Positions 1 through 64,000 of a stretch of DNA of 64,000 nucleotides are shown here, one piece after another; the stretch's first letter is position 1; the number at the start of each line of letters is the position of its first letter. Location: NCBI RefSeq assembly GCF_006517535.1, contig NZ_VHQH01000038.1, forward strand, positions 1-64,000, in the 5' to 3' direction. The position numbers and the translations under genes were made by a program. The notes under the pieces were generated by a model. It did no database searches. It had not been told where the DNA came from and was given only the letters and a program-made list of their open reading frames with translations. The stretch comes from Schumannella sp. 10F1B-5-1 (GTDB taxonomy: Bacteria; Actinomycetota; Actinomycetes; Actinomycetales; Microbacteriaceae).

Positions 1-446
1 AGAAGGTCGTCGAGGCGAACACGCTGCTCTCGGGGCTCGGCTTCGAGTCGGGCGGTCTCGCCGCCGCGCACGCGATCCACAACGGACTCACCGCCGTGCC
101 GCAGACCCACGGACTCGCGCACGGCCAGAAGGTCAACATCGGCTCGCTCACCCAGCTCGTGCTCGAGGGCGCGCCGACCAGCGAGATCCGCGACTTCGTC
201 GAGTTCACGACCCGCGTCGGGCTGCCGACGACCCTCACCGAGGTCGGGCTCAAGCCGAGCGACGCCGACGAGCTCGCCGCGGTCGCGGCCGCCGCGACCG
301 TGCCGACCGAGACCATCCACTCGATGCCGTTCGAGGTGCGCGCCGCGGACGTCGCGAGCGCCCTCGCGTCGATCGAGGGCTTCGCGCGCCGCGTGCGCGC
401 CGAGGCGGGGCTGCCCGAGCCGGTGGAGTTCCACGCGAAGCACTGA
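1..446 (+). CDS. gldA: Glycerol dehydrogenase, C-terminal part (5' end outside window)
   Basis: This is the last 147 codons of a gene that begins before the window; the reading frame is set by the codon starting at base 3. The family oxidises glycerol to dihydroxyacetone with NAD and is an iron-containing-alcohol-dehydrogenase-fold metalloenzyme. The visible part carries the characteristic stretch SGLGFESGGLAAAHAIHNG followed by THGLAHGQKV. The two histidines in these segments are the family's zinc ligands. The C-terminal helical domain is complete and ends at a TGA at 444-446. The N-terminal nucleotide-binding domain cannot be judged from here. The gene is followed by two hairpin repeats, so it is probably the last gene of its unit. 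Confidence 0.85.
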   Translation, partial: KVVEANTLLSGLGFESGGLAAAHAIHNGLTAVPQTHGLAHGQKVNIGSLTQLVLEGAPTSEIRDFVEFTTRVGLPTTLTEVGLKPSDADELAAVAAAATVPTETIHSMPFEVRAADVASALASIEGFARRVRAEAGLPEPVEFHAKH

Positions 447-461
447 GCGCGCATCCACCTG

Positions 462-598
462 CGAGGGTGGCCACGAACGCACGCGACACGCCGCGGCAGG
501 CGCGCATTCGTGGCCACCCTCGGGCCCGTGGGTTTCGGGGGTGGCCAGAGATGCCCGCGACGCGCCGGTGGCGGTGTGCATTCGTGGCCACCCTCGGG
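462..598. repeat. Two tandem hairpin repeats, family A (GTGGCCACC stem)
   Basis: Copy 1 has arms at 462-480 and 504-522 that read CGAGGGTGGCCACGAA(C/T)GC inverted, a near-perfect 19-bp stem. Copy 2 spans about 536-598 with a weaker left arm (GGGGGTGGCCAGAGATGC) and the same right arm (GCATTCGTGGCCACCCTCG). Both loops contain CGCGAC(A/G)CGCCG. The two copies are offset by about 76 bp. The same element occurs three times at 56313-56517. The 447-687 gap holds nothing else apart from the rlmC promoter. Confidence 0.8.
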
Positions 599-687
599 AG
601 GTTGACGTGGGCGACGGCCGCGCGAGGGGCGGGCGGCATGAGCCGGCGGATGCGGGCGCGGCGGGCATCCCCGCGTAGCCTTCCGGG

Positions 688-1893
688 GTGCGGTGCGACT
701 ACTTCGATGCGGGGCTGTGCCGCGCGTGCTCGCTCATGGGCGTGCCCTACGCGCAGCAGCTCGCCGACAAGCAGCGCGCCGCCGAGTCGACCCTCGCCGA
801 GCACACCGGCCTCGCCTGGCTCGACCCGGTCGCGAGCCCCGAGAGCGGCTACCGCAACAAGGCCAAGATGGTCGTCGGCGGCAGCGTCGCGAAGCCGACC
901 CTCGGCATCCTGGATGCGGCGCAGCGCGGCATCGACCTGCGCGGCTGCGGGCTGCACGACGCGAGGCTGACCGGCGTCATGCCGGTGCTGGCGGACTTCG
1001 TGGGAACCGCGCGCCTCGAGCCCTACGACGTCGTCGCCCGCCGCGGCGAGCTGAAGCTGCTGCTCGCCACCGTCTCGCCCGACGGCGAGCTGCTGCTGCG
1101 ATTCGTGCTGCGTTCGCAGGAGTCGGTGGCGCGCATCCGCAAGCACCTGCCCGCCCTGCGCACCGCGCTGCCGCAGCTGCGCGTCGTGTCGGCGAACCTG
1201 CTGCCCGAGCACCGCGCCGCGATCGAGGGCGAGACCGAGATCCTGCTCGGCGACGAGCAGGTGCTGCCGATGCGCCTCGGATCGCTCGAGCTGCATCTGC
1301 GCCCGCAGGGCTTCTTCCAGACCAACTCGCACGTGGCCGAGCGCCTCTACGCGCACGCGGGGGAGTGGATCGCCGAGCTCGACCCGGCGAGCGTGTGGGA
1401 CCTCTACTGCGGCGTCGGCGGCTTCGCGCTCAGCGCGGCGGCCCCGGGGCGCGACGTCGTCGGCATCGAGCTCAGCGGCGAAGCGATCGCGGCGGCGCAG
1501 TCGGCGGCCCGGGCGAGCGGCGTCGACGGGGTGCGCTTCGAGGCGGCGGATGCGACCACCTGGGCCCCGGGAACCGCGGGGAGCGGCGTGGGCGCGCGCG
1601 CCGGCGCCGGCGCGGGCGTGGGCGCGCACGGCGACGCGGGCACCCGCGCATCCACCGCCCTCACCCTGCCCGAGACGGTGATCGTGAACCCGCCGCGGCG
1701 GGGGATCGGCCCGCTCGCCGACTGGCTGGAGCGCACGCCCGAGGTGCGCTCGGTCGTCTACTCGAGCTGCAACGTCGACTCGCTCGCCCGCGACCTGCGC
1801 GCGATGCCGTCGTTCACGGCGCGCGCGGCGCGGGTGCTCGACATGTTCCCGCAGACCCCGCACAGCGAGGTGCTCGTGCGACTCGAGCGCTGA
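688..1893 (+). CDS. rlmC: 23S rRNA (uracil-C5)-methyltransferase RlmC
   Basis: The enzyme methylates a uracil of 23S rRNA using SAM, corresponding to U747 in E. coli numbering. The protein is about 401 aa and follows RlmC/RumB almost block for block: an N-terminal Fe-S cysteine cluster (C3, C12, C15 in MRCDYFDAGLCRAC, and C in GCGLHD near residue 87), PYAQQLADKQ, YRNKAKMVVGG, the SAM motif WDLYCGVGGFAL, the catalytic VNPPRRG, and YSSCN near the end. A Gly/Ala-rich insert of about 25 residues before the NPPRRG motif is unusual and is probably a surface loop. The GTG start at 688 lies 6 nt after TAGCCT (676-681), which fits a leaderless transcript. Confidence 0.93.
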   Translation: MRCDYFDAGLCRACSLMGVPYAQQLADKQRAAESTLAEHTGLAWLDPVASPESGYRNKAKMVVGGSVAKPTLGILDAAQRGIDLRGCGLHDARLTGVMPVLADFVGTARLEPYDVVARRGELKLLLATVSPDGELLLRFVLRSQESVARIRKHLPALRTALPQLRVVSANLLPEHRAAIEGETEILLGDEQVLPMRLGSLELHLRPQGFFQTNSHVAERLYAHAGEWIAELDPASVWDLYCGVGGFALSAAAPGRDVVGIELSGEAIAAAQSAARASGVDGVRFEAADATTWAPGTAGSGVGARAGAGAGVGAHGDAGTRASTALTLPETVIVNPPRRGIGPLADWLERTPEVRSVVYSSCNVDSLARDLRAMPSFTARAARVLDMFPQTPHSEVLVRLER

Positions 1894-2015
1894 GGCGGCG
1901 CTGCGCGCGCTCGCCGATCGCCCCGACGCCCGAACCGTGGATGCGCGTCCACCGCTGTTACGCCCGGTTGCGCCCCCGACCGGCCGCATCGCCGGTCGCG
2001 GCTAGCGTCGAGGCG

Positions 2016-4046
2016 ATGCCCACGCCCGACAGCACCGCAGCGCCCGACAGCACCGCCGCGCCCGCCCGCGCCCACGACGACACGATCGTCGGCCTCGCGA
2101 CCGAGACCCGCCGTTTCGCGCCGAGCCCCGAGTTCGCCGCGGCCGCCAACGTGACCGCCGCCGACGCCGCGGCGCTGCGCGCGTTCCACGCCGCCGATCC
2201 GGTCGGGTTCTGGGAGCAGCACGCCGCCCGCCTCGACTGGCACACGCCGTGGACGACCGCACACCGTCACGAGCCGACCGATGGCACGAGCATCCCGAGC
2301 ACGACCTGGTTCGAGGGCGGGCGGCTCAATGTCGCCGTGAACGCGGTCGACCGCCACGTGGATGCCGGCCACGGAGACCGCGTCGCCTTCCACTTCGAGG
2401 GCGAGCCGGGCGACCGCCGCAGCCTCACCTACGCCGAGCTGCAGCGCGAGGTCGCGAAGGCTGCGAACGCGCTGACCGCCCTGGGCGTCTCCACGGGCGA
2501 CCGCGTCGTCGTCTACCTGCCGGTGCTGCTCGAGACCGTGATCATCACGCTCGCGATCGCCCGCATCGGCGCCATCCACTCGCTCGTGTTCGGCGGGTTC
2601 TCGGCGGATGCGCTGCGCTTCCGCGTCGAGGACACGGCGGCGAAGCTCGTGGTCACGACCGACGGGCAGTTCCGGCGCGGCAAGGCGGTTCCGGTGAAGG
2701 CGGCCGTCGACGAGGCCGTGGCGGGCGTCGACTCGGTCGAGCACGTGCTCGTGCTGCGCCGCACGGGCGATCAGACTCCGGACATCCCGTGGACCCCCGG
2801 CCGCGACGTCTGGTGGCACGACACCGTCGACGTCGCCTCCGACATCCACGAGCCGGAGTTCTTCGACGCCGAGACGCCGCTGTTCATCATCTACACGAGC
2901 GGCACGACCGGGAAGCCGAAGGGCCTCGTGCACACGAGCGGCGGCTACCTGACGCACGCGAGCTGGTCGTACTGGGCCGTGTTCGACGCGAAGCCCGAGA
3001 CCGACGTCTACTGGTGCACGGCCGACCTCGCCTGGGTCACGGCGCACAGCTACGTGCTCTACGGCCCGCTGACGAACGGCGTCACGAGCGTGATCTACGA
3101 GGGCACCCCCGACACCCCCGACCGCGAACGGCACCTCGAGATCATCGAGCGCTACGGCGTCACGACGTACTACACGGCGCCCACGCTCATCCGCACCTTC
3201 ATGACCTGGTTCCCCGAGGGCCTGCCGGCGGCGCGCGACCTCGGCAGCATCCGCCTGCTCGGCTCGGTCGGCGAGGCGATCAACCCCGAGGCGTGGGTGT
3301 GGTTCCGCGAGCAGTTCGGCGGCGGCCATGCGCCGATCGTCGACACCTGGTGGCAGTCGGAGACGGGCGCCGCGATCCAGGCGCCGCTGCCGGGCGTCGA
3401 CGTGCTCAAGCCCGGATCGTCGCTGCGGGCGCTGCCCGGCTTCCGCACCAAGATCGTGGATGCGGACGGCGTCGAGGTGCCGCACGGCTCCGGCGGCCTG
3501 CTCGTGGTCGAGGGCACCTGGCCGGGCATGTCGCGCACGGTGTGGGGCAACCCCGAGCGCTACCGCGACTCGTACTGGTCGCGCTTCGCCGCGCACGGCT
3601 ACTTCCTCTCCGGCGACGGCGCCAAGTACGACGACGGCGGGGACGTGTGGGTGCTCGGCCGCGTCGACGACGTCATCAACGTCTCGGGCCACCGCCTCTC
3701 GACGATCGAGATCGAGTCGGCGCTGGTCGCGCATCCGCGGGTCGGCGAAGCCGCGGTCGTCGGGGTCGCCGACAGCGTCACGGGCGAGGCGATCGCCGCG
3801 TTCGTGATCGCGAACGGGGATGTCGACCCGGCCGAGCTGCGCGCCCATGTGCGTCGTGCGATCGGCCCGGTCGCGACGCCGAAGCATCTGTTCCTCGTGC
3901 CCGACCTGCCGAAAACCCGCAGCGGCAAGATCATGCGGCGGCTGCTGGTCGACATCGCCGACGGACGCCCGCTCGGCGACACGACGTCGTTGCAGGACGA
4001 GACGGCGCCGGCGCGCATCCAGGAGGTCGTCGCCGCCGCACGCTGA
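2016..4046 (+). CDS. acs: Acetyl-CoA synthetase (AMP-forming)
   Basis: This 676-aa ligase activates acetate to acetyl-CoA through an acetyl-AMP intermediate. It is full length for the family. It carries the AMP-binding motif YTSGTTGKPKG at about residue 292, the WCTADLAWVTAHSYVLYGPL segment, WWQSETGA of the acetate-binding pocket, and the C-terminal TRSGKIMRRLL, whose lysine (about residue 635) is the acetylation-controlled catalytic lysine. The first 40 residues are low-complexity Pro/Ala/Thr. The ATG at 2016 follows TAGCGT (2003-2008) by 7 nt, so the message is probably leaderless. The following gene is on the same strand about 100 bp away, with no sign that the two are linked. Confidence 0.93.
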   Translation: MPTPDSTAAPDSTAAPARAHDDTIVGLATETRRFAPSPEFAAAANVTAADAAALRAFHAADPVGFWEQHAARLDWHTPWTTAHRHEPTDGTSIPSTTWFEGGRLNVAVNAVDRHVDAGHGDRVAFHFEGEPGDRRSLTYAELQREVAKAANALTALGVSTGDRVVVYLPVLLETVIITLAIARIGAIHSLVFGGFSADALRFRVEDTAAKLVVTTDGQFRRGKAVPVKAAVDEAVAGVDSVEHVLVLRRTGDQTPDIPWTPGRDVWWHDTVDVASDIHEPEFFDAETPLFIIYTSGTTGKPKGLVHTSGGYLTHASWSYWAVFDAKPETDVYWCTADLAWVTAHSYVLYGPLTNGVTSVIYEGTPDTPDRERHLEIIERYGVTTYYTAPTLIRTFMTWFPEGLPAARDLGSIRLLGSVGEAINPEAWVWFREQFGGGHAPIVDTWWQSETGAAIQAPLPGVDVLKPGSSLRALPGFRTKIVDADGVEVPHGSGGLLVVEGTWPGMSRTVWGNPERYRDSYWSRFAAHGYFLSGDGAKYDDGGDVWVLGRVDDVINVSGHRLSTIEIESALVAHPRVGEAAVVGVADSVTGEAIAAFVIANGDVDPAELRAHVRRAIGPVATPKHLFLVPDLPKTRSGKIMRRLLVDIADGRPLGDTTSLQDETAPARIQEVVAAAR

Positions 4047-4148
4047 CGCGACGACGGGCCGTGGATGCGCGGGCCGATGCCCGTCGCAGTGTTGCGTCGT
4101 GTTGCGCAGGGATTCGCGCGAGTCGCCGAGGGCGCGGAACATGGCCGC

Positions 4149-5564
4149 ATGACCTCCGCTGACCCGAACGGCGCGCCCAAGCAGATCCGCTTCAACGCGT
4201 TCGACATGAACTGCGTCGCCCACCAGTCCTCGGGACTCTGGCGCCACCCGCAGGATCGCTCGTCGACCTACAACACCCTCGAGTACTGGACCGAGCTGGC
4301 GAAGCTGCTCGAGCGCGGCACCTTCGACGGCATCTTCATCGCCGACGTGCTCGGCACCTACGACGTCTACGGATCGAGCAACGTCGCCGCGATCCGCAAC
4401 GGCGCCCAGGTGCCCGTCAACGACCCGCTCATGCTGGTCAGTGCGATGGCGCTCGTGACCGAGCACCTCGGCTTCGGCGTCACCGCCGGAACCGCCTACG
4501 AGCACCCGTACCCCTTCGCGCGCCGCCTCACGACGCTCGACCACCTCACCAAGGGGCGTGTCGGCTGGAACGTCGTCACCGGCTACCTGCCCAGCGCCGC
4601 CCGCAACATGGGCCACGACGACCAGCTCGAGCACGACGACCGCTACGACCACGCCGACGAGTACCTCGAAGTGCTCTACAAGCTGTGGGAGGGCTCGTGG
4701 GAAGACGACGCCGTCGTCAAGGACCGCGAGTCGGGCGTCTTCACCGACCCGGCGAAGGTGCACGACATCCAGCACCAGGGCAAGCACTTCAGCGTGCCCG
4801 GCATCCACATCTCCGAGCCGTCGCCGCAGCGCACGCCGGTGATCTACCAGGCGGGCGCGTCGTCGCGCGGCATCGCCTTCGCGGCCGGCAACGCCGAGGC
4901 GATCTTCATCGCCGGCCCCTCGAAGGAGGTGCTGAAGTCGACGGTCGGCAAGATCCGGGATGCGCTCGAGGCCGCCGGCCGGCCGCGCGACTCGGCGAAG
5001 ATCTACGCCCTGCTGACGATCATCACTGACGAGACCAGCGAGAAGGCCCAGGCCAAGTACCAGGACTACCTGAGCTACACGAGCGCCGAGGGCGCCCTGA
5101 CGTTCATGTCGGGCTGGATGGGCGTCGATCTGTCGAAGTACGAGCTCGACGAGCCCGTCGGCAACGTCAAGTCGAACGCGATCCAGTCGGTGCTCTCGAA
5201 CCTCGAGCACGAGAAGGAGCTCGGCCGCGAGTGGACCGTCGGCGACCTCGCCCGCGAGGGCGCGATCGGCGGCCTCGGGCCCTACGTCGTCGGCTCGGGC
5301 GAGGAGATCGCCGACCTGCTGCAGGAGTGGGTGGCCGAGACCGACATCGACGGCTTCAACCTCGCCTACGCGATCACGCCCGGCACCTTCGAGGACGTCG
5401 TCGAGCACGTCATCCCGATCCTGCGCGAGCGCGGCGTCTACCCGACCTCCTACGCCGAGGGCACGCTGCGCGAGAAGCTGCACGGTCGCGGCGACCGCCT
5501 GCCCGCCGAGCACAAGGGCGCCGGCTACCGCTGGGGCGCGGCGAACTCGACCGCGCAGGCCTGA
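4149..5564 (+). CDS. NtaA/DmoA-family FMN-dependent monooxygenase
   Basis: This 471-aa protein is a class C flavin monooxygenase of the bacterial-luciferase-like fold, NtaA/SnaA/DszA branch. Family members oxidise aminopolycarboxylates, organosulfur compounds or heterocycles using reduced FMN supplied by a partner reductase. Family signatures visible are FNAFDMNC, LWRHP, FDGIFIADVLG, YEHPYPFARRLTTLDHLTKGR with WNVVTGY, and YQAGASSRGIAFAAGNAEAIF. The substrate cannot be told from sequence. The next gene, 56 bp downstream, is an FMN reductase, which supports a two-component system. The ATG at 4149 is chosen because family homology begins a few residues later; an in-frame start at 4065 would only add low-complexity sequence. 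Confidence 0.9.
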   Translation: MTSADPNGAPKQIRFNAFDMNCVAHQSSGLWRHPQDRSSTYNTLEYWTELAKLLERGTFDGIFIADVLGTYDVYGSSNVAAIRNGAQVPVNDPLMLVSAMALVTEHLGFGVTAGTAYEHPYPFARRLTTLDHLTKGRVGWNVVTGYLPSAARNMGHDDQLEHDDRYDHADEYLEVLYKLWEGSWEDDAVVKDRESGVFTDPAKVHDIQHQGKHFSVPGIHISEPSPQRTPVIYQAGASSRGIAFAAGNAEAIFIAGPSKEVLKSTVGKIRDALEAAGRPRDSAKIYALLTIITDETSEKAQAKYQDYLSYTSAEGALTFMSGWMGVDLSKYELDEPVGNVKSNAIQSVLSNLEHEKELGREWTVGDLAREGAIGGLGPYVVGSGEEIADLLQEWVAETDIDGFNLAYAITPGTFEDVVEHVIPILRERGVYPTSYAEGTLREKLHGRGDRLPAEHKGAGYRWGAANSTAQA

Positions 5565-5620
5565 CCCACCGGGCCGGGCGTCGACCGCCCGGCCCGCCCC
5601 GAGCATCCAGGAGCTGAAGC

Positions 5621-6205
5621 ATGTCCCGTCTGAAGATCGTCGCCGTGAGCGGGAGCCCCACGGCCCCCTCGCGAACCACGGCGCTCGTCGACGACGTGGC
5701 GCGCTCGCTCGCCGAGCAGGTCGACGGCGAGGCGCAGCTCATCGAGCTGGCCCCGCTGCTCGGCCAGCTCGCGCAGGGCGTGTGGCGCACCGAGCTCGGC
5801 GCCGCCGCGCAGGCCGCGCTCGACGAGGTCGAGCAGGCGGACGTGCTGGTCGTCGGCTCGCCCGCCTACCGCGCCAGCTACACGGGCCTGTTCAAGCTGT
5901 TCTTCGACCACATCGGGCAGTACGCCCTGGTCGACAAGCCCATCCTGCTGACCGCGACCGGCGGCAGCGACCGGCACGCGCTGCTCGTCGAGCACCAGAT
6001 GCGGCCGCTGTTCGGGTTCTTCCAGTCGCACACGCTGCCGCTGGGCATCTTCGCCAGCGAGGGCGACTTCGAGAACTACCGCGTGACGAGCGACGACCTG
6101 CGCGCGCGCATCGACCTGTCGATCCGCCGGGCGCTGCCGTTCATCCGCGCGAGCGCCGCCGACCGCGACGCGCTCGCCGTCGGAGCCCGCCCCGACGCGT
6201 TCTGA
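5621..6205 (+). CDS. NAD(P)H-dependent FMN reductase (MsuE/SsuE type)
   Basis: This 194-aa flavodoxin-fold reductase carries the phosphate-binding loop SGSPTAPSRTTALV at its N terminus and the family segments VGSPAYRASYTGLFKLFFDHI and LTATGGSDRHALLVEHQMRPL. Its role is to supply FMNH2 to the monooxygenase encoded just upstream. A clear Shine-Dalgarno sequence (AGGAG, 5609-5613) precedes the ATG. It ends in a region with two hairpin repeats that separate it from the convergent amidotransferase gene. Confidence 0.88.
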   Translation: MSRLKIVAVSGSPTAPSRTTALVDDVARSLAEQVDGEAQLIELAPLLGQLAQGVWRTELGAAAQAALDEVEQADVLVVGSPAYRASYTGLFKLFFDHIGQYALVDKPILLTATGGSDRHALLVEHQMRPLFGFFQSHTLPLGIFASEGDFENYRVTSDDLRARIDLSIRRALPFIRASAADRDALAVGARPDAF

Positions 6206-6247
6206 CCCCGCCCGCCGGTATCGCACCACCCCGCTCCCGCTCCCTGA

Positions 6248-6399
6248 ACGCAATTCAGCACGGATCACGGGCCCGCGCCGACGCGGGCTCACCACGCGCA
6301 TCCGTGCTGAGTTGCGTGCGAGGCTGGCGACGCAATTCAGCATGGATCGCGGTCACGCGCCGACGTGGGGTGATCACGCGCATCCGTGCTGAGTTGCGT
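6248..6399. repeat. Two tandem hairpin repeats, family B (GCAACTCAGCA stem)
   Basis: Copy 1 has arms ACGCAATTCAGCACGGAT (6248-6265) and its inverse ATCCGTGCTGAGTTGCGT (6300-6317). Copy 2 has arms at 6330-6347 and 6382-6399. Stems are about 18 bp with one or two G-T or mismatched pairs, and the centres are about 34 nt. The copies lie between convergent genes. Four further copies are found at 16710, 25298, 25391 and 41708. Confidence 0.88.
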
Positions 6400-6464
6400 C
6401 AGAGTGGGGTTCGTCAGGGGGCGTTCGGGATCGGAGGCGCTGACAGGTCGCGCGGCGCGCCCGC

Positions 6465-7193
6465 TCAGAGGTAGCGCTCGAGGAACGCGCGCAGCAGGTC
6501 GTGAGATGCGCTGACGTCGCGGCTCGCGGCGCGGGCGATCACCGCATCCACCTCGTCGGGCTCGAAGTAGCCGTTCTCGCGGTAGATGCGCACCCGGTGC
6601 GCCAGGTCGTCGAGCGTCAGCTCGGGGTGGAACTGCGTCGCATAGGCGTGCTCGCCCACCCGGAACGCCTGCACAGGCGCGTCGTCGCCGCTCGCCAGCA
6701 GCACGGCGTGCGGCGGAAGGGCGCTGATCGCCTCCTTGTGGCCGACGAAGGCGTGGAAGGTGTCGGGCATCGCGCCGAACACCGGGTCGGCGCGGCCGGC
6801 GTCGGTCAGGTGGATGGGCACCGGCCCGACCGCCTCGCCGTACTGCCGGTCGATCACCGCGCCGACGTAGCGGCCGAGCGTGCCGACGCCGTAGCAGGCG
6901 CCGAAGAACGGCACCTCGCGCTCGAGCACGCGGTCGAGCATCCGCTGCAGCTCGCCCTCGACCCGCCGCTGCGTGGGCGACTTCGACTCCTCGGGGTCGG
7001 TGACCGTGTAGGGGCTGCCGGTGACGACGACGGCCGCGAAGTCGGCCGCATCCAGGCCGGCGAGGCTCGCGCGCTCGGCCCGGTGATGGTGGATGCGCTG
7101 CTCAGGCACCCCGCCGAACCGCGAGATCGCCCGCACCTCCGCAGCGACCGCCGTCTCGTCGTCGCGCGACGTGATCACGAGCACCTTCGGCAT
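6465..7193 (-). CDS. Class I glutamine amidotransferase-like protein
   Basis: This 242-aa stand-alone protein has the class I (triad) amidotransferase fold. The nucleophile is C100 in FFGACYGVG, and the partner residues are H189 and E191 in TQFHPEL. This matches the group of GMP-synthase-like proteins annotated simply as glutamine amidotransferase. No synthetase domain or partner gene is next to it, so the acceptor is unknown. The start at 7193 is 6 nt downstream of TAGGCT on the minus strand (7200-7205), again a leaderless arrangement. Confidence 0.82.
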   Translation of the reverse strand: MPKVLVITSRDDETAVAAEVRAISRFGGVPEQRIHHHRAERASLAGLDAADFAAVVVTGSPYTVTDPEESKSPTQRRVEGELQRMLDRVLEREVPFFGACYGVGTLGRYVGAVIDRQYGEAVGPVPIHLTDAGRADPVFGAMPDTFHAFVGHKEAISALPPHAVLLASGDDAPVQAFRVGEHAYATQFHPELTLDDLAHRVRIYRENGYFEPDEVDAVIARAASRDVSASHDLLRAFLERYL

Positions 7194-7346
7194 ATGCCGA
7201 GCCTAGAGCGGTGCTCGGCAGGAAACAGTGCGATAACAGTGGCGCTCTCCGGGCCTGCACCCCTCGACCGGTCGTTCCGCCGTCGGGTAATATCACGAGG
7301 CTTGCGTCATCCGCGCAGCAACCGCCGTCATCCCACGAAGAAGAGC

Positions 7347-7946
7347 ATGGCCGACGACTCGATCCACCTCAGCCGCGACGCGGCACCCCGCCCCGATGGT
7401 CCGTCGTGGTGGTACCCCGGCGCACCCGGAGCCCGTCAGGCCGAGCCCGAAGAGGCCCGCGAAGTCGAGGGATCCACGCGGTATCCTCGCGGAATGGATG
7501 CTCGGGCGGTCGCCTCGGAGCTCACCGCACGTCTCGCGCAGCTCGGCATCGGGCACAGCGTCGAGGTCGTGCAGGGCGCTCAGGCCGACGGCGTGCTCGT
7601 GCGCAGCCCCTACGCCGACGCGGTGACCGTGGTCGACAACGATGGCAAGTACACGCTCGTCGCCCGCGGCGGTGACGGCGGCGCGAAGCTGGTCGACACC
7701 GAGCTCGCCTCCGAGGCGCCGGTCGAGCTGCTCGCCCTCTACCTCGCGTTCCACTCGCTCTGGGCGATGAAGCGCACCGTCGACCGCCACGGCGCCGAGG
7801 CCGTCGCGCGTCGCATGCCGAACCTGCTCACGCACCAGCAGCTCGTGATCACCTTCATCGCGGCGTCGCTCACCTCGCCCGAAGACGGCATCCGCACCTA
7901 CGCCACGGGCCTCATGACCACGGCGACGAACATGCTGCGCGCCTGA
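7347..7946 (+). CDS. Conserved hypothetical protein
   Basis: I do not recognise this 199-aa protein. Residues 1-48 are Pro/Ala/Asp-rich with a WWYPGAPGA stretch. The rest is a compact, mostly helical alpha/beta domain with the segments VRSPYADAVTVVDNDGKYTLVARG, WAMKRTVDRHG and LTHQQLVITFIAASL. There is no signal peptide or clear membrane span. Two starts are possible. ATG 7347 lies about 54 nt downstream of a good -10, TAATAT (7288-7293). ATG 7494 lies 7 nt after TATCCT (7482-7487), which would give a leaderless 150-aa form. The bases from 7194 to 7346 hold only promoter signals. A strong terminator follows. Confidence 0.6.
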   Translation: MADDSIHLSRDAAPRPDGPSWWYPGAPGARQAEPEEAREVEGSTRYPRGMDARAVASELTARLAQLGIGHSVEVVQGAQADGVLVRSPYADAVTVVDNDGKYTLVARGGDGGAKLVDTELASEAPVELLALYLAFHSLWAMKRTVDRHGAEAVARRMPNLLTHQQLVITFIAASLTSPEDGIRTYATGLMTTATNMLRA

Positions 7947-7975
7947 CCTCGGCACCGCCGACCAGCACGACGCAC

Positions 7976-8007
7976 GAGAGCCCCGCACCGGATGGTGCGG
8001 GGCTCTC
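7976..8007 (+). terminator. Intrinsic terminator-like hairpin
   Basis: A perfect 14-bp stem, GAGAGCCCCGCACC (7976-7989) with its inverse at 7994-8007, closes a GGAT loop. It sits 30 bp after the hypothetical gene. No U-run follows, as is common in such GC-rich genomes. Its symmetry means it could also stop transcription arriving from the opposite strand. Confidence 0.75.
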
Positions 8008-8050
8008 GTCGCGTCAGCCGGCGACTCGATCGCCGCTGGTGCGAACCGTG

Positions 8051-8120
8051 TCAAGGAGTTGCTGTGCCTGCTGTGGCGGATGCGCAACACCAGCATCAGG
8101 AGTTGCAGCAACTCCTTGAG
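8051..8120. repeat. Hairpin repeat, family C (CAAGGAGTTGCTG stem)
   Basis: The arms are TCAAGGAGTTGCTG (8051-8064) and its exact inverse (8106-8119). A second, nested palindrome (AGGAGTTG/CAACTCCT around 8098-8116) lies inside the right half. The element lies between convergent genes. A second copy with a perfect 15-bp stem is at 46143-46213. Confidence 0.85.
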
Positions 8121-8159
8121 ATGGTTCGGCCGCGCGGCGACGTCACGCGTGCAGCGGCC

Positions 8160-9002
8160 TCAGGCCGCCGCGACCTCCGGCTCGGGGGTCGGCTCGCGGT
8201 CTTCGCCGGTGATGCCGCGCGCCTCGAGCGAGTTCTCGACGATCGTGAGGCCCTCGAGGCCGGGCAGGCGGGCGATGTGCGCGTCGATGCCGCGCACGAG
8301 CTTGCGGCCCTCGGAGCCCTGGAACAGGTGGCCCATCACGTGGGTGACCTCGTCGGGCTCGGCGATGGTCGAGCCGACCGGGCCCCAGAACTTGCGCAGC
8401 GCGAAGCGGGCGATGACGCGGGCCTTCTTGCTCTTGGCGAGGCGCTCGCGGGCCTGCGTGGCGTAGAAGGCGACGTGCTTGGTCTCCTGCTGGGCGATGC
8501 GCTTCAGCAGCTCGGCGAGCACCGGGTGGTCGGCGCCCTCGAGCGCGGCGAGGCGGTGGTAGGCGGCGTTGGCCGACCACTCGTTCGCGGCGCCCCAGGC
8601 CATGTGCACGGCGGCGAAGTCGATGCCGATGAGGTTCGAGCCGAACGACTGCTTGATCGGGTCGAGGCGGTCCTTGAAGCCGAGCTTGAGGCGCTTGGCC
8701 TTGAGGGCGCTGTAGTCGACGTGGATGCCGTGGCGCTCGAGCACGGCCGACAGGGCCTCGCCGTGCCAGAACTCCTCGCGGTTCCACATCGTCATGAACG
8801 CCGCGATCTCGGGCTCCTTGTGCGACGGCGTGGTGAGCATGTCGCGCAGGTAGCAGACCGTGTGGTACTCGACGTCGCACATGTAGCGCAGGCTGCGCAG
8901 CACGTGGTCGGGGAGGGGGTTGCGCTCGAACTCGTCGAAGTCGAGGTCGCTCCAGCCGACGGCGTCGGAGGCCCGGGTGTACTTGACGATGTCGAATGCC
9001 AT
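8160..9002 (-). CDS. Ferritin-like diiron protein (metal ligands intact)
   Basis: This 280-aa protein has a four-helix ferritin-like core with the complete diiron ligand pattern: E45 (DVEYHT), E77 and H80 (EEFWH), E141 (ANEWS), E173 and H176 (QQETKH). It most resembles ferritin-like oxygenases or acyl-ACP-desaturase-type proteins, which use O2 at a diiron site. Substrate and reaction are not shown by sequence. It is the third gene of an operon, 16 bp after the acyl-CoA reductase-HAD gene, and its paralogue is the first gene. That context suggests action on a fatty alcohol, aldehyde or ether lipid. The C-terminal 20 residues are Glu/Pro/Ala-rich and probably disordered. Confidence 0.78.
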   Translation of the reverse strand: MAFDIVKYTRASDAVGWSDLDFDEFERNPLPDHVLRSLRYMCDVEYHTVCYLRDMLTTPSHKEPEIAAFMTMWNREEFWHGEALSAVLERHGIHVDYSALKAKRLKLGFKDRLDPIKQSFGSNLIGIDFAAVHMAWGAANEWSANAAYHRLAALEGADHPVLAELLKRIAQQETKHVAFYATQARERLAKSKKARVIARFALRKFWGPVGSTIAEPDEVTHVMGHLFQGSEGRKLVRGIDAHIARLPGLEGLTIVENSLEARGITGEDREPTPEPEVAAA

Positions 9003-9018
9003 GCGCGATCGCGGATCC

Positions 9019-11376
9019 CTAGCTGGGGGTCCGCTCTCCTTCCTCGACGGTGCTCTCAGGTGCGGTGCTGTCGGATGCCGGCGCGGCGGGCGATGCCGAC
9101 GAAGCCATCACATCACGCTTCGCCTCGGAGCCGCCCGACTTCCACTTGACGATCCTCCATGCTCTTCGGAGCGCCTCGCGGGAGAGTTCGGCATCCGGGT
9201 TCACGGCGGTGACGTTGCCGACCAGTCCGAGCCATCCGAGGTCGGAGTGGTTGTCGCCGTAGCCGTACGACTGGCTCAGGTTGATGTCGTGCTCTTCGGC
9301 GTAGCGGCGCAGCCAGGCGCCGCGCGCCTCATCCACCAGCGGGGGCTTGGCGAGGTAGCCGGTGAGCACGCCGTCGCGCTCGTGCATGGTCGAGCCGACG
9401 ACCTCGTCGAAGAGGTGCGCGAGCGGCGCGGCGAGCAGGCCGATGGAGCCGGTGACGAGCACGGTGCGGTGCCCGGCCTCGCGGTGCTCCTTGATGCGGG
9501 CGATCGCCTCGGCGCTCGCGTGGCGGCGCATGGTGTCGGCGTAGTCGCGGCGCACGATCTTCTCGAGGCGCTCGACCGGCATCCCGGAGTAGCGGCGCAG
9601 GAAGGCGCGGATGAACTCGCCGCGGTCACGGCGCTCGGCGCGCAGGTAGCCGGGCACCGAGGCGAGCAGGCGGGCGGCCTCGCCCGGCCAGGCGGCCTTG
9701 CGGAAGCCGGAGGAGCGCACCCAGAGGTACTGCTCGACGATGTTCGAGTCGACGACGGTGCCCTCGAGGTCGAACACGGCGACGACGTCGCTGCGCTGCG
9801 GCAGCGCCTTCGGCGTCTGCGGGCGGTTCGCGATGCGCGTGGCCGCCTGCTTGCGCCGGCGGTAGGCGTTGGTCATCTCGGTGATCGCCGGGAAGTGCAC
9901 GTTCTGCAGGTAGTCGTCCCAGTCGATGCGCTCGACGTCGAAGCCGCGGTCGTCGCGCAGCTTCGCCGGCAGGGCGGCGTTGAGGGCGCGGGTGTTGCGG
10001 TCGTCGAAGATGATCTCCGACTGCACGTAGGCGCGGTACAGGTCGGTGAAGTTCTGCAGCGTCTCGATGCCGGCCTTGGTCTTGGCTAGCTCCGACTGCC
10101 AGGCGCGCGTGCGCTCGTTCGAGGGGATGCGCGACAGGGCCAGCTCCTGCAGGCCCGTCCAGCGCTTCGCGAGGGCGAGGTCGCGGGCGACCTTGCGCTC
10201 GCCGGGGAACTTCCAGTTCGGCACCGTCACGTGCCCGTCGCCCTTCGGCATCGGGTGCTCGGTGTAGTAGTGGCGCACGTTCTCGAACATCCGGTGGAAC
10301 GGGATGGGGTTCGAGGCGCCCGAGGCGACGTGGAAGTACTCGGGCTCGTTCTTCGCCGAGGGGTTAGCGGCGGCCGCGATGATCGCGTTCACGACGAAGT
10401 CGACGGGGATGAGGTCGAGGATGCTGTCGGGCAGGCCCGGGAACTCGGGCAGCTGGCCGCGGCCGTAGGCGAGGATCAGCGGGTCGGCGACCTTGAAGCC
10501 GTCGATCCAGCCCGGGAACGGGTGCTGGAAGGCGCTCTCGATGATGGTCGGGCGCACGATCGACAGCGAGTGGCCGGCCTGGCCCCACACGGTCTCAGCG
10601 GCGCGCTCGGCGAAGGCCTTGGTGAGCGTGTAGACGTCGGTCCACCCGAGGCTCTGGGCGCGCATCCGGCCGGCCGAGACGAGCTCGTCGTTGACCCACT
10701 CGACGCGGGCGGCCTCGGCGGCGGTGGCGACGGCGTTGGGGCCCTGCTTGCCGTGCTTGGCGCGGGCGGCGGCGATGAAGCCGCCGAGCACCTCGGGGCG
10801 GCGCGAGGCGAGCTCGACCTCCTTGGCGGTGGCCTGCGCGGCCTCGTACTCGGCGCGCCAGTCGACGTCGTGCTGCAGGCTCGCCTCGGGCGCGATGCCC
10901 TTGCGCAGTCCGCCGACATAGCAGGTGCTGACGTGCACGACGTGCGGGTCGCTGCCGCTCGCGAGCAGGGCCTCGTAGAGGCCGAGGGCGCCGCCGACGT
11001 TGTCGCGGAAGCCGTGGTGGATGGGCGGGTCGAACGAGACCGACGCGGCCGAGTGGATGACCACATCCAGGTCGCTGGGCAGCGGCGGCACCGAGGTGAG
11101 CCCGCCGTCGAGCACGTTCACGCGCTCCGCGAACGCGGCGGCAGCGGCCTCCTCGCCGATGGCCTCGCGCCACTTCGAGAAGACGGGCTTCTTCAGCAGC
11201 TGACGCAGGCGGGCCTCGGCCGTCAGGCTGCCCTTGCCGCGCACCAGCACCGAGATGCGGGTCTCGGGATGCTGCGACAGCAGACGCTCGAGCACCGCCT
11301 GACCGACGAAGCCGGTCGCGCCGGTGAGGAAGACGTGCGCGGGGCCGAGATCGGTCTTGGCGCGTTTGGGGGTCAC
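9019..11376 (-). CDS. Fatty acyl-CoA reductase-HAD phosphatase fusion
   Basis: This 785-aa protein has two parts. Residues about 15-500 form an NAD(P)-binding fatty-acyl-CoA reductase of the extended SDR type (FLTGATGFVGQAVL near residue 17, HVSTCYVGG, YTLTK active-site Tyr/Lys, PVDFVVNAIIAAA). It would reduce an acyl-CoA to the fatty alcohol. Residues about 530-740 form a HAD-IB (SerB-like) domain with VFDLEGT as motif I, VLVTGS as motif II and GYGDNHSDL as motif IV. Motif I reads DLE instead of the usual DxD, so the second acidic residue is Glu. The GTG start at 11376 overlaps the upstream gene's TGA (GTGA), indicating translational coupling. The long minus-strand frame continuing upstream of 11376 is not coding. 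Confidence 0.85.
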   Translation of the reverse strand: MTPKRAKTDLGPAHVFLTGATGFVGQAVLERLLSQHPETRISVLVRGKGSLTAEARLRQLLKKPVFSKWREAIGEEAAAAAFAERVNVLDGGLTSVPPLPSDLDVVIHSAASVSFDPPIHHGFRDNVGGALGLYEALLASGSDPHVVHVSTCYVGGLRKGIAPEASLQHDVDWRAEYEAAQATAKEVELASRRPEVLGGFIAAARAKHGKQGPNAVATAAEAARVEWVNDELVSAGRMRAQSLGWTDVYTLTKAFAERAAETVWGQAGHSLSIVRPTIIESAFQHPFPGWIDGFKVADPLILAYGRGQLPEFPGLPDSILDLIPVDFVVNAIIAAAANPSAKNEPEYFHVASGASNPIPFHRMFENVRHYYTEHPMPKGDGHVTVPNWKFPGERKVARDLALAKRWTGLQELALSRIPSNERTRAWQSELAKTKAGIETLQNFTDLYRAYVQSEIIFDDRNTRALNAALPAKLRDDRGFDVERIDWDDYLQNVHFPAITEMTNAYRRRKQAATRIANRPQTPKALPQRSDVVAVFDLEGTVVDSNIVEQYLWVRSSGFRKAAWPGEAARLLASVPGYLRAERRDRGEFIRAFLRRYSGMPVERLEKIVRRDYADTMRRHASAEAIARIKEHREAGHRTVLVTGSIGLLAAPLAHLFDEVVGSTMHERDGVLTGYLAKPPLVDEARGAWLRRYAEEHDINLSQSYGYGDNHSDLGWLGLVGNVTAVNPDAELSREALRRAWRIVKWKSGGSEAKRDVMASSASPAAPASDSTAPESTVEEGERTPS

Positions 11377-12194
11377 GGAACCAGCCTTGCTTCGATGGTG
11401 CTGCCGACGGCGGTCATGCCGGGCAGCGCCGAGATGAGGGCGCCGATGCCGCGAGCCTCCTCGCGGCCCTCCGCGCCGCCGAACACGATGCGCTCGAAGA
11501 AGCTGCGCTCCTCCGCGGGCCGCTCGACCGACCCGATGGGCCAGGCCGTTCCGAGCAGCTCCTTGCGCGTGATGCGCCGCGCCTTGGGGGATTCGCCGAG
11601 GCGACGCTCCGCTTCCTCCTGGAAGAAGCGGATGTGGCGGTCTTTGACCTCGAGAACGGTCTCGACCACCGACGACAGCGACTCGGCGATGCCGGCGAGA
11701 CGGCGATATGCCGCGTGCGTGATCCACTCGTCGGCGAGGCCGGCGGTGACGTGCGCGGCGACGATCTGCGGGCCGGCGAAGTTCGCCGAGATGGCGCGGC
11801 GGATGGTTCCGCGGCGGTCGCGGCGCTCGCTCACCGTCAGGCGGTGGTGGCCCTCGTCGGCAGGCAGGTCCTCTTCGGCCCTGCTCGCCTCGAGCACGGC
11901 GTCGAGGGCGTCGGCCAGCCAGAACTTCTCGTAGGCCCAGGTGGTGAGGAAGGCGGTCACTCGCGCGTCCTTGTGCGTCGCGGTCACCAGGAGGTTGCGC
12001 ATCCGGGCCATCGTCGAGCGCTCCAGGTCGCGCAGCACGCGCAGCAGTCGGGCGGCGTCGGGCTCGAGCCCGTGCTGCTCGAACTGCTCGAGGTCGAGCT
12101 CGTCGCGGTGGAAGCCCTTGGCCGTGCGGGCGAACTCGCTCACGTCGAAGGCGGTCGCCGCCGGGGCGATCGTCGTCTCGTCGTTCGTCGTCAT
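11373..12194 (-). CDS. Ferritin-like paralogue with degenerate metal site
   Basis: This 273-aa protein aligns along most of its length with the ferritin-like protein at 8160-9002: FLTTWAYEKFWLADALDAVLE against FMTMWNREEFWHGEALSAVLE, and ADEWITHAAYRRLA against ANEWSANAAYHRLA. Several ligands are lost. The positions of E77, H80 and E173 are K, L and K; E45, E141 and H176 are kept. It is therefore unlikely to bind a normal diiron centre and may be a structural or regulatory partner of the intact paralogue. It is first in the operon, and its 3' end overlaps the reductase start by 4 nt. ATG 12194 is preferred over an upstream in-frame ATG at 12236, because it leaves room for the divergent promoter. 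Confidence 0.75.
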   Translation of the reverse strand: MTTNDETTIAPAATAFDVSEFARTAKGFHRDELDLEQFEQHGLEPDAARLLRVLRDLERSTMARMRNLLVTATHKDARVTAFLTTWAYEKFWLADALDAVLEASRAEEDLPADEGHHRLTVSERRDRRGTIRRAISANFAGPQIVAAHVTAGLADEWITHAAYRRLAGIAESLSSVVETVLEVKDRHIRFFQEEAERRLGESPKARRITRKELLGTAWPIGSVERPAEERSFFERIVFGGAEGREEARGIGALISALPGMTAVGSTIEARLVP

Positions 12195-12249
12195 GATTCC
12201 GTTCGCTCTCCCGCGCGCAGGCGCGTGCGCGCGCAATCGGCCCGCACCG

Positions 12250-12256
12250 TATCGTA
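12250..12256. promoter_or_regulatory. Bidirectional promoter with shared -10 element
   Basis: On the plus strand TATCGT (12250-12255) lies 7 nt before the SDR start at 12263. On the minus strand TACGAT (complement of 12251-12256) uses the same bases shifted by one and could drive the ferritin/reductase operon with a leader of about 50 nt. No clear -35 hexamers stand out. The two halves of the putative ether-lipid locus would thus start from one site. Confidence 0.5.
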
Positions 12257-12262
12257 ACGGGC

Positions 12263-13042
12263 ATGGTCACTGCTCTGGTCACCGGCGGCACCTCGGGTAT
12301 CGGAGCCGCCTTCGCTCGCGCCCTCGCTCAGCGGGGCGACGATCTGGTTCTGGTCGCGCGCGATGCCGCGCGCCTGGAGGAGGTCGCGAACGAGCTCCGC
12401 GCTCTCGGCCGGCAGGTCGAGGTGCTTCCCGCCGACCTGGCGAACCGCGCCGACGTCGACCGGGTCGCCACCCGCATCGAGGATGCGGAGCGCCCGATCG
12501 ACCTGCTGGTCAACAACGCCGGCTTCAGCGTGCACACCAAGCTCACGTCGCGCTCGATCGAGGATCACGACCGCGCCTTCGAGGTCATGGTGCGCGCGGT
12601 GCTGGTGCTCGGCGGCGCCGCCGGGCGCGCGATGCGCGCGCGGGGTCGCGGGGCGATCGTCAACGTCTCGAGCACGGCCGGCTTCATCACGATGGGGGCA
12701 TACAGCTCCATCAAGGCGTGGGTCACCTCGTACACCGAGGGGCTCGCGAACGAGCTCCACGGCACCGGCGTCACGGCCACGGCGCTCTGCCCCGGGTGGG
12801 TGCACACCGAATTCCATGAGCGTGCGGGCATTCCCAAGTCCAGCATCCCGAACTTCCTCTGGCTCGACGCCGAACCCCTCGTCGCGACGTGCCTGCGCGA
12901 CGTGGAGCGCGGTCGGGTGATCTCTCTGCCGAGTGTTCGGTACAAGGTGCTCATCTGGTTGCTCCGCCACCTGCCGAAGGCCGCCGTGCGGGCGATCTCG
13001 CGGAAGATTTCGTCCGGCCGCCGCGATAGTCTGAAGGAATGA
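12263..13042 (+). CDS. SDR-family NAD(P)-dependent oxidoreductase
   Basis: This 259-aa classical short-chain dehydrogenase carries the cofactor motif TGGTSGIG at residue 7, NNAG near residue 83, active-site Ser in VNVSSTAG (about 137) and YSSIK (Tyr about 147). The C-terminal segment (YKVLIWLLRHLPKAAVRAISRK) is basic and amphipathic, so it may sit on the membrane. The gene overlaps the acyltransferase downstream by ATGA. A fitting role would be reduction of 1-alkyl- or 1-acyl-dihydroxyacetone phosphate to the glycerol phosphate form; this is inferred from context only. The start is supported by TATCGT 7 nt upstream. Confidence 0.85.
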   Translation: MVTALVTGGTSGIGAAFARALAQRGDDLVLVARDAARLEEVANELRALGRQVEVLPADLANRADVDRVATRIEDAERPIDLLVNNAGFSVHTKLTSRSIEDHDRAFEVMVRAVLVLGGAAGRAMRARGRGAIVNVSSTAGFITMGAYSSIKAWVTSYTEGLANELHGTGVTATALCPGWVHTEFHERAGIPKSSIPNFLWLDAEPLVATCLRDVERGRVISLPSVRYKVLIWLLRHLPKAAVRAISRKISSGRRDSLKE

Positions 13043-13944
13043 CCGCAGGCGGATCAGCGATCCGTCGAGAAGGGATGCCGATGGCAGCGATGAAGCGCGA
13101 TCGCTTCACCTCGCGACCCCAGGCGGCGGCCCGCTTCGTGGCCCAGCGCCTCATCCTGAAGCCCGTCGTGTGGACGGTGACGAAGGTCACGGTCATCGGT
13201 CGCGAGAAGGTCAAGAAGCTCGACGGCTCGTTCGTCGTGGTCGCCAACCACTCCAGCCACCTGGATGCGCCGCTCATCATGGGCGGTCTGCCCTGGAAGC
13301 AGGCGCGCACCCTCTCGACCGGCGTCGCGGCCGACTACTTCTTCGACGTGTGGTGGCGCCGCGGCCTCACGAAGCTCTTCTTCAACGCCTTCGCGGTGGA
13401 GCGCAGCGGCGGCCAGCGTCGCGGCGAGAGCGCGAAGGTGCTCGTGCAGCGCGGCGTCTCGCTGCTGGTGTTCCCCGAGGCGACCCGCTCGCGTGACGGC
13501 GGCCGCTCGCTCGGCGCCTTCAACCCGGGTGCGGCGGCGATCGCCCGCTCGGTGGGGGCCCCGTGCGTGCCGATCGCGCTGATCGGGGCCGGGCTCGCGC
13601 ATCCCCGCGGCTCGAAGTGGCCGGGGCCCGGCCGCATGCCGGTCGGCATGGTGATCGGCGACCCGATGCGTCCCGGTGACGACGAGAGCGCCGCCGACTT
13701 CATGGAGCGCGTGCGCGACGAGATCGCCCGCATGATCGTGGCCGAGCGCGACGGCATCCTCGGCGCCGAGGTGGCGGCCGAGCTGCACGGCATCGCGCCC
13801 GGCATCCCGCCGAAGCCCCTGCCGCCGCGCGGGCCCAAGCCGCCGAAGAAGCCCAAGGAATCCCGCCTCCGCTCGCGCAAGAAGCCCGAGACCCCGAAGC
13901 CCGAGACCCCGACCTCCGAGACACCCGAAGGGACCGCTCGATGA
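13039..13944 (+). CDS. PlsC-type lysophospholipid/DHAP acyltransferase
   Basis: This 301-aa acyltransferase has the HX4D catalytic motif in NHSSHLD (H71, D76), the substrate-binding FPEATRS near residue 146 and PCVPIAL further on. Members transfer acyl chains from CoA or ACP to glycerol-3-phosphate, lysophosphatidate or dihydroxyacetone phosphate. The last 50 residues are a Pro/Lys-rich tail (PPKKPKE type) likely to be disordered. The ATG at 13039 overlaps the SDR stop and follows TAGTCT (13027-13032) by 6 nt, so an internal leaderless promoter is possible. An alternative ATG at 13081 is preceded by AGAAGGG. The 3' end overlaps the next gene by ATGA. In this operon it could make the acyl-DHAP that the AGPS-like enzyme uses. 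Confidence 0.82.
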   Translation: MTAGGSAIRREGMPMAAMKRDRFTSRPQAAARFVAQRLILKPVVWTVTKVTVIGREKVKKLDGSFVVVANHSSHLDAPLIMGGLPWKQARTLSTGVAADYFFDVWWRRGLTKLFFNAFAVERSGGQRRGESAKVLVQRGVSLLVFPEATRSRDGGRSLGAFNPGAAAIARSVGAPCVPIALIGAGLAHPRGSKWPGPGRMPVGMVIGDPMRPGDDESAADFMERVRDEIARMIVAERDGILGAEVAAELHGIAPGIPPKPLPPRGPKPPKKPKESRLRSRKKPETPKPETPTSETPEGTAR

Positions 13945-15605
13945 CCGACGTCAAGCACATGAAGTGGTGGGGATGGGGCGTCGACGGCGTCGCGTTCCAC
14001 CACGAGGACAAGCCCGGCTTCGCGCCCTTCGTGCTGAAGGCGGTGGGGCTCGACCTGAACACGGCCGAGCGCACCGAGAAGCCCGACTTCGCCGATGTGC
14101 AGGTGGCCGACTCGGTCGCCCCCGCCGCGCTGATCACCGCTCTGAAGAAGGCCGTCGGCGACGAGAACGTCACGACCGACAAGCTCGACCGCGTCGTGCA
14201 CACCTTCGGCAAGAGCCTGCGCGACCTGGTGCGCATCCGGGCTCTGAAGATCGATCGCGCGCCCGACGTCGTGGTCTATCCGGCCGACGAGGATGCGGTG
14301 GCCGGCGTGGTCGCCGCGGCGGTGAAGTCCGGCGCGGTGCTGATCCCCTTCGGCGGCGGCAGCAACATCGCCGGCAGCCTCGAGCCGCACGCCGACGAGA
14401 CGCGCCCCGTGATCTCGCTCGACCTCGGCCGTCTGCGCCAGCTCATCGACATCGACGAGGAGTCGGGCCTGGCTCGCATCCAGGCCGGAGCCCTCGGCCC
14501 CGACCTCGAGGCGCAGCTGGCCGAGCGCGGCTGGACGCTGGGGCACTTCCCCGACAGCTTCACGCACTCGACCCTCGGCGGCTGGATCGCGACCCGCTCG
14601 AGCGGCATGCAGTCGGACAAGTACGGCGACATCGCCGACATCGTGCGCGGCTTCCGCGTGGTGCGCCCGAACGGCACCCTGGTGATCCGGGCGATCCCCA
14701 GCGCATCCACCGGACCGAGCGTGCGCGAGATGATCGTCGGCAGCGAGGGTCGCCTCGGCGTGATCACCGAGGCGACCGTGCAGGTGCACCGCGTGCCCGA
14801 GAAGCGCGTCATCCACGCCTACTTCTTCAAGAACTGGAATCACGCCATCGAGGCGATGCGCCAGATCTCCGAGAGCGACGCCGCGCCGAGCGTCACGCGC
14901 GTCTCCGACGGCAACGAGACCGGCTTCTCGCTCGCGACGAGCAAGGAGTCGAAGGGCGTCTCGAAGTTCGTGCAGGACTCGCTGTTCTCGTTCCTCGAGG
15001 GCCGCGGCTGGAAGCCGGGCGAGGTCTGCCTCTCGTTCATCGGCTTCGAGGGCTCGCCCGAGCACGTGAAGCGCACCAAGGCGATCGTCGACAGGATCGT
15101 GAAGAAGAACTCGGGGCTCGGCGTCGGAACCGGCCCGGGCGTGCTCTACGACCAGAAGAAGTTCGACACCCCCTACCTGCGCGACTTCCTGCTCGACATG
15201 GGCGCCGCGGGCGACGTGTCGGAGACGGCGGCGCCGTGGTCGAAGCTCATCGGCGTGCACGACGCCGTCTACGCGGCGGCCAACGGCGCCTACGAGCAGA
15301 TCGGCCGCCAGGGCTGGATCATGTCGCACCTCTCGCACTCGTACCACTCGGGCGCGTGCCTCTACTTCACCTTCGCGTTCGTGATGGGCGACGACCCGCT
15401 GGGCGAGTACGACATCGTCAAGCAGGCGATCCAGCAGGCGTTCATCGACGCCGGCGGCACGATCTCGCACCACCACGGCGTCGGCCTCGAGCACGCGCCG
15501 TGGCTCGAGCAGGACATCTCGACCGAGGGCGTCGCGGTCATGAGCGGGCTGTTCTCGTCGGCCGATCCCGACGGGCTGTTCAACCCGCGCAAGATCGTCG
15601 TCTGA
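13941..15605 (+). CDS. FAD-linked oxidase; alkylglycerone-phosphate synthase-like
   Basis: This 554-aa protein belongs to the VAO/PCMH FAD-binding fold and looks like alkyl-DHAP synthase (AGPS): the FAD loop PFGGGSNIAG near residue 135, RSSGMQSDKYGDI near 218, GSEGRLGVITEAT, HSYHSGACLYF near 465 and the HHHGVG signature near 510. AGPS exchanges the acyl group of 1-acyl-DHAP for a fatty alcohol, forming the ether bond. The protein starts with the AGPS-like KWWGWG element. Its placement after an acyltransferase and an SDR, opposite a fatty-acyl reductase, gives a full set for ether lipid synthesis. A D-lactate/glycolate oxidase-like alternative is less likely because of HHHGVG and SSGMQSDKYGDI. 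Confidence 0.85.
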   Translation: MTDVKHMKWWGWGVDGVAFHHEDKPGFAPFVLKAVGLDLNTAERTEKPDFADVQVADSVAPAALITALKKAVGDENVTTDKLDRVVHTFGKSLRDLVRIRALKIDRAPDVVVYPADEDAVAGVVAAAVKSGAVLIPFGGGSNIAGSLEPHADETRPVISLDLGRLRQLIDIDEESGLARIQAGALGPDLEAQLAERGWTLGHFPDSFTHSTLGGWIATRSSGMQSDKYGDIADIVRGFRVVRPNGTLVIRAIPSASTGPSVREMIVGSEGRLGVITEATVQVHRVPEKRVIHAYFFKNWNHAIEAMRQISESDAAPSVTRVSDGNETGFSLATSKESKGVSKFVQDSLFSFLEGRGWKPGEVCLSFIGFEGSPEHVKRTKAIVDRIVKKNSGLGVGTGPGVLYDQKKFDTPYLRDFLLDMGAAGDVSETAAPWSKLIGVHDAVYAAANGAYEQIGRQGWIMSHLSHSYHSGACLYFTFAFVMGDDPLGEYDIVKQAIQQAFIDAGGTISHHHGVGLEHAPWLEQDISTEGVAVMSGLFSSADPDGLFNPRKIVV

Positions 15606-15674
15606 TCCGCGGTCGGCCCGGATGCGCGACCGCACGATCCGTCGCCGCCGTACCCGCGCCCGGGCCTGGGCCCT

Positions 15675-15710
15675 CTCCGCCGCGTCACCCGCTGGGGTTA
15701 CGCGGCGGAG
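15675..15710 (+). terminator. Hairpin after the AGPS-like gene
   Basis: CTCCGCCGCGT (15675-15685) pairs with ACGCGGCGGAG (15700-15710) around a 14-nt loop. There is no U-run. It may end the SDR-acyltransferase-AGPS transcript before the separate promoter of the kinase gene. Confidence 0.5.
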
Positions 15711-15768
15711 GCGTGTCGCGGCCGTTCGGTCTGTCCTCCATCGCATCCGGCCCGATAGCGTTCTCGGG

Positions 15769-15807
15769 ATGCACCAGTTCTCACCCCTGAGTCACCCTCG
15801 GCAATGA
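15769..15807 (+). CDS. Putative 12-residue leader peptide coupled to the kinase gene
   Basis: A TAGCGT box (15756-15761) is followed after 7 nt by ATG and a 12-codon frame reading MHQFSPLSHPRQ. Its TGA overlaps the ATG of the PfkB-family gene (ATGA at 15804-15807). This is the same spacing as the leaderless genes in this window, so the short frame is probably translated from the 5' end of the mRNA, and the kinase would depend on coupled re-initiation. The product itself resembles nothing known to me. The alternative is that it is incidental and the kinase simply has a 35-nt leader. Confidence 0.45.
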   Translation: MHQFSPLSHPRQ

Positions 15808-16694
15808 CGCGCCGGGTGATCGCGGTCGGCGATGTCAATCACGACATCCTCGTCTCACCGCACCACAGCGTCCGGCCGAGCTCCGACACGCCCTCGACCG
15901 TGCGCTTCCGCCCCGGTGGCAGCGCCGCCAACACCGCGGCGTGGCTCGCCTCGCTCGGCGTCGGCGTCGACCTGGTCGGCGCGATCGGCTCGGCCGACTA
16001 CGACCGCTACGTCGCCGAGCTCGAGGATGCCGGGGTCACGCCGCGCCTGCAGCGCGAGGTCGGCATGACCACCGGCACGATCATCATCATCGTCGAGCGC
16101 GGCCAGGACCCGACGATGTTCACCGAGCGCGGGGCGAACGCGCTGCTCTCGCCGGCGGCCGTGACGCCCGAGCTGCTCGCCGAGGCCGCGGCCGTGCATC
16201 TCAGCGCCTACAGCTTCGTCGACGGCTTCGGCGTCTCGGGCGCCCGCGACGTGATCGACCGCTCGACCGCCGCCGGCGTGCCGGTCGTGGTCAATCCGAG
16301 CTCGCCCGACTACATGCGCGACTTCGGCGTCGAGGCGTTCCTCGAGGCCTCCCGCGGCGCCTCGGTGATCTTCCCGAACCTCGAAGAGGGCGAGCTGCTG
16401 ACGGGCGAGTCGAGCCCCGAGCGGATGATCGCGGCCTTCCACGACATCGCCGAGACGGTCGTGCTGACCCTCGGCGCCGAGGGGGCGATGGGCCAGCACC
16501 GCTCGGGCTCGCCGATCGTGCGCGTGCCGGCCCCCTCCGTGCGCGTCGTCGATCCCACGGGCGCCGGCGACGCCTTCGCCGCCGGGTTCCTCAGCACGTG
16601 GATCGACGATCAGCGGCTCGAGCCGGCGATGCAGTCGGCTGTGCAGGCGGCGGCCCGAGCGATCATGCTCATCGGCGGCCGCCCGGGCGTCTGA
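15804..16694 (+). CDS. PfkB-family carbohydrate kinase
   Basis: This 296-aa protein belongs to the ribokinase/PfkB family. It has the N-terminal substrate-side motif GGSAANTAAWLASLG near residue 36 and the catalytic signature DPTGAGDAFAAGFL near residue 250, with D as the base and GAGD as the anion hole. It phosphorylates a sugar or nucleoside with ATP; the exact substrate is not evident. It begins inside the stop codon of a 12-codon frame. It lies 198 bp after the AGPS-like gene, so linkage to that operon is uncertain. A family B hairpin follows. Confidence 0.85.
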   Translation: MTRRVIAVGDVNHDILVSPHHSVRPSSDTPSTVRFRPGGSAANTAAWLASLGVGVDLVGAIGSADYDRYVAELEDAGVTPRLQREVGMTTGTIIIIVERGQDPTMFTERGANALLSPAAVTPELLAEAAAVHLSAYSFVDGFGVSGARDVIDRSTAAGVPVVVNPSSPDYMRDFGVEAFLEASRGASVIFPNLEEGELLTGESSPERMIAAFHDIAETVVLTLGAEGAMGQHRSGSPIVRVPAPSVRVVDPTGAGDAFAAGFLSTWIDDQRLEPAMQSAVQAAARAIMLIGGRPGV

Positions 16695-16709
16695 GCGCCC
16701 GTCGCGATT

Positions 16710-16777
16710 CGCAATTCAGCATCCGGCGCCCCTGCCGGCCGAAGCCGGCTGTCTGCGGCGTCTCGTGCTGAGTTGCG
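16710..16777. repeat. Hairpin repeat, family B
   Basis: The arms are CGCAATTCAGCA (16710-16721) and TGCTGAGTTGCG (16766-16777). The centre holds its own GC-rich inverted segments (CCGGC types). The copy lies after the kinase gene and before the promoter of the secreted protein. Confidence 0.8.
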
Positions 16778-16818
16778 ACGGCCTCGTCGCACAACCCTGT
16801 CCGAATAACCCCTGAATG

Positions 16819-16852
16819 ACCCCCATTCGGGGGTCGTGCGTCCCCTAGGGTG
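16819..16852 (+). promoter_or_regulatory. Palindrome and -10 box upstream of the secreted protein gene
   Basis: GACCCCC-ATTC-GGGGGTC (16819-16836, 7-bp arms) is followed by TGCGTCCCC and TAGGGT (16847-16852), a fitting -10. The palindrome is in the position of an operator or activator site. A comparable C-tract region with TGCGTCCCCC occurs at 63771-63780, so one regulator could act on both, but this is inference. Confidence 0.45.
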
Positions 16853-16909
16853 TCAGGGCGGCAACGGAGCCGCGGCAGCGACGGAGCTGCCACGAGAAGG
16901 GGAGACCTC

Positions 16910-18712
16910 GTGAATCAGACCAGAAGAAGAAGCATGCCCACGCGGCGGCTCGCGCTCGTCGCGGCCGCGGCGGTCGGCCTGGCGGGCGCCATCACGCCCG
17001 CCCTTTCGGCGCAGGCGGTCGACACCAGCGACACGCCCGATTTCGGCAGCAGCGTCAAGATCTACGACCCGTCGACGCCGGCGGCGACGATCCAGGGCGA
17101 CGTGGATGCGGCCTTCAACGCCCAGCTGCTGAACCCGGATGCGCAGTTCGGCTCGCAGCGCTACGCCTTCCTGTTCAAGCCCGGCGACTACGGCCGCGTC
17201 TGGGCGAACCTGGGCTTCTACACCTCGGTCGCCGGACTCGGCAAGAACCCCGACGACGTCAAGCTCACCGGCGCGGTCAACGTCGACTCGGGCTGGAACT
17301 ACGGCGACCAGTCGAACGCCACCCAGAACTTCTGGCGCTCGGTCGAGAACATCGCGATCATCCCCGACGGCGGCACCGACCGCTGGGCGGTCTCGCAGGC
17401 CGCGCCGATGCGCCGTGTGCACATCCAGGGCGACCTGACGATGGGGCCCTCGAACCAGGACAACGGCCAGGGCTACTCGTCGGGCGGCTACATCGCCGAC
17501 AGCAAGGTCGACGGCACCGTCACCTCCGGCTCGCAGCAGCAGTGGTACACCCGCGACTCGTCGCTCGGCGCGTGGCAGGGCGGCAACTGGAACATGGTCT
17601 TCTCGGGCGTGAACGGCGCCCCGGCGAACGACTTCTCGAAGAGCTACACGACCCTCGACAGCACCCCGACGGTGCGCGAGAAGCCGTACCTCTACATCGA
17701 CGACGCCGGCAAGTACCACGTCTTCGTGCCCTCGCTGCAGCACGACCGCAGCGGCGTCTCGTGGCCGAACACGCCGGGCACCGACATCCCGATGCGCGAC
17801 TTCTACGTCGCGCACCCGGGTGACAGCGCATCCACGCTCAACGCGGCGCTCGACCAGGGTCTGAACCTGTTCTTCACCCCGGGCACCTACCAGCTGGATG
17901 CGCCCATCGACGTGACCCGCCCGGGCACCGTCGTGACGGGTATCGGCTTCCCGACGCTCACGCCGACCAACGGCAACGCGGTGCTCACGACCGCCGACGT
18001 CGACGGCGTGAACATCTCGAGCCTCGTCGTGGATGCGGGACAGCAGAACAGCGACCAGCTGATCCGCCTCGGCACCGCCGGATCGCACACCGACCACGCG
18101 GCCGACCCGCAGACGATCCAGGACGTGTTCGTGCGCATCGGATCGAGCATCCAGGGCAACGCGACCACGACCCTGCAGGTCAACGCCGACGACACGGTCA
18201 TCGACCACATCTGGGCCTGGCGCGCCGACCACGGCGGCGCCCCGACCGGCTGGAACGTCAACCAGGGCGCGACCGGCGTGCAGGTCGACGGCGACGACGT
18301 GCTCGCCACCGGACTGTTCGTCGAGCACTACCAGAAGCACGAGGTGATCTGGAACGGCGAGCGCGGTCGCACGATCTTCTTCCAGAACGAGCTGCCCTAC
18401 GACGTGCCCGACAATGCGTCGTGGCAGAGCCCGACGGGCGCCGGCTATGCGGCCTACAAGGTCGCCGACGGCGTGACCAGCCACGAGATCTGGGGCGGCG
18501 GGGTGTACTCGTTCTTCAACGTGAACCCCTCGGTCGTCGCCGACCGCGGCTTCGAGTTCCCGAACGCCGCGGGCGTGCGCGGACACAACCTGTTCACGGT
18601 GTCGCTCGGCGATGTCGGCACGATCAACCACGTCGTGAACGACGTCGGAGGTCCCGTGCCGAACCCGGCGGGCAACACGACGCCGAGCCGGGTCGTCAGC
18701 TACCCGGGATGA
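16910..18712 (+). CDS. Secreted right-handed beta-helix protein
   Basis: This 600-aa protein has a signal peptide: a basic N region (NQTRRRSMPTRR), a hydrophobic core, and a likely cleavage after ALSAQA near residue 36. The mature part shows stacked short beta-strand coils typical of parallel beta-helix proteins (LFFTPGTYQLDAPIDV, VVTGIGFPTL, VNISSLVVDAG, TVIDHIWAWRADHGG). Such proteins are pectate-lyase-like glycan-active enzymes or adhesins; no catalytic residues can be assigned here. The composition is rich in Asn, Asp and Gly, as expected for an exported protein. The GTG at 16910 has GGGGAG 6-8 nt upstream. An open frame begins earlier, but it would place the signal peptide internally. 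Confidence 0.75.
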   Translation: MNQTRRRSMPTRRLALVAAAAVGLAGAITPALSAQAVDTSDTPDFGSSVKIYDPSTPAATIQGDVDAAFNAQLLNPDAQFGSQRYAFLFKPGDYGRVWANLGFYTSVAGLGKNPDDVKLTGAVNVDSGWNYGDQSNATQNFWRSVENIAIIPDGGTDRWAVSQAAPMRRVHIQGDLTMGPSNQDNGQGYSSGGYIADSKVDGTVTSGSQQQWYTRDSSLGAWQGGNWNMVFSGVNGAPANDFSKSYTTLDSTPTVREKPYLYIDDAGKYHVFVPSLQHDRSGVSWPNTPGTDIPMRDFYVAHPGDSASTLNAALDQGLNLFFTPGTYQLDAPIDVTRPGTVVTGIGFPTLTPTNGNAVLTTADVDGVNISSLVVDAGQQNSDQLIRLGTAGSHTDHAADPQTIQDVFVRIGSSIQGNATTTLQVNADDTVIDHIWAWRADHGGAPTGWNVNQGATGVQVDGDDVLATGLFVEHYQKHEVIWNGERGRTIFFQNELPYDVPDNASWQSPTGAGYAAYKVADGVTSHEIWGGGVYSFFNVNPSVVADRGFEFPNAAGVRGHNLFTVSLGDVGTINHVVNDVGGPVPNPAGNTTPSRVVSYPG

Positions 18713-18750
18713 TCTGATCCGGATGCGGTCACCCCGCGTCCGTCGCGTCT

Positions 18751-18790
18751 GATCGCGCCCCCGTCGGCCTCGGCCGGCGGGGGCGCGATC
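18751..18790. terminator. Strong terminator-like hairpin between convergent genes
   Basis: GATCGCGCCCCCG (18751-18763) pairs perfectly with CGGGGGCGCGATC (18778-18790) around a 14-nt loop. It lies between the secreted protein gene and the convergent photolyase gene, and could serve both. Confidence 0.75.
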
Positions 18791-18799
18791 ACGCCCGGG

Positions 18800-20155
18800 T
18801 CAGCTGTTGCGCAGGTGCGCGTAGGCGTCGAGGGCGGCCTGGCGCGACTGCTTGAGGTCGACGATCGGCTCGGGGTACTCGTCGGTGCCGAGTTCGGGCA
18901 CCCACCGCTTCACGTAACGGTCGTGCTTGTCGAACTTCTCGCGCTGCAGCTCGGGATTGAACACGCGGAAGTAGGGTGCCGCATCCGCCCCGCTGCCGGC
19001 CACCCACTGCCAGTTGCCGGGATTGCTGGCCTCGTCGGCGTCGACGAGCGTGTCCCAGAACCACTGCTCGCCCACGCGCCAGTCGATCAGCAGGTTCTTC
19101 ACGAGCAGGCTCGCGACGACCATGCGCACGCGGTTGTGCATGTATCCGGTGTGCCAGAGCTCGCGCATCCCGGCGTCGACGAGGGGGATGCCGGTGCGCC
19201 CCTGCTGCCAGGCCTCGAGCTCGGCCGGGTGCGGCTTCTCCCAGGGGAAGGCATCCCAGTCGGGGCGGTAGTTGTCGGTGTGCAGCTTCGGCTGCTGGAA
19301 CAGGATGCTGTGGTTGAACTCGCGCCAGCCGAGCTCGCTGAGGAACTTGGCCCGGTTGCGGCGGGCGGCGTCGTCGAGCTCGCCGTGCAGTCGATCCCAG
19401 ATCTGGATGGGGCTGATCTCGCCGAAGCGCAGGTGCGGGCTGAGTCCGCTGGTCGCCTCGACGGCGGGCTCGTCGCGGCGGTGGTAGTCGGCGAGGCGGT
19501 CCTCGACGAACGCCTCGAGGCGGTGGCGGGCGCCGAGCTCGCCGGGCTCCCAGGTCTCGCGCAGGCCGCCGGCCCAGTCGGGATGCGTCGGCAGCAGCCC
19601 CCAGCCGTCGAGGCGGTCGCCGTCGGCGCGCCGCCCATCGATCTGCCGCGGCTCGGGCACCGCGTCGCGGAACGGGCGCTCCTGCGCGGCCTTCCAGAAC
19701 GGCGTGAATACCTTGAAGGGCTCGCCCTGCCCGGTCGTGACCTCCCACGGCTCGACCAGCAGATTCGCGCCGAAGCTCGCGACCTCGAGGCCGTCGTCGC
19801 GCAGGCGGGTCTTCAGGCGGGCGTCGATCTCGCGGGCCGCGCCGTAGCGGCGGTTCCAGAACACCGCCTCGGCGTGCGTCTCGGCGACGACGGCCGGCAC
19901 GACGTCCTCGGCCTTGCCGCGGCGGAGCGTGAGCGAGCCGCCGCGGTCCTCGAGCCGCTGCTGCAGCGCCGCGAGGCTGTGGTGCAGCCACCAGCGGCTC
20001 GCCCCGCCGAGCGGACGCACCTCGCGGCTGTCGTCGTCGAGCACGAACAGCACGACGACCGGACGGTCGGAGTCGACCGCGGCGCGCAGGGCCGGGTTGT
20101 CGGCCAGGCGCAGGTCGTCGCGCAGCCAGACGAGGGCGGGATGGCGCGGGCTCAC
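18800..20155 (-). CDS. phrB: Deoxyribodipyrimidine photolyase
   Basis: This 451-aa protein is a light-driven DNA repair enzyme of the CPD class I photolyase/cryptochrome family. It begins with LVWLRDDLRLADNPAL and has the antenna domain, then the FAD domain with SGLSPHLRFGEIS, FLSELGWREFNHSIL, GMRELWHTGYMHNRVRMV, LLIDWRVGEQWFW and NPGNWQWVAG. Length and motifs are complete, including the tryptophan-containing segments used for flavin photoreduction. Its start overlaps the stop of the MarR gene by 4 nt, so the two are co-transcribed and the regulator may control photolyase expression. Confidence 0.93.
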   Translation of the reverse strand: MSPRHPALVWLRDDLRLADNPALRAAVDSDRPVVVLFVLDDDSREVRPLGGASRWWLHHSLAALQQRLEDRGGSLTLRRGKAEDVVPAVVAETHAEAVFWNRRYGAAREIDARLKTRLRDDGLEVASFGANLLVEPWEVTTGQGEPFKVFTPFWKAAQERPFRDAVPEPRQIDGRRADGDRLDGWGLLPTHPDWAGGLRETWEPGELGARHRLEAFVEDRLADYHRRDEPAVEATSGLSPHLRFGEISPIQIWDRLHGELDDAARRNRAKFLSELGWREFNHSILFQQPKLHTDNYRPDWDAFPWEKPHPAELEAWQQGRTGIPLVDAGMRELWHTGYMHNRVRMVVASLLVKNLLIDWRVGEQWFWDTLVDADEASNPGNWQWVAGSGADAAPYFRVFNPELQREKFDKHDRYVKRWVPELGTDEYPEPIVDLKQSRQAALDAYAHLRNS

Positions 20156-20757
20156 GCGGCTCCGGAGTCGGCCGTCGCGGGCGGCGGGGGCACCGCATCC
20201 ACGTCGTCGGGTCGCTCGGGCGAGCTGGAGCCGCGCAGCTTGTCGCTGAGGCGCCGCAGCTCGGCGAGCTCGTCGTCGTCGAGCGAGGTGAGCATGCGGT
20301 CCGCGATATCGCGGCCGTGCTCGGCCCCGACGCGACGGAACAGCGTGTAGCCCTCGTCGGTGAGGGTCGCGATCGTGCCGCGCGCGTCATCCGGGTCGGT
20401 GCACTTGCTGACCAGGCCGCGGGCGACCAGGCGGTCGAGCAGGCGGCTGACGCTCGGCTGGGTCAGTAGCAGGTGGCGGTTCAGATCCCGGATGCGCAGG
20501 GCCCGGCCGGGCGCCCGGGAGAGCGTGAACAGCACGTCGTACTCGGTGAAGCTGACGCCCTCGGGGAAGCGGGAGCGGATGTGTCGCAGCACGCTGACCT
20601 GGGCGCGGTAGAGGCTCTCCCACGCGGCGACCGCGTCGGTGCGGCGCGAGGTGGCGGCGGGGGCCGCGGCAGCGGCGGCCGCGGGGTCGGCGTTCGAGGT
20701 CGTGGCCGGCGCCGTCGTCGGCGCGTCGGCCGAGGCGGAGTCGGGTCGCTCGGACAT
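20152..20757 (-). CDS. MarR-family transcriptional regulator
   Basis: This 201-aa protein has a winged-helix core at residues about 45-150 (SFTEYDVLFTLSRAPGRALRI, LLTQPSVSRLLDRLVARGLV, wing DPDDARGTIATLT). Both ends are low-complexity Ala/Thr/Pro. It is the first gene of a unit with the photolyase. The start codon lies 6 nt after TAGGGT on the minus strand (20764-20769), so the mRNA is leaderless. Its ligand is unknown; the partnership with a photolyase suggests light or stress control. Confidence 0.85.
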   Translation of the reverse strand: MSERPDSASADAPTTAPATTSNADPAAAAAAAPAATSRRTDAVAAWESLYRAQVSVLRHIRSRFPEGVSFTEYDVLFTLSRAPGRALRIRDLNRHLLLTQPSVSRLLDRLVARGLVSKCTDPDDARGTIATLTDEGYTLFRRVGAEHGRDIADRMLTSLDDDELAELRRLSDKLRGSSSPERPDDVDAVPPPPATADSGAA

Positions 20758-20863
20758 GCGACAACCCTACGGCTGACGGGTGACGCGAGGGCGGGCGATC
20801 AGCGCTCGGACAGGTGCCGGAAGGTCGTCACGGTGAATCCGTTGACCTGCCCCGGGCAGATTC

Positions 20864-20897
20864 GAGGGCCGGCCGCAGAGGCGAGCGGCCGGCCCTC
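20864..20897. terminator. Terminator-like hairpin downstream of the TetR gene
   Basis: GAGGGCCGGCCGC (20864-20876) pairs with GCGGCCGGCCCTC (20885-20897) around an 8-nt loop. It lies in the 253-bp gap between the MarR start and the TetR end, and probably ends the TetR message. The rest of the gap (20900-21010) is clearly less GC-rich than its surroundings and holds no gene that I can support. Confidence 0.6.
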
Positions 20898-21010
20898 TTC
20901 CCTTGCACCAAGAGTGTCCTGCAATCACATTCGCTCCGGCTGCCACAGCAAACAACCGGCGCTGCTTGAAATGTATAACGGCGAGGTAACGACGTCTAGT
21001 TATCTGTTCG

Positions 21011-21685
21011 TTATTTTTCCTGGGTGTTCGCCGAGCGTGCGGAATCGTGTCCGGATGCGCGGGCGAGCACGGCGGTGAACGCGGCGTCGAGTGCGCCGGC
21101 GATCGCCGCGGGGTCGCTCAGGTAGCCGTTGACCATGGCGCCATCGCGCAGCAGCTGCAGCTGGCCGGCGACCGCTTCGGGGTCGTCGACGTCGGCCTCG
21201 GTCGCGATCGCGGCGAACTCCTCGGCTGTCCAGCGGCGATGCTCCTCGACGGCCGCGCGCACCGGGTCGTCGGCGTCGGCGAACTCGGCCGCCGCGTTGA
21301 TGAAGGGGCAGCCGCGGAACCCCGGACGGCAGCTCGCCGCGCCGATCCCGGCGGCGAGAGCGTGCAGCGAGGCGACGGGGTCCCCGTCGGAGCGGGCGGT
21401 GCGCATCCACTCGCGCTCGCCCTCGGCCTGCCGCTGCAGGTAGGCGACGACGAGGTCGCTCTTGGTGCGGAAGTGGCGGTAGAAGGTGACCTTCGTGATG
21501 CCGACGTCGTCGATCACGCGGTCGGCGCTCGTCGCCCGGATGCCCTGCTCGTAGAAGCGCGCGGTGGCCGCGTCGAGGATGCGCTCGCGGGTCGAGGCGG
21601 CGCGGGGGCCGGGCGTCGTCGCCGCGTCGGTCGCGCGGGCGGCGCTGGCGGTGCGGGCGGCGCTGGCGGCGCTGTCGGCGGGCAT
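21011..21685 (-). CDS. TetR-family transcriptional regulator
   Basis: This 224-aa protein has an Ala/Thr-rich tail of about 28 residues, then the TetR helix-turn-helix (RERILDAATARFYEQGI, TSADRVIDDVGITKVTFYRHFRTKSDLV). The ligand domain has the segment CRPGFRGCPFINAAAEF, seen in regulators of the AcrR/YcdC type. The neighbouring membrane protein gene is divergent, and a palindrome lies between them. The inducing compound is unknown. The ATG at 21685 may be too far upstream, because homology begins near residue 30. Confidence 0.87.
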   Translation of the reverse strand: MPADSAASAARTASAARATDAATTPGPRAASTRERILDAATARFYEQGIRATSADRVIDDVGITKVTFYRHFRTKSDLVVAYLQRQAEGEREWMRTARSDGDPVASLHALAAGIGAASCRPGFRGCPFINAAAEFADADDPVRAAVEEHRRWTAEEFAAIATEADVDDPEAVAGQLQLLRDGAMVNGYLSDPAAIAGALDAAFTAVLARASGHDSARSANTQEK

Positions 21686-21770
21686 CGGATGCTCCAGGTC
21701 TCGGGTGCTGGGGGATCGCCGCCGACCGTGCTGCTTGCGGCGGGGCTCGGCGTCAGCCTAGGATGCATAG

Positions 21771-21795
21771 GTAGACGTACTAGTAACTATACATC
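21771..21795. promoter_or_regulatory. AT-rich divergent promoter region with TACTAGTA palindrome
   Basis: The segment GTAGACGTACTAGTAACTAT (21771-21790) is an AT-rich island inside very GC-rich DNA and contains the perfect palindrome TACTAGTA (21778-21785). It lies between the TetR gene and the divergent membrane protein gene, where a TetR operator would be expected. Confidence 0.5.
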
Positions 21796-21817
21796 CCCCA
21801 TCGGACAAGGACCCCTC

Positions 21818-22420
21818 ATGACGACCGACACCCCGACTGCCGCCGCCGCCTCGGCGACGGCCCTCGCCCCGGCGCTCCGCCGCCTCTACTTCGTGCGCTT
21901 CGGCTTCGCCGTCGTGTGGGCCGCCGTGCTCATCGCGATCTCCGCCGCGGGTGCCGCACCCGACATCCTGCTCGGCGTGCTCGTGGTCGTGTACCCGCTC
22001 GTCGACGCCGCCGCCGTGCTCTGGCAGCTGCGGGCAGGCGGGGCAGAGGACGCGGGCGCAGGTGCCGCTTCACCGCACCTCGCGGAGTGGCTCAACGTCG
22101 TGATGAGCGTCGTCGCCGCGATCGCGCTCGGGATCGCCGCCGCCTCGTCGGTCGGCGCGGTGCTCGCCGTCTGGGGCGTCTGGGCCGTGCTGTCGGGCGT
22201 GACCCAGCTGGTCACCGCGGTGCTGCGGCGGCGCTCCGGCGGGCAGGTGCCGCTCATCCTCAGCGGGGGCATCTCGGTGCTCGCGGGAACCGGCTTCCTC
22301 GTGCAGGGTCTCGGTGGCGCGGCGAGCGCGACGGGGATCGGAGGCTACGCCCTGGTCGGCGGCGTGTTCTTCCTGATCGCGGCGATCCGGCTCAGCGTGC
22401 TGCTGCGTCGGGCGCGCTGA
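21818..22420 (+). CDS. Membrane protein, probable TetR-controlled
   Basis: This 200-aa protein has about six hydrophobic helices (FGFAVVWAAVLIAISAAG, ILLGVLVVVYPLVDAAAVL, VVMSVVAAIALGIAAA, VGAVLAVWGVWAVLSGV and so on), arranged like the HdeD/DUF308 group of small integral membrane proteins. No transport motif is evident. AAGGACC precedes the ATG. It is divergent from the TetR gene and is its most likely target. Confidence 0.72.
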   Translation: MTTDTPTAAAASATALAPALRRLYFVRFGFAVVWAAVLIAISAAGAAPDILLGVLVVVYPLVDAAAVLWQLRAGGAEDAGAGAASPHLAEWLNVVMSVVAAIALGIAAASSVGAVLAVWGVWAVLSGVTQLVTAVLRRRSGGQVPLILSGGISVLAGTGFLVQGLGGAASATGIGGYALVGGVFFLIAAIRLSVLLRRAR

Positions 22421-22499
22421 GCCGGGACGGGCACGCGGGCGTCGGCGCCCCGCGGGCCCCTCCGGATCGGCGCGGGCGCGCCGGCTGGGGCGCCGCGCG

Positions 22500-22916
22500 T
22501 CAGTCGGCCGAGCGCTTCACCGCGGTCGGGTGGATCACGATGCGCACCCACTCGAGGCCGCGCCACTCGTCGAGCACCGCCTGGTGCTCGGGTGCGAGCT
22601 CGTCGCCCCAGTAGCGGTGCGCGAGCGTCTCGGCCAGCTCGAGCGCTCCCTCGGAGTGCAGGGTCACGTCGCCCTCGACCGCGACCCAGCGCTCGGGCTC
22701 GCCCGTCGGCGCGGCCACGACGGCCGTGGCGCGCGGCACGGCGCGCAGCCGGGCGACCCGCGCCGTCGACGGCGACGAGAACAGCTGGATGTCGCCCCCG
22801 GCCGTCAGGTCGAACCAGACCGGGCGCGGCGCCGGCAACCGGTCGGGCTTCGCCACGGTCGCGACGAAGGCGTGCAGCGGGCGGGAGAGCAGGGCGCGGT
22901 CGACGTCGGTGAGCAT
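22500..22916 (-). CDS. PPOX-class (pyridoxamine 5'-phosphate oxidase-like) protein
   Basis: This 138-aa single-domain protein has the split-barrel flavin-binding fold. It begins LTDVDRALLSRPLHAFVATV and contains PVWFDLTAGGDIQLFSS and VAVEGDVTLHSE, typical of actinobacterial PPOX-class F420- or FMN-dependent enzymes. The cofactor cannot be decided from sequence. The region between it and the divergent recQ gene is about 120 bp. Confidence 0.8.
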   Translation of the reverse strand: MLTDVDRALLSRPLHAFVATVAKPDRLPAPRPVWFDLTAGGDIQLFSSPSTARVARLRAVPRATAVVAAPTGEPERWVAVEGDVTLHSEGALELAETLAHRYWGDELAPEHQAVLDEWRGLEWVRIVIHPTAVKRSAD

Positions 22917-23035
22917 GCTCCACGGTAGGCGGCGGAGGCGGCGGGGCGCTGGGCTCGCGGAGTTGCTGGGCGGCGTCGGACGCGGGGTGGACGCGCATCC
23001 AGGCCGATGTCGCCGGCGTCTGCCACGCTCGAGGC

Positions 23036-25198
23036 GTGACCGAGACCGCCGCGCCCTCCGCGCCCGACACGACCGCGTCCACGACCTCCGACACCCGTGC
23101 CGCCGCGCTCGCGACGCTGCGCGCGCTCGTCGGGTCGCCCGACGCCGACTTCCACGACGGGCAGTTCGAGGCGATCTCGGCGATCGTCGACGAGTCGCGC
23201 CGTGCACTCGTGGTGCAGCGCACCGGATGGGGCAAGTCGGCCGTCTACTTCGTCGCCACCCGGCTGCTGCGCGATCGCGGCGCCGGACCGACCCTGCTCG
23301 TGTCGCCGCTGCTCGCGCTCATGCGCGACCAGGTCGCCGCGGCCGCGCGGGCCGGGGTGCGGGCGGCATCCATCGACTCCAGCAACCAGCACGACTGGGA
23401 TGCGATCCGCGAGCGCCTCGCGGCCGACGAGATCGACGTGCTGCTGGTGTCGCCCGAGCGGCTCAACAACCCCGACTTCCGCGACACCCAGCTGCCCGCG
23501 CTCGCGGCGCGCACGGGACTGCTCGTGATCGACGAGGCGCACTGCATCTCCGACTGGGGGCACGACTTCCGCCCCGACTACCGGCGGCTGCGCGACCTCG
23601 TGGTCGAGCTCGGCGACACCCCGGTGCTCGCGACCACGGCGACGGCGAACGGCCGCGTCGTCGACGACGTCACCGAGCAGCTGGGCGGGACGGATGCAGT
23701 GCTCACCATCCGCGGGCCGCTCGCCCGCGCATCCCTGCGCCTCGGGGTGCTGCGCACGCCCGACCAGCGCAGCCGACTCGGCTGGCTCGTGGAGCACCTG
23801 CGCGAGCTGCCGGGCAGCGGCATCGTCTACGCGCTCACCGTCAGCGCCGCCGCCGACACGACCCGGCTGCTGCGCGAGGCCGGCTACGACGTGCTCGCCT
23901 ACACGGGGCAGACCGAGAACGCCGAGCGCGAGGAGGCGGAGCTCGCGCTGAAGCAGAACCGGGTCAAGGCGCTCGTCGCGACCAGCGCGCTCGGCATGGG
24001 CTTCGACAAGCCCGACCTCGGGTTCGTGGTGCATCTCGGGGCGCCGTCGTCGCCGGTCGCCTACTACCAGCAGGTCGGCCGCGCCGGCCGGGCCACCGCA
24101 TCCGCCGACGTGCTGCTGCTGCCGGGCACCGAAGACGAGGCGATCTGGGAGTACTTCGCGACCGCGAGCATGCCGACCCGGGCCAGCGCCGACGCCGTGC
24201 TGGCCGCGCTCGAGCCCGAGCGGCCGACCTCGACGCCCGCGCTCGAGGCGCTCGTCGACGTGAAGCGCAGCCGGCTCGAGCTGCTGCTCAAGGTGCTCGA
24301 TGTCGACGGAGCTGTCGACCGGGTGCGCGGGGGCTGGGTCAGCACGGGCCGCCCGTGGACCTACGACGCCGAGCGCTACGAGCGCATCGCGGTCGCGCGC
24401 CGGGCCGAGCAGCAGCACATGCTCGACTACGAGGCGCTGCCCGCCGGCCAGTGCCGCATGGAGTTCCTGCAGCGCGCGCTCGACGACGAGAGCGCCGCGC
24501 CGTGCGGTCGCTGCGACAGCTGCACGGGCGCGTGGTTCGCGAGCGAGGTGTCCTCGGCGTCGACCGCCGCCGCGACCGCCGCGCTCGACCAGGTCGGGGT
24601 CGCCCTCGAGGCGCGCAAGCAGTGGCCGACCGGCGCGGCCAGCCGCGGCATCCCGGTCAAGGGCAACATCCCGCCGACCGAGCGCCCCGAGGAGGGGCGC
24701 GCGGTCGCCCGGCTCACCGACCTCGGCTGGGGCGGACCGCTGCGCGAGCTCTTCGCACCGGGCGTCGCCGACGGGCCGGTGCCGCGCACCCTGGTGGATG
24801 CCGCGGTCGCGGTGCTCAAAGACTGGGACTGGGCCGAGCGCCCGGTGGGCGTCGTCGCCATGCCGAGCGCCGCGCATCCGCAGCTCGTCGGGTCGCTCGC
24901 ACACGCGATCTCGGAGCTCGGCCGGCTGCCGCTGCTCGGCGCGCTCGAGTCGACGTCGCCCGACCCGACGCAGTCACCCGCCGGCGCGGGCGGACCGAGC
25001 GTCGGGCGGCTCGCCGGGGTGTGGTCGGCGTTCCGCGTCGGCGAGGAGCTGCGCGCGGCGCTCGCCGACACCGCCGGGCCCGTGCTGCTGGTCGACGACC
25101 TCGCCGACAGCCGCTGGACCTTCACCGTCGCCGCACGCCTCCTCCGCGAGGCGGGCGCGGACGCCGTGCTGCCGTTCGCGCTGGCGCTGCGCGCCTGA
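23036..25198 (+). CDS. RecQ-like DNA helicase with C-terminal phosphoribosyltransferase-like domain
   Basis: This 720-aa protein begins with a RecQ helicase core: RTGWGKSAVYF as Walker A (about residue 64), DEAHCISDWGHDFRPDYRRL (about 165), ATSALGMGFDKPD and YYQQVGRAGR. Next comes a zinc-binding region with a cysteine in AGQCRM (about 472) and CGRCDSC (about 488). The last 180 residues are not the usual HRDC domain. They contain a PRPP-site-like motif, VLLVDDLADSRWT (about 683-695), preceded by VGVVAMPSAAHPQLVGSLA, so they resemble a ComF-type phosphoribosyltransferase fold. The role would be duplex unwinding in recombination or repair. The start is GTG. Confidence 0.87.
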   Translation: MTETAAPSAPDTTASTTSDTRAAALATLRALVGSPDADFHDGQFEAISAIVDESRRALVVQRTGWGKSAVYFVATRLLRDRGAGPTLLVSPLLALMRDQVAAAARAGVRAASIDSSNQHDWDAIRERLAADEIDVLLVSPERLNNPDFRDTQLPALAARTGLLVIDEAHCISDWGHDFRPDYRRLRDLVVELGDTPVLATTATANGRVVDDVTEQLGGTDAVLTIRGPLARASLRLGVLRTPDQRSRLGWLVEHLRELPGSGIVYALTVSAAADTTRLLREAGYDVLAYTGQTENAEREEAELALKQNRVKALVATSALGMGFDKPDLGFVVHLGAPSSPVAYYQQVGRAGRATASADVLLLPGTEDEAIWEYFATASMPTRASADAVLAALEPERPTSTPALEALVDVKRSRLELLLKVLDVDGAVDRVRGGWVSTGRPWTYDAERYERIAVARRAEQQHMLDYEALPAGQCRMEFLQRALDDESAAPCGRCDSCTGAWFASEVSSASTAAATAALDQVGVALEARKQWPTGAASRGIPVKGNIPPTERPEEGRAVARLTDLGWGGPLRELFAPGVADGPVPRTLVDAAVAVLKDWDWAERPVGVVAMPSAAHPQLVGSLAHAISELGRLPLLGALESTSPDPTQSPAGAGGPSVGRLAGVWSAFRVGEELRAALADTAGPVLLVDDLADSRWTFTVAARLLREAGADAVLPFALALRA

Positions 25199-25297
25199 GG
25201 AGCGCGCGAAGCGCAGCGACGCTGATGGCAGCGCGCCGCGGCGCGTGCCCGACGTGATGAGTCGCGGCGGCCGGCGCCACCCATCCGTGCTGTCGTC

Positions 25298-25458
25298 ACG
25301 CAATTCAGCACGGATGCGCCGCCGCGGCCCGCGCGGGCCATGCCGCCGCCCGGGTGCTGAGTTGCGTTGCGCGCCTTCGAATCCCCGGTTCGCAATTCAG
25401 CAGGGATGCGCCGTCTCGACCGGCACGGGTCATCGGGCGTCGTCGGTGCTGAATTGCG
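25298..25458. repeat. Two tandem hairpin repeats, family B
   Basis: Copy 1 has arms at 25298-25310 (ACGCAATTCAGCA) and 25355-25367 (TGCTGAGTTGCGT). Copy 2 has arms at 25391-25402 and 25447-25458 (TGCTGAATTGCG), a perfect 12-bp stem. They fill the 290-bp gap between the convergent recQ-like and mvaS genes, and no other feature is seen there. Confidence 0.85.
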
Positions 25459-25488
25459 TCACGACAGCGTGGCGCGCCGCGCGGAGCG

Positions 25489-26715
25489 TCAGGCCGTGCG
25501 CTCGTAGCGGCGGGCGCCGCCCGTCACGCCGGCGAAGCGGAACGGCCCGGTCGTCACGCGCGGGTTCTCGCGGTCGAGGCTCGACGCCGATCCGGGGCCC
25601 GAGTGCGAGGCGTGCAGCGCACGGTAGTCGCCGACGGCGATCGGGGTGCGCGCATCCAGGGTCGCGGCGACCGAGCCGGCGTCCGTGCGGCGCAGCGTGC
25701 GGTAGCCCGGCTTCACGATGCCGGTCAGCAGCTCGCCGACGCTGCCCGAGCCGTAGCTGAACAGCGCGAGGCGGCGGCCGTCGAGGTCGTCGTCGAGGTC
25801 GAGCAGCGCCGCGAGCGCCAGGAACACCGACGCCGTGTACGAGTTGCCCGTGCGCCGGTTGTAGGTGAAGCCCGTCGCGAGGTCGTCGTCGGAGGTCTCC
25901 GCACCCGCGTGCTTGCCCCAGGCGCGGTGCGCCTTGAGCGCCATCTTCGTGAAGGGCTGGTGGTGCAGCCAGCGGTCGATCTCGTGCGGGGCGGGGCCGC
26001 CGCGGGCAGCGAGGTCGTCCCACGAGCCGAGCAGTGCATCCACGTAGGCGGTCACCGACAGGCGCCCGTCGACGAGCGCGGTCGAGCGGTCGTTGGGTCG
26101 CCAGAAGTCGTCGACGTCGGCCGAGAACAGTCCCGACGCGGGCTCGATCTCGACGAGCTCCGGATGCGCCCCCACGAGGAACGCGACGGCGCCCGCACCC
26201 TGCGTCGGCTCGGCAGCCGAGTCGAGGTCGTAGCGGGCGACGTCGCTCGCGATGACGAGCACGCGCTCGCGCGGGTCGCGGGCGACGATGCCGAGCGCCG
26301 CGACGAGCGCCGCGGTGCCGCCGTAGCAGGCCTGCTTCAGCTCGACGGCGCGCACGGTCGACGGCAGGCCGAGCAGCCCGTGCGCCACGACCGCGGCCGA
26401 CTTCGACTGGTCGACGCCCGACTCGGTCGCGAACAGCACCGTGCGGATGCCCTCGACGCCGTGCCGCTCGATCAGCGGCAGCGCGGCGGCGGCGCCCATC
26501 GTGACGATGTCCTCGTCGGGGGCGGGCACGCTGAACGCGTCCTGCCCGAGCCCCACGTGGTACTTCGCCGGGTCGACGCCGTTGTGCGCCGCCAGGTCGT
26601 CGAGGTCGAGCACGTGGTGCCCGGTCGCGACGGCGAGATCCAGGATGCCGACAGGCACCGGTCCGGGAAGCGCCGACGTCGCTTCGCTCACGCCGCCACC
26701 CACGCCGCCGCTCAC
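25489..26715 (-). CDS. mvaS: Hydroxymethylglutaryl-CoA synthase
   Basis: This enzyme, about 408 aa, condenses acetyl-CoA with acetoacetyl-CoA to HMG-CoA. It opens with VGILDLAVATGHHVL and has the catalytic Cys in LKQACYGGTAAL (about residue 128), the active-site His in LHHQPFTKM (about 250), and the C-terminal SYGSGSVGEL. It is the last gene of the mevalonate operon. The GTG at 26715 overlaps the HMG-CoA reductase stop as GTGA, matching the coupling seen elsewhere in the operon. A GTG at 26691 would give a 400-aa form closer to the usual N terminus. Confidence 0.92.
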   Translation of the reverse strand: MSGGVGGGVSEATSALPGPVPVGILDLAVATGHHVLDLDDLAAHNGVDPAKYHVGLGQDAFSVPAPDEDIVTMGAAAALPLIERHGVEGIRTVLFATESGVDQSKSAAVVAHGLLGLPSTVRAVELKQACYGGTAALVAALGIVARDPRERVLVIASDVARYDLDSAAEPTQGAGAVAFLVGAHPELVEIEPASGLFSADVDDFWRPNDRSTALVDGRLSVTAYVDALLGSWDDLAARGGPAPHEIDRWLHHQPFTKMALKAHRAWGKHAGAETSDDDLATGFTYNRRTGNSYTASVFLALAALLDLDDDLDGRRLALFSYGSGSVGELLTGIVKPGYRTLRRTDAGSVAATLDARTPIAVGDYRALHASHSGPGSASSLDRENPRVTTGPFRFAGVTGGARRYERTA

Positions 26716-27845
26716 GCCTGGCCCCGCTTCGCGCCGCGCTCCATGGCCACGTGCGCGGCCATGAGCTCGCCGGGGTTCGTCTGCGCCGCGAGCAGCGAGA
26801 TCTCTCCGCACAGCACGCTCGCCGCGATCAGCGCGGCCAGGCGGCGGGCGTTCGCTCCGGGCTCGCGGTCCTCCCGGCATCCCAGTCGCTCGAGGGCGGC
26901 GTTCACGCCGACGAGGTGCTTGCCGTTGCCGACGGTGCCGACGATGAGATGCGGCAGCGTCGTCGAGAAGTACAGGTCGCCGTCGCGGTTCTCGGCGAAG
27001 GTGATGCCCTGCGAGCCCTCGACGATGTTCGCCGCATCCTGACCCGTCGCCAGGTAGAAGGCGAGCAGCATGTTCGCGTAGTGCGCGTTGGCCGAGCGCA
27101 GGGCGCCGGCGATGGTCGAGCCGACGAGGTTCTTGCCCGTGTTGAGGTCGACGATGCGCTGGGTCGAGCTGCGCAGGGTGGTCTCGACGAGCTCGGCCGG
27201 GATGAGCATCTCGGCGACGACGCTGCGCCCGCGACCGAGGATGCCGTTGACGGCGGTGGCCTTCTTGTCGCTGCAGTAGTTGCCCGAGATCGAGCCGTAC
27301 TCGAGCTCGGGATGCCACTGCAGGATCACCCCGAGCAGCGCCTCGGAGGCGGCGGTGACCATGTTGTGGCCCGAGGCGTCGCCGGTCGTGAACGCGAAGC
27401 GCAGGAACAGCAGGTCGCCGACGATCTCGGGGTGCATCTCGACCAGCTGCGCGAAGCGGCTCTGCGCCGCCACGACGGCGGCGAGCTCGTCGAAGCGCTG
27501 CTGCAGGTCGAGACTCGCGAGGTGCGCGGCGCCGGCTCCGGATGCGCGCAGCAGCACCGAGCGCGTCATCCGCTCGCCGACGACCGTGGCGACGATGCCG
27601 CCCTCGACCTGGCGCGAGAGGCGCGCGCCGCGGCCGACCGAGGGCCAGAGCGGGCTCTCGTAGGTCGCCAGCGGCACCTCGATCTCGCCCTCGACGGCGT
27701 TGCCGCTCACGCGGATCGGGCCGACCCAGCGAGTCGGGATGGGCGTGATGCGCTCGTCGTATTCGGGGGCGGCGGGCGCGGCGGCGGGTGCCGCGGCGGT
27801 GCCGGGCGCGTCGGCGGGCGTCGCGCCCGCGGTGCTGTCAGTCAT
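26712..27845 (-). CDS. mvaA: Hydroxymethylglutaryl-CoA reductase, class I type
   Basis: This 377-aa enzyme reduces HMG-CoA to mevalonate. Signatures are GDASGHNMVT (about residue 157), NYCSDKKATAVN with the catalytic Lys (about 192), GSTIAGALRSANAHYANM, GTVGNGKHL, and the catalytic His in LMAAHVAME (about 363). The DKK form and overall pattern are those of class I (NADPH-using) enzymes. The first 28 residues are Ala/Pro-rich. Its start overlaps the phosphomevalonate kinase stop by 8 nt (ATGACTGA). Confidence 0.92.
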   Translation of the reverse strand: MTDSTAGATPADAPGTAAAPAAAPAAPEYDERITPIPTRWVGPIRVSGNAVEGEIEVPLATYESPLWPSVGRGARLSRQVEGGIVATVVGERMTRSVLLRASGAGAAHLASLDLQQRFDELAAVVAAQSRFAQLVEMHPEIVGDLLFLRFAFTTGDASGHNMVTAASEALLGVILQWHPELEYGSISGNYCSDKKATAVNGILGRGRSVVAEMLIPAELVETTLRSSTQRIVDLNTGKNLVGSTIAGALRSANAHYANMLLAFYLATGQDAANIVEGSQGITFAENRDGDLYFSTTLPHLIVGTVGNGKHLVGVNAALERLGCREDREPGANARRLAALIAASVLCGEISLLAAQTNPGELMAAHVAMERGAKRGQA

Positions 27846-28926
27846 CGACGGATCCTTCCGGAGGATGCACGGAGATCGTGAGGTGGCGGATGTCGTGCGA
27901 CTCCCACGAGCGCAGCATCCCGGTGAGGTCGGCGTCGGCCGGCGCGAGCACGATCCCGCAGTCGCCGCCGCCCGCGCCCGAGGGCTTGCCCGCGGCTCCG
28001 GCGGCCTCGGCCGTGTCGCACAGTCGGGCCAGGCGGTCGGTCTCGATCGCGGTGCCCGACTGGGCCCCGAGGCGCTGGAGCAGCCGCCGCGACCGGCGCA
28101 GCGCATCCAGGGCCAGGGTGTCGTCGCCGTCGTCGAGTCCCGTGACGAGGTCGTCGACGCAGGCGCGGCTCTCGAGCAGGAACGCGGGGTAGTCGAGGTC
28201 GGCGCCGATGCGTCGGCGGCGCACCCCGCCGACGAGGCGCTCGGTGGATGCGGGAGATCCCGTCCACCCGACCAGCAGCCGCAGCCCGTGCGGCGGCGCG
28301 AGGCGCGCCATGTCGAAGCCGGCCCAGCCGTCGCCGTTCAGCACGGCCGAGACGGAGCGGTCGCCGAGCTGCTCGCGCAGCACCGAGCGGTCGGGGGCGC
28401 TGTAGCGGATCCAGCCGCCGAAGGTGCTGGCGGCGACGTCACCGCCCGAGGCGTTCGGGCTGACCTGGATCGTCGCCAGCAGGCCCAGCTTGAAGCGCTC
28501 GCGGCGCGTCAGCCCGAGGCCGTAGAAGCGGTCGAGCGCGTGCACGGTCGCGACCACGACGGCGGCCGACGAGCCGAGGCCGAACTTGCGTCCGCTCGCG
28601 TCGTCGAGCTCGCTCTGCACGCGCAGGTCGTAGAAGCGGGCCGGGATGCCGAGCTCGCCGCGCAGCTGCTCGACCGTCGCGAGCACCGACATCACGTAGT
28701 CGTAGGGGTGGTGCTCGCGGTCGAGGGTGAGCCCGTCGTCGTCGCGGCGCCAGACGAGCGGGATCTGCCCGTACTCGGGCGAGTGCACGCTGCCCGCATC
28801 CCGGCTCTCGGTGAGCGTGACGGTCAGGTAGCGGTCGACGGCGATGAGCACCGACGGCTGGCCGGGCTCGACCACCGCGTACTCGCCGGCGATGAAGAGC
28901 TTGCCGGGGGCGCGCATCTCGATCAT
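27838..28926 (-). CDS. mvaK2: Phosphomevalonate kinase
   Basis: This 362-aa GHMP kinase phosphorylates mevalonate 5-phosphate. It has APGKLFIAGEYAVVEPG at the N terminus, the ATP-binding loop KFGLGSSAAVVVATVHAL near residue 116, and GKPSGAGGGDCG near 325. ASGGDVAASTFGGWIRY is typical of bacterial phosphomevalonate kinases. It is the third gene of the operon and overlaps both neighbours (ATGA with mvaD upstream, 8 nt with mvaA downstream). Confidence 0.92.
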   Translation of the reverse strand: MIEMRAPGKLFIAGEYAVVEPGQPSVLIAVDRYLTVTLTESRDAGSVHSPEYGQIPLVWRRDDDGLTLDREHHPYDYVMSVLATVEQLRGELGIPARFYDLRVQSELDDASGRKFGLGSSAAVVVATVHALDRFYGLGLTRRERFKLGLLATIQVSPNASGGDVAASTFGGWIRYSAPDRSVLREQLGDRSVSAVLNGDGWAGFDMARLAPPHGLRLLVGWTGSPASTERLVGGVRRRRIGADLDYPAFLLESRACVDDLVTGLDDGDDTLALDALRRSRRLLQRLGAQSGTAIETDRLARLCDTAEAAGAAGKPSGAGGGDCGIVLAPADADLTGMLRSWESHDIRHLTISVHPPEGSVDD

Positions 28927-29978
28927 GCGGGGGCCCCGGCTCCGGGGGCGGTACCGGCTCCGGATGCGGCGGGCCCGGTCGCGTCGGCCCCGCCGCCGCT
29001 CTCGAGGCGCGCGGCCGGTCCCGGCAGGGTCGTGACGGGCTGCGCGATCCCCGCGTTCGCGCTCAGCTCGGCGGCGACCGCCTCGCGGTCGTCGGGGCGC
29101 GTCAGCACGACGACGTTGGGCCCCGCATCGGCGGTGGCGTAGGCCTCGAGGCCGGCGACGCGCATCCCGGCGACCGCATCGAACACGCGCGTCGACGCGG
29201 CCGTGAGGTAGCGGATGGGCGGCTCGGCGCTCTGGATCGTGGCGTGCATGCGCAGCGCGTTGCTCTCGGTCAGCTCGCCGATGCGCGTGAAGTCGCCGGC
29301 GGCGCAGGCCTCGACCATGCGCTCCAGGCTCGCGGCGGTCGAGGTGACCCAGGCCGGGAAGAACGGCGAGGTGGCGATCGTGCGGCGCATGGCCTCGCGA
29401 CTCGACACGTGCTTCTCGCCGGCATCCACGGTCGCGATGACCATCGCGAGCGGGGGAGCGGCGACGGTCTCGCTGAACGACGCGGCGTCGTCGCCGGCGT
29501 GCCAGATCGCGACGCCGCCCGGGATGCTGCGCGACGCCGACCCCGACCCGCGGCGGGCGAGGCGGCTGAGCGCGCGGACGTCGAGGTCGAGACCGTAGGC
29601 GGCCGCCGCGGCGGTGGCGAGGGCGGCGAAGCCGGACGCCGAGGAGGCGAGTCCGGCGCCGGTCGGCACGGTGTTCGTGCTGACGACCGCGGCGGGCCGC
29701 TCGTCGCCGGCGAGCTCGCGCACGAGGTCGAGGAAGCGGGTGACCCGGCCGAGCTCGGCGTCGGTCGCCGGGCGGTCGTTGAGGGTGAGGGTGTCGGGAG
29801 CGGTGGCGTTGCTGCCCGCGCCCGCGCCCTCGCCGACCGTGACGGTCGTGCGCGTCGGGAACACGTCGAGCGTCATCGACAGGCTCCCCGTCGCCGGCAG
29901 CGACATCGCCTCGTCGGCCTTGCCCCAGTACTTGATCAGCGCGATGTTCGGGTGGGCGATCGCCGTGGCGGTGGTCAC
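28923..29978 (-). CDS. mvaD: Diphosphomevalonate decarboxylase
   Basis: This 351-aa GHMP-family enzyme makes isopentenyl diphosphate from mevalonate diphosphate with loss of CO2. Signatures are AHPNIALIKYWGK at the N terminus, SLSMTLD, TGAGLASSASGFAAL near residue 105 and the SRSIPGGVAIWHAG active-site segment. The last 30 residues are Gly/Ala-rich. The GTG start at 29978 overlaps the mevalonate kinase stop (GTGA); a longer minus-strand frame upstream is the His/Gln-reading shadow of a hexanucleotide repeat. Confidence 0.93.
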   Translation of the reverse strand: MTTATAIAHPNIALIKYWGKADEAMSLPATGSLSMTLDVFPTRTTVTVGEGAGAGSNATAPDTLTLNDRPATDAELGRVTRFLDLVRELAGDERPAAVVSTNTVPTGAGLASSASGFAALATAAAAAYGLDLDVRALSRLARRGSGSASRSIPGGVAIWHAGDDAASFSETVAAPPLAMVIATVDAGEKHVSSREAMRRTIATSPFFPAWVTSTAASLERMVEACAAGDFTRIGELTESNALRMHATIQSAEPPIRYLTAASTRVFDAVAGMRVAGLEAYATADAGPNVVVLTRPDDREAVAAELSANAGIAQPVTTLPGPAARLESGGGADATGPAASGAGTAPGAGAPA

Positions 29979-31105
29979 GTCCGGTCCTCCCTGGTGCTGG
30001 TGCTGGTGCTGGTGCTGGTGCTGGTGCTGGTGTCGGCGGCGGTGGATGCGGGCGGTGCGTCCGCCGGCCCGGCCGGTGTCGGCGGCAGGCGCACGGTCCA
30101 GGTGGATGCCGCCCCCGCGCCGCGCAGAGCGCCCGCGATCCGCGCCGCGCCGTCCGCGTCGGCGGCGAGTGCGAGCAGGCATCCGCCGCGTCCGCCGCCC
30201 GTCAGTTTCGCACCCAGGGCGCCCGCCGCGCGCGCCGCGGTGGCCAGGGTCTCGAGCTCGGGGCCGCTGACGCCGAGCTCGCGCAGCTCGGAGTGCACCG
30301 CATCCATGTCGCTCCCGAGCGTGGCGGCGTCGCCCTCAGCCAGGTGGATGCGCCCCGCGCGCGTGCGCTCGGCGATGCGCCGCACGGCCGCGTCGACCGC
30401 CGCGGGGTCGGCGTCATGGCGGGCGCGCACGCCGGCGACCGCTCCGCGCGTGCCGCTGGCGACGCCGGTGTCGGCGATCACGAAGCGGAGTTCGGCGCCG
30501 ACCGCGGCGGGGATGGCCTCGCCGTTCTCGAGCCAGATCGGGGCGCTGCTGACGGTCGTGCGCGCATCCAGGCCGCTCGCGCTGCCGTGCGCGATGCGCT
30601 CGCTGCCCTGCACGAGGTCGAAGCGGGTCTGCGCGTCGAAGGTCGCGCCGAGGGCGTCGGCGACCGCGTCGATCACGGCGCCGGCCGAGGCCGCGCTCGA
30701 GCCGAGCCCGCGGGCGACCGGGATGCCGCTCTCGATCCGGATGCGCAGGGTCGCCTCGGGTGCACCGGCGGCACGACGTGCGGAGTCGAGCCCGGCGACG
30801 ATCGGGGCGAGCTCGTCGGGGGCCGAGCGCAGCGGACCGGCGTAGACGCTGGAATCGAGCCAGTCCTCGTCGTGCGCGGTCGCGGTCGCGACGACCGCGA
30901 GCTCCGGGATCGGCAGAGCGAACGCGGGAGCGCCGTAGAGCACGGCATGCTCGCCGAGCAGGATCGTCTTGCCGTGCGTGCGGCCGACGCCGACGCGCGC
31001 TTCTCCGGCCGTCGAGCTGCCTCCCGGGGTCGCCGACGATGCGGCGGAGTCGCTGCTGGGAGCGGCGCTTTTCGGCGCGCTGACCTGGTCGGAATTCTGC
31101 TGCAT
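29975..31105 (-). CDS. mvaK1: Mevalonate kinase
   Basis: This 376-aa GHMP kinase is the first gene of the mevalonate operon. Motifs are GKTILLGEHAVLYGAPAFALP, ARGLGSSAASAGAVIDAV (about residue 133), GSASGLDARTTVSSAPIW and AKLTGGGRGGCLLAL. The first 36 residues are low-complexity Ser/Ala. The C terminus carries a Thr-Ser run encoded by a seven-unit hexanucleotide repeat. An iron-box-like palindrome lies 7-20 nt upstream of the ATG and overlaps a likely -10 (TAGGCT on the minus strand), so transcription of the whole operon may be metal-controlled. Confidence 0.93.
   Translation of the reverse strand: MQQNSDQVSAPKSAAPSSDSAASSATPGGSSTAGEARVGVGRTHGKTILLGEHAVLYGAPAFALPIPELAVVATATAHDEDWLDSSVYAGPLRSAPDELAPIVAGLDSARRAAGAPEATLRIRIESGIPVARGLGSSAASAGAVIDAVADALGATFDAQTRFDLVQGSERIAHGSASGLDARTTVSSAPIWLENGEAIPAAVGAELRFVIADTGVASGTRGAVAGVRARHDADPAAVDAAVRRIAERTRAGRIHLAEGDAATLGSDMDAVHSELRELGVSGPELETLATAARAAGALGAKLTGGGRGGCLLALAADADGAARIAGALRGAGAASTWTVRLPPTPAGPADAPPASTAADTSTSTSTSTSTSTREDRT
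29991..30032 (-). repeat. Hexanucleotide tandem repeat, 7 copies of CTGGTG
   Basis: Seven perfect CTGGTG units lie within the 3' end of mvaK1, read on the coding strand as Thr-Ser repeats. Copy number changes would keep the frame and only lengthen or shorten the C-terminal tail, just upstream of the GTGA overlap with mvaD. Confidence 0.9.
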
Positions 31106-31111
31106 GGCGGG

Positions 31112-31125
31112 TTAGGCAAGCCTAA
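31112..31125 (-). promoter_or_regulatory. IdeR/DtxR box-like palindrome at the mevalonate operon promoter
   Basis: TTAGGCAAGCCTAA has perfect 6-bp inverted arms (TTAGGC/GCCTAA). It matches 12 of the first 14 positions of the DtxR/IdeR consensus TTAGGTTAGCCTAACCTAA; the last five positions match poorly. On the minus strand it includes TAGGCT, a -10-like box close to the mvaK1 ATG, so a bound repressor would block initiation. Confidence 0.5.
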
Positions 31126-31188
31126 TCGCCCACGGCGGGCCCTCGCCGCGCGGTCACCTCGCGCTCAGGAAGGGATCAGGCGAGGTGT

Positions 31189-31266
31189 CTGCGGGAGGGG
31201 TTTTCGGCGACACGCCGTCGGCCCGTCCCGTCAGCACGGCGTGTCGTCGAAAACCCCTCCCGCAGA
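31189..31266. repeat. Long hairpin repeat, family D (GGGAGGGGTTTTC stem)
   Basis: Two 30-nt arms, 31189-31218 and 31237-31266, are inverted copies with a single mismatch; the left arm begins TCTGCGGGAGGGGTTTTC. The loop is 18 nt. It lies between the mevalonate operon promoter and the end of the lipoprotein gene, both on the minus strand. It may terminate transcription in either direction. A diverged copy is at 46229-46309. Confidence 0.85.
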
Positions 31267-31273
31267 GAGACGC

Positions 31274-31759
31274 TCAGCGCGCATCCCAGGCGTACCAGTG
31301 CCCGTCGTCGTGGAAGACGTGCCAGTTGCCGCAGACGAGTCCGTCGTCGGGCACCTCGTCGGGCCACCAGCTCGCGTCCGATCCGCCGTCGCCGCGCATC
31401 GACCCGGCCGCGCAGTAGTCGGCGGTCGGTCCCGTCTCGCTGTCGAAGCGGAACCACGCGCCCGTCGTCTGCAGGTCGTAGCGCAGCCGGATGTCGGTCG
31501 CGTCGTCGGGCACGAGCATCGGCACGCGGTAGCCGTCGTCGCTCTTCTTCGCGGTGTCGTAGTCGTTCCAGCTCACGTTCGCGCGGCCGACCGGGTTGAG
31601 CGACATGCCGCATCCGCTCAGCAGCAGGGTCGCGCCGACGGTTGCCGCCAGCGCGGCGACGAGGGCGAGGGCCGGGATGCGGCGGGCGCGAGCGGCAGGG
31701 CGCGTACCGGCGGTGCGGGATGCGGTGGTGGTGCGGGATGCGGCGGTGCGGTGCGTCAT
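31274..31759 (-). CDS. Putative secreted lipoprotein
   Basis: This 161-aa protein has a long basic, Thr/Ala-rich N terminus, a hydrophobic segment (ALVAALAATVGATLLL) and the lipobox LLLSGC with the lipid-attachment Cys at about residue 50. The mature part is Trp/Asp-rich (SWNDYDTAKKSDDGYRVP, GAWFRFDSETG, WHVFHDDGHWYAWDAR) and has two further Cys that may pair. I do not recognise a family. The N region is longer than usual for a lipoprotein signal, so the true start may be internal. Confidence 0.65.
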   Translation of the reverse strand: MTHRTAASRTTTASRTAGTRPAARARRIPALALVAALAATVGATLLLSGCGMSLNPVGRANVSWNDYDTAKKSDDGYRVPMLVPDDATDIRLRYDLQTTGAWFRFDSETGPTADYCAAGSMRGDGGSDASWWPDEVPDDGLVCGNWHVFHDDGHWYAWDAR

Positions 31760-31868
31760 GCTCCCAGCACAGCGGCTCGCGCGGCCTCGGGCGTCGGTCG
31801 CAGGAGGGGTGCGCGTCGTCCGCGCGGCTGATTCCCGCGCATCCCGTGTCTCGGCTGAGCCCCTCGGG

Positions 31869-32816
31869 TCAGGGCAGCAGCACGAGCTTGCCGCGCACGT
31901 GCCCGGCATCGCTCTCGCGGTGGGCGTCGGCGGCCTCGCCCAGCGGGTAGGTGCCGGCGATCTCGATGTCGAAGCCGCCCTCGGCCGCGAGCTCGGAGGC
32001 GAGCACGATCCCGGCGAGGCGCAGCGCCTGCTCCTCGTCGGTGAGCGGGATCGGGCTGCCGCCGCTCCACGCGCGGATGCCCCAACCGGCCGCCTCGCCA
32101 CCGCGCACGATCGTGCCGATGCGGTCGCGGTCGGCGACCAGCTCGAGCGACACCGCGATGGCCTCGTCACTGCCCGCCGCATCCAGGGCGACCGTGACGC
32201 CGTCGGGCGCGAGCGCGCGCACGCGGTCGGCCAGCCCCGCGCCGTAGGCCACGGGCGTCGCGCCGAGCGCGGCGAGACGCTCGTGATTGCGTTCGCTCGC
32301 GGTCGCGATCACCCGGGCGCCGGCGCGCACGGCGAACTGGATCGCGGCCTGCCCGACCGCGCCCGCGCCTCCGTGCAGCAGCAGGGTGTCGCCCGCGGTG
32401 ACGCCGAGCGAGGTGACCGACTGATACGCCGTGCCGGTCGGGATGCCGAGGGCGGCCGCGCGGGTCCAGTCCAGCTCGGCGGGCTTCGGCAGCAGCTTGG
32501 GTCCGGCCTTGGCGACGACCTCGGTCGCGTAGGCGCCGGCCGCGCTGACCACGATGACCTCGTCGCCGACCGCGACACTGTCGACGCCCGCGCCGACCGC
32601 AGTCACGACGCCGGCGGCGTCGCTGCCGATGCGACGCGCGCTGCCGTCGGTCGGCGCCGGACGCATGCCCGAGCGCAGCTTGCCGTCGATCGGGTTCACG
32701 CCGGCGGCGCGCACGGCGACCACCACCTGACCCTCACCGGGAGTCGCATCCGGGATCTCGACGAACTCGAGCACCTCGGGTCCGCCGTTGGAGCGGTAGA
32801 CGATCGCGTGGGCCAT
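31869..32816 (-). CDS. NADP-dependent oxidoreductase (quinone oxidoreductase-like MDR)
   Basis: This 315-aa medium-chain dehydrogenase/reductase lacks the zinc-binding cysteines and belongs with NADPH:quinone oxidoreductases. It has AAGVNPIDGKLRSG, the GDEVIV loop and the cofactor-binding GGAGAVGQAAIQFA near residue 150. The substrate is unspecified (quinone or enone reduction is usual). It is followed 60 bp upstream on the same strand by the cupin-like gene. Confidence 0.88.
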   Translation of the reverse strand: MAHAIVYRSNGGPEVLEFVEIPDATPGEGQVVVAVRAAGVNPIDGKLRSGMRPAPTDGSARRIGSDAAGVVTAVGAGVDSVAVGDEVIVVSAAGAYATEVVAKAGPKLLPKPAELDWTRAAALGIPTGTAYQSVTSLGVTAGDTLLLHGGAGAVGQAAIQFAVRAGARVIATASERNHERLAALGATPVAYGAGLADRVRALAPDGVTVALDAAGSDEAIAVSLELVADRDRIGTIVRGGEAAGWGIRAWSGGSPIPLTDEEQALRLAGIVLASELAAEGGFDIEIAGTYPLGEAADAHRESDAGHVRGKLVLLP

Positions 32817-32876
32817 GGGTGTCTCCTTCGGATGCGGACGGAGGGCGGGAGAGGACGGAGCGGGAAGGGAGGCGCG

Positions 32877-33215
32877 TCAGCGCGCGGCGATCGGCAGCGG
32901 CTCGCCGTCGGTCGACGCGATCACGACGATCGTCGCGCCGTCGACGCTGCGCAGCTCGGCGTGCTCGCCGGCATCCCACAGGATCGCGGCGCCCGCCGCG
33001 ACCTCGACGCCCTCGGCGCCCGCGACGACATCGCCGGCCACGACGATCGAGAGGCGCTCACCGGGCTCGACCGCACCCGACCAGCTGCCGCCGGCATCCA
33101 GCCGCACCAGCCGGGCGCGGGTGCCGGTCTCGGCCAGCCGGCCCTCCTGCACCCCCTGGGCGCCGGGATGCGCGCTGTCGCGCTCGAGCAGATCGTGAAG
33201 GCGGATGAGTCGCAC
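32877..33215 (-). CDS. Small cupin-like protein
   Basis: This 112-aa, beta-rich protein has the general form of a single cupin barrel (RLVRLDAGGSWSGAVEPGER, IVVAGDVVAGAEGVEVAAGA, ILWDAGEHAEL), but the canonical metal-binding histidines are mostly missing. Function is unknown. The GTG start at 33215 follows TAGGGT on the minus strand by 7 nt, giving a leaderless message. Confidence 0.65.
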   Translation of the reverse strand: MRLIRLHDLLERDSAHPGAQGVQEGRLAETGTRARLVRLDAGGSWSGAVEPGERLSIVVAGDVVAGAEGVEVAAGAAILWDAGEHAELRSVDGATIVVIASTDGEPLPIAAR

Positions 33216-33298
33216 GGTGTCGACCCTAGGCCGCGGCGCGCGCGACCGGAACCGGCCGGCGCGGTCTGAGTGCCGGACCGGACAGAGCCGGCGCGGCC

Positions 33299-34096
33299 TC
33301 AGAAGATGTCGGGCGAGGGCGTCGACGCCCAGCGGATCGCGACGTCGGCGTGGCGGTCGAAGCGGTATCCCGAGCCGCGCACCGTGCGAACGATGTCCTC
33401 GAACGCGCCGAGCTTCGAGCGCAGGCGGCGCACGTGCACGTCGATCGTGCGCTCGTTCGGCACGTCCTCGTCGGTGCCCTCCGACCACAGGCTCGAGAGG
33501 ATCTCGGCGCGCTCGACGGTGCGGCCCTCGCGCAGCACCAGGAACTGCAGCAGCTCGAACTCCTTGTAGGTGAGCGGGGCGGTCTCGCCGTCGAGCACGA
33601 CGCGCTTGCGCGAGATGTCGATCACGACGCCGCTGCGCGGCTCGGGCGCCGCCTCGGGCTCGACGCGCGCCTTCGGCTGGGCCGACGGGTCCTGCAGGGC
33701 GCGACGCACCACATCCACGTCGCGGCCGCCGGCGCCGGCCGGGGCGAGGGCGACGGCGGCGTAGCTCTCGGCGTCGGGAACGAGCTCGCCCACGAGCTCC
33801 TTGAGCGCGCGCACGACGGCGCCGAGGTCGGTGCCGGCGGCGAGGGCCTTGGCCTCGTCGATGCCGATGTAGAGAGCGAATCCGCGGGCCTCGGTGCCCT
33901 CGGGCACGGCGCGGATGCGGCTGGGGGCGCCGGCCGGTGCGGCGGGCGCGACCGGGGCGAGCGGCTCGGCGGCCGGCTGCGGCACGGCGCGGAGACGGGG
34001 AGCGGTGGTCGGGCGGAAGTCGTCGAGAGCGGCGATGGACATGGTGTCGAATCCTTCGGAAGCCTGAGGCGCTGCCGGGGTGTCGAAGTCAGACAT
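33299..34096 (-). CDS. Orphan winged-helix (OmpR/PhoB-type) DNA-binding regulator
   Basis: This 265-aa protein has a C-terminal OmpR/PhoB-type winged helix (VVIDISRKRVVLDGETAPLTYKEFELLQFL, VERAEILSSLW, NERTIDVHVRRLRSKLG, VRGSGYRF). Its N-terminal 160 residues lack the Asp/Lys landmarks of a receiver domain. Residues about 70-130 form a different small alpha/beta domain (GFALYIGIDEAKALAAGTDLG). It is therefore not a standard response regulator and may sense something through that domain. Long Pro/Ala linkers separate the parts. A more internal ATG (34042) could also be the start. Direct repeats upstream are candidate autoregulatory sites. Confidence 0.8.
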   Translation of the reverse strand: MSDFDTPAAPQASEGFDTMSIAALDDFRPTTAPRLRAVPQPAAEPLAPVAPAAPAGAPSRIRAVPEGTEARGFALYIGIDEAKALAAGTDLGAVVRALKELVGELVPDAESYAAVALAPAGAGGRDVDVVRRALQDPSAQPKARVEPEAAPEPRSGVVIDISRKRVVLDGETAPLTYKEFELLQFLVLREGRTVERAEILSSLWSEGTDEDVPNERTIDVHVRRLRSKLGAFEDIVRTVRGSGYRFDRHADVAIRWASTPSPDIF

Positions 34097-34350
34097 GAGC
34101 CTCAGAGGGTGTGCGGTGCTGGTGCGGGAGACGGGTCCATCCGATGAGGACGGAGAACCCGGGGGTCCGCGGGCCGGACGCCGTCTCGACGAGCGGGATG
34201 CTCGGAATCGAGAGGCTGGTCATCGGCAGGACCCGGCGATGGTCTCGCTGGTCAGGCACACATTCGACAGCACATGACCGCACGCGCCGGCATCATCATG
34301 CCGGCATCCCCGAAGGCCTCGAAGGAGGTCTGGGCGTGCACGTTCGCGGT

Positions 34351-34436
34351 CATGCACGCAAGTTTCATGCACGCACGCAACATTCGTCAACATCCGGTCG
34401 GCTCGGATGCGACCGGGCGCGTCACACGGCGTCACA
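34351..34436. promoter_or_regulatory. Two pairs of direct repeats upstream of the winged-helix gene
   Basis: CATGCACGCA occurs at 34351-34360 and 34366-34375. GCGTCACA occurs at 34419-34426 and 34429-34436, a 10-bp period. PhoB-like winged-helix proteins bind direct repeats with a 10-11 bp period, so the second pair fits a binding site for the neighbouring regulator. They lie in the 396-bp gap 34097-34492 between upp and the regulator gene, where I see no gene. Confidence 0.45.
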
Positions 34437-34492
34437 TTGCGCGACGCGCACAGCGCGCAACGCGCAGCAGGTGGAGCGGGTACGCGCTCGGG

Positions 34493-35125
34493 CTACACCA
34501 CGCCGTAGAGGCGGTCGCCCGCGTCGCCGAGGCCCGGGATGATGTAGCCGTTCTCGTTGAGGTGGTCGTCGACCGCACCGAGCACGACCGTCACGTTGCG
34601 GCCGGCGGTCGCCTTCTCGACGGCCTCGAGGCCCTCGGGGGCGGCGAGCAGGCAGACGGCCGTGACGTCGACCGCGCCGCGGTCGAGCAGGTAGTCGATC
34701 GCCGCGATGAGCGAGCCGCCCGTGGCGAGCATCGGGTCGAGCACGAAGCACTGGCGGTCGCTGAGGTCGTCGGGCAGGCGCTCGGCGTAGATGTCGGGCT
34801 GCAGCGTCTCCTCATTGCGCACCATGCCGAGGAAGCCGACCTCGGCTGTCGGCACGAGCTTCACCATGCCCTCGAGCATGCCGAGACCGGCGCGCAGGAT
34901 CGGCACCACCAGCGGCCGCGGCGTCGCGATCGCGAGACCCGTGGTCTCGGCGACGGGCGTCTGCACCGGAACCTCGACGACGCGCACGTTGCGGGTCGCC
35001 TCGTAGGCCAGCAGCGTGACGAGCTCCTCGGCCAGCGCGCGGAACGTCGGCGACGGGGTGCGGTGGTCGCGCAGCACGGTCAGCTTGTGGGTGATGAGCG
35101 GATGGTCGGCGACGTGCACTCGCAT
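34493..35125 (-). CDS. upp: Uracil phosphoribosyltransferase
   Basis: This 210-aa enzyme converts uracil and PRPP to UMP in pyrimidine salvage. It begins [18 protein letters not shown] and has [23 protein letters not shown] (the PRPP loop) and the C-terminal [11 protein letters not shown] uracil-binding segment. It is full length. The ATG follows TAGCCT on the minus strand (35133-35138) by 7 nt, so it is leaderless. It is divergent from tadA. Confidence 0.96.
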
Positions 35126-35253
35126 AGGCTTCAGGCTACCCGGCGCGCGGCCGGCGCCGAGACGGCGTCGCGCATCCACCGGGCGTCAGGATGCGCGGCG
35201 CGTGCGACGCGCGGAGTGGTTGCCGAGCAGCTCGAGTCGAAGGGCGGACCCGC

Positions 35254-35718
35254 GTGGAGTCGTCGCTCGCGATCTGGGAGCCGTGGATGCGCCGGGCCCT
35301 CGCCGAGGCCGACCTGGCCGAGCGCGGCGGCGATGTGCCGGTCGGCGCGGTGCTGCTCGACGGCGCGGGCGAGCTGCTCGCGACCGGGCGCAACGAGCGC
35401 GAGCTCAACCAGGATCCGACGGCGCACGCCGAGGTCGTCGCGATCCGGCGCGCGGCCGCGCTGACCCGCGACTGGCACCTGGCCGACACGACGCTCGTGG
35501 TCACGCTCGAGCCGTGCGTGCTCTGCGCCGGCGCGATCGTCGCGGCGCGCATCCCGCGGGTCGTCTTCGGGGCCTGGGATGCGAAGGCGGGCGCCGCCGG
35601 CAGCCAGCACGATCTGCTGCGCGACCGCCGGCAGAACCACCGCGTCGAGGTCGTGCCGGGCGTGCTCGAGGCCGAGTGCGGGGCCGTGCTCGAGCGGTTC
35701 TTCGACGCGAAGCGCTAG
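35254..35718 (+). CDS. tadA: tRNA adenosine(34) deaminase
   Basis: This 154-aa zinc deaminase converts adenosine 34 of tRNA-Arg(ACG) to inosine. It has the metal-binding and catalytic TAHAE (H58, E60) and EPCVLCAGA (C88, C91), with FGAWDAKAGAAGS and the C-terminal ECGAVLERFF helix. GTG 35254 is chosen because AGGGCGG lies upstream and family homology starts at WEPWMRRAL; ATG 35287 is the alternative. The stop codon lies inside the first unit of an 11-bp tandem repeat. Confidence 0.93.
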   Translation: MESSLAIWEPWMRRALAEADLAERGGDVPVGAVLLDGAGELLATGRNERELNQDPTAHAEVVAIRRAAALTRDWHLADTTLVVTLEPCVLCAGAIVAARIPRVVFGAWDAKAGAAGSQHDLLRDRRQNHRVEVVPGVLEAECGAVLERFFDAKR

Positions 35719-35766
35719 CGGAGCGCCGGCGAGGCGCTGGCGGAGCGCTGGCGGAGCGCTGCGGGG
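35712..35766 (+). repeat. Five tandem 11-bp units (GCGCTGGCGGA type)
   Basis: Units start at 35712, 35723, 35734, 35745 and 35756. Units 3 and 4 are identical (GCGCTGGCGGA), unit 1 differs at one base and contains the tadA stop (TAG), and units 2 and 5 are diverged. The array fills most of the gap before the convergent LCP gene. Confidence 0.85.
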
Positions 35767-35795
35767 CGCGGGCGACGTGCTGTCGGGAGACCCGC

Positions 35796-37046
35796 TCAGC
35801 CGGTCTGACCGCGCGAGCAGGTCTGCTGCGCCGCCGACTGGCCGGTGATGCTGCTCGGCAGCTCGACGGGGGTGTTCGGGTCGGCGGATGCCGCCCCCGA
35901 GGGGTCGCCCGACGCGCTCGCGCCCGGCGACGCGGTCTGCGTGGGATCCGCCGAGGCGCCGCTGTCGACCGCAGCCCCGCCCAGCTTGCCGGCCGTGACG
36001 GCCTGGTCGGCGGCGATGGCGTCGGTGAGGATCGTCGCGTCGCGCTTGTTGGCGATCGTCACGCTGACTCCGTTGATGTAGGTCGGCGTCGACGGGTACT
36101 GCACGAACGAGATGCGGTCGGCCGGGATGTCCTTCAGCGCGACGGCGATCGAGATCATCGTCTCGTTGTTCGCGAGCTCGGTGCTGAGCTGCATGTTGTC
36201 GGCGGCGGCCGTGGCCAGGTTGTAGAGCGTGACCGGGTTGGTGAGCGTATCGGCGCTCCTGATCTTGCGGATCAGCGCCGACATGAAGACCTGCTGGTTG
36301 CCGATGCGCATGAGGTCGCTGCCGTCGGGCAGGCCGTGGCGGGTGCGCAGGAACGCGAGCGCCTGAGCGCCCTGGATCGTGCTCGACCCCGCCGGCAGGT
36401 CGAGGCCCGACTTGGGGTCGTCGATCGGGGTGGCGAGGCAGACCTCGACACCGCCGACCGCATCCGACATGGCGACGACGCCGTCGAACTCGATCTTGGC
36501 GGCGTAGTCGACGTTCAGGCCCGTGAGGCCGGTGACGGCGGCGGCGACGCAGCCGAGCCCGCCGCGCGAGAGCGCCTCGTTGAACTTGACCTGGCTGACG
36601 GCCGAGGCCTTGCTGCCGTTGTCGCGGGTGCAGGCGGCCTGGGGGCCGTAGAGGTCGCGCGGGATGCTGAGGGCCGTGACCGACTTCGACACCGGCGAGA
36701 TGTGCACCAGGATCGTGACGTCGTTGAGGTTCTCGCCGCGGTCGCCGTAGCTGCTGTTGCCGCCACCGGAGTCGCTGCCGACGAGCAGCAGGTTGACGGG
36801 GCCCGAGATCGCGCCGACCTTGGGCGGCTTCTGGCCCTCCTGCGTGATGCTGACGGCGTTCTTCGAGATCGTGTTCGAGATGCGGTAGACCGCGAAGGCG
36901 GCGACCGATCCGGCGCTGATCACGCCGACCGCGAGGGTCAGGGCGAGCACGCCGGCGATGGTGCGCGCGGCGCCGCGGCGTCGCTGGCGCCCGTGCCGGG
37001 CGCGGGTCGCGGGCACGGTCGTGTCGCGTTCGCTCCGGCCCGGCAT
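35796..37046 (-). CDS. LCP-family (LytR-CpsA-Psr) cell wall ligase
   Basis: This 416-aa membrane-anchored protein has a short basic cytoplasmic tail, one transmembrane helix (GVLALTLAVGVISAGSVAAF, residues about 32-51) and an extracellular LCP domain with LLLVGSD, DVTILVHISP, SIPRDLYG and LAFLRTRHGLPDGSDLMRIGNQQ, whose Arg residues bind the lipid pyrophosphate. These enzymes attach teichoic acid or other glycopolymers to peptidoglycan or mycolate-free cell walls. The C-terminal 70 residues are Ser/Ala/Asp-rich. The start is leaderless: TAGCGT (37053-37058 on the minus strand) then 6 nt then ATG. Confidence 0.9.
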   Translation of the reverse strand: MPGRSERDTTVPATRARHGRQRRRGAARTIAGVLALTLAVGVISAGSVAAFAVYRISNTISKNAVSITQEGQKPPKVGAISGPVNLLLVGSDSGGGNSSYGDRGENLNDVTILVHISPVSKSVTALSIPRDLYGPQAACTRDNGSKASAVSQVKFNEALSRGGLGCVAAAVTGLTGLNVDYAAKIEFDGVVAMSDAVGGVEVCLATPIDDPKSGLDLPAGSSTIQGAQALAFLRTRHGLPDGSDLMRIGNQQVFMSALIRKIRSADTLTNPVTLYNLATAAADNMQLSTELANNETMISIAVALKDIPADRISFVQYPSTPTYINGVSVTIANKRDATILTDAIAADQAVTAGKLGGAAVDSGASADPTQTASPGASASGDPSGAASADPNTPVELPSSITGQSAAQQTCSRGQTG

Positions 37047-37127
37047 GCGGTCACGCTAGCAACGCGCGACCCCGAGCGACCTGGAAGCGCGCCGGATTCC
37101 GGGCCCTCGTGCCGTGGACTGGGGGCG

Positions 37128-38099
37128 TCAGTCGGCCGACTTGATGATGATGCGGTCGGTCGAGGGCGCATCCGCCGCCGACGGGATGTAGATGTCGGGC
37201 TCGATGTAGATCACGCGCGCCTGCGGCACGGCCTCGCGGATGTCGGACTCGATCGTGTTGATCGCCGAGGCGATCTCGGGCAGGCGCGTCGCCCGCGGCA
37301 GGGCGACCTTGGCGGCGACGAGCAGCTCGTCGGGGCCGAGGTAGAGCGTCTTCATGTGGATGAGCGCTTCGACCTGCTGGTGGGCGTTGAAGGCGTCGCG
37401 GATGCGCACGGTCTCCTCGGGGCTCGCGCCCTCGCCGATCAGCAGGCTCTTGGTCTCGATGCCCAGGATGATCGCCACGAGCACCAGCAGGATGCCGATG
37501 AGCAGGGTCCCGATCGCGTCGAATGCGGCGTTGCCCGTGATCGCGGTGAGTCCGACGCCGAGTGCGGCGAAGACGAGGCCGGTGAGCGCCGCCGTGTCCT
37601 CGAGCAGCACGACCGGCAGCTCGGGCGCCTTCGCGCGCCGCACGAACTGCACCCAGGTGCCGTCGCCCTTGAACGGACGCGACTCGTTGATCGCGGTGCG
37701 CAGCGAGAAGCCCTCGAGCACGATCGCGATGCCCAGCACGACGAGCGGCAGCCACACGTTCTCGAGCTCGTGCGGGTGCTGCAGCTTCTCGATGCCCTCA
37801 TAGATCGAGAACACGCCGCCGATCGTGAACAGGATGATCGAGACGATGAAGGCGTAGAGGTAGCGCACGCGACCGTAGCCGAACGGGTGCTCCGCATCCG
37901 CCGCCTTCTTCGCGCGCCGGCCGCCGATCAGCAGCAGCACCTGGTTGGCGGTGTCGGCGAGCGAGTGCACGCTCTCGGCGAGCATCGAGCTCGAGCCGGA
38001 GAAGAGGAACGCGATGAACTTCGTGATCGCGATGCCGAGGTTGGCTCCCATCGCCGCCAGGATCGCCTTGCTGCCACCGCTCGCGCTCACGAACCGCAC
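37128..38099 (-). CDS. Cation diffusion facilitator transporter
   Basis: This 323-aa CDF-family antiporter has six transmembrane helices and a cytoplasmic C-terminal domain. The TM2 metal site SVHSLADT (HxxxD) is present, but the TM5 position reads LLEDTAALTG rather than HxxxD. That pattern is like the ZnT9 (SLC30A9) subgroup, so the transported metal is uncertain. GTG 38099 is chosen because upstream codons would run into the divergent proC promoter. The minus-strand -10 TAGGTT (38126-38131) overlaps the proC -10 by two bases. Confidence 0.85.
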   Translation of the reverse strand: MRFVSASGGSKAILAAMGANLGIAITKFIAFLFSGSSSMLAESVHSLADTANQVLLLIGGRRAKKAADAEHPFGYGRVRYLYAFIVSIILFTIGGVFSIYEGIEKLQHPHELENVWLPLVVLGIAIVLEGFSLRTAINESRPFKGDGTWVQFVRRAKAPELPVVLLEDTAALTGLVFAALGVGLTAITGNAAFDAIGTLLIGILLVLVAIILGIETKSLLIGEGASPEETVRIRDAFNAHQQVEALIHMKTLYLGPDELLVAAKVALPRATRLPEIASAINTIESDIREAVPQARVIYIEPDIYIPSAADAPSTDRIIIKSAD

Positions 38100-38142
38100 C
38101 TCGTCTCGTCTCGACAGTGCCCCCAAACCTACACTTGCGAGA

Positions 38143-38976
38143 GTGACTGATCTTCCTGCCATCGCGATCCTCGGAGCCGGCTCGATGGGAGGGGCGATCC
38201 TCAGCGGTCTGCGCTCGCCCGACGTGCATGTCGACGGCGGCATCCGCGTCACCAACCGCACGGTCGCGAAGGCGGATGCGCTGGCCGGCGACGGCGTGAC
38301 CTCCTACGCCCTCGAGCGCGACGCCGAGGGCAGCGCGCTCGCGCTGACGGGCGCGAAGATCGTGCTGATCGGCGTGAAGCCCTACATGGTCGCCGATCTG
38401 CTCGACGACATCCGCGACCACCTCGAGCCCGATGCGATCGTCGTCAGCCTCGCCGCCGGCGTCACGGCGGCGAGCATGGAGGAGCGCATTCCGAACGTCG
38501 TCGTGCGCTCGATGCCGAACACGCCGTCGACCGTCGGGCTCGGTGTGACCGGCGTCGCGGGCGGCTCGCGCGCCTCCGACGACGACGTGGCGCTCGTCGC
38601 CCGCCTGTTCGAGACCGTCGGCTCGGTCGTCGTCGTCGAGGAGGACCAGATCGCCGCGCTCTCGACGATATCGGGCTCGGGCCCGGCGTTCGTGTTCCTC
38701 TTCATCGAGAAGTACATCGAGGTCGCCCGCGGTCTCGGCTTCGACGCCGAGCAGGCGAGGACCATGGTCGAGGGCACGTTCCGCGGCGCGAGCGAGCTGC
38801 TCGCCGCCGCCGGCGACGACGTGGATGCGGCCGAGCTGCGCCGTCGCGTCACCAGCCCGAAGGGCACCACCGAGAAGGCCGTCGAGGTGCTCGAGTCGGG
38901 CGACCTGGCCGGACTCTTCGCCCGCGCATCCCAGGCCGCGATCCAGCGCACGCAGGAGATCGCCGAGGGGCGCTGA
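38143..38976 (+). CDS. proC: Pyrroline-5-carboxylate reductase
   Basis: This 277-aa enzyme makes the last step of proline synthesis, reducing pyrroline-5-carboxylate with NAD(P)H. Motifs are AILGAGSMGGAIL at the N terminus, GVKPYMV, RSMPNTPSTVGLGVTG, and the dimerisation domain with SGSGPAFVFLFIE and the TSPKGTTEKAV signature. The GTG start at 38143 lies 7 nt after TACACT (38130-38135), indicating a leaderless mRNA. Confidence 0.94.
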   Translation: MTDLPAIAILGAGSMGGAILSGLRSPDVHVDGGIRVTNRTVAKADALAGDGVTSYALERDAEGSALALTGAKIVLIGVKPYMVADLLDDIRDHLEPDAIVVSLAAGVTAASMEERIPNVVVRSMPNTPSTVGLGVTGVAGGSRASDDDVALVARLFETVGSVVVVEEDQIAALSTISGSGPAFVFLFIEKYIEVARGLGFDAEQARTMVEGTFRGASELLAAAGDDVDAAELRRRVTSPKGTTEKAVEVLESGDLAGLFARASQAAIQRTQEIAEGR

Positions 38977-39003
38977 GCGCGCATCCCGGCTGGAGAGCTC
39001 GCC

Positions 39004-39672
39004 TCAGGAGCTCTGGGCGAAGCGCTCGATGTCCTTCGAGTTGCCGCTGGCGATGATCAGATCGTGGTTCGAGACGACGGTCTCGGGCGTCGCGTAGGTG
39101 AAGTCCTTGCCGGGGCTCTTGACGCCCACGACCGTCACGCCGAACTTCTTGCGCACCTGCGAGTCGGCGAGCGACATGCCGCGGATCGGCTTCGGCGGGT
39201 ACATCTTGACGACCGCGAAGTCGTCGTCGAACTCGATGAAGTCGATCATGCGGCCGTTGACCAGGTGCGCGACGCGCTCGCCGGCCTCGGCCTCGGGGTA
39301 GATCACGTGGTTCGCGCCGATGCGCGACAGGATCTTGCCGTGCGACTGACTGATCGCCTTCGCCCAGATCTGCGGGATCTTGAGGTCGACCAGGTTCGCC
39401 GTGATCAGCACGCTCGCCTCGATCGACGAGCCCACCGCGACCACCGCGATCGGGAAGTCGCCGGCGCCGATCTGGCGCAGGGCGTCGATCGAGCGCGCAT
39501 CCGCCTGCACGGCGTGGGTGACGCGCTCCGACCACTTCTGCACGAGGCCGGCGTCCTCGTCGACGACGAGCACGTCGCGGTCGAGCCGCTCGAGCTGACC
39601 GGCGGTGGCGGCGCCGAAGCGGCCGAGTCCGATGACGAGCACCGGCGCATCCGCGGGGATCCTGTCAACCAA
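39004..39672 (-). CDS. Trk/Ktr potassium uptake NAD-binding subunit
   Basis: This 222-aa regulatory subunit has an N-terminal RCK domain (VLVIGLGRFGAATAGQL, conserved acidic VDED after strand 2) and a C-terminal TrkA-C domain from about residue 135. It gates the membrane subunit encoded just upstream by binding nucleotides. The start codon is TTG, within the stop region of the transporter gene (8-nt overlap), so the two are translated as a coupled pair. The size is that of a KtrA/KtrC-type single-RCK subunit. Confidence 0.92.
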   Translation of the reverse strand: MVDRIPADAPVLVIGLGRFGAATAGQLERLDRDVLVVDEDAGLVQKWSERVTHAVQADARSIDALRQIGAGDFPIAVVAVGSSIEASVLITANLVDLKIPQIWAKAISQSHGKILSRIGANHVIYPEAEAGERVAHLVNGRMIDFIEFDDDFAVVKMYPPKPIRGMSLADSQVRKKFGVTVVGVKSPGKDFTYATPETVVSNHDLIIASGNSKDIERFAQSS

Positions 39673-41143
39673 CGATGGGCCTCTCTTCCGGTCGCCTGAA
39701 CAGCTGCCGCCGGGTCGACGACGCGAGCGCGGCGGCCAGGGTCACCGTGCCGATGCGCCCGAAGAACATGGTGGCCGCCAGGATCCACTGTGCCGGTTCC
39801 GAGGCGGATGCGGTGAATCCGGTCGACAGTCCGCAGGTCGCGAACGCGCTGATCGCGTCGAACAGGATGTAGTCCAGCCGCTCATCGGGGGTGATCCACA
39901 GCAGCAGCACCGATGACACCGCGACCGTCGTGGCGCCCCACAGCACCACGCTCACCGCCAGCCGCAGCACATCGGGCGGGATGCGGCGCTCGAAGGCCTC
40001 CATGTCATCCACGCCCTTGGCCTCGGCGAACGCCGCGAGGAACAGGATCGCCAGCGTCGTGACCTTGATGCCGCCGGCGGTCGACGCCGAGCCGCCGCCG
40101 ACGAACATCAGCATGTCGATGACCATCAGGCTCGACCCGTCGAACTGGTGCATGTCGAGGGTCGCGAATCCGCCCGACCTCGCCATCGATGAGATGAAGA
40201 AGCTCTGCAGGATGCGCTGGCCCGGGTCCATGCCCTTCATCGACGCCGCATTGTCGAACTCGAGCACGAAGAACACGACGGCGCCGGCCACTAGCAGGAA
40301 CAGCGAGGTGACCAGCGACAGCTTCACGTGCAGCGACCACTGGCGCGGATGCAGCAGATGCCTGCTCAGCACGTAGATCACCGGGAAGCCGATCGCGCCG
40401 AGGAACACCCCGATCATCAGCACCGTCAGAAACCACGGGTCGGTCGCGTAGGGGTCGAGGCCCTCGGAGGTCGGCAGGAATCCGGTGTTCGTGAACGCCA
40501 TCGCCGAGATGTAGACCGACTGCCAGGCGGCGCTGAGCGGGTCGACGCCCTGGATGAGCATGCGCGGGAACAGCAGCGCCGCGACGCCCGCCTCGATCAC
40601 CAGCACGCTCAGCGCGACCGTGCGCAGCAGGCTTCCGGTCTCGCCGAGCCGCACGGCCTGCCCCTCGGAGACCGGGCCCTTGCGCAGTCGCAGCGGGTTC
40701 GCATCCCCGGCCGCGATCAGCCGAGTGCGCAGGCCCAGCTTGCGGCTGATCACGAGCCCGAGGATCGACGCCAGCGTGAGCACGCCGATGCCGCCGATCT
40801 CGACGCCGATGAACACGAACAGATGGCCCCAGCCCGACCAGTAGGTCGCCATGTCGACGGTCGAGAGGCCCGTCACGCAGATGACCGACACCGCCGTGAA
40901 CGCGGCGTCGATGAGGTTCGGCACCTCGCCCGAGGTCGTCGAGATCGGCAGCAGGAACAGGCCGGTGAAGAGCAGGATCAGGATGCCGAACACCGTGAGC
41001 GCGAAGCGCGCCGGGGTCGAGCCAGCGAAATCCTCGACGCCCTCGCGCAGGCGGTAGAGCAGGGGGTCGCGCTGCACGGGCTTCGTGCGCATCGCCACCC
41101 CCGGGTCTCGTGCGGCCGGGCGCATCCCGACGACGCGGGCCAT
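39665..41143 (-). CDS. TrkH/KtrB-type potassium uptake membrane subunit
   Basis: This protein of about 492 aa has the four pore-loop filter segments of TrkH/KtrB: VTGLSTVD, FTNTGF, RSGGFAT and TCGLSTGF, each with a filter glycine, and eight or more transmembrane helices. It moves K+ (or Na+/K+) inward with the RCK subunit encoded next. Three in-frame ATGs are possible (41143, 41125, 41092). The first is taken because the divergent ArsR promoter begins beyond it; the N-terminal 20 residues are weakly supported. Confidence 0.9.
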   Translation of the reverse strand: MARVVGMRPAARDPGVAMRTKPVQRDPLLYRLREGVEDFAGSTPARFALTVFGILILLFTGLFLLPISTTSGEVPNLIDAAFTAVSVICVTGLSTVDMATYWSGWGHLFVFIGVEIGGIGVLTLASILGLVISRKLGLRTRLIAAGDANPLRLRKGPVSEGQAVRLGETGSLLRTVALSVLVIEAGVAALLFPRMLIQGVDPLSAAWQSVYISAMAFTNTGFLPTSEGLDPYATDPWFLTVLMIGVFLGAIGFPVIYVLSRHLLHPRQWSLHVKLSLVTSLFLLVAGAVVFFVLEFDNAASMKGMDPGQRILQSFFISSMARSGGFATLDMHQFDGSSLMVIDMLMFVGGGSASTAGGIKVTTLAILFLAAFAEAKGVDDMEAFERRIPPDVLRLAVSVVLWGATTVAVSSVLLLWITPDERLDYILFDAISAFATCGLSTGFTASASEPAQWILAATMFFGRIGTVTLAAALASSTRRQLFRRPEERPIVG

Positions 41144-41178
41144 GGTATCCCCGAGGGATGCCCGACTAGGTTTGAGGA

Positions 41179-41652
41179 ATGGCGGACATCTTCGACGTGG
41201 TCGCAGACCCCACCCGACGACAGCTGCTCGGGCGGCTCCTGCAGCTCGCACCCCGCCCCGGCGTGGCCGGCGAGATCAGCGTGGGTCAGCTCGTCATCGA
41301 GCTCGGCATCAGCCAGCCCACCGTGTCGAAGCACCTCAAGACGCTGCGCGAGCACGGACTCGTGACCGTGCGCGAAGAGGGGCAGCACCGCTACTACCGG
41401 CTCGACCCGGAGCCGCTCATCGAGGTCGAGCAGTTCATCGGCCCCTTCGCCGAGGCCGCGGGCGTGACCGCCGCCGACCGCGAACCCGACCCCCTCGCCC
41501 CCGTCTACGCCGCCTGGGCCGGCACCGAGGTCGGCAGCCGGCTCGGCCGCGCCGCCGCCACGACCGCCTTCGGCGCGCGCTCGGCGCTGGCCGGCGCGCA
41601 GGAGCGGCTCGGCGAGCTGGGCGAGGCGCTGCCCTGGGCGAAGCGCGGCTGA
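41179..41652 (+). CDS. ArsR-family transcriptional regulator
   Basis: This 157-aa protein has a winged-helix domain of the ArsR/SmtB type (FDVVADPTRRQLLGRLL, LGISQPTVSKHLKTLREHGLV, REEGQHRYYRLD). No cysteine metal site is visible, so it probably senses something other than a thiophilic metal. The C-terminal third is Ala-rich. It is divergent from the potassium transporter gene and begins 6 nt after TAGGTT (41167-41172), leaderless. It could regulate the Trk/Ktr pair. Confidence 0.87.
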   Translation: MADIFDVVADPTRRQLLGRLLQLAPRPGVAGEISVGQLVIELGISQPTVSKHLKTLREHGLVTVREEGQHRYYRLDPEPLIEVEQFIGPFAEAAGVTAADREPDPLAPVYAAWAGTEVGSRLGRAAATTAFGARSALAGAQERLGELGEALPWAKRG

Positions 41653-41707
41653 ACCCCGCGCTCGCGGCGTTCGCGGGACGCGCGTGCTCGCGCACCGCGC
41701 TTCGACG

Positions 41708-41777
41708 ACGCAACTCAGCAGGGATCGCGCTCGGCGACCGACGCGGGTCACGTGGGCGGGCTCGTGCTGAGTTGCGT
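41708..41777. repeat. Hairpin repeat, family B
   Basis: The arms are ACGCAACTCAGCA (41708-41720) and TGCTGAGTTGCGT (41765-41777), a perfect 13-bp stem. The centre contains CGACGCGGGTCACGTGGGCGG, close to the centres of other family B copies. It lies in the 308-bp gap 41653-41960, whose remaining part (41800-41960) shows no further element that I can support. Confidence 0.85.
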
Positions 41778-41960
41778 CACGGCGCCCGCGCGACGGCACC
41801 TGCACTGGGGGCGGATGCGCACAGCAGGTGCTGAGGGAACCCCTAGACGCGCATCCACATCTGCCCCTATGCTCACGCTCGAGCACTCCAGTCACACTGG
41901 TCACAGCGTGCTCGTGGACTGGATCGCACCGCACTCGCGTGCTGGAACTCAGGGGCTCGA

Positions 41961-42155
41961 ATGGCAGGGGAACTCTCCGACGTGCGCTTTCTCACCGTCG
42001 CCGAGGTGGCGGAGATGATGCGCGTGTCGACCATGACCGTGTACCGGATGGTGCACGCGGGCGAGCTGCCGGCCGTGCGCTTCGGGCGGTCGTACCGCAT
42101 CCCCGAGTCGGCGGTCTCGTCGGCCATCGGGCTCGGCGACAGCCAGGTCGGCTGA
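41961..42155 (+). CDS. BldC/excisionase-type small DNA-binding protein
   Basis: This 64-aa protein is a single MerR-like helix-turn-helix domain (FLTVAEVAEMMRVSTMTVYRMVHAGELPAVRFG, then YRIPESAV). It is of the group annotated as excisionase-family or BldC-like regulators. There is no phage neighbour, so a developmental or housekeeping regulator is more likely than an excisionase. It precedes the bS22 gene, an order I recall as common in related actinobacteria. AGGGG lies at -9. Confidence 0.85.
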   Translation: MAGELSDVRFLTVAEVAEMMRVSTMTVYRMVHAGELPAVRFGRSYRIPESAVSSAIGLGDSQVG

Positions 42156-42239
42156 GCGCTCGCACGTCGTCCGCGGGCCTCACGACCTGGTCGTGAACGG
42201 TCCGCATCCGGGGCGGAAACGCTCCCGGCCAGCCTCGGC

Positions 42240-42315
42240 TAGAATGTCGCGGTTGGCTTTTCCGAGGTTCGGCACGGACCCGGGTGTCCGCGAACCGAAC
42301 GATTCGAGGTGAACT
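42240..42315 (+). promoter_or_regulatory. Promoter and structured leader of the bS22 gene
   Basis: TAGAAT (42240-42245) is a good -10 and would give a leader of about 64 nt, unlike the leaderless neighbours. The leader contains a hairpin: GGTTCG (42266-42271) with CGAACC (42291-42296), and inside it CGGAC (42275-42279) with GTCCG (42286-42290), leaving a GCA bulge and a 6-nt loop. GAGGTG precedes the ATG. The structure could bind the product or a ribosomal protein, but nothing proves it. Confidence 0.55.
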
Positions 42316-42414
42316 ATGGGTTCCGTCATCAAGAAGCGCCGCAAGCGCATGGCGAAGAAGAAGCACCGCAAGCTGCTTCGCAAGACGCGTCACCAGCGTC
42401 GCAACAAGAAGTGA
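42316..42414 (+). CDS. Small ribosomal subunit protein bS22 (AURKAIP1/COX24 domain)
   Basis: This is a 32-aa protein in which more than half of the residues are Lys, Arg or His ([20 protein letters not shown] and a basic tail ending QRRNKK). It matches the tiny bS22 protein of actinobacterial 30S subunits, which sits near the decoding region. It is well placed, with a strong ribosome binding site (GAGGTG at -10 to -5), its own promoter and a terminator. It is too short for most gene callers. Confidence 0.93.
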
Positions 42415-42434
42415 CGACCGACTAGGTCGTTTCG

Positions 42435-42468
42435 AGAGCCCCGGGCCGTCAGGTCCGGGGCTCTTCTT
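42435..42468 (+). terminator. Intrinsic terminator after the bS22 gene
   Basis: AGAGCCCCGG (42435-42444) pairs with CCGGGGCTCT (42455-42464), followed by a T-rich tail (TCTTCGTTCC). This is the most classical terminator in the window. It also faces the end of the convergent HAD gene. Confidence 0.85.
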
Positions 42469-42482
42469 CGTTCCTGGGCCTC

Positions 42483-43340
42483 TTAGGCCTCGTCGGCTTC
42501 GGAGCGGTGCTGCAGGGGAGCGGTGGGGGATGCGCGCCGCGCGCTCTTGCGCACCGCCCGCGCCTCGCGCTTCACCCGCTTCTGCGCCTCGCGCAGGCTC
42601 GAGCTCTTGAGCTGCAGCACCGGCCAGCCGTGCTCGCTCGCGTGACGCTCGAGCAGCGCATCCGGGTTCACCACGACGCGGTTGCCGACCAGGTTGAGCA
42701 GCGGCAGGTCGTTGCGGCTGTCGGAGTAGGCCCAGCAGTCCTCGAGTCGGGCGCCGATCGCGCCGACCAGCTCGCGTGCGGCGACGGCCTTGCGCTCGCC
42801 GTGCATGACGTGGCCGACGAGCTTGCCCGTGTACTGCCCGTCGACGACCTCGACGCGGGTGCCCAGTGCCCCCGTGAGTCCGAGGCGACGGGCGATCACG
42901 TCGCCGACCTCCCACGGAGTCGCCGAGATGAGCCAGACCTCGTGGCCCTTGGCGATGTGCTCCTGGGCCAGGGCGACGGTCTCGGGCCAGAGCCGGGGGT
43001 GGATGCGGTCCTCCCAGATCGACTCGGCCAGGTGCGCGATCTCGTCGGGCGTCTTGCCGGCGACGAGCTCGAGGGCGCGCTCGCGGGCGGAGGCCAGGTG
43101 GGCGTCGTTCTCGCCGACACGGGTGAAGCGCATCTGGTGCCAGGCGAACGGGGCGATGTCGCGCCAGGTGATGACCTTGCGACGGAACGCCTCGACGCCC
43201 ACGTGGAACAGGCTCGTGCCGCGCATGAGCGTGTTGTCGACGTCGAAGAAGGCGACGATCGGGCGGTCGCTCGAGGATCCGCCCGCGACCGGATCCGCGT
43301 CCGCGTCACCGCGCGGGGTCTCGCCGGTGACGTCGCTCAT
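42483..43340 (-). CDS. HAD-IB family phosphatase (SerB-like)
   Basis: This 285-aa hydrolase has motif I FFDVDNTLM (DxD intact, about residue 32), motif II WLISATPW, and motif IV YSDSRNDLPLL. It belongs to the HAD-IB group whose members dephosphorylate phosphoserine or lysophospholipid-type substrates. The substrate is unknown. The last 40 residues are a Lys/Arg-rich extension. It is divergent from the glutaredoxin-like gene with overlapping -10 boxes. Confidence 0.87.
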   Translation of the reverse strand: MSDVTGETPRGDADADPVAGGSSSDRPIVAFFDVDNTLMRGTSLFHVGVEAFRRKVITWRDIAPFAWHQMRFTRVGENDAHLASARERALELVAGKTPDEIAHLAESIWEDRIHPRLWPETVALAQEHIAKGHEVWLISATPWEVGDVIARRLGLTGALGTRVEVVDGQYTGKLVGHVMHGERKAVAARELVGAIGARLEDCWAYSDSRNDLPLLNLVGNRVVVNPDALLERHASEHGWPVLQLKSSSLREAQKRVKREARAVRKSARRASPTAPLQHRSEADEA

Positions 43341-43348
43341 CGTCGGCC

Positions 43349-43355
43349 TAGTCTA
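43349..43355. promoter_or_regulatory. Overlapping divergent -10 elements
   Basis: The sequence CCTAGTCTAGG (43348-43358) contains TAGTCT on the plus strand (6 nt before the glutaredoxin GTG) and TAGACT on the minus strand (9 nt before the HAD gene ATG), offset by one base. The same geometry occurs at 12250-12256. Confidence 0.55.
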
Positions 43356-43360
43356 GGCGA

Positions 43361-43612
43361 GTGCCGCGTCTCACCCTCATCGGAAAGCCGGGCTGTCACC
43401 TCTGCGACGACGCCCGTTCGGTGATCGAGGGCGTGCTGCCCGAGTTCCCCGGAGTCGAGCTCGGCGAGCTGTCGATCCTCGACGACGCCGAGCTGCACGA
43501 GAAGTACGTCGAGGAGATCCCGGTCGTGCTGGTCGACGACCGCGTGCACACGATCTGGCGCGTCGACGCCGACCGGCTGCGCACGGCGCTCGCCGCCGCC
43601 GCGACGCGCTGA
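43361..43612 (+). CDS. Glutaredoxin-like protein
   Basis: This 83-aa thioredoxin-fold protein has a CHLC redox motif (C12, C15 in KPGCHLCDDA) and the cis-Pro in EEIPVVLVDD. It corresponds to the short actinobacterial glutaredoxin family (DUF836-like). It would act in cytoplasmic thiol exchange; no partner is evident. The GTG start is leaderless (TAGTCT at 43349). Confidence 0.85.
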   Translation: MPRLTLIGKPGCHLCDDARSVIEGVLPEFPGVELGELSILDDAELHEKYVEEIPVVLVDDRVHTIWRVDADRLRTALAAAATR

Positions 43613-43714
43613 GCGGGCCGACCGATTCCATCCCGCCCCCTCAACGGGGACGTAGACCGGGGTAGACCGATCGGGTGACCATGGCCTGGTCATCCGATCG
43701 GAGGGGGAATCGGG

Positions 43715-44359
43715 ATGCGTCGCTCACGTCTGCTCGCCGCGGTCGGCTTCGGCCTCGGCATCCTGCTGGCCCTCGCCGGCGTCGCGGTCACGCTGTCGCT
43801 CGTCGGCATCGGCGTGTGGCTCGAGACGCCCTCGGCGCCCAAGCCCGACGTGACGGTGGCGACGATCGGCCTGCTGCTCGTCGGCGGCGCCGGCTACCTC
43901 GTGTTCCGGGGCGGATGGCAGATGCTGCGCGCCGCGCGCGTCGCGCTGCGCGCCCCCGGCCGGCCCCGCCGGGTCGCCGCTCGCCGACTGAGGTCGGGGC
44001 TCCCGGCCGCGCGGGACCGCGCATCCCGGGTCGTCGACGACTCAGTCGATCCCGCCGACCAGCAGGCTCACGCCCAGCGCCACGACCACCGTGTTGAAGG
44101 TGAACGACAGGATGCTGTGCACCGTCACGATCTTGCGCATCGCCGTCGAGCGCACCTGCACGTCGGAGCCGGCGAACGTGGTCGACACCTGCGCGGCGAA
44201 GTAGACGAAGTCGGCGAAGCGCGGCTCGGCGCCGCCCGGGAACTCGAGTCCGCCCTCCTCGGCGTAGGCGCGGGCGTAGCGCACGGCGTAGGACACGATG
44301 TTGGCCGCGAAGCTGGTCGCGATCGTGATGACGCCGCCGAGCAGCAGCAGGCCGGGTGA
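43715..44359 (+). CDS. Small membrane protein (only first half reliable)
   Basis: The first 100 residues look real: GGAGGGGG upstream, ATG, and two transmembrane segments (AAVGFGLGILLALAGVAVTL and VATIGLLLVGGAGYLVF) followed by a basic segment. The frame then runs on to 44359, about 318 nt antisense to the DUF1345 gene. There the translation turns into His/Arg/Gln-rich sequence typical of a shadow frame. Either the true stop is this distant or the reading frame is interrupted. No family is recognised. Confidence 0.45.
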   Translation: MRRSRLLAAVGFGLGILLALAGVAVTLSLVGIGVWLETPSAPKPDVTVATIGLLLVGGAGYLVFRGGWQMLRAARVALRAPGRPRRVAARRLRSGLPAARDRASRVVDDSVDPADQQAHAQRHDHRVEGERQDAVHRHDLAHRRRAHLHVGAGERGRHLRGEVDEVGEARLGAARELESALLGVGAGVAHGVGHDVGREAGRDRDDAAEQQQAG

Positions 44360-44758
44360 CGTGACGATGCCGCCGAGCACGGCGATCGCGAGCAGCGCGA
44401 TCAGGGTCGTCGCGGTGCCGCCGCCGGCCCAGTAGATCGCACCGCCGCCGTTGAACCCCCACCACAGCCGCCAGAGCCGGCCGCGCCGCGGATTCGTCGC
44501 GCGCAGCCCGCGCATCAGCTCGCCCGAGGTGGCCCGGCCGAAGGCGACCGTGGCGAGCACGATCATCACGACGGCCATGACGGCCCACAGCGCCAGGATG
44601 ATCACGAGCGACACGCTGACCGGGTCGCGGCGGGCGAGCCCGACCGCCCCGAGCGCCCAGCCGAGCGGCAGCGACAGCACGAACATCGTGCCGAGCGCGA
44701 TGTAGTGCCGCACCACATCCGAGGCGAGAACCGGGGCGTCGCGCGTCCGTCGGGCCAT
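44042..44758 (-). CDS. DUF1345 membrane protein
   Basis: This 238-aa integral membrane protein matches DUF1345 in its C-terminal part (FADFVYFAAQVSTTFAGSDVQVRSTAMRKIVTVHSILSFTFNTVVVALGV). It has five or six hydrophobic helices. The family is found widely and has no proven function. The ATG at 44758 follows TACACT on the minus strand (44765-44770) by 6 nt. Confidence 0.85.
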   Translation of the reverse strand: MARRTRDAPVLASDVVRHYIALGTMFVLSLPLGWALGAVGLARRDPVSVSLVIILALWAVMAVVMIVLATVAFGRATSGELMRGLRATNPRRGRLWRLWWGFNGGGAIYWAGGGTATTLIALLAIAVLGGIVTSPGLLLLGGVITIATSFAANIVSYAVRYARAYAEEGGLEFPGGAEPRFADFVYFAAQVSTTFAGSDVQVRSTAMRKIVTVHSILSFTFNTVVVALGVSLLVGGID

Positions 44759-44841
44759 CCGTCGAGTGTAGGCAGGGGCCTCGCGCGGGGGAGCGGATCA
44801 TCCACAGCGCTCGCCGCCGCCCCCGCAATAGCGTGGAGCCC

Positions 44842-46125
44842 ATGAGCTCCGACACGTCGACCCCCGCTCCGCTCCCGCACCGCCCGGCCTCCACGGCGGG
44901 CCGACCCCCGCTGGCGATCGTCAACGCGCGCCTGATTCCGGTGACCGCCGAGCCGATCGCCGACGGCGCGATCGTCGTCGAGCACGGCCGCATCACGGCG
45001 CTCGGCCCGGTCGCCGAGGTCGGCATCCCCGAGGGCGCGACGGTCGTGGATGCGGGCGGCCGCTGGGTGCTGCCCGGCTTCCTCGAGGCGCACGGCCACG
45101 TCGGCATCCACGAGGAGGGCATCGGCGTCGAGGGCAACGACACGAATGAGATGACCGGGCCGAACATGGCGGGCGTGCGCGCGGTGGATGCGATCGACGT
45201 CGACGACGAGGGATTCCGCGACGCCCTGCGCGGCGGCATCACGAGCGTCGTCGTCAAGCCGGGCAGCGGCAACGTGATCGGCGGCCGCACTGTGGCGATC
45301 AAGACCTGGGGCGGCCGCACGATCGACGAGCAGCTGCTGCGCCCCGAGGTGAGTGTGAAGTCGGCGCTCGGCGAGAACCCGAAGCGCGTCTACGCCGCCA
45401 AGTCGCAGACGCCGTCGACCCGGCTCGGCGTCGCCTACGTGCTGCGCCAGGCCTTCGAGGATGCGCGGCACTACGCCGCCACCCGCGCCGAGGCCGCGAC
45501 CGAGGGCAAGGCCTTCAAGCGCGACCTCGCGCTCGAGACGCTCGCCGCCGTGCTCGACGGCGACCTGGTCTGGGACCAGCACGTGCACCGTCACGACGAC
45601 ATCGCCACGGCCGTCCGCCTGGCCGAGGAGTTCGGCTACAAGCTCGTGATCAACCACGGCACCGAGGGCGACAAGGTCGCCGACGTGCTCGCCGAGAAGG
45701 GCATCCCGGTCATCTTCGGGCCCATGTTCACGAGCCGCTCGAAGGTCGAGCTGAAGGACCGCGCGATCAAGAACCTCGCCGCGCTCGCCCGCGCCGGCGT
45801 GCAGGTCGCGATCACGACCGACCACCCGGTCGTGCCGATCGACTTCCTCGTGCACCAGGCGTCGCTCGCCGTGAAGGAGGGGCTGCCCACGCAGACCGCC
45901 CTCGAGGCGCTGACGATCAACCCGGCGCGGATGCTCGGCCTCGACGACCGCATCGGCGCCCTGGCCGTGGGGCTCGACGGCGACCTCGTGCTCTGGTCGG
46001 GCGATCCGCTCGACGTGAATTCGCGCGCCGAGCGCGTGTTCGTCGAGGGCGCGGAGGTCTACGCCTGGGACGCGTCGGCGGGAGCGGGCCGTACGGTCGA
46101 GCGCGCATCCCGTTTCGACACCTGA
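44842..46125 (+). CDS. Amidohydrolase-family protein (imidazolonepropionase-like)
   Basis: This protein of about 427 aa is a metal-dependent hydrolase of the amidohydrolase superfamily. The N-terminal beta domain carries GGRWVLPGFLEAHGHVG (metal His pair). Later elements are a metal-ligand WDQHVHRHDD, NHGTEGD, and TDHPVVP with the catalytic Asp. It closes with EALTINPARMLGLDDRIGALAVGLDGDLVLW. The substrate is not identifiable. ATG 44842 is supported by TAGCGT (44829-44834) 7 nt upstream, which makes the GTG at 44833 unlikely as a start. Confidence 0.87.
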   Translation: MSSDTSTPAPLPHRPASTAGRPPLAIVNARLIPVTAEPIADGAIVVEHGRITALGPVAEVGIPEGATVVDAGGRWVLPGFLEAHGHVGIHEEGIGVEGNDTNEMTGPNMAGVRAVDAIDVDDEGFRDALRGGITSVVVKPGSGNVIGGRTVAIKTWGGRTIDEQLLRPEVSVKSALGENPKRVYAAKSQTPSTRLGVAYVLRQAFEDARHYAATRAEAATEGKAFKRDLALETLAAVLDGDLVWDQHVHRHDDIATAVRLAEEFGYKLVINHGTEGDKVADVLAEKGIPVIFGPMFTSRSKVELKDRAIKNLAALARAGVQVAITTDHPVVPIDFLVHQASLAVKEGLPTQTALEALTINPARMLGLDDRIGALAVGLDGDLVLWSGDPLDVNSRAERVFVEGAEVYAWDASAGAGRTVERASRFDT

Positions 46126-46142
46126 CGCCTTCGGCGAACCAT

Positions 46143-46213
46143 CTCAAGGAGTTGCTGTGACTCCCGGGGCGCATGAGCAACATCCGCCCCACCTGTTGCA
46201 GCAACTCCTTGAG
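46143..46213. repeat. Hairpin repeat, family C
   Basis: Perfect 15-bp arms: CTCAAGGAGTTGCTG (46143-46157) and its inverse at 46199-46213. It lies between convergent genes and is immediately followed by a family D element, so the 220-bp gap is nearly all repeat. Confidence 0.88.
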
Positions 46214-46228
46214 ACGGTCACCTCCGCA

Positions 46229-46309
46229 CTCTGCGGGAAGGGTTTCTCGCGACACGCCGCCGCCTGCACGCGAGAACTCGGCGTGTCAGCGAAAAGCCCT
46301 CCGCCAGAG
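46229..46309. repeat. Hairpin repeat, family D, diverged copy
   Basis: The arms at 46229-46259 (CTCTGCGGGAAGGGTTTCTC start) and 46279-46309 pair imperfectly but clearly. They share the outline of the copy at 31189-31266: CTGCGGGAGGG-type ends, a GACACGCCG inner block and its inverse CGGCGTGTC. Confidence 0.75.
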
Positions 46310-46345
46310 ATCTGACGGAGGGCTTTCGCGTGCGGGATGCGGCGC

Positions 46346-47671
46346 TTACGGCTGCAGGCGGTTCGGCCCGCGGAAGAGGTAGATGACCTCGCGGATCGAC
46401 GGCAGGCCGAGCATCAGCATGATCACGCGGGCGAGACCCATGCCGAAGCCGCCGTGCGGCGGCACGCCGTGGCGGAAGAAGTCGAGGTAGAACTCGAGCT
46501 CCTCGGGGTCGAGGCCCTTCTCCTTCGCCTGCTCGATCAGCACGTCGACGCGGTGCTCGCGCTGGGCTCCGGTCGAGATCTCGGCGCCGTTGTAGATGAG
46601 GTCGTAGCTCTTGGTGATCGAGCCGTCGCCCTCATGACGCTGGTGGTAGAAGGGGCGGATGCTCGAGTCGTAGTCGGTGACGAAGACGAAGTCGGAGCCG
46701 TGGTTGGCCTTGACCCACTCGCTGATGCGGCGCTCGGCCTCGGGGTCGAGGTCGCCGTCGGCGCGCGGGATCTCGTAGCCGCCCTCGGCGACGATGCGGC
46801 GCACCTCGGCGAGCGGGATGCGCGGGAACGGCGCCGTCGGAACCTGCAGGTCGATGCCGAACAGCTCCTGGATCGCCTCGCCGTGCTTGGCCTCGACCGC
46901 AGTGAGCCCGGCGACGAGCAGCTGCTCGTGCACGGCCATGACGTCCTCGTGCGAGTCGATCCAGCTGAACTCGCTGTCGACGCTGATGAACTCGGTCGCG
47001 TGACGGCTCGTGAACGACGGGTCGGCGCGGAACGCCGGCGCGATCTCGAACACCTTGCCGAAGCCGGCCGGCTGGGCCATCTGCTTGAAGAACTGCGGGC
47101 TCTGTGCGAGGTAGGCGGTGGTCTCGAAGTAGCCGACCTCGAACAGCTCGGCGCGGCTCTCCGAGGCGCTCGCCATGAGCTTCGGGGTGTGGATCTCGAG
47201 GAAGTCGTTGTCGATCCACCAGGTGCGCAGCGCGTGCTCGAACGTGGTCTGCACGCGCGCGATGAGGTTCTGCTCGGGGCGGCGCAGGTCGAGGAAGCGC
47301 CAGTCGAGGCGCTTGTCGATCGACGACTCGGCCGTGATCGGGGGCTCGGGGAAGGCGGCTCCGGCGACATCCAGCGACTGGATCTTGACCTCGAGTCCGC
47401 CGAGCTTGACGCGCTCGTCGGCCTTGAGGTCGCCCTCGACGCTGAGGAAGGTGCCGTGCGTGAGGGCCGAGATCTCGGCGGCGATCGGGTCGTCGACCGG
47501 GTTCTCGCCGACGTCGGTGCGCGGGTGCACGAGCTGCACCGCGCCGGACTCGTCGCGCAGCACGATGAACTGCACCTTCTTCTGATCGCGCACCGTCTCG
47601 ACCCATCCGGCCACGCGGACGGGACCGTCGGGGGTGGAGGCGAGCTGCTGGACGAGAGTGCGTTCGGTCAC
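46346..47671 (-). CDS. aspS: Aspartate--tRNA ligase, archaeal/eukaryotic-like type
   Basis: This 441-aa class II synthetase has an OB-fold anticodon domain (VRVAGWVETVRDQKKVQFIVLRD) and a catalytic core with motif 1 (FLEIHTPKLMASASE), motif 2 (FRADPSFTSRHATEFISVD) and motif 3 (GFGMGLARVIMLMLGL). It lacks the GAD insertion of the usual bacterial AspRS of about 590 aa and so belongs to the shorter archaeal-type group, which often charges both tRNA-Asp and tRNA-Asn. The GTG start at 47671 lies 8 nt after TAGACT (47680-47685, minus strand). A longer upstream frame is not coding. Confidence 0.92.
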   Translation of the reverse strand: MTERTLVQQLASTPDGPVRVAGWVETVRDQKKVQFIVLRDESGAVQLVHPRTDVGENPVDDPIAAEISALTHGTFLSVEGDLKADERVKLGGLEVKIQSLDVAGAAFPEPPITAESSIDKRLDWRFLDLRRPEQNLIARVQTTFEHALRTWWIDNDFLEIHTPKLMASASESRAELFEVGYFETTAYLAQSPQFFKQMAQPAGFGKVFEIAPAFRADPSFTSRHATEFISVDSEFSWIDSHEDVMAVHEQLLVAGLTAVEAKHGEAIQELFGIDLQVPTAPFPRIPLAEVRRIVAEGGYEIPRADGDLDPEAERRISEWVKANHGSDFVFVTDYDSSIRPFYHQRHEGDGSITKSYDLIYNGAEISTGAQREHRVDVLIEQAKEKGLDPEELEFYLDFFRHGVPPHGGFGMGLARVIMLMLGLPSIREVIYLFRGPNRLQP

Positions 47672-47742
47672 GGGGGCCGAGTCTACTGAGCGCGCGCCGC
47701 GCCCGCGCCCGGGGCTGTCAGGCCGCCGGCCCAGGCCGGGCG

Positions 47743-48162
47743 TCAGACCGACGCGTCGGCGGCGACCCCGGCCAGTCGCTCGACGAACTCGTCGGCCATG
47801 CCCGCCTTGCGGTGCAGGTCCTCCTGCCGGGTGCGGGCGTCGTCGAGCCAGGTCGCCAGCGTGGATGCGCGGCCCGGCGCATCCACGTCGTCGACGACCG
47901 CGAGCAGCTCGCCCATCTGCTCGAGCGTGTAGCCGAGGGGCTTCATGCGACGGATGAGCAGCAGGCGCTCGAGGTCGGCGTCGGTGTACTCGCGGAATCC
48001 GCCGGCGGTGCGGCCGCTCGGGGTGAGCAGGCCGACCTCGTCCCAGTGGCGCAGCGAACGCAGCGAGAGCCCGTTCGCCTCGGCGACCTCGCCGATGCGG
48101 TGGGTGCGCGGCGCGGGGGCGCTGGCGGCGATCGCCTCGCTGGGCTCGCTCAGCTCGCTCAT
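47743..48162 (-). CDS. MerR-family regulator
   Basis: This 139-aa protein has an N-terminal winged helix (HRIGEVAEANGLSLRSLRHWDEVGLL, GGFREYTDADLERLLLIRRMKPLGYTLEQM) followed by a short coiled coil. There is no metal-binding cysteine tail. It is divergent from the SulP transporter, and a perfect 12-bp palindrome lies between them. Confidence 0.88.
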   Translation of the reverse strand: MSELSEPSEAIAASAPAPRTHRIGEVAEANGLSLRSLRHWDEVGLLTPSGRTAGGFREYTDADLERLLLIRRMKPLGYTLEQMGELLAVVDDVDAPGRASTLATWLDDARTRQEDLHRKAGMADEFVERLAGVAADASV

Positions 48163-48175
48163 GGCTCAAACCTCA

Positions 48176-48187
48176 CGTTACGTAACG
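48176..48187. promoter_or_regulatory. CGTTACGTAACG palindrome, candidate MerR operator
   Basis: A perfect 12-bp palindrome sits 14 bp upstream of the MerR start and just before TAGAGT (48189-48194), a possible -10 for the SulP gene. Its position suits control of both genes. Confidence 0.55.
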
Positions 48188-48253
48188 GTAGAGTGGATGC
48201 GCGGCGCAACGGAGCGCGGCCCATCCGCCGTCACCGTACCGAACGGAGCATCC

Positions 48254-49771
48254 GTGTCCGCCGCCCCCGCCCGCGTGCTCGACGCCCTGCGCTCGCCGCG
48301 CCTGCTGACCCGCGAGGCGCTCGCCGGTCTCGTCGTGGCCCTCGCCCTCATCCCCGAGGCCATCTCGTTCTCGATCATCGCGGGCGTCGACCCGCGCGTC
48401 GGCTTGTTCGCGAGCTTCACGATGGCCGTCACGATCGCGATCGTCGGCGGACGCCCCGCCATGATCTCGGCCGCGACCGGCGCCGTCGCCCTGGTCATCG
48501 CGCCGCTCGTGAAGTCGCACGGCGTCGACTACCTGGTCGCGGCCGTGCTGCTGGGCGGCGTCATCCAGATCGTGCTCGGCCTCGCCGGCTTCGCCAAGCT
48601 CATGCGCTTCGTCCCGCGCAGCGTCATGGTCGGCTTCGTGAACGCGCTCGCGATCCTCATCTTCATCGCCCAGCTGCCGCACCTCATCGACGTGCCATGG
48701 ATGGTCTACCCGCTCGTCGCCGTCGGCATCGCCGTGATCGTGCTGCTGCCCAAGCTCACGAAGGCGGTGCCCTCGCCGCTCGTCGCGATCGTGCTCGTCA
48801 CGGCCGCCGTGCTGATCGCCGGGATCGCCGTGCCGACCGTCGGCGACGAGGGGGCGCTGCCGCACGGACTGCCCGTGCCGGGCATCCCGCAGGTGCCGTT
48901 CACGCTCGAGACGCTCGGCATCATCGCGCCCTACGCGCTCGGTCTGGCGGTCGTCGGACTGCTCGAGTCGCTCATGACCGCGCGCCTCGTCGACGAGATC
49001 ACCGAGACCCGTTCCTCGGCGACCCGTGAGGCGTGGGGACAGGGCGTGGCCAACCTGGTCACGGGTGTCTTCGGCGGCATGGGCGGCTGCGCCATGATCG
49101 GCCAGACGATGATCAACGTGCGCGCCTCGGGCGCCCGCACGCGCATCTCGACCTTCCTGGCAGGGGTGTTCCTGCTCATCCTCGTGGTCGTGCTCGGCGA
49201 CGTCGTCGCGATCATCCCGATGGCCGCGCTCGTGGCGGTCATGGTGATGGTGTCGGTCGGCACCTTCGACTGGCACAGCATCCGGCCCTCGGTTCTGAGG
49301 CGGATGCCGCTCGGCGAGACCACGGTCATGGTCGTCACGGTCGCGGTGGTCGTCGCGACGAGCAACCTCGCGATCGGCGTGGGCGTCGGCGTGCTGGTGG
49401 CCGCGGTGATCTTCGCCCGCCGGGTCGCGCGCTTCGCGACCGTGCACCGTGAGGCCGTCGAGCCCGCCGGCGATGCCGTGCTCGTGCGCTACCGGGTCGA
49501 GGGGGAGCTGTTCTTCGCCTCGAGCAACGACCTCGTGAGCCGCTTCGACTACGCGGCCGACGAGGCGGCCGGAGGCGCCGCGGGCGGTGCGGGCGTCGAC
49601 GTCGAGATCGATCTCAGCGCTTCGCACATCTGGGATGCGTCGACGGTCGTCGCGCTCGACGCGGTCACCCGCCGCTACGCCCAGCACGGCATCGAGCCGC
49701 GCGTGGTCGGCCTCAACGCGCCGAGCGCGGCGCTGCGCGAGCGCCTCGGCGGAGTGCTCGCCGGCCACTGA
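48254..49771 (+). CDS. SulP-family anion transporter with STAS domain
   Basis: This 505-aa protein starts directly with the transport domain (LTREALAGLVVALALIPEAISFSIIAGVDP), has 10-12 membrane helices with the TGAVALVIAPLV and GMGGCAMIGQTMINVRASGARTR segments, and ends in a STAS domain (VLVRYRVEGELFFASSNDL, VEIDLSASHIWDASTVVALD). SulP members carry sulfate, bicarbonate or other anions, usually with Na+ or H+. Sequence alone does not choose between them. The start is GTG, with the MerR gene divergent. Confidence 0.9.
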   Translation: MSAAPARVLDALRSPRLLTREALAGLVVALALIPEAISFSIIAGVDPRVGLFASFTMAVTIAIVGGRPAMISAATGAVALVIAPLVKSHGVDYLVAAVLLGGVIQIVLGLAGFAKLMRFVPRSVMVGFVNALAILIFIAQLPHLIDVPWMVYPLVAVGIAVIVLLPKLTKAVPSPLVAIVLVTAAVLIAGIAVPTVGDEGALPHGLPVPGIPQVPFTLETLGIIAPYALGLAVVGLLESLMTARLVDEITETRSSATREAWGQGVANLVTGVFGGMGGCAMIGQTMINVRASGARTRISTFLAGVFLLILVVVLGDVVAIIPMAALVAVMVMVSVGTFDWHSIRPSVLRRMPLGETTVMVVTVAVVVATSNLAIGVGVGVLVAAVIFARRVARFATVHREAVEPAGDAVLVRYRVEGELFFASSNDLVSRFDYAADEAAGGAAGGAGVDVEIDLSASHIWDASTVVALDAVTRRYAQHGIEPRVVGLNAPSAALRERLGGVLAGH

Positions 49772-49840
49772 GCCGTCGATGGACCGTCGCAGAGCGGATG
49801 CCGGGGTGGGCGTCCAGCGCCGAGCGCGTAGGATTCCCGC

Positions 49841-50470
49841 GTGCCTGCCGACCGCATCCATCTCGTGCGTCATGGCGAAGTGCACAATCCCGACCGGGTG
49901 CTCTACGGCCGCATCCCCGGCTACCGGCTGAGCGAGCTGGGCGAGCGGATGGCGGATGCCGCCGCTGCGTCGCACGCCGCGCATCCGCCCGTGCGGCTCG
50001 TCGCGAGCCCGCTGCAGCGCACGCAGGAGAGCGCCGCGCCCTGGGCCGAGCGCTACGGCCTCGAGATCGTGGCCGACGCCGACCTGATCGAGCCGCACAA
50101 CCGCTTCGAGGGCACGCACGTGCGCACCGCGATCCGCGACGTGCGCAACTGGCCCTACCTGGTGAACCCCTGGCGTCCGAGCTGGGGCGAGGCGTTCTCG
50201 TCGATCGCCGAGCGCATGATGCGCGCCGTCGACACCGCCTGGAACTCGGTCGACACGGGCGAGGTCGTGCTGGTCAGCCACCAGCTGCCGATCTGGATGG
50301 TCGCCCGCACCGTCGCCCGCCAGCGCCTGGCCCACGACCCGCGCGCGCGCCGCTGCACCCTCTCGAGCATCACGAGCCTCGAGCGCCGCGACGGCCGCTT
50401 CGTGGAGGTCGACTATCAGGAACCCGCGCGAGACTTGCTGGCGCAGTCGACCGATCTGGGAGCCGTGTGA
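49841..50470 (+). CDS. Histidine phosphatase family protein
   Basis: This 209-aa protein has the RHG motif near its N terminus (IHLVRHGEVHNP; H11 is the phosphorylated His), LVASPLQRTQESAAPWAE and the second catalytic His in VLVSHQLPIWMV (about 147). It is a phosphoglycerate-mutase-like hydrolase whose substrate is unknown. It is the first gene of the cytochrome c assembly cluster, overlapping the TlpA gene by GTGA. TAGGAT (49829-49834) is 6 nt before the GTG. Confidence 0.88.
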   Translation: MPADRIHLVRHGEVHNPDRVLYGRIPGYRLSELGERMADAAAASHAAHPPVRLVASPLQRTQESAAPWAERYGLEIVADADLIEPHNRFEGTHVRTAIRDVRNWPYLVNPWRPSWGEAFSSIAERMMRAVDTAWNSVDTGEVVLVSHQLPIWMVARTVARQRLAHDPRARRCTLSSITSLERRDGRFVEVDYQEPARDLLAQSTDLGAV

Positions 50471-51084
50471 ACGCCCGAACCCGCCCCGCCTTCGCGGCGC
50501 GCGCCGCCGCGATCGCCGCGGTCGCCGCGCTGGCCCTCGCCGGATGCACGGCGCAGGCCGACACCCTGTCGAAGGACTACCGCGACAACGCCGGCAAGAA
50601 CTACGTCTCCTCCGACGGCTCGACGCAGACCTTCGCCCCCGACGACCGCAAGGCCGCGGTCGAGTACGGCGGCGAGACGCCCGAGGGCGACACCATCACG
50701 AGCACGAGCCTCAAGGGCAAGGTCGTGGTGATGAACTTCTGGTACGCCTCGTGCGGGCCGTGCCGCATCGAGGCGCCCGACCTCAAGGACCTCTCCGACG
50801 AGCTCGCCGGCGACGACGTCAGCTTCCTCGGGGTGAACGTGCGCGACGACGGCGCGACGGCGCAGACCTTCGAGAAGAAGTACGACCTCGCCTACCCGAC
50901 CCTGCTCGACGCGGGCGACAACGAGGTGCAGCTCGCCTTCGCCGGCGCCGTCTCGGCGAACGCCGTGCCGACGACCCTGGTGATCGACCAGGAGGGCCGG
51001 GTGGCCGCCCGCTTCAGTGGACGCATCCAGAGCCCGGATGTGCTGAAGCAGGTCATCGAAGACACCCTCGCCGAGGCGAAGTAG
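50467..51084 (+). CDS. TlpA/ResA-type thiol-disulfide lipoprotein
   Basis: This 205-aa exported thioredoxin-like protein has the lipobox ALALAGC (Cys about 27) and the redox motif YASCGPCRIEAPDL (about residue 95), with the cis-Pro in VPTTLVIDQEGR. It would keep the haem-binding cysteines of apocytochrome c reduced outside the membrane. It is translationally coupled to the phosphatase gene upstream, and its TAG overlaps the GTG of the CcdA gene by one base. Confidence 0.9.
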   Translation: MNARTRPAFAARAAAIAAVAALALAGCTAQADTLSKDYRDNAGKNYVSSDGSTQTFAPDDRKAAVEYGGETPEGDTITSTSLKGKVVVMNFWYASCGPCRIEAPDLKDLSDELAGDDVSFLGVNVRDDGATAQTFEKKYDLAYPTLLDAGDNEVQLAFAGAVSANAVPTTLVIDQEGRVAARFSGRIQSPDVLKQVIEDTLAEAK

Positions 51085-51821
51085 TGGGCTCTCCCGGCGA
51101 GATCGTCTACAGCGGCGGTCTCTGGCTCGCCCTGCCGATCGCGCTCGCCGCGGGCATGATCTCGTTCCTCTCGCCGTGCGTGCTGCCGCTCGTGCCGGGC
51201 TACCTCGGCTTCGTCAGCGGCGTCACCAGCGGGGCCCCGCGCTCGCGCAAGCGCATGGTCGCGGGGGCCGGGTTGTTCGTGCTCGGCTTCTCGGTCGTGT
51301 TCCTGCTCGCCTTCCTGGTGCTCGGCTCGTTCGGCACGTTCCTGCTGCGCTGGCAGGACATGATCCTGCGCGTCGCGGGGGTCGTCGTCATCCTGCTCGG
51401 CATCGTCTTCATCGGGCAGATCAGCTTCCTGCAGCGCTCGATCAAGTCGACCTGGCAGCCCCGCACCGGCCTGATCGGCGCCCCGCTGCTCGGCGTCGTC
51501 TTCGCCGTCGGCTGGACCCCGTGCATCGGCCCGACCCTCGTGGCCGCGCAGTCGCTCGCGCTCAACACCGGGGATGTCGGGCGCTCGCTGCTGATCGGCG
51601 TCGCCTACTGCGTCGGGCTCGGGCTGCCGTTCGTGCTCGTCGCGCTCGGCTTCGGCTGGGTCGGGTCGAGCGTGCGCTGGGTGCGCCGCCACATCCGCCT
51701 GGTCAACATCATCGGCGGGGTGCTGCTGATCGCGATCGGCCTGCTCATGGTGACCGGACTCTGGCTGCAGTTCACGACGAGCCTGGGGGCGGTGATCGAC
51801 GACTATGTCCCCACGCTCTGA
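51084..51821 (+). CDS. ccdA: CcdA-family cytochrome c biogenesis membrane protein
   Basis: This 245-aa, six-helix membrane protein transfers electrons from cytoplasmic thioredoxin to the extracellular ResA-type protein. The redox-active cysteines are in SFLSPCVLPLVPGYLGFVSG and VGWTPCIGPTL. It overlaps the ResB gene downstream by 17 nt. Confidence 0.92.
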   Translation: MGSPGEIVYSGGLWLALPIALAAGMISFLSPCVLPLVPGYLGFVSGVTSGAPRSRKRMVAGAGLFVLGFSVVFLLAFLVLGSFGTFLLRWQDMILRVAGVVVILLGIVFIGQISFLQRSIKSTWQPRTGLIGAPLLGVVFAVGWTPCIGPTLVAAQSLALNTGDVGRSLLIGVAYCVGLGLPFVLVALGFGWVGSSVRWVRRHIRLVNIIGGVLLIAIGLLMVTGLWLQFTTSLGAVIDDYVPTL

Positions 51822-53544
51822 CGAGGACGGCGCGGCGAAGAAGGCCAAGCCCGCCAAGGTCGCGGCGAGCGACCCGCTGCGCCCCGACGACTACATCGGC
51901 AGCCCCGACCCCGTGGATGCGCGCCCCGCCCGCACCGCGAAGGGCTCTGCCGCGGCATCCAGCGAGGCCCCCGTGGCCGCCAAGCTCGGCCCGGTCGGCT
52001 GGGTGCGCTTCGTGTGGCGTCAGCTCACGAGCATGCGCACGGCGCTCGTGCTGCTGCTCCTGCTGGCGCTCGCGGCCGTTCCCGGATCGCTCGTGCCGCA
52101 GAACAGCGCCGACCCGAACGGCGTCATCCAGTACCAGCAGCAGAACCCCGAGCTCTACAAGGTGCTCGACGCGCTGCAGGTGTTCGACACCTACACCTCG
52201 TTCTGGTTCTCGGCCATCTACCTGCTGCTGTTCGTCTCGCTCATCGGCTGCATCATCCCGCGCACCGTGCACCACCTGAAGGCGCTGCGGGCGAAGCCGC
52301 CGACCACGCCGGCGCGGCTGTCGCGTCTGCCCGGACACCTGGTCTCGTCGACCGGGGCCGACGCCGAGACGGCCATCGCCGAGGCGACCCGCGTGCTCAA
52401 GCGCCAGGGCTACCGGGTCGAGCGCTACGACCGCCGGGGTCGCGTCACCGTGTCGGCCGAGCGCGGCTACCTGCGCGAGACCGGCAACCTGATCTTCCAC
52501 ACGGGGCTCCTCGCGATCCTGGTGCTCGTCGCGACCGGCGGCGGCTTCATCTACACGGGCGAGAAGCTGCTCGTGCAGGGCCAGAGCTTCACGAACGCGC
52601 TCGCCGGCTACGACACCTTCAGCCCCGGCCGCTTCTTCGACGAGGCCCAGCTGAGCCCCTACTCGCTGCGGCTCGATGACTTCGACGACGAGTACTCGGT
52701 CGACAAGCTCACCGGCCAGTCGCATCCCGAGGACTACACGGCCAAGGTCAGCACCCGCACCCTCGGCGGCGAGTGGGAGAAGCACGACATCAAGGTCAAC
52801 TCGCCGCTCTCGATCGGCGGCACGCAGGTCTACCTGCTCGGCAACGGCTACGCGCCCGAGCTGACGGTGCGCGACGCCGACGGGAACATCGTGTTCCAGG
52901 ATGCGGTGCCCTTCCGCAGCCAGAACAGCAATCTGACGGGGCTCGGCGTGCTCAAGATCCCCGACGGGCTGAAGGAGCAGGCGGGCTTCATCGGCTACTT
53001 CTATCCGACCCCGGCCGAGAGCGCCGACGGCCTGTTCACGTCGGTGTACCCGGGCACGAGCTCGTCGAGCCTGATCAGTCTGCAGATGTACACGGGCGAC
53101 CTCGGCCTCGACACCGGCGAGGCGGTCAACGCCTACAACCTGGACATCGACGACCTCACGCAGGTCGCCGGCGCCGACTCGGCGACGAAGTCGCTGCAGC
53201 TGCGCGTCGGCGAGAAGGTCGACCTGCCCGACGGGCTCGGCTCGCTCGAGTTCACCGGCATCAAGCGCTACGTCGGCATCTCGATCCACCACGATCCGAC
53301 GCAGGGCTTCGTGCTGCTGCTCGCGGTGCTCGCGATCGTCGGACTGCTCGTGAGCCTGTTCATCCCGCGCCGACGGCTCTGGGTGGCGGCGACGTCGGCC
53401 GACGGCGGGGGAGCCGCGCTCGAGTTCGCGGCGCTGGCCCGCGGCGACGATCCGCGTCTCGACGACGCGGTGCTCGCGGTCGAGCGCGAGCTCGCGAAGC
53501 GGCTGCGCGCGTCGGCTCCGGCGCCGGCTTCGCCCTCCGAGTAG
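51805..53544 (+). CDS. resB: ResB-family cytochrome c biogenesis protein
   Basis: This 579-aa membrane protein with CcsB forms the system II haem delivery and ligation complex. After a Lys/Ala-rich cytoplasmic start it has membrane helices (MRTALVLLLLLALAAVPGSL, FSAIYLLLFVSLIGCIIP, NLIFHTGLLAILVLVATGGG), a large extracellular domain and a final helix (GFVLLLAVLAIVGLLVSLFI). ISIHHDP precedes the final helix and contains a conserved His. The C-terminal tail after the last helix is cytoplasmic. Confidence 0.9.
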   Translation: MSPRSDEDGAAKKAKPAKVAASDPLRPDDYIGSPDPVDARPARTAKGSAAASSEAPVAAKLGPVGWVRFVWRQLTSMRTALVLLLLLALAAVPGSLVPQNSADPNGVIQYQQQNPELYKVLDALQVFDTYTSFWFSAIYLLLFVSLIGCIIPRTVHHLKALRAKPPTTPARLSRLPGHLVSSTGADAETAIAEATRVLKRQGYRVERYDRRGRVTVSAERGYLRETGNLIFHTGLLAILVLVATGGGFIYTGEKLLVQGQSFTNALAGYDTFSPGRFFDEAQLSPYSLRLDDFDDEYSVDKLTGQSHPEDYTAKVSTRTLGGEWEKHDIKVNSPLSIGGTQVYLLGNGYAPELTVRDADGNIVFQDAVPFRSQNSNLTGLGVLKIPDGLKEQAGFIGYFYPTPAESADGLFTSVYPGTSSSSLISLQMYTGDLGLDTGEAVNAYNLDIDDLTQVAGADSATKSLQLRVGEKVDLPDGLGSLEFTGIKRYVGISIHHDPTQGFVLLLAVLAIVGLLVSLFIPRRRLWVAATSADGGGAALEFAALARGDDPRLDDAVLAVERELAKRLRASAPAPASPSE

Positions 53545-53553
53545 CCGGCGTCC

Positions 53554-53613
53554 GCGAGTTGCCCGGTTCGGTCGGGTTGCGGCGCCCGAACCCGGCAGAA
53601 GTGGGCAACTCGC
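53554..53613. repeat. Hairpin repeat, family E (GAGTTGCCC stem)
   Basis: GCGAGTTGCCC (53554-53564) pairs exactly with GGGCAACTCGC (53603-53613). Inside it GGTTCGG and CCGAACC are also inverted. It lies between resB and the ccsB promoter. Only this copy was seen. Confidence 0.8.
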
Positions 53614-53637
53614 GCCAACAGACGCGGGCGTTCGGCG

Positions 53638-53726
53638 CACAGGCCGCAGACGCAGGGTGACGGCGGTGCGGGGTGCGGCATTCCGTTCCCGAGCGAGAGC
53701 CCACAGGCCGCAGACGTAGGATGACG
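53638..53726 (+). promoter_or_regulatory. Duplicated promoter segment upstream of ccsB
   Basis: CACAGGCCGCAGACG(C/T)AGG(G/A)TGACG occurs at 53638-53662 and again at 53702-53726. The second copy contains TAGGAT (53717-53722), a -10 placed 7 nt before GTG 53730. The first copy reads CAGGGT, so it is a weaker version. This is a direct duplication with 64-bp spacing. Confidence 0.6.
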
Positions 53727-53729
53727 CCC

Positions 53730-54833
53730 GTGGATTCCGACTCCCTCGCGACGCTGTCGCTCGTCGCCGTGTACTCGGCGATCGCGGTCTACGTGCTCGC
53801 CTTCATCGCGTTCGTGCTCGACCTCTCGGCGCGCAGCGCGCGCGGCCTGAAGCTCGACGCCGAACGCGAGCGCGACGCGGCCGCCTCCGGCGACGTGGAT
53901 GCGCGGCGCGGCCAGCTCGCGGGTGCCTCCGCGGCGGCCCGCGGTGCGGTCGCCGGCGCGACCGCGACGGCCGCCGGGGTGCTCGAGCGTGCGTCGAGCA
54001 TCGGGGGCGCATCCACCGGCTCGAACGGCGCCGGCTCGACCGCGACCGTCGACGACGAGGTCAACATCGGCAGCCGCTGGCAGCGCACCGGCCTCGCGCT
54101 GACCGTGATCGCCTGGCTGATCCACGTCGCCGCGATCGTGATGCGCGGCCTCGCCGCCGGCCGCGTGCCGTGGGCGAACATGTTCGAGTTCGCGATGACC
54201 GGCACCGGCGTGATCGTGACCGTGTTCCTGATCGTGCAGTTCTGGCGCGACCTGCGCTTCCTCGGCGCCTACGTCACGGGCATCGTCGCCCTGCTGCTCG
54301 GCCTCGCGACCGTCAACTTCTACGTGGCCGTGACCCCGCTGCCGCCGCCCCTGCAGTCGGCCTGGCTCGTCATCCACGTCTTCGTCGCCACGCTCGGCAC
54401 GGGCTTCTTCGCGGTCGGCGCGGGCCTGTCGATCCTGCAGCTCATGCAGGTGCGCCGCGAGGCCGGCGGCATGCAGCGCGTTCCGCTGCTGCGCACGCTG
54501 CCCTCGTCGGAGGCGCTCGAGAGCATGGCCTACCGCGTGATCGTGGTCGGCTTCGCGTTCTGGACCTTCACCCTCATCGCCGGCGCCATCTGGGCCGAGC
54601 GCGCCTGGGGCCGCTACTGGGGCTGGGACACGAAGGAGGTCTGGACCTTCGTGATCTGGGTCGTCTTCGCCGGCTACATCCACGCCCGCGCGACGAAGGG
54701 CTGGCGCGGCTCGCGCGCGGCCTACCTCGCGGTGATCGGCTTCACGGCGGTGCTGTTCAACTTCACGATCGTGAACCTGTTCTTCAAGGGCCTGCACTCG
54801 TACTCGGGGCTGGATCTCGACACCGGGATGTGA
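53730..54833 (+). CDS. ccsB: CcsB/ResC cytochrome c biogenesis protein
   Basis: This 367-aa membrane protein delivers haem in the system II pathway. It has the signature tryptophan-rich WGRYWGWDTKEVWTF (about residue 297), the conserved His-containing LIHVAAIVMRGLAAGRVPWANMFEF and WLVIHVFVATLGTGFF. A Gly/Ala/Ser-rich insert of about 60 residues follows the first helix. GTG 53730 is preferred from the TAGGAT spacing; ATG 53721 overlaps that box and is less likely. Confidence 0.92.
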   Translation: MDSDSLATLSLVAVYSAIAVYVLAFIAFVLDLSARSARGLKLDAERERDAAASGDVDARRGQLAGASAAARGAVAGATATAAGVLERASSIGGASTGSNGAGSTATVDDEVNIGSRWQRTGLALTVIAWLIHVAAIVMRGLAAGRVPWANMFEFAMTGTGVIVTVFLIVQFWRDLRFLGAYVTGIVALLLGLATVNFYVAVTPLPPPLQSAWLVIHVFVATLGTGFFAVGAGLSILQLMQVRREAGGMQRVPLLRTLPSSEALESMAYRVIVVGFAFWTFTLIAGAIWAERAWGRYWGWDTKEVWTFVIWVVFAGYIHARATKGWRGSRAAYLAVIGFTAVLFNFTIVNLFFKGLHSYSGLDLDTGM

Positions 54834-54860
54834 CCGGAGGCGCGGCCGTCGCCCCGCGCC

Positions 54861-55085
54861 TCAGCTGCTCGGCTTCTCGCTGAGGTCGTCGTGCGGCGCG
54901 AGCATCCGGATGCGGTGCTCACGCAGGCTCGCCAGCAGCCGTCGCACGCACAGCACCAGCAGCACGGCTCCGCCCAGGGCGAGCAGGAAGGCGTAGACCG
55001 CTCCGCCAGCGGTGAGGGCGATGCCGCCGACCAGGGCGACGGCGCTGACGAGCAGCCCGAGCAGGGGCGGCACGTCGCTCTTCAC
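54861..55085 (-). CDS. Small two-helix membrane protein downstream of menC
   Basis: This 74-aa protein has two hydrophobic helices (LLGLLVSAVALVGGIALTAG and AFLLALGGAVLLVLCVRRLL) and a charged tail. Its GTG overlaps the menC stop (GTGA), so it is translated with menC. No family is recognised; it is similar in size to the other small membrane proteins of this cluster. Confidence 0.65.
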   Translation of the reverse strand: MKSDVPPLLGLLVSAVALVGGIALTAGGAVYAFLLALGGAVLLVLCVRRLLASLREHRIRMLAPHDDLSEKPSS

Positions 55086-56203
55086 GAGCGGCTCGGTCCG
55101 TCGGGGGTCGGCTGCGCGGCGTCCGCGGGGGCCGCGGCGCCTGCGGCGTTCGTGGTGCTTGCGACGTTCCGGGTGCCCCCGGTGCCCGCGGCCAGCAGCG
55201 CGTGGCACCGGGCCAGACGCGCGCGCCACCAGGCGTCGCGCTCGGGCGACGCGGCGTGCGCATCCAGCAGCTCGGCGTCAGGATCGACGCGGCGCACCGC
55301 GATCGAGCCGCGCTCGGCGCGCAGCGGGGTCGAGGTCACGTCGGCCGCCAGCAGGGATGCGGTGCCGAGCCCGCAGTCGAAGTCGAGCTCGGGCAGGGCG
55401 GCGGCCAGTCGGGCGCCCATCGCGAGGCCCACGCTCGTGTCGATCGCGCTCGAGACGACCGCCGGAACCCCCGCCTCGGCCACGATCCGCAGCGCCGCCG
55501 CGACCCCGCCGAGGGGCTGCGCCTTCACGACCACGAGGTCGGCGGCGCCCTCGCGCACGACCGCGATCGGATCGCTCGCCTTGCGCACGCTCTCGTCGGC
55601 GGCGATCGGCAGATCCCAGTCGTGCAGCCGCTGGCGCAGCTCGGCCAGCTCGGGAACGGTCGCGCAGGGCTGCTCGAGATACTCGAGGTCGAACGCGGCC
55701 AGCTCGTGGGCGGCGTGCTCGGCCTCGTCGATGTTCCAGCCGCCGTTCGCATCCACCCTGATACGCCCCTCGGGCCCGATCGCCGCGCGCACGGCGCGCA
55801 CGCGCGCCACGTCGTCGGCGAGGGTCTGACCGCGCTCGGCGACCTTGACCTTGACCGTGCGGCAGCCGTCGAAGCGGGCGAGCACCTCGGGCACGCGCCG
55901 CGCATCCACCGCCGGCATCGTCGCGTTGACCGGGATGCGGTCGCGCAGCACGGCGGGCTGGTCGCGCTCGGGCGTCCAGCCGAAGTCGAGGGCGGCGGCG
56001 AGCCAGGCGCTCGCCTCGGCGTCGTCGTACTCGGCGAAGGGCGAGAACTCGGTCCAGCCGGCCGGTCCGCGCAGCAGCAGCGCCTCGCGCACGTCGATGC
56101 CGCGGAACCGCGTCGCGAGCGGCAGCGCCACGACCCGCGCGCTCGCCAGCACCTCGTCGAGCGGGGGGAGCGCGGCGAGCCCGGACTGCGCGGCATCGGA
56201 CAT
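55082..56203 (-). CDS. menC: o-Succinylbenzoate synthase
   Basis: This 373-aa enolase-superfamily enzyme dehydrates SHCHC to o-succinylbenzoate in menaquinone synthesis. Motifs are TVKVKVAERG (the catalytic KxK), RVDANGGWN (metal Asp), LEYLEQPC (metal Glu), AADESV (metal Asp/Glu) and VVKAQPLGG (second catalytic Lys). The C-terminal 40 residues are Ala/Thr-rich. Upstream, on the minus strand, CACACT is a weak -10. Confidence 0.92.
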   Translation of the reverse strand: MSDAAQSGLAALPPLDEVLASARVVALPLATRFRGIDVREALLLRGPAGWTEFSPFAEYDDAEASAWLAAALDFGWTPERDQPAVLRDRIPVNATMPAVDARRVPEVLARFDGCRTVKVKVAERGQTLADDVARVRAVRAAIGPEGRIRVDANGGWNIDEAEHAAHELAAFDLEYLEQPCATVPELAELRQRLHDWDLPIAADESVRKASDPIAVVREGAADLVVVKAQPLGGVAAALRIVAEAGVPAVVSSAIDTSVGLAMGARLAAALPELDFDCGLGTASLLAADVTSTPLRAERGSIAVRRVDPDAELLDAHAASPERDAWWRARLARCHALLAAGTGGTRNVASTTNAAGAAAPADAAQPTPDGPSRS

Positions 56204-56312
56204 GCGAGTCAGTGTGCCACGGGCATCCCCGCCACGGATGCTCGCGGACAGGCGCTGGCGTTCGACGCCGGGGCTGCGCGCGGTCGGCGTCGCCGGCGCA
56301 TCCGCGTCGACC

Positions 56313-56517
56313 CGAGGGTGGCCGTAGATGCACGCGATCATCGGCGTGTCGCGGGCGTTCGTGGCCACCCTGACGAGAGTGGGGTTCGCGGGTGGCCACA
56401 AGTGCACGGATGCGGCGGCGTGTCGCGCGCATTCGTGGCCACCCTCGGGAGAGCGGTGGTCGTGGGTGGCCACAGGTGCTCGGGCGTGGCGGCGTGTTGC
56501 GGGCATTCGTGGCCAGC
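56313..56517. repeat. Three tandem hairpin repeats, family A
   Basis: Copies span about 56313-56371, 56389-56447 and 56464-56517. Each has a left arm GGGTGGCC(A/G) and a right arm GCATTCGTGGCCACCC or close variants, and a centre with GCGTGT(C/T)GCG. Spacing is about 75 bp, as at 462-598. They occupy half of the 392-bp gap 56204-56595 between the divergent menC and the following gene; the rest holds no gene. Confidence 0.85.
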
Positions 56518-56595
56518 TCCGTGTGGCGAGGTCGTGGCCTGCAGGTGGATGCGACGCCCCGAAGTCAGGGAGAGGCAGGAAGTAGGCTGGAGGGG

Positions 56596-57291
56596 ATGAG
56601 CGATCAGCAGCCGTGGACTCCGGGGCAGCAGCCTCCGCCGACCGCCGCGCCGCAGTGGTCGCAGCCGCAGCAGCCCGCTCCGCAGCAGCCCGCTCCGCAG
56701 CAGCCCGACCCGCAGTGGCAGCAGCCTCAGCACCCGCAGCCGGGCTACCCGCAGCAGGCGCCCGCGGGACAGCCGTCGGTCGCGCCGCAGTGGCAGCAGC
56801 CGCCGGCCGCACAGCCGGCCCCGCAGCAGCAGCCCGGCCCGGCGCCAGTGCGGCCGGTGCAGCAGCCCGCTCCGGTGCAGCAGCCAGCGCAGCCGCCGCT
56901 GGTGGCCGCGCCGCAGTTCACCGGGCCCGCGCCGACGGTGGTGCTCCCGGCGCACGGAGGCACCGCATCCACTGACCCCATCGGCGACGCCGGGGCGACG
57001 GCCGACAGCGCGCCCGACTCCAGGCGCCGCCGCGGCACGGGCGTTCTCGCCCTCGTGCTCGTGGTGCTCATGCTCGTCGCGACCGGCGTCGGCATCGCGG
57101 TGTCGCCGGGCAGCGCGACCGCCGGCATCGTCTGGTCGATCCTCGCGATCGCGCTCGGCGTCGGCGCGCTCGCCGTGGGCCTGACGGCCACGATCCTCGG
57201 CCGGGGCCGCGCCCTCGGCATCGTCGCGATGGTGCTCGGCGTGGTGCTGAACCCGCCGGTGCTCGCGTTCCTGACCAATGTGGGGGCCTGA
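56596..57291 (+). CDS. Pro/Gln-rich membrane protein (DUF4190-like)
   Basis: This 231-aa protein has about 110 residues of Pro/Gln/Ala-rich sequence (PQQPAPQQ-type repeats), an acidic-to-basic linker and two or three C-terminal membrane helices (GTGVLALVLVVLMLVATGVGIAVS, IVWSILAIALGVGALAVGLTATILG, GIVAMVLGVVLNPPVLAFL). It resembles actinobacterial DUF4190-type proteins of unknown role. TAGGCT (56583-56588) is 7 nt before the ATG, and GGAGGGG also fits a ribosome binding site. It precedes menB by 6 bp. Confidence 0.75.
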   Translation: MSDQQPWTPGQQPPPTAAPQWSQPQQPAPQQPAPQQPDPQWQQPQHPQPGYPQQAPAGQPSVAPQWQQPPAAQPAPQQQPGPAPVRPVQQPAPVQQPAQPPLVAAPQFTGPAPTVVLPAHGGTASTDPIGDAGATADSAPDSRRRRGTGVLALVLVVLMLVATGVGIAVSPGSATAGIVWSILAIALGVGALAVGLTATILGRGRALGIVAMVLGVVLNPPVLAFLTNVGA

Positions 57292-57296
57292 TCCCG

Positions 57297-58211
<915 letters not shown>

Positions 58212-58226
58212 TCGCGTGACCCGCCC

Positions 58227-59405
58227 GTGACCCGGCCGCTGCAGGCGCTCGGCGCCGACGCCGACGTGTTCGCGGCGCTGCGCGCGGCGCTCTCGGGCGG
58301 ACCCGCGATCCTGCCGCTCGCGCCGGGCGAGCACCGCGGCGACCGCGCCGACCTGCCGGCCGAGGTCGAGCAGAAGGTCGCGCTCGTCGTGCAGACCAGC
58401 GGCTCGACCGGGCGTCCGAAGCGCGTCGCGCTGTCGGCGGATGCGATCCTCGCGAACGCAGGCGCGAGCCAGGCCGCGCTCGGCGGCCCCGGGCAGTGGA
58501 TCCTCGCGCTGCCGACGCACTACATCGCCGGCCTCAACGTGCTCAGCCGCTCGCTCGCCGCCGGCACCGAGCCGGTCATCGTGCCCGGCGAGCACTTCAC
58601 GGCCGACGGCTTCGTCGCGGCGACGCGCGAGCTGAGCATCCCGGAGCGCTTCGTCGCCCTCGTGCCGGCGCAGCTGACGACGCTGCTCGACGACCGCGCC
58701 GCGCTCGCCGAGCTGCGCCGGTTCCAGCGCGTGCTCGTCGGCGGGCAGGCGACGCCGCGTGCGCTGCTCGAGCGGGCCGAGGATGCGGGCGTCGCCGTGT
58801 CGCGCAGCTACGGCTCGAGCGAGACGAGCGGCGGATGCGTCTACGACGGCGTGCCGATCGGCACGACCCAGGTGCGCATCGTCGACGGCGAGGTGCAGCT
58901 CGGCGGGCCGAGTCTGGCCGAGGGATACCTCGGCGACGCGGAGCTGACGGCCGACCGCTTCGTCGTCGACGAGGGGATGCGGTGGTACCGCACCTCCGAC
59001 GGCGGGCGGCTCGAGAACGTCGTGCCCGACGCCGCTGCCGACGCGGGCGCACCGGCCGTCGAGCGCCTCGTCGTGACCGGCCGCCTCGACGACGTGATCA
59101 TCTCCGGCGGCGTCAAGGTCGCGCTCGCCGCGGTCGAGCGCACGCTGCGCGAGCTGCCGGGGCTCGTGGATGCGGTGGTCGTCGCCGCGGACGACCCGCG
59201 CTGGGGCGAGGCCCCCGTCGCGTTCACCGCCGCTCCCGCCGACCGCGTCGACGATGCCGCCCTGGCGGAGGCGATCGCCGAGGTCGGGCGTCGGCTCGGG
59301 CCGGCGTCGCGCCCGCGCGCGATCGTGCGCCGCGCATCCCTGCCGCTGCTGGCGAGCGGCAAGCCCGACCGTCCGGCCCTGCGCCGCGAGGCCGCCGCGC
59401 TCTGA
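58227..59405 (+). CDS. menE: o-Succinylbenzoate--CoA ligase
   Basis: This 392-aa acyl-CoA ligase is short for the family. It has VVQTSGSTGRPKRVALS (AMP loop), the GGQATPRALLERA region, SRSYGSSETSGGCVYDG and TGRLDDVIISGGVKVALAAVE. The catalytic Lys is in LASGKPDRPAL near the end. It would activate o-succinylbenzoate for MenB. The start is GTG. Confidence 0.92.
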   Translation: MTRPLQALGADADVFAALRAALSGGPAILPLAPGEHRGDRADLPAEVEQKVALVVQTSGSTGRPKRVALSADAILANAGASQAALGGPGQWILALPTHYIAGLNVLSRSLAAGTEPVIVPGEHFTADGFVAATRELSIPERFVALVPAQLTTLLDDRAALAELRRFQRVLVGGQATPRALLERAEDAGVAVSRSYGSSETSGGCVYDGVPIGTTQVRIVDGEVQLGGPSLAEGYLGDAELTADRFVVDEGMRWYRTSDGGRLENVVPDAAADAGAPAVERLVVTGRLDDVIISGGVKVALAAVERTLRELPGLVDAVVVAADDPRWGEAPVAFTAAPADRVDDAALAEAIAEVGRRLGPASRPRAIVRRASLPLLASGKPDRPALRREAAAL

Positions 59406-59472
59406 CGCCGCGGGCTGCTCGCTTCGCAGACGCTCGACGGGGGCTCATGACACACCGCCTAGGATTCGGTGC

Positions 59473-60636
59473 GTGGCACGACCGAAGCAGCAGCGCATGG
59501 ACCCCCGCAAGCTCGACGACGCGATGAGCGGCACGTCGCCGAAGGCGGCCGCCACTCCCAAGGGATCCGCGTCCACCGCGAAGAAGGGCGGCGCGACCCC
59601 GAAGGCGAACGGCGCGGTCGCGAAGACCCGCCGCGGCGCCTCCGGTCCCGCCTCGGCCGCCGCGCGCGCCGGACGCAGCGAGCAGCAGGAGAACCGCGCC
59701 CGCGCCAACGCCGGGCGCTCGGGTCGCCCCGGCGGACGCCCCGTCTCAGTCGAGCGACCGCTGCGCTGGACCGACTGGATCAGCGCCGCCCGCCCGCAGA
59801 CCCTCGCGCTGGCGATCGCCCCGGTCGCGCTCGGCACCGCCACGGCAGGCCTCGTCGCGGGCGGCTGGACGCAGCACTGGGTGCGCGCGATCGCCTGCCT
59901 CGTCGTCGCGCTGGCCCTGCAGATCGGCGTGAACTTCGCCAACGACTACTCCGACGGCATCCGCGGAACCGACACCGTGCGTCAGGGCCCGGCTCGCCTG
60001 GTCGGCTCGGGCCGCGCGAAGCCGCGCACCGTGCTGATCGTGGCGCTCGTGTTCTTCGGCATCGCCGCGGTCGCCGGGGTGTTCCTCGTCGTCCGCAGCG
60101 AGCAGTGGTGGCTGCTGGCGGTCGGCGCGGTCTGCATCGTCGCCGCCTGGTTCTACACCGGCGGCAAGCGCCCCTACGGCTACATGGCGCTCGGCGAGGT
60201 CGCCGTGTTCATCTTCTTCGGCCTGGTCGCGACCGCCGGCACGATGTTCGTGCAGGTCGGCACGGTCAGCTTCGAGGCGTGGATGGCGGGCGTCGCCGCC
60301 GGCCTGTTCGCCTGCGCCGTGCTGATGGTCAACAACCTGCGCGATCGCGAGCAGGATGCGCTGGCCGGCAAGCGCACGCTGTCGGTGCTGATCGGCGACC
60401 TGCCGTCGCGTATTGCCTTCGGCGTGCTGCTGCTCGCGCCGTTCGTGATCAACGTGTTCTTCCTGCTGCTGTTCGACAACGCGCTCTACGTCTACTTCGT
60501 GCTCGTCGCGGCGCTGCCGGCGGTCGTCATCACGCTGACTGCGAAGACGGCGAAGGAGCTCGTGCTGGCGCTGCGCCTCAGCGTGCTCAGCTCGCTCGCG
60601 TTCGGGCTCGCGCTCGCCGCGGCGATCGCGTTCTAG
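59473..60636 (+). CDS. menA: 1,4-Dihydroxy-2-naphthoate prenyltransferase
   Basis: This 387-aa UbiA-family membrane prenyltransferase attaches the polyprenyl chain to the naphthoquinone ring. The catalytic Asp-rich motifs are NFANDYSDGIRGTD and NNLRDREQDALAGKRTL. It has about nine helices. It carries an unusual N-terminal extension of about 95 residues, rich in Ala, Lys and Gly and probably disordered; family homology starts at WISAARPQTLALAIAP. TAGGAT (59460-59465) is 7 nt before GTG 59473; ATG 59497 is an alternative. Confidence 0.92.
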   Translation: MARPKQQRMDPRKLDDAMSGTSPKAAATPKGSASTAKKGGATPKANGAVAKTRRGASGPASAAARAGRSEQQENRARANAGRSGRPGGRPVSVERPLRWTDWISAARPQTLALAIAPVALGTATAGLVAGGWTQHWVRAIACLVVALALQIGVNFANDYSDGIRGTDTVRQGPARLVGSGRAKPRTVLIVALVFFGIAAVAGVFLVVRSEQWWLLAVGAVCIVAAWFYTGGKRPYGYMALGEVAVFIFFGLVATAGTMFVQVGTVSFEAWMAGVAAGLFACAVLMVNNLRDREQDALAGKRTLSVLIGDLPSRIAFGVLLLAPFVINVFFLLLFDNALYVYFVLVAALPAVVITLTAKTAKELVLALRLSVLSSLAFGLALAAAIAF

Positions 60637-60657
60637 CCCGAAAGCGCAGGTCGGCGA

Positions 60658-60897
60658 CTAGCTCTCGTCGGCCGCGTCCTCGGCGCTCTCGTCGCTGGTG
60701 CGGCGCGGGCGCCGATTCGCCATCTGCTCGGCGACCTGGTCGCGCTGGCGGCGGAAGAAGATGAAGCCGACGCAGAAGCCGATCACGGCGGCGATGAGCG
60801 CGGCCCAGAGCCAGTCGATGCCGAGCATCAAGAGCACGATCAGCACGACGGCGAAGGTGCCCACACGGATGAGGGCGTAGCGCAACCAGGCGGGCAT
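60658..60897 (-). CDS. DUF4229 small membrane protein
   Basis: This 79-aa protein has two helices (LIRVGTFAVVLIVLLMLGI, WAALIAAVIGFCVGFIFF) followed by RRQRDQVAEQM and an acidic tail, the typical form of DUF4229, often found beside menA in actinobacteria. It faces menA. The start follows TACACT on the minus strand by 6 nt. Confidence 0.82.
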   Translation of the reverse strand: MPAWLRYALIRVGTFAVVLIVLLMLGIDWLWAALIAAVIGFCVGFIFFRRQRDQVAEQMANRRPRRTSDESAEDAADES

Positions 60898-60979
60898 CCC
60901 CCCAGTGTAGGAAGCGCGAGCCGGGAGTCCGCCGCACGGCGAGATGCCTCGGGTGCGCGCGCCGACGATGATGGAGGGG

Positions 60980-61399
60980 ATGCCGACGACGATCGAGACC
61001 GGAATCCCCCAGCGTGACGAGGCGGTCGCGCTCTATGAATCGGTGGGCTGGACGATCTACGTCGCCGACCCGGAACGTCTCATGCAGGCGTTCCACGGGT
61101 CCGACCTCGTGGTGACGGCGCGCGACGAGGTCGGACGGCTCGTCGGACTGGCTCGCACGGTCTCCGACGGCGCCACGATCGTCTATCTGCAGGATCTGCT
61201 CGTCGTGCCCGAGCTTCACCGGCAGGGTGTCGGGGGAGCCCTCCTCGACGAGGTGCTGCGGCGCTCGTCCAGAATCCGGCAGTTCGTGCTGCTCACCGAC
61301 GACGACGAGTCCCAGCGCGCGTTCTACGAGGCGCACGGCCTCGTCGAGGTGAGCGATATCGAGCCGCGACCGCTGCGATCGTTCGTGCGCATCGGCTGA
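60980..61399 (+). CDS. GNAT-family N-acetyltransferase
   Basis: This protein of about 139 aa has a GNAT fold: VYLQDLLVVPELHRQGVGGALLDEVL with the acetyl-CoA loop RQGVGG, and LTDDDESQRAFYEAHGL. The substrate is unknown. Several closely spaced ATGs (60968, 60971, 60980) make the start uncertain, and the GGAGGGG next to 60980 is too close to act for that codon. Confidence 0.85.
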   Translation: MPTTIETGIPQRDEAVALYESVGWTIYVADPERLMQAFHGSDLVVTARDEVGRLVGLARTVSDGATIVYLQDLLVVPELHRQGVGGALLDEVLRRSSRIRQFVLLTDDDESQRAFYEAHGLVEVSDIEPRPLRSFVRIG

Positions 61400-61482
61400 T
61401 CTGTCGTGCCCGGTCGCGCGCGCCCGCCCGCGTCCGCGCTCACCCGGAGTGACCCTCGGGAATCGCGACGTAGACTGCCCGT

Positions 61483-61872
61483 GTGGGCAAGGTCTATTTC
61501 ATCTACGGGCTGATCTCGCTCGCCGCCGTGGTCATCGCCGTGGTCGACATCGTGCGCACCGACGACCTGAAGATCAAGCACCTGCCGAAGTTCGCCTGGG
61601 TCATCATCGTGATCCTGCTGAGCCTGCTCGGCGCGCTGCTGTGGTTCTTCCTCGGAAAGGACCGCCCCGAGCGCGATCGCGCCGCCCGCCAGGCGCGCGA
61701 CGCCGGGCATCCCGTCGGCACCGGCTCGCTGCGCCTGACCCGCCCCGTCGCGCCCGACGACGACCCCGACTTCCTCCTCCAGCTGCGCAAGGAGCGCGAG
61801 CAGGAGGAGCGCATCCGCAAGCTCGAGCAGAAGCTCGCCGAGCTCGACGATGACAGCAAGCCCAAGGAGTAG
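61483..61872 (+). CDS. PLD-nuclease N-terminal-domain (PLDc_N) membrane protein
   Basis: This 129-aa protein has two N-terminal helices (FIYGLISLAAVVIAVVDIV, FAWVIIVILLSLLGALLWFFLG) with the DDLKIKHLPKFAW segment of the PLDc_N domain. A charged helical coiled-coil tail follows (LRKEREQEERIRKLEQKLAEL). It has no phospholipase domain and is probably an anchor or regulator. TAGACT (61471-61476) is 6 nt before the GTG. It overlaps menD by 23 nt. Confidence 0.85.
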   Translation: MGKVYFIYGLISLAAVVIAVVDIVRTDDLKIKHLPKFAWVIIVILLSLLGALLWFFLGKDRPERDRAARQARDAGHPVGTGSLRLTRPVAPDDDPDFLLQLRKEREQEERIRKLEQKLAELDDDSKPKE

Positions 61873-63619
61873 CTCGCCCGCCAGCGCCGTCGCCACCCTG
61901 CTGCTGCGGGGTCTGATCGCGCTCGGCGTGCGCGACCTGGTGCTCTGCCCGGGCTCGCGGTCGCAGGCGCTCGCCCTGGCCGCCGCCCAGCTCGAGCGCG
62001 ACGGCGAGCTGACCCTGCACGTGCGCCTCGACGAGCGCGGTGCCGGCTTCTTCGCGCTGGGCCTCGCGGTCGAGTCGGGCCGGCCGGTGCCGGTCGTGAT
62101 GACGAGCGGAACCGCGGTCGCCGAGCTGCACCCGGCCGTGCTCGAGGCCGCGCACTCGGGCGTTCCGCTGATCGTGCTGAGCGCCGACCGGCCCGCCGAG
62201 CTGCGCGGCATCGGCTCGAACCAGACGACGGTGCAGCCGGGGATGTTCGCCTCGGCGGTCGTCGGCGAGTGGGATGTCGCCGCGCCGGATGCACAGACCG
62301 ACGTGCCGGCGCGGGTCTCCGGCCTGCTCGGCCAGCTGGCCGCAGCCCTGGATGCGCGACCCGGGCCGCTGCACCTGAATCTGCAGTTCCGCGAGCCGCT
62401 GTCGGGGCCCGTGCCCGCGGAGCTGGAGCTGGTCACGGGCGAGGAGCTGCTGGCGGGCACGGGCGCCGTCGCTGAGACCGCCGCTGCGGCCGGGCCCGGA
62501 TCCGATGCCGCCGCTCCCGCATCCACCATCGACCCTCTCGTGCTGCGCCCCGAGCCCGGCACGGTCGTGATCGCCGGCGCCCGCGCGGGGGAGCGCGCCG
62601 AGCAGCTCTCCCGCGAGCTCGGCGCCCCGCTGCTCGCCGAGGTGTCGAGCGGCGCCCGCTTCGGGCCGAACGCCGTGCCCGCCTACCGCGAGCTGCTCGA
62701 CGAGCCCGGCTTCGGCGACGAGATCCGCCGGGTGGTCGTGCTCGGCCAGCCGACCCTCAACCGTCAGGTGCCCGCGCTGCTGCGGCGCGAGGGCGTCGAG
62801 ACGATCGTCGTGCGCGCACCGGGCCGCGACGCCTACGATCCGGCGGCCGTCGATGGGCGGCCCGCTCGCGTCGTCGACGACGTGGTCGTCGAGGACGAGC
62901 ATCCCGAGGGCACCCGCGCCTGGGTCGGACGCTGGGTGTTCGCGTCGCGCGCGCTGCTCGAGCAGCGCGCCGAGGACGTCGGCGCGGTCGACCCGCCCGC
63001 CGCGATCGACAGCACCGACTACCGCGAGCGCGCGGCGTTCGCCCGCTCGCAGCTCGAGCGGATGCGCCGCCCGGTGACGCGCGAGGAGCTGGCCGGCGCG
63101 GTCTGGTCGGCGACCTGGCCGCACGACCGCCTCGTGCTCGCGGCGTCGCGCCTCATCCGCGTCGCCGACGACACCGTGCCGGGCAAGCGCCTGCGCGTGC
63201 ACGCGAACCGCGGCCTGGCCGGGATCGACGGCACCGTCGCGACCGCGCTCGGGGTCGCCACGGAGTCGCAGCGCGAGGGTCGGTCGGCATCGGGCACGAC
63301 GCGGCTGCTCATCGGCGACCTCGCCCTGCTCCATGACGTCGGGTCGCTCGCGCTCACGCCCGGGGAGGCGCGGCCGCGCATCCAGGTCATCGTCGGCAAC
63401 GACGGCGGCGGCACGATCTTCGACGGCCTCGAGGTCGCCGGGTCAGCCGACCCGACGCTGTTCGACCGCGTGCAGCTGACGCCGCAGCAGGTCGACCTGT
63501 CGGCCCTCGCCGCCGCCTACGGCTGGGAGTTCCGTCGCATCGCGAACCGCGGCGAGCTCGACGAGGCGTTCAGCGCGAGCGCCGCGCCGACCCTGATCGA
63601 GGTCGTGCTCGGCCGGTGA
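61850..63619 (+). CDS. menD: SEPHCHC synthase MenD
   Basis: This 589-aa thiamine-diphosphate enzyme makes the first committed menaquinone intermediate from isochorismate and 2-oxoglutarate. It begins ATLLLRGLIALGVRDLVLCPGSRSQALALA. It has RLDERGAGFFALGLA (catalytic Glu), TSGTAVAELHPAVLEA, and the C-terminal ThDP-binding part with ANRGLAGIDGTVATALG, LIGDLALLHDVGSL and NDGGGTIFDGLE. A low-complexity linker of about 30 residues joins the domains. The ATG lies inside the previous gene. Confidence 0.94.
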   Translation: MTASPRSSSPASAVATLLLRGLIALGVRDLVLCPGSRSQALALAAAQLERDGELTLHVRLDERGAGFFALGLAVESGRPVPVVMTSGTAVAELHPAVLEAAHSGVPLIVLSADRPAELRGIGSNQTTVQPGMFASAVVGEWDVAAPDAQTDVPARVSGLLGQLAAALDARPGPLHLNLQFREPLSGPVPAELELVTGEELLAGTGAVAETAAAAGPGSDAAAPASTIDPLVLRPEPGTVVIAGARAGERAEQLSRELGAPLLAEVSSGARFGPNAVPAYRELLDEPGFGDEIRRVVVLGQPTLNRQVPALLRREGVETIVVRAPGRDAYDPAAVDGRPARVVDDVVVEDEHPEGTRAWVGRWVFASRALLEQRAEDVGAVDPPAAIDSTDYRERAAFARSQLERMRRPVTREELAGAVWSATWPHDRLVLAASRLIRVADDTVPGKRLRVHANRGLAGIDGTVATALGVATESQREGRSASGTTRLLIGDLALLHDVGSLALTPGEARPRIQVIVGNDGGGTIFDGLEVAGSADPTLFDRVQLTPQQVDLSALAAAYGWEFRRIANRGELDEAFSASAAPTLIEVVLGR

Positions 63620-63740
63620 GCCCGGAGGTCGGCGGCGGACCGCGCGCGCCCGGTCGCTGAACGGCGCCGAGCCGCGCGCCGGCCGACGCCGACGCGTTGC
63701 TCGACGCCTGACGCGCATCTGTCACCTGCTGTCGGCAGGT

Positions 63741-63833
63741 CGTACCCCATTCGTACCCCGATGGCTCCCCTGCGTCCCCCTCGTTGGGGACTGGGCATGT
63801 ACCCCGCGTGACCGCACACTGACTAAAACGTTT
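63741..63833 (+). promoter_or_regulatory. Regulatory region with CGTACCCC repeats and a LacI-like half-site palindrome
   Basis: CGTACCCC occurs at 63741-63748 and 63752-63759 (11-bp period), and GTACCCC again at 63799-63805. AAACGTTT (63826-63833), inside TAAAACGTTTGCGA, resembles LacI-family operators with a central CG. The segment 63620-64000 holds no complete gene; these signals probably control a gene that starts at the edge of the window. Confidence 0.45.
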
Positions 63834-63969
63834 GCGAAGCGCCGTCCCAGCGCCGCCGACGACCCGAAACGCAATACCCGCACCACCACCCGAAGCACCA
63901 CCGAACCCGACCGCGCCGCCGACACCGAAACCGGCGGCCGGCCCGGCCCTCGACACCGAAGGCACCGTC

Positions 63970-64000
63970 ATGCCCGCGCTCCGCCGCATCCTGCCCGTCC
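63970..64000 (+). CDS. Possible start of an exported protein gene (cut by window end)
   Basis: ATG 63970 opens a frame reading MPALRRILPV, which has the basic-then-hydrophobic look of the beginning of a signal peptide. No Shine-Dalgarno is obvious. With a LacI-like site upstream, a sugar-uptake protein would fit, but ten residues cannot show this. Confidence 0.3.
   Translation, partial: MPALRRILPV

Follow-up and report, generated by a model that had tools for sequence, protein, structure and literature searches.

Ether lipids of animals are made by a peroxisomal pathway composed of FAR1, GNPAT, AGPS (alkylglycerone-phosphate synthase), an alkyl-DHAP reductase and the membrane enzyme PEDS1 (TMEM189). 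Myxococcus xanthus likewise makes ether lipids as an aerobic bacterium, with AGPS-, FAR-, acyltransferase- and HAD-type proteins encoded in the elb and MXAN_1674-1676 operons and with CarF as the desaturase, and myxobacteria have been reviewed as exceptional among aerobic bacteria for plasmalogens; reports of CarF come chiefly from myxobacteria, with a few Leptospira and Alphaproteobacteria (PMC9131029). The clostridial PlsA/PlsR route (PMC9702350) is reductive and anaerobic and starts from diacyl lipids. Acid methanolysis of vinyl ethers gives dimethyl acetals (DMA). They serve as an indicator of plasmalogens (PMC7472656) and have been described in the aerobic genera Subtercola, Frigoribacterium and Kineococcus, the relevant sections of those papers naming no enzyme. 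AGPS homologues have been reported in actinobacterial MAGs from the Black Sea (PMC11868695).

The locus described here lies in a window of 64,000 nucleotides, the whole stretch of DNA analysed, from Schumannella sp. 10F1B-5-1 (NZ_VHQH01000038.1). It is composed of six adjoining genes in two divergent operons, FerA, FAR-HAD and FerB on one strand and the SDR, PlsC and AGPS-like genes on the other (Table 1); FerA and FerB are names coined in the present analysis. The original prediction, made from the sequence alone, had listed a FAR-HAD fusion, a PlsC, an SDR, an AGPS-like flavoenzyme and two ferritin-like proteins in this divergent region, and all six genes are as stated. Gene content and motifs are shown: the flavoenzyme motifs quoted are present, and so are the ATGA overlaps of the plus strand, of 4 nt each at the SDR/PlsC and PlsC/AGPS junctions. 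The predicted spacing of 4-16 nt between the minus-strand genes held in part, the 16 nt between FAR-HAD and FerB being right and FerA and FAR-HAD overlapping by 4 nt (GTGA). FAR-HAD matches the Pfam families NAD_binding_4 (1.2e-43) and HAD (2.1e-30) and carries the motifs GATGFVG at 19, YTLTK at 249 and FDLEGT, and the AGPS-like protein has the domains FAD_binding_4 and FAD-oxidase_C.

Table 1. Features of the ether-lipid module in the window
Feature	Coordinates	Strand	Remarks
FerB, ferritin-like diiron protein, candidate alkyl-chain (vinyl-ether) desaturase	8160..9002	-	280 aa; ligand set, AlphaFold, Foldseek
FAR-HAD, fatty acyl reductase fused to HAD-IB phosphatase-like domain	9019..11376	-	785 aa; GTG start; Pfam, motifs
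FerA, FerB paralogue without metal ligands, proposed structural partner	11373..12194	-	273 aa; ligand loss, AlphaFold
Divergent intergenic region, presumed promoters for both operons	12195..12262		68 nt; inferred from sequence only
SDR, proposed alkyl-DHAP reductase	12263..13042	+	259 aa; adh_short 1.5e-44; GGTSGIG, YSSIK
PlsC-type acyltransferase	13039..13944	+	301 aa; Acyltransferase PF01553 7.4e-18; HSSHLD, FPEATR
AGPS-like flavoenzyme (alkylglycerone-phosphate-synthase-like)	13941..15605	+	554 aa; PDB matches, active-site positions

Up to alkyl-G3P the module resembles the animal pathway in logic and in the kinds of enzyme. Unlike the animal system its genes form one bacterial cluster, FAR is fused to HAD, and a soluble ferritin-like protein stands where the membrane enzyme PEDS1 acts. 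Fusions and gene order differ from those of M. xanthus, and the myxobacterial desaturase CarF was not found here, in a search without positive control. With the clostridial route the shared feature would be the plasmalogen end product.

A PfkB-family kinase (15804-16694), absent from the original prediction, lies 198 nt beyond the AGPS gene. It was rejected as a pathway member and is regarded as a local neighbour only, since a PfkB match adjoins the module in just five of the eleven mapped relatives having the full module (L026-L029, L032). At 16850-18712 the window encodes a 620-aa protein without Pfam match at 1e-5, and of the mapped relatives' loci just L028 and L029 have it next to the module. 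At 4149-6205 an NtaA/DmoA-family FMN monooxygenase adjoins an MsuE-type FMN reductase, a pair probably concerned with sulfur- or nitrogen-source utilisation.

The best PDB matches of the flavoenzyme are two alkyl-DHAP synthases, 2uuu (E 5.5e-117) and 4bby (E 4.8e-84), which we take to be the Dictyostelium alkyl-DHAP synthase and guinea pig AGPS; the best-matching D-lactate dehydrogenase in the PDB reaches E 5.6e-25. Identity to guinea pig AGPS is 32% across 525 columns. The 4bby residues D303, R419, R515, Y578 and H615-617, which we take to be the active-site positions of guinea pig AGPS, align to D205, R320, R414, Y475 and H510-512 of the window protein, and these are identical in every covering row among 64 aligned AGPS. 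The likeness to AGPS is thus shown, and because the E-values favour alkyl-DHAP synthases and the AGPS positions are kept, there is little doubt that the protein is AGPS-like and not a D-2-hydroxyacid oxidase; its exchange activity is inferred. A place among those oxidases, which would have refuted the original prediction, was not found, by similarity rather than by a tree. The claim that these genes make alkyl ether lipids is well supported by the AGPS likeness and by the company of FAR, SDR and PlsC, and we regard an alkyl-ether module as very probable, the activity and the reactions in this organism remaining inferences.

FerB and FerA are paralogues with 34-35% identity within the window. 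The FerB residues E45, E76, E77, H80, E141, E173 and H176 are kept in 81 of 81 copies, a conservation that is shown, and the pattern E45, E77xxH80, E141, E173xxH176 represents the full ferritin-type set (E, ExxH, E, ExxH), as judged by sequence and without metal distances. In 68 of 68 copies of FerA, E77, H80 and E173 are lost, with K, R or Q at 77, I, L, M, V or T at 80 and K, R or Q at 173; in a separate set of 14 FerA sequences E77 is kept only in L040, and H80 and E173 in none. FerB is also the better conserved of the two, with a mean column identity of 73% (14 sequences) versus 49% for FerA (12 sequences). The prediction of two ferritin-like proteins is therefore corrected in that only FerB keeps the ligands, and FerA, whose ligands are lost, was rejected as a second diiron enzyme. 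Retention in FerB and loss in FerA suggest, by inference, that FerB is a catalytic subunit and FerA a metal-free structural partner. This partner is not required in every case, as all seven Jiangella genomes have FerB without FerA.

In Pfam, FerB stays below every cut-off, with weak matches to Rubrerythrin, FA_desaturase_2 (in 35 of 56 members) and COQ7; the window FerB scores 16.9 bits against PF03405, the soluble acyl-ACP desaturase model, whose cut-off is 22.7. FerA has no Pfam match. A profile search against PDB sequences gave nothing significant (best DesA2, 0.18). AlphaFold models had a pLDDT of 91 for FerB and 89 for FerA. In Foldseek FerB matches plant acyl-ACP desaturases best, at E 1.2e-3 or above, followed by R2-like oxidases and by RNR R2, and the top matches of FerA are R2-like oxidases, with no fold match of either protein at E 0.001 or better. 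With soluble acyl-ACP desaturases, R2-like oxidases and RNR R2, FerB shares the helical bundle and the E, ExxH, E, ExxH pattern, but identity is 12-17%, the sequence models remain below cut-off, and FerB differs by an adjoining metal-free paralogue and a genetic link to AGPS. These weak fold matches place FerB by superfamily, not by reaction, and leave its site on the chain undetermined.

One FerB relative, 54% identical (L037:9104-9898), in a genome without close AGPS (G039), directly adjoins phenylacetate-type genes, named by eye as a CoA ligase and a hydroxyacyl-CoA dehydrogenase. Another role for the family is possible there.

A genome scan with FerB yielded 328 relatives, of which the top-scoring 80 were retained, so that the sample is biased to close ones. 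All seven domains of the module were present within the fetched stretch in 65 of these 80 loci, and 64 of the 65 keep the gene order and orientation of the window, a recurrence which argues that the arrangement is more than chance. Full-module loci include Schumannella, Pseudolysinimonas, Salinibacterium, Plantibacter, Agreia and Agrococcus, as well as Herbiconiux (9/9 loci) and Subtercola (6/6 loci). Four others are titled Streptomyces; in the three compared, the nearest sequences after each other are those of Microbacteriaceae, which suggests that the module was transferred as one unit. Subtercola-type loci carry, between FAR-HAD and FerB, a LarA N-terminal-domain protein (PF09861, 2e-28) and a second PlsC-like acyltransferase (L098:6564-8836, L107:6597-8851, L031:12493-14747). 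A MAG titled Acidobacteria bacterium (L048) has a Microbacteriaceae-like module with a FerB 78% identical, and its bin label is probably wrong.

Fifteen loci were incomplete. Thirteen genomes of this group were searched, and ten carry AGPS elsewhere at 60-74% identity, one has a 38% AGPS homologue and two have none at 1e-40. Jiangella was rejected as a counter-example, since 7/7 genomes carry an AGPS of 60-63% elsewhere. A broken AGPS in Agreia and others was rejected in five of six flagged matches, where the first stop at residue 555-557 is the natural end; the sixth, in the MAG L102, is split. Across the 49 loci in which six genes were usable, distances of FerB and AGPS correlate at 0.82, a value reached in none of 1000 shuffles, although without a housekeeping-gene control this may reflect shared descent alone. 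For stand-alone Fer pairs no shared partner was seen in the neighbourhoods of 10 loci, inspected by eye from N-termini. In L034 an epoxide-hydrolase-like gene directly precedes such a pair.

The original prediction had proposed to look for the gene set in other Microbacteriaceae, and it is found there: besides the many full-module loci, 67 of 249 genomes of the family have both AGPS and FerB, none AGPS only, eight FerB only and 174 neither (cut-offs E up to 1e-60 for FerB and up to 1e-120 for AGPS). Every family genome with a close AGPS thus also has FerB (67/67). Family genomes are not independent; counted by genus (n=78), 26 have both, none AGPS only, two FerB only and 50 neither, and inside two genera FerB and AGPS vary together (G012/G151 and G020/G156). 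Among 59 relatives, with an AGPS threshold of at least 50% identity, 13 have both, one AGPS only (G049) and two FerB only (G029, G039). Among 296 genomes of the class, with AGPS restricted to close matches (E below 1e-150), both are present in 21, AGPS only in 13, FerB only in 14 and neither in 248.

This co-occurrence is shown, and so are its exceptions. FerB without close AGPS occurs in 8/75 family genomes, in one of which (G164) the sequence ends at a contig end, and in 14/35 class genomes. Close AGPS without FerB occurs in 13/34 class genomes; eleven of these thirteen are one genus, and FAR, SDR and PlsC are not near AGPS in the three loci inspected. G328 has AGPS, PlsC, SDR and FAR-HAD and no FerB. 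In a further 122 of the 296, seven of which have FerB, the sole AGPS-like match is a weaker one. It represents a second AGPS-like clade, at mostly 35-42% identity to the window AGPS, that is widespread in the class and mostly without FerB. FerB thus tracks the module closely but not obligatorily, which fits an optional reaction late in the pathway or an enzyme that also serves elsewhere.

Known vinyl-ether enzymes were looked for in the same genomes. PF10520 (CarF/PEDS1) had no match in 32 FerB-bearing and 296 class genomes; no control matched either, so its absence is unproven. With this reservation, replacement of FerB by CarF in AGPS-positive, FerB-negative genomes was rejected, no case occurring in the 296. 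PF09989, which we take to be a marker of the PlsA-type anaerobic plasmalogen system, matched 4 of 14 controls and one of the 32 FerB-bearing genomes (G094, Ruaniaceae KH17), and is absent from all three Subtercola genomes searched.

Acetals have been published for a module-bearing aerobe. Subtercola vilae DB165, whose genome has the full module (L098) with an intact AGPS and no match to PF10520 (again without positive control) or PF09989, contains 17.0% i-16:0, 3.2% a-15:0 and 1.9% a-17:0 DMA, about 22% in total; three other tabulated Subtercola also have DMA, Agreia has little and Frondihabitans none (PMC5945732). In Kineococcus rubinsiae a peak called 14:0 2-OH proved by GC-MS to be anteiso-15:0 DMA, and routine software may file this acetal under that name (PMC7472656); the 15.6% "14:0 2-OH" of S. 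vilae (PMC9287328) is consistent with the same misnaming. Frigoribacterium adelgis and F. faeni have anteiso-15:0 aldehyde/DMA, missing in two other species of the genus (PMC12823222), and a Frigoribacterium MAG (L124) has the module. The main text of a Herbiconiux paper mentions neither DMA nor 2-OH acids (PMC10011130), 14:0 2-OH is present just in traces in Lacisediminihabitans profunda (PMC7033078), of which a congener has the module, and Subtercola endophyticus has none (PMC9287328). These findings count against a vinyl-ether role only in so far as the strains carry the module and the method used would reveal acetals. For the strain and genus of the window no lipid data were found in the open-access literature searched.

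In the pathway we propose, FAR would make a fatty alcohol, the PlsC-type acyltransferase would acylate DHAP and/or the sn-2 position, AGPS would replace the acyl chain on acyl-DHAP with the fatty alcohol to give the ether, and the SDR would reduce alkyl-DHAP to alkyl-glycerol-3-phosphate; the HAD domain may remove the phosphate from some intermediate. FerB would act as a soluble diiron enzyme with the fold of acyl-ACP desaturases and R2-like proteins, joined where present by FerA as its metal-free partner. Using O2 and electrons from an unidentified donor, it would desaturate the alkyl chain beside the ether oxygen (delta-1') to a vinyl ether and hence yield a plasmalogen made without CarF/PEDS1. 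Its substrate may differ from that of CarF, for example alkyl-DHAP or alkyl-G3P, perhaps a lyso or pre-lipid alkyl substrate, since CarF acts on an ethanolamine lipid and the published list of polar lipids in S. vilae comprises PG, DPG and glycolipids, PE not being named (PMC5945732). This argument is weak, because two Herbiconiux species reported with PE (PMC10011130) are module-bearing.

Without biochemistry we give this O2-dependent ether-lipid pathway, with FerB forming the vinyl ether, a probability of about 0.6. All reactions in this organism and the order of steps are inferred, most of all what FerB does and at which position. The original suggestion that the diiron protein may act on the alkyl chain gained support from the co-occurrence, the ligand conservation, the weak desaturase-like folds and the published DMA of an aerobe that has the module but matches neither the CarF nor the PlsA-type model, and we think it likely, the reaction being inferred; the vinyl-ether step stays an inference, and whether FerB is specifically a delta-1' desaturase could go either way. 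Against a vinyl-ether role stand the genomes with FerB but no AGPS, those outside the family in which AGPS occurs without FerB, the module-bearing genera for which no acetals are reported and the lack of a positive control for CarF.

The alternative that survives best, though unlikely, is that the module makes saturated 1-O-alkyl lipids, that FerB and FerA oxidise or desaturate a different position or chain, and that the vinyl ether comes from another, unidentified enzyme. In its favour are the eight family genomes with FerB only and the FerB relative beside phenylacetate genes; soluble acyl-ACP desaturases act mid-chain, and the fold matches do not reveal the site of action. Against it, FerB is never missing from family genomes with close AGPS, and S. 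vilae makes acetals without a CarF match, as far as that uncontrolled search goes, or a PlsA-type match. Much less probable is that DMA derive from fatty aldehydes released by FAR and not from vinyl ethers, the module serving for wax, alcohol or plain alkyl lipid. The wording "aldehyde/DMA" of the Frigoribacterium peak and the acyl reductase within the module would fit, but we infer that some 22% of the S. vilae profile is much for free aldehyde, and the presence of AGPS in the operon points to an ether lipid as product. We can virtually discount FerB as an aldehyde-deformylating oxygenase that would turn FAR-derived aldehyde into hydrocarbons: enzymes of that type belong to the ferritin-like proteins and adjoin acyl reductases in cyanobacteria, but no hydrocarbon-enzyme family is among the Pfam and NCBIfam matches and FAR sits with AGPS. 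A D-2-hydroxyacid dehydrogenase in a locus unrelated to ether lipids is practically ruled out, for despite the common fold family the nearest NCBIfam model, GlcD, scores 133.8 bits, far below its cut-off of 567.9, and the PDB E-values, the conserved AGPS positions and the partners FAR, PlsC and SDR all speak against it.

The open-access literature searched, from which subscription papers are mostly missing, yielded no paper that connects plasmalogens with a ferritin-like protein or with this gene set. The module represents a concrete, testable gene set for the missing enzyme of aerobic actinobacterial acetals, and FerB, a protein outside any named family, makes a good candidate for the still unidentified plasmalogen enzyme of such aerobes. 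On a bolder reading, which we would neither defend nor dismiss at present, FerB with FerA would be a third plasmalogen route, a soluble ferritin-fold diiron delta-1' desaturase of aerobic actinobacteria, explaining the DMA reported for aerobic Microbacteriaceae since 2000. If true, this route would be unrelated to both membrane CarF/PEDS1 and PlsA/PlsR, and its solubility would make this vinyl-ether desaturase more amenable to study than a membrane enzyme.
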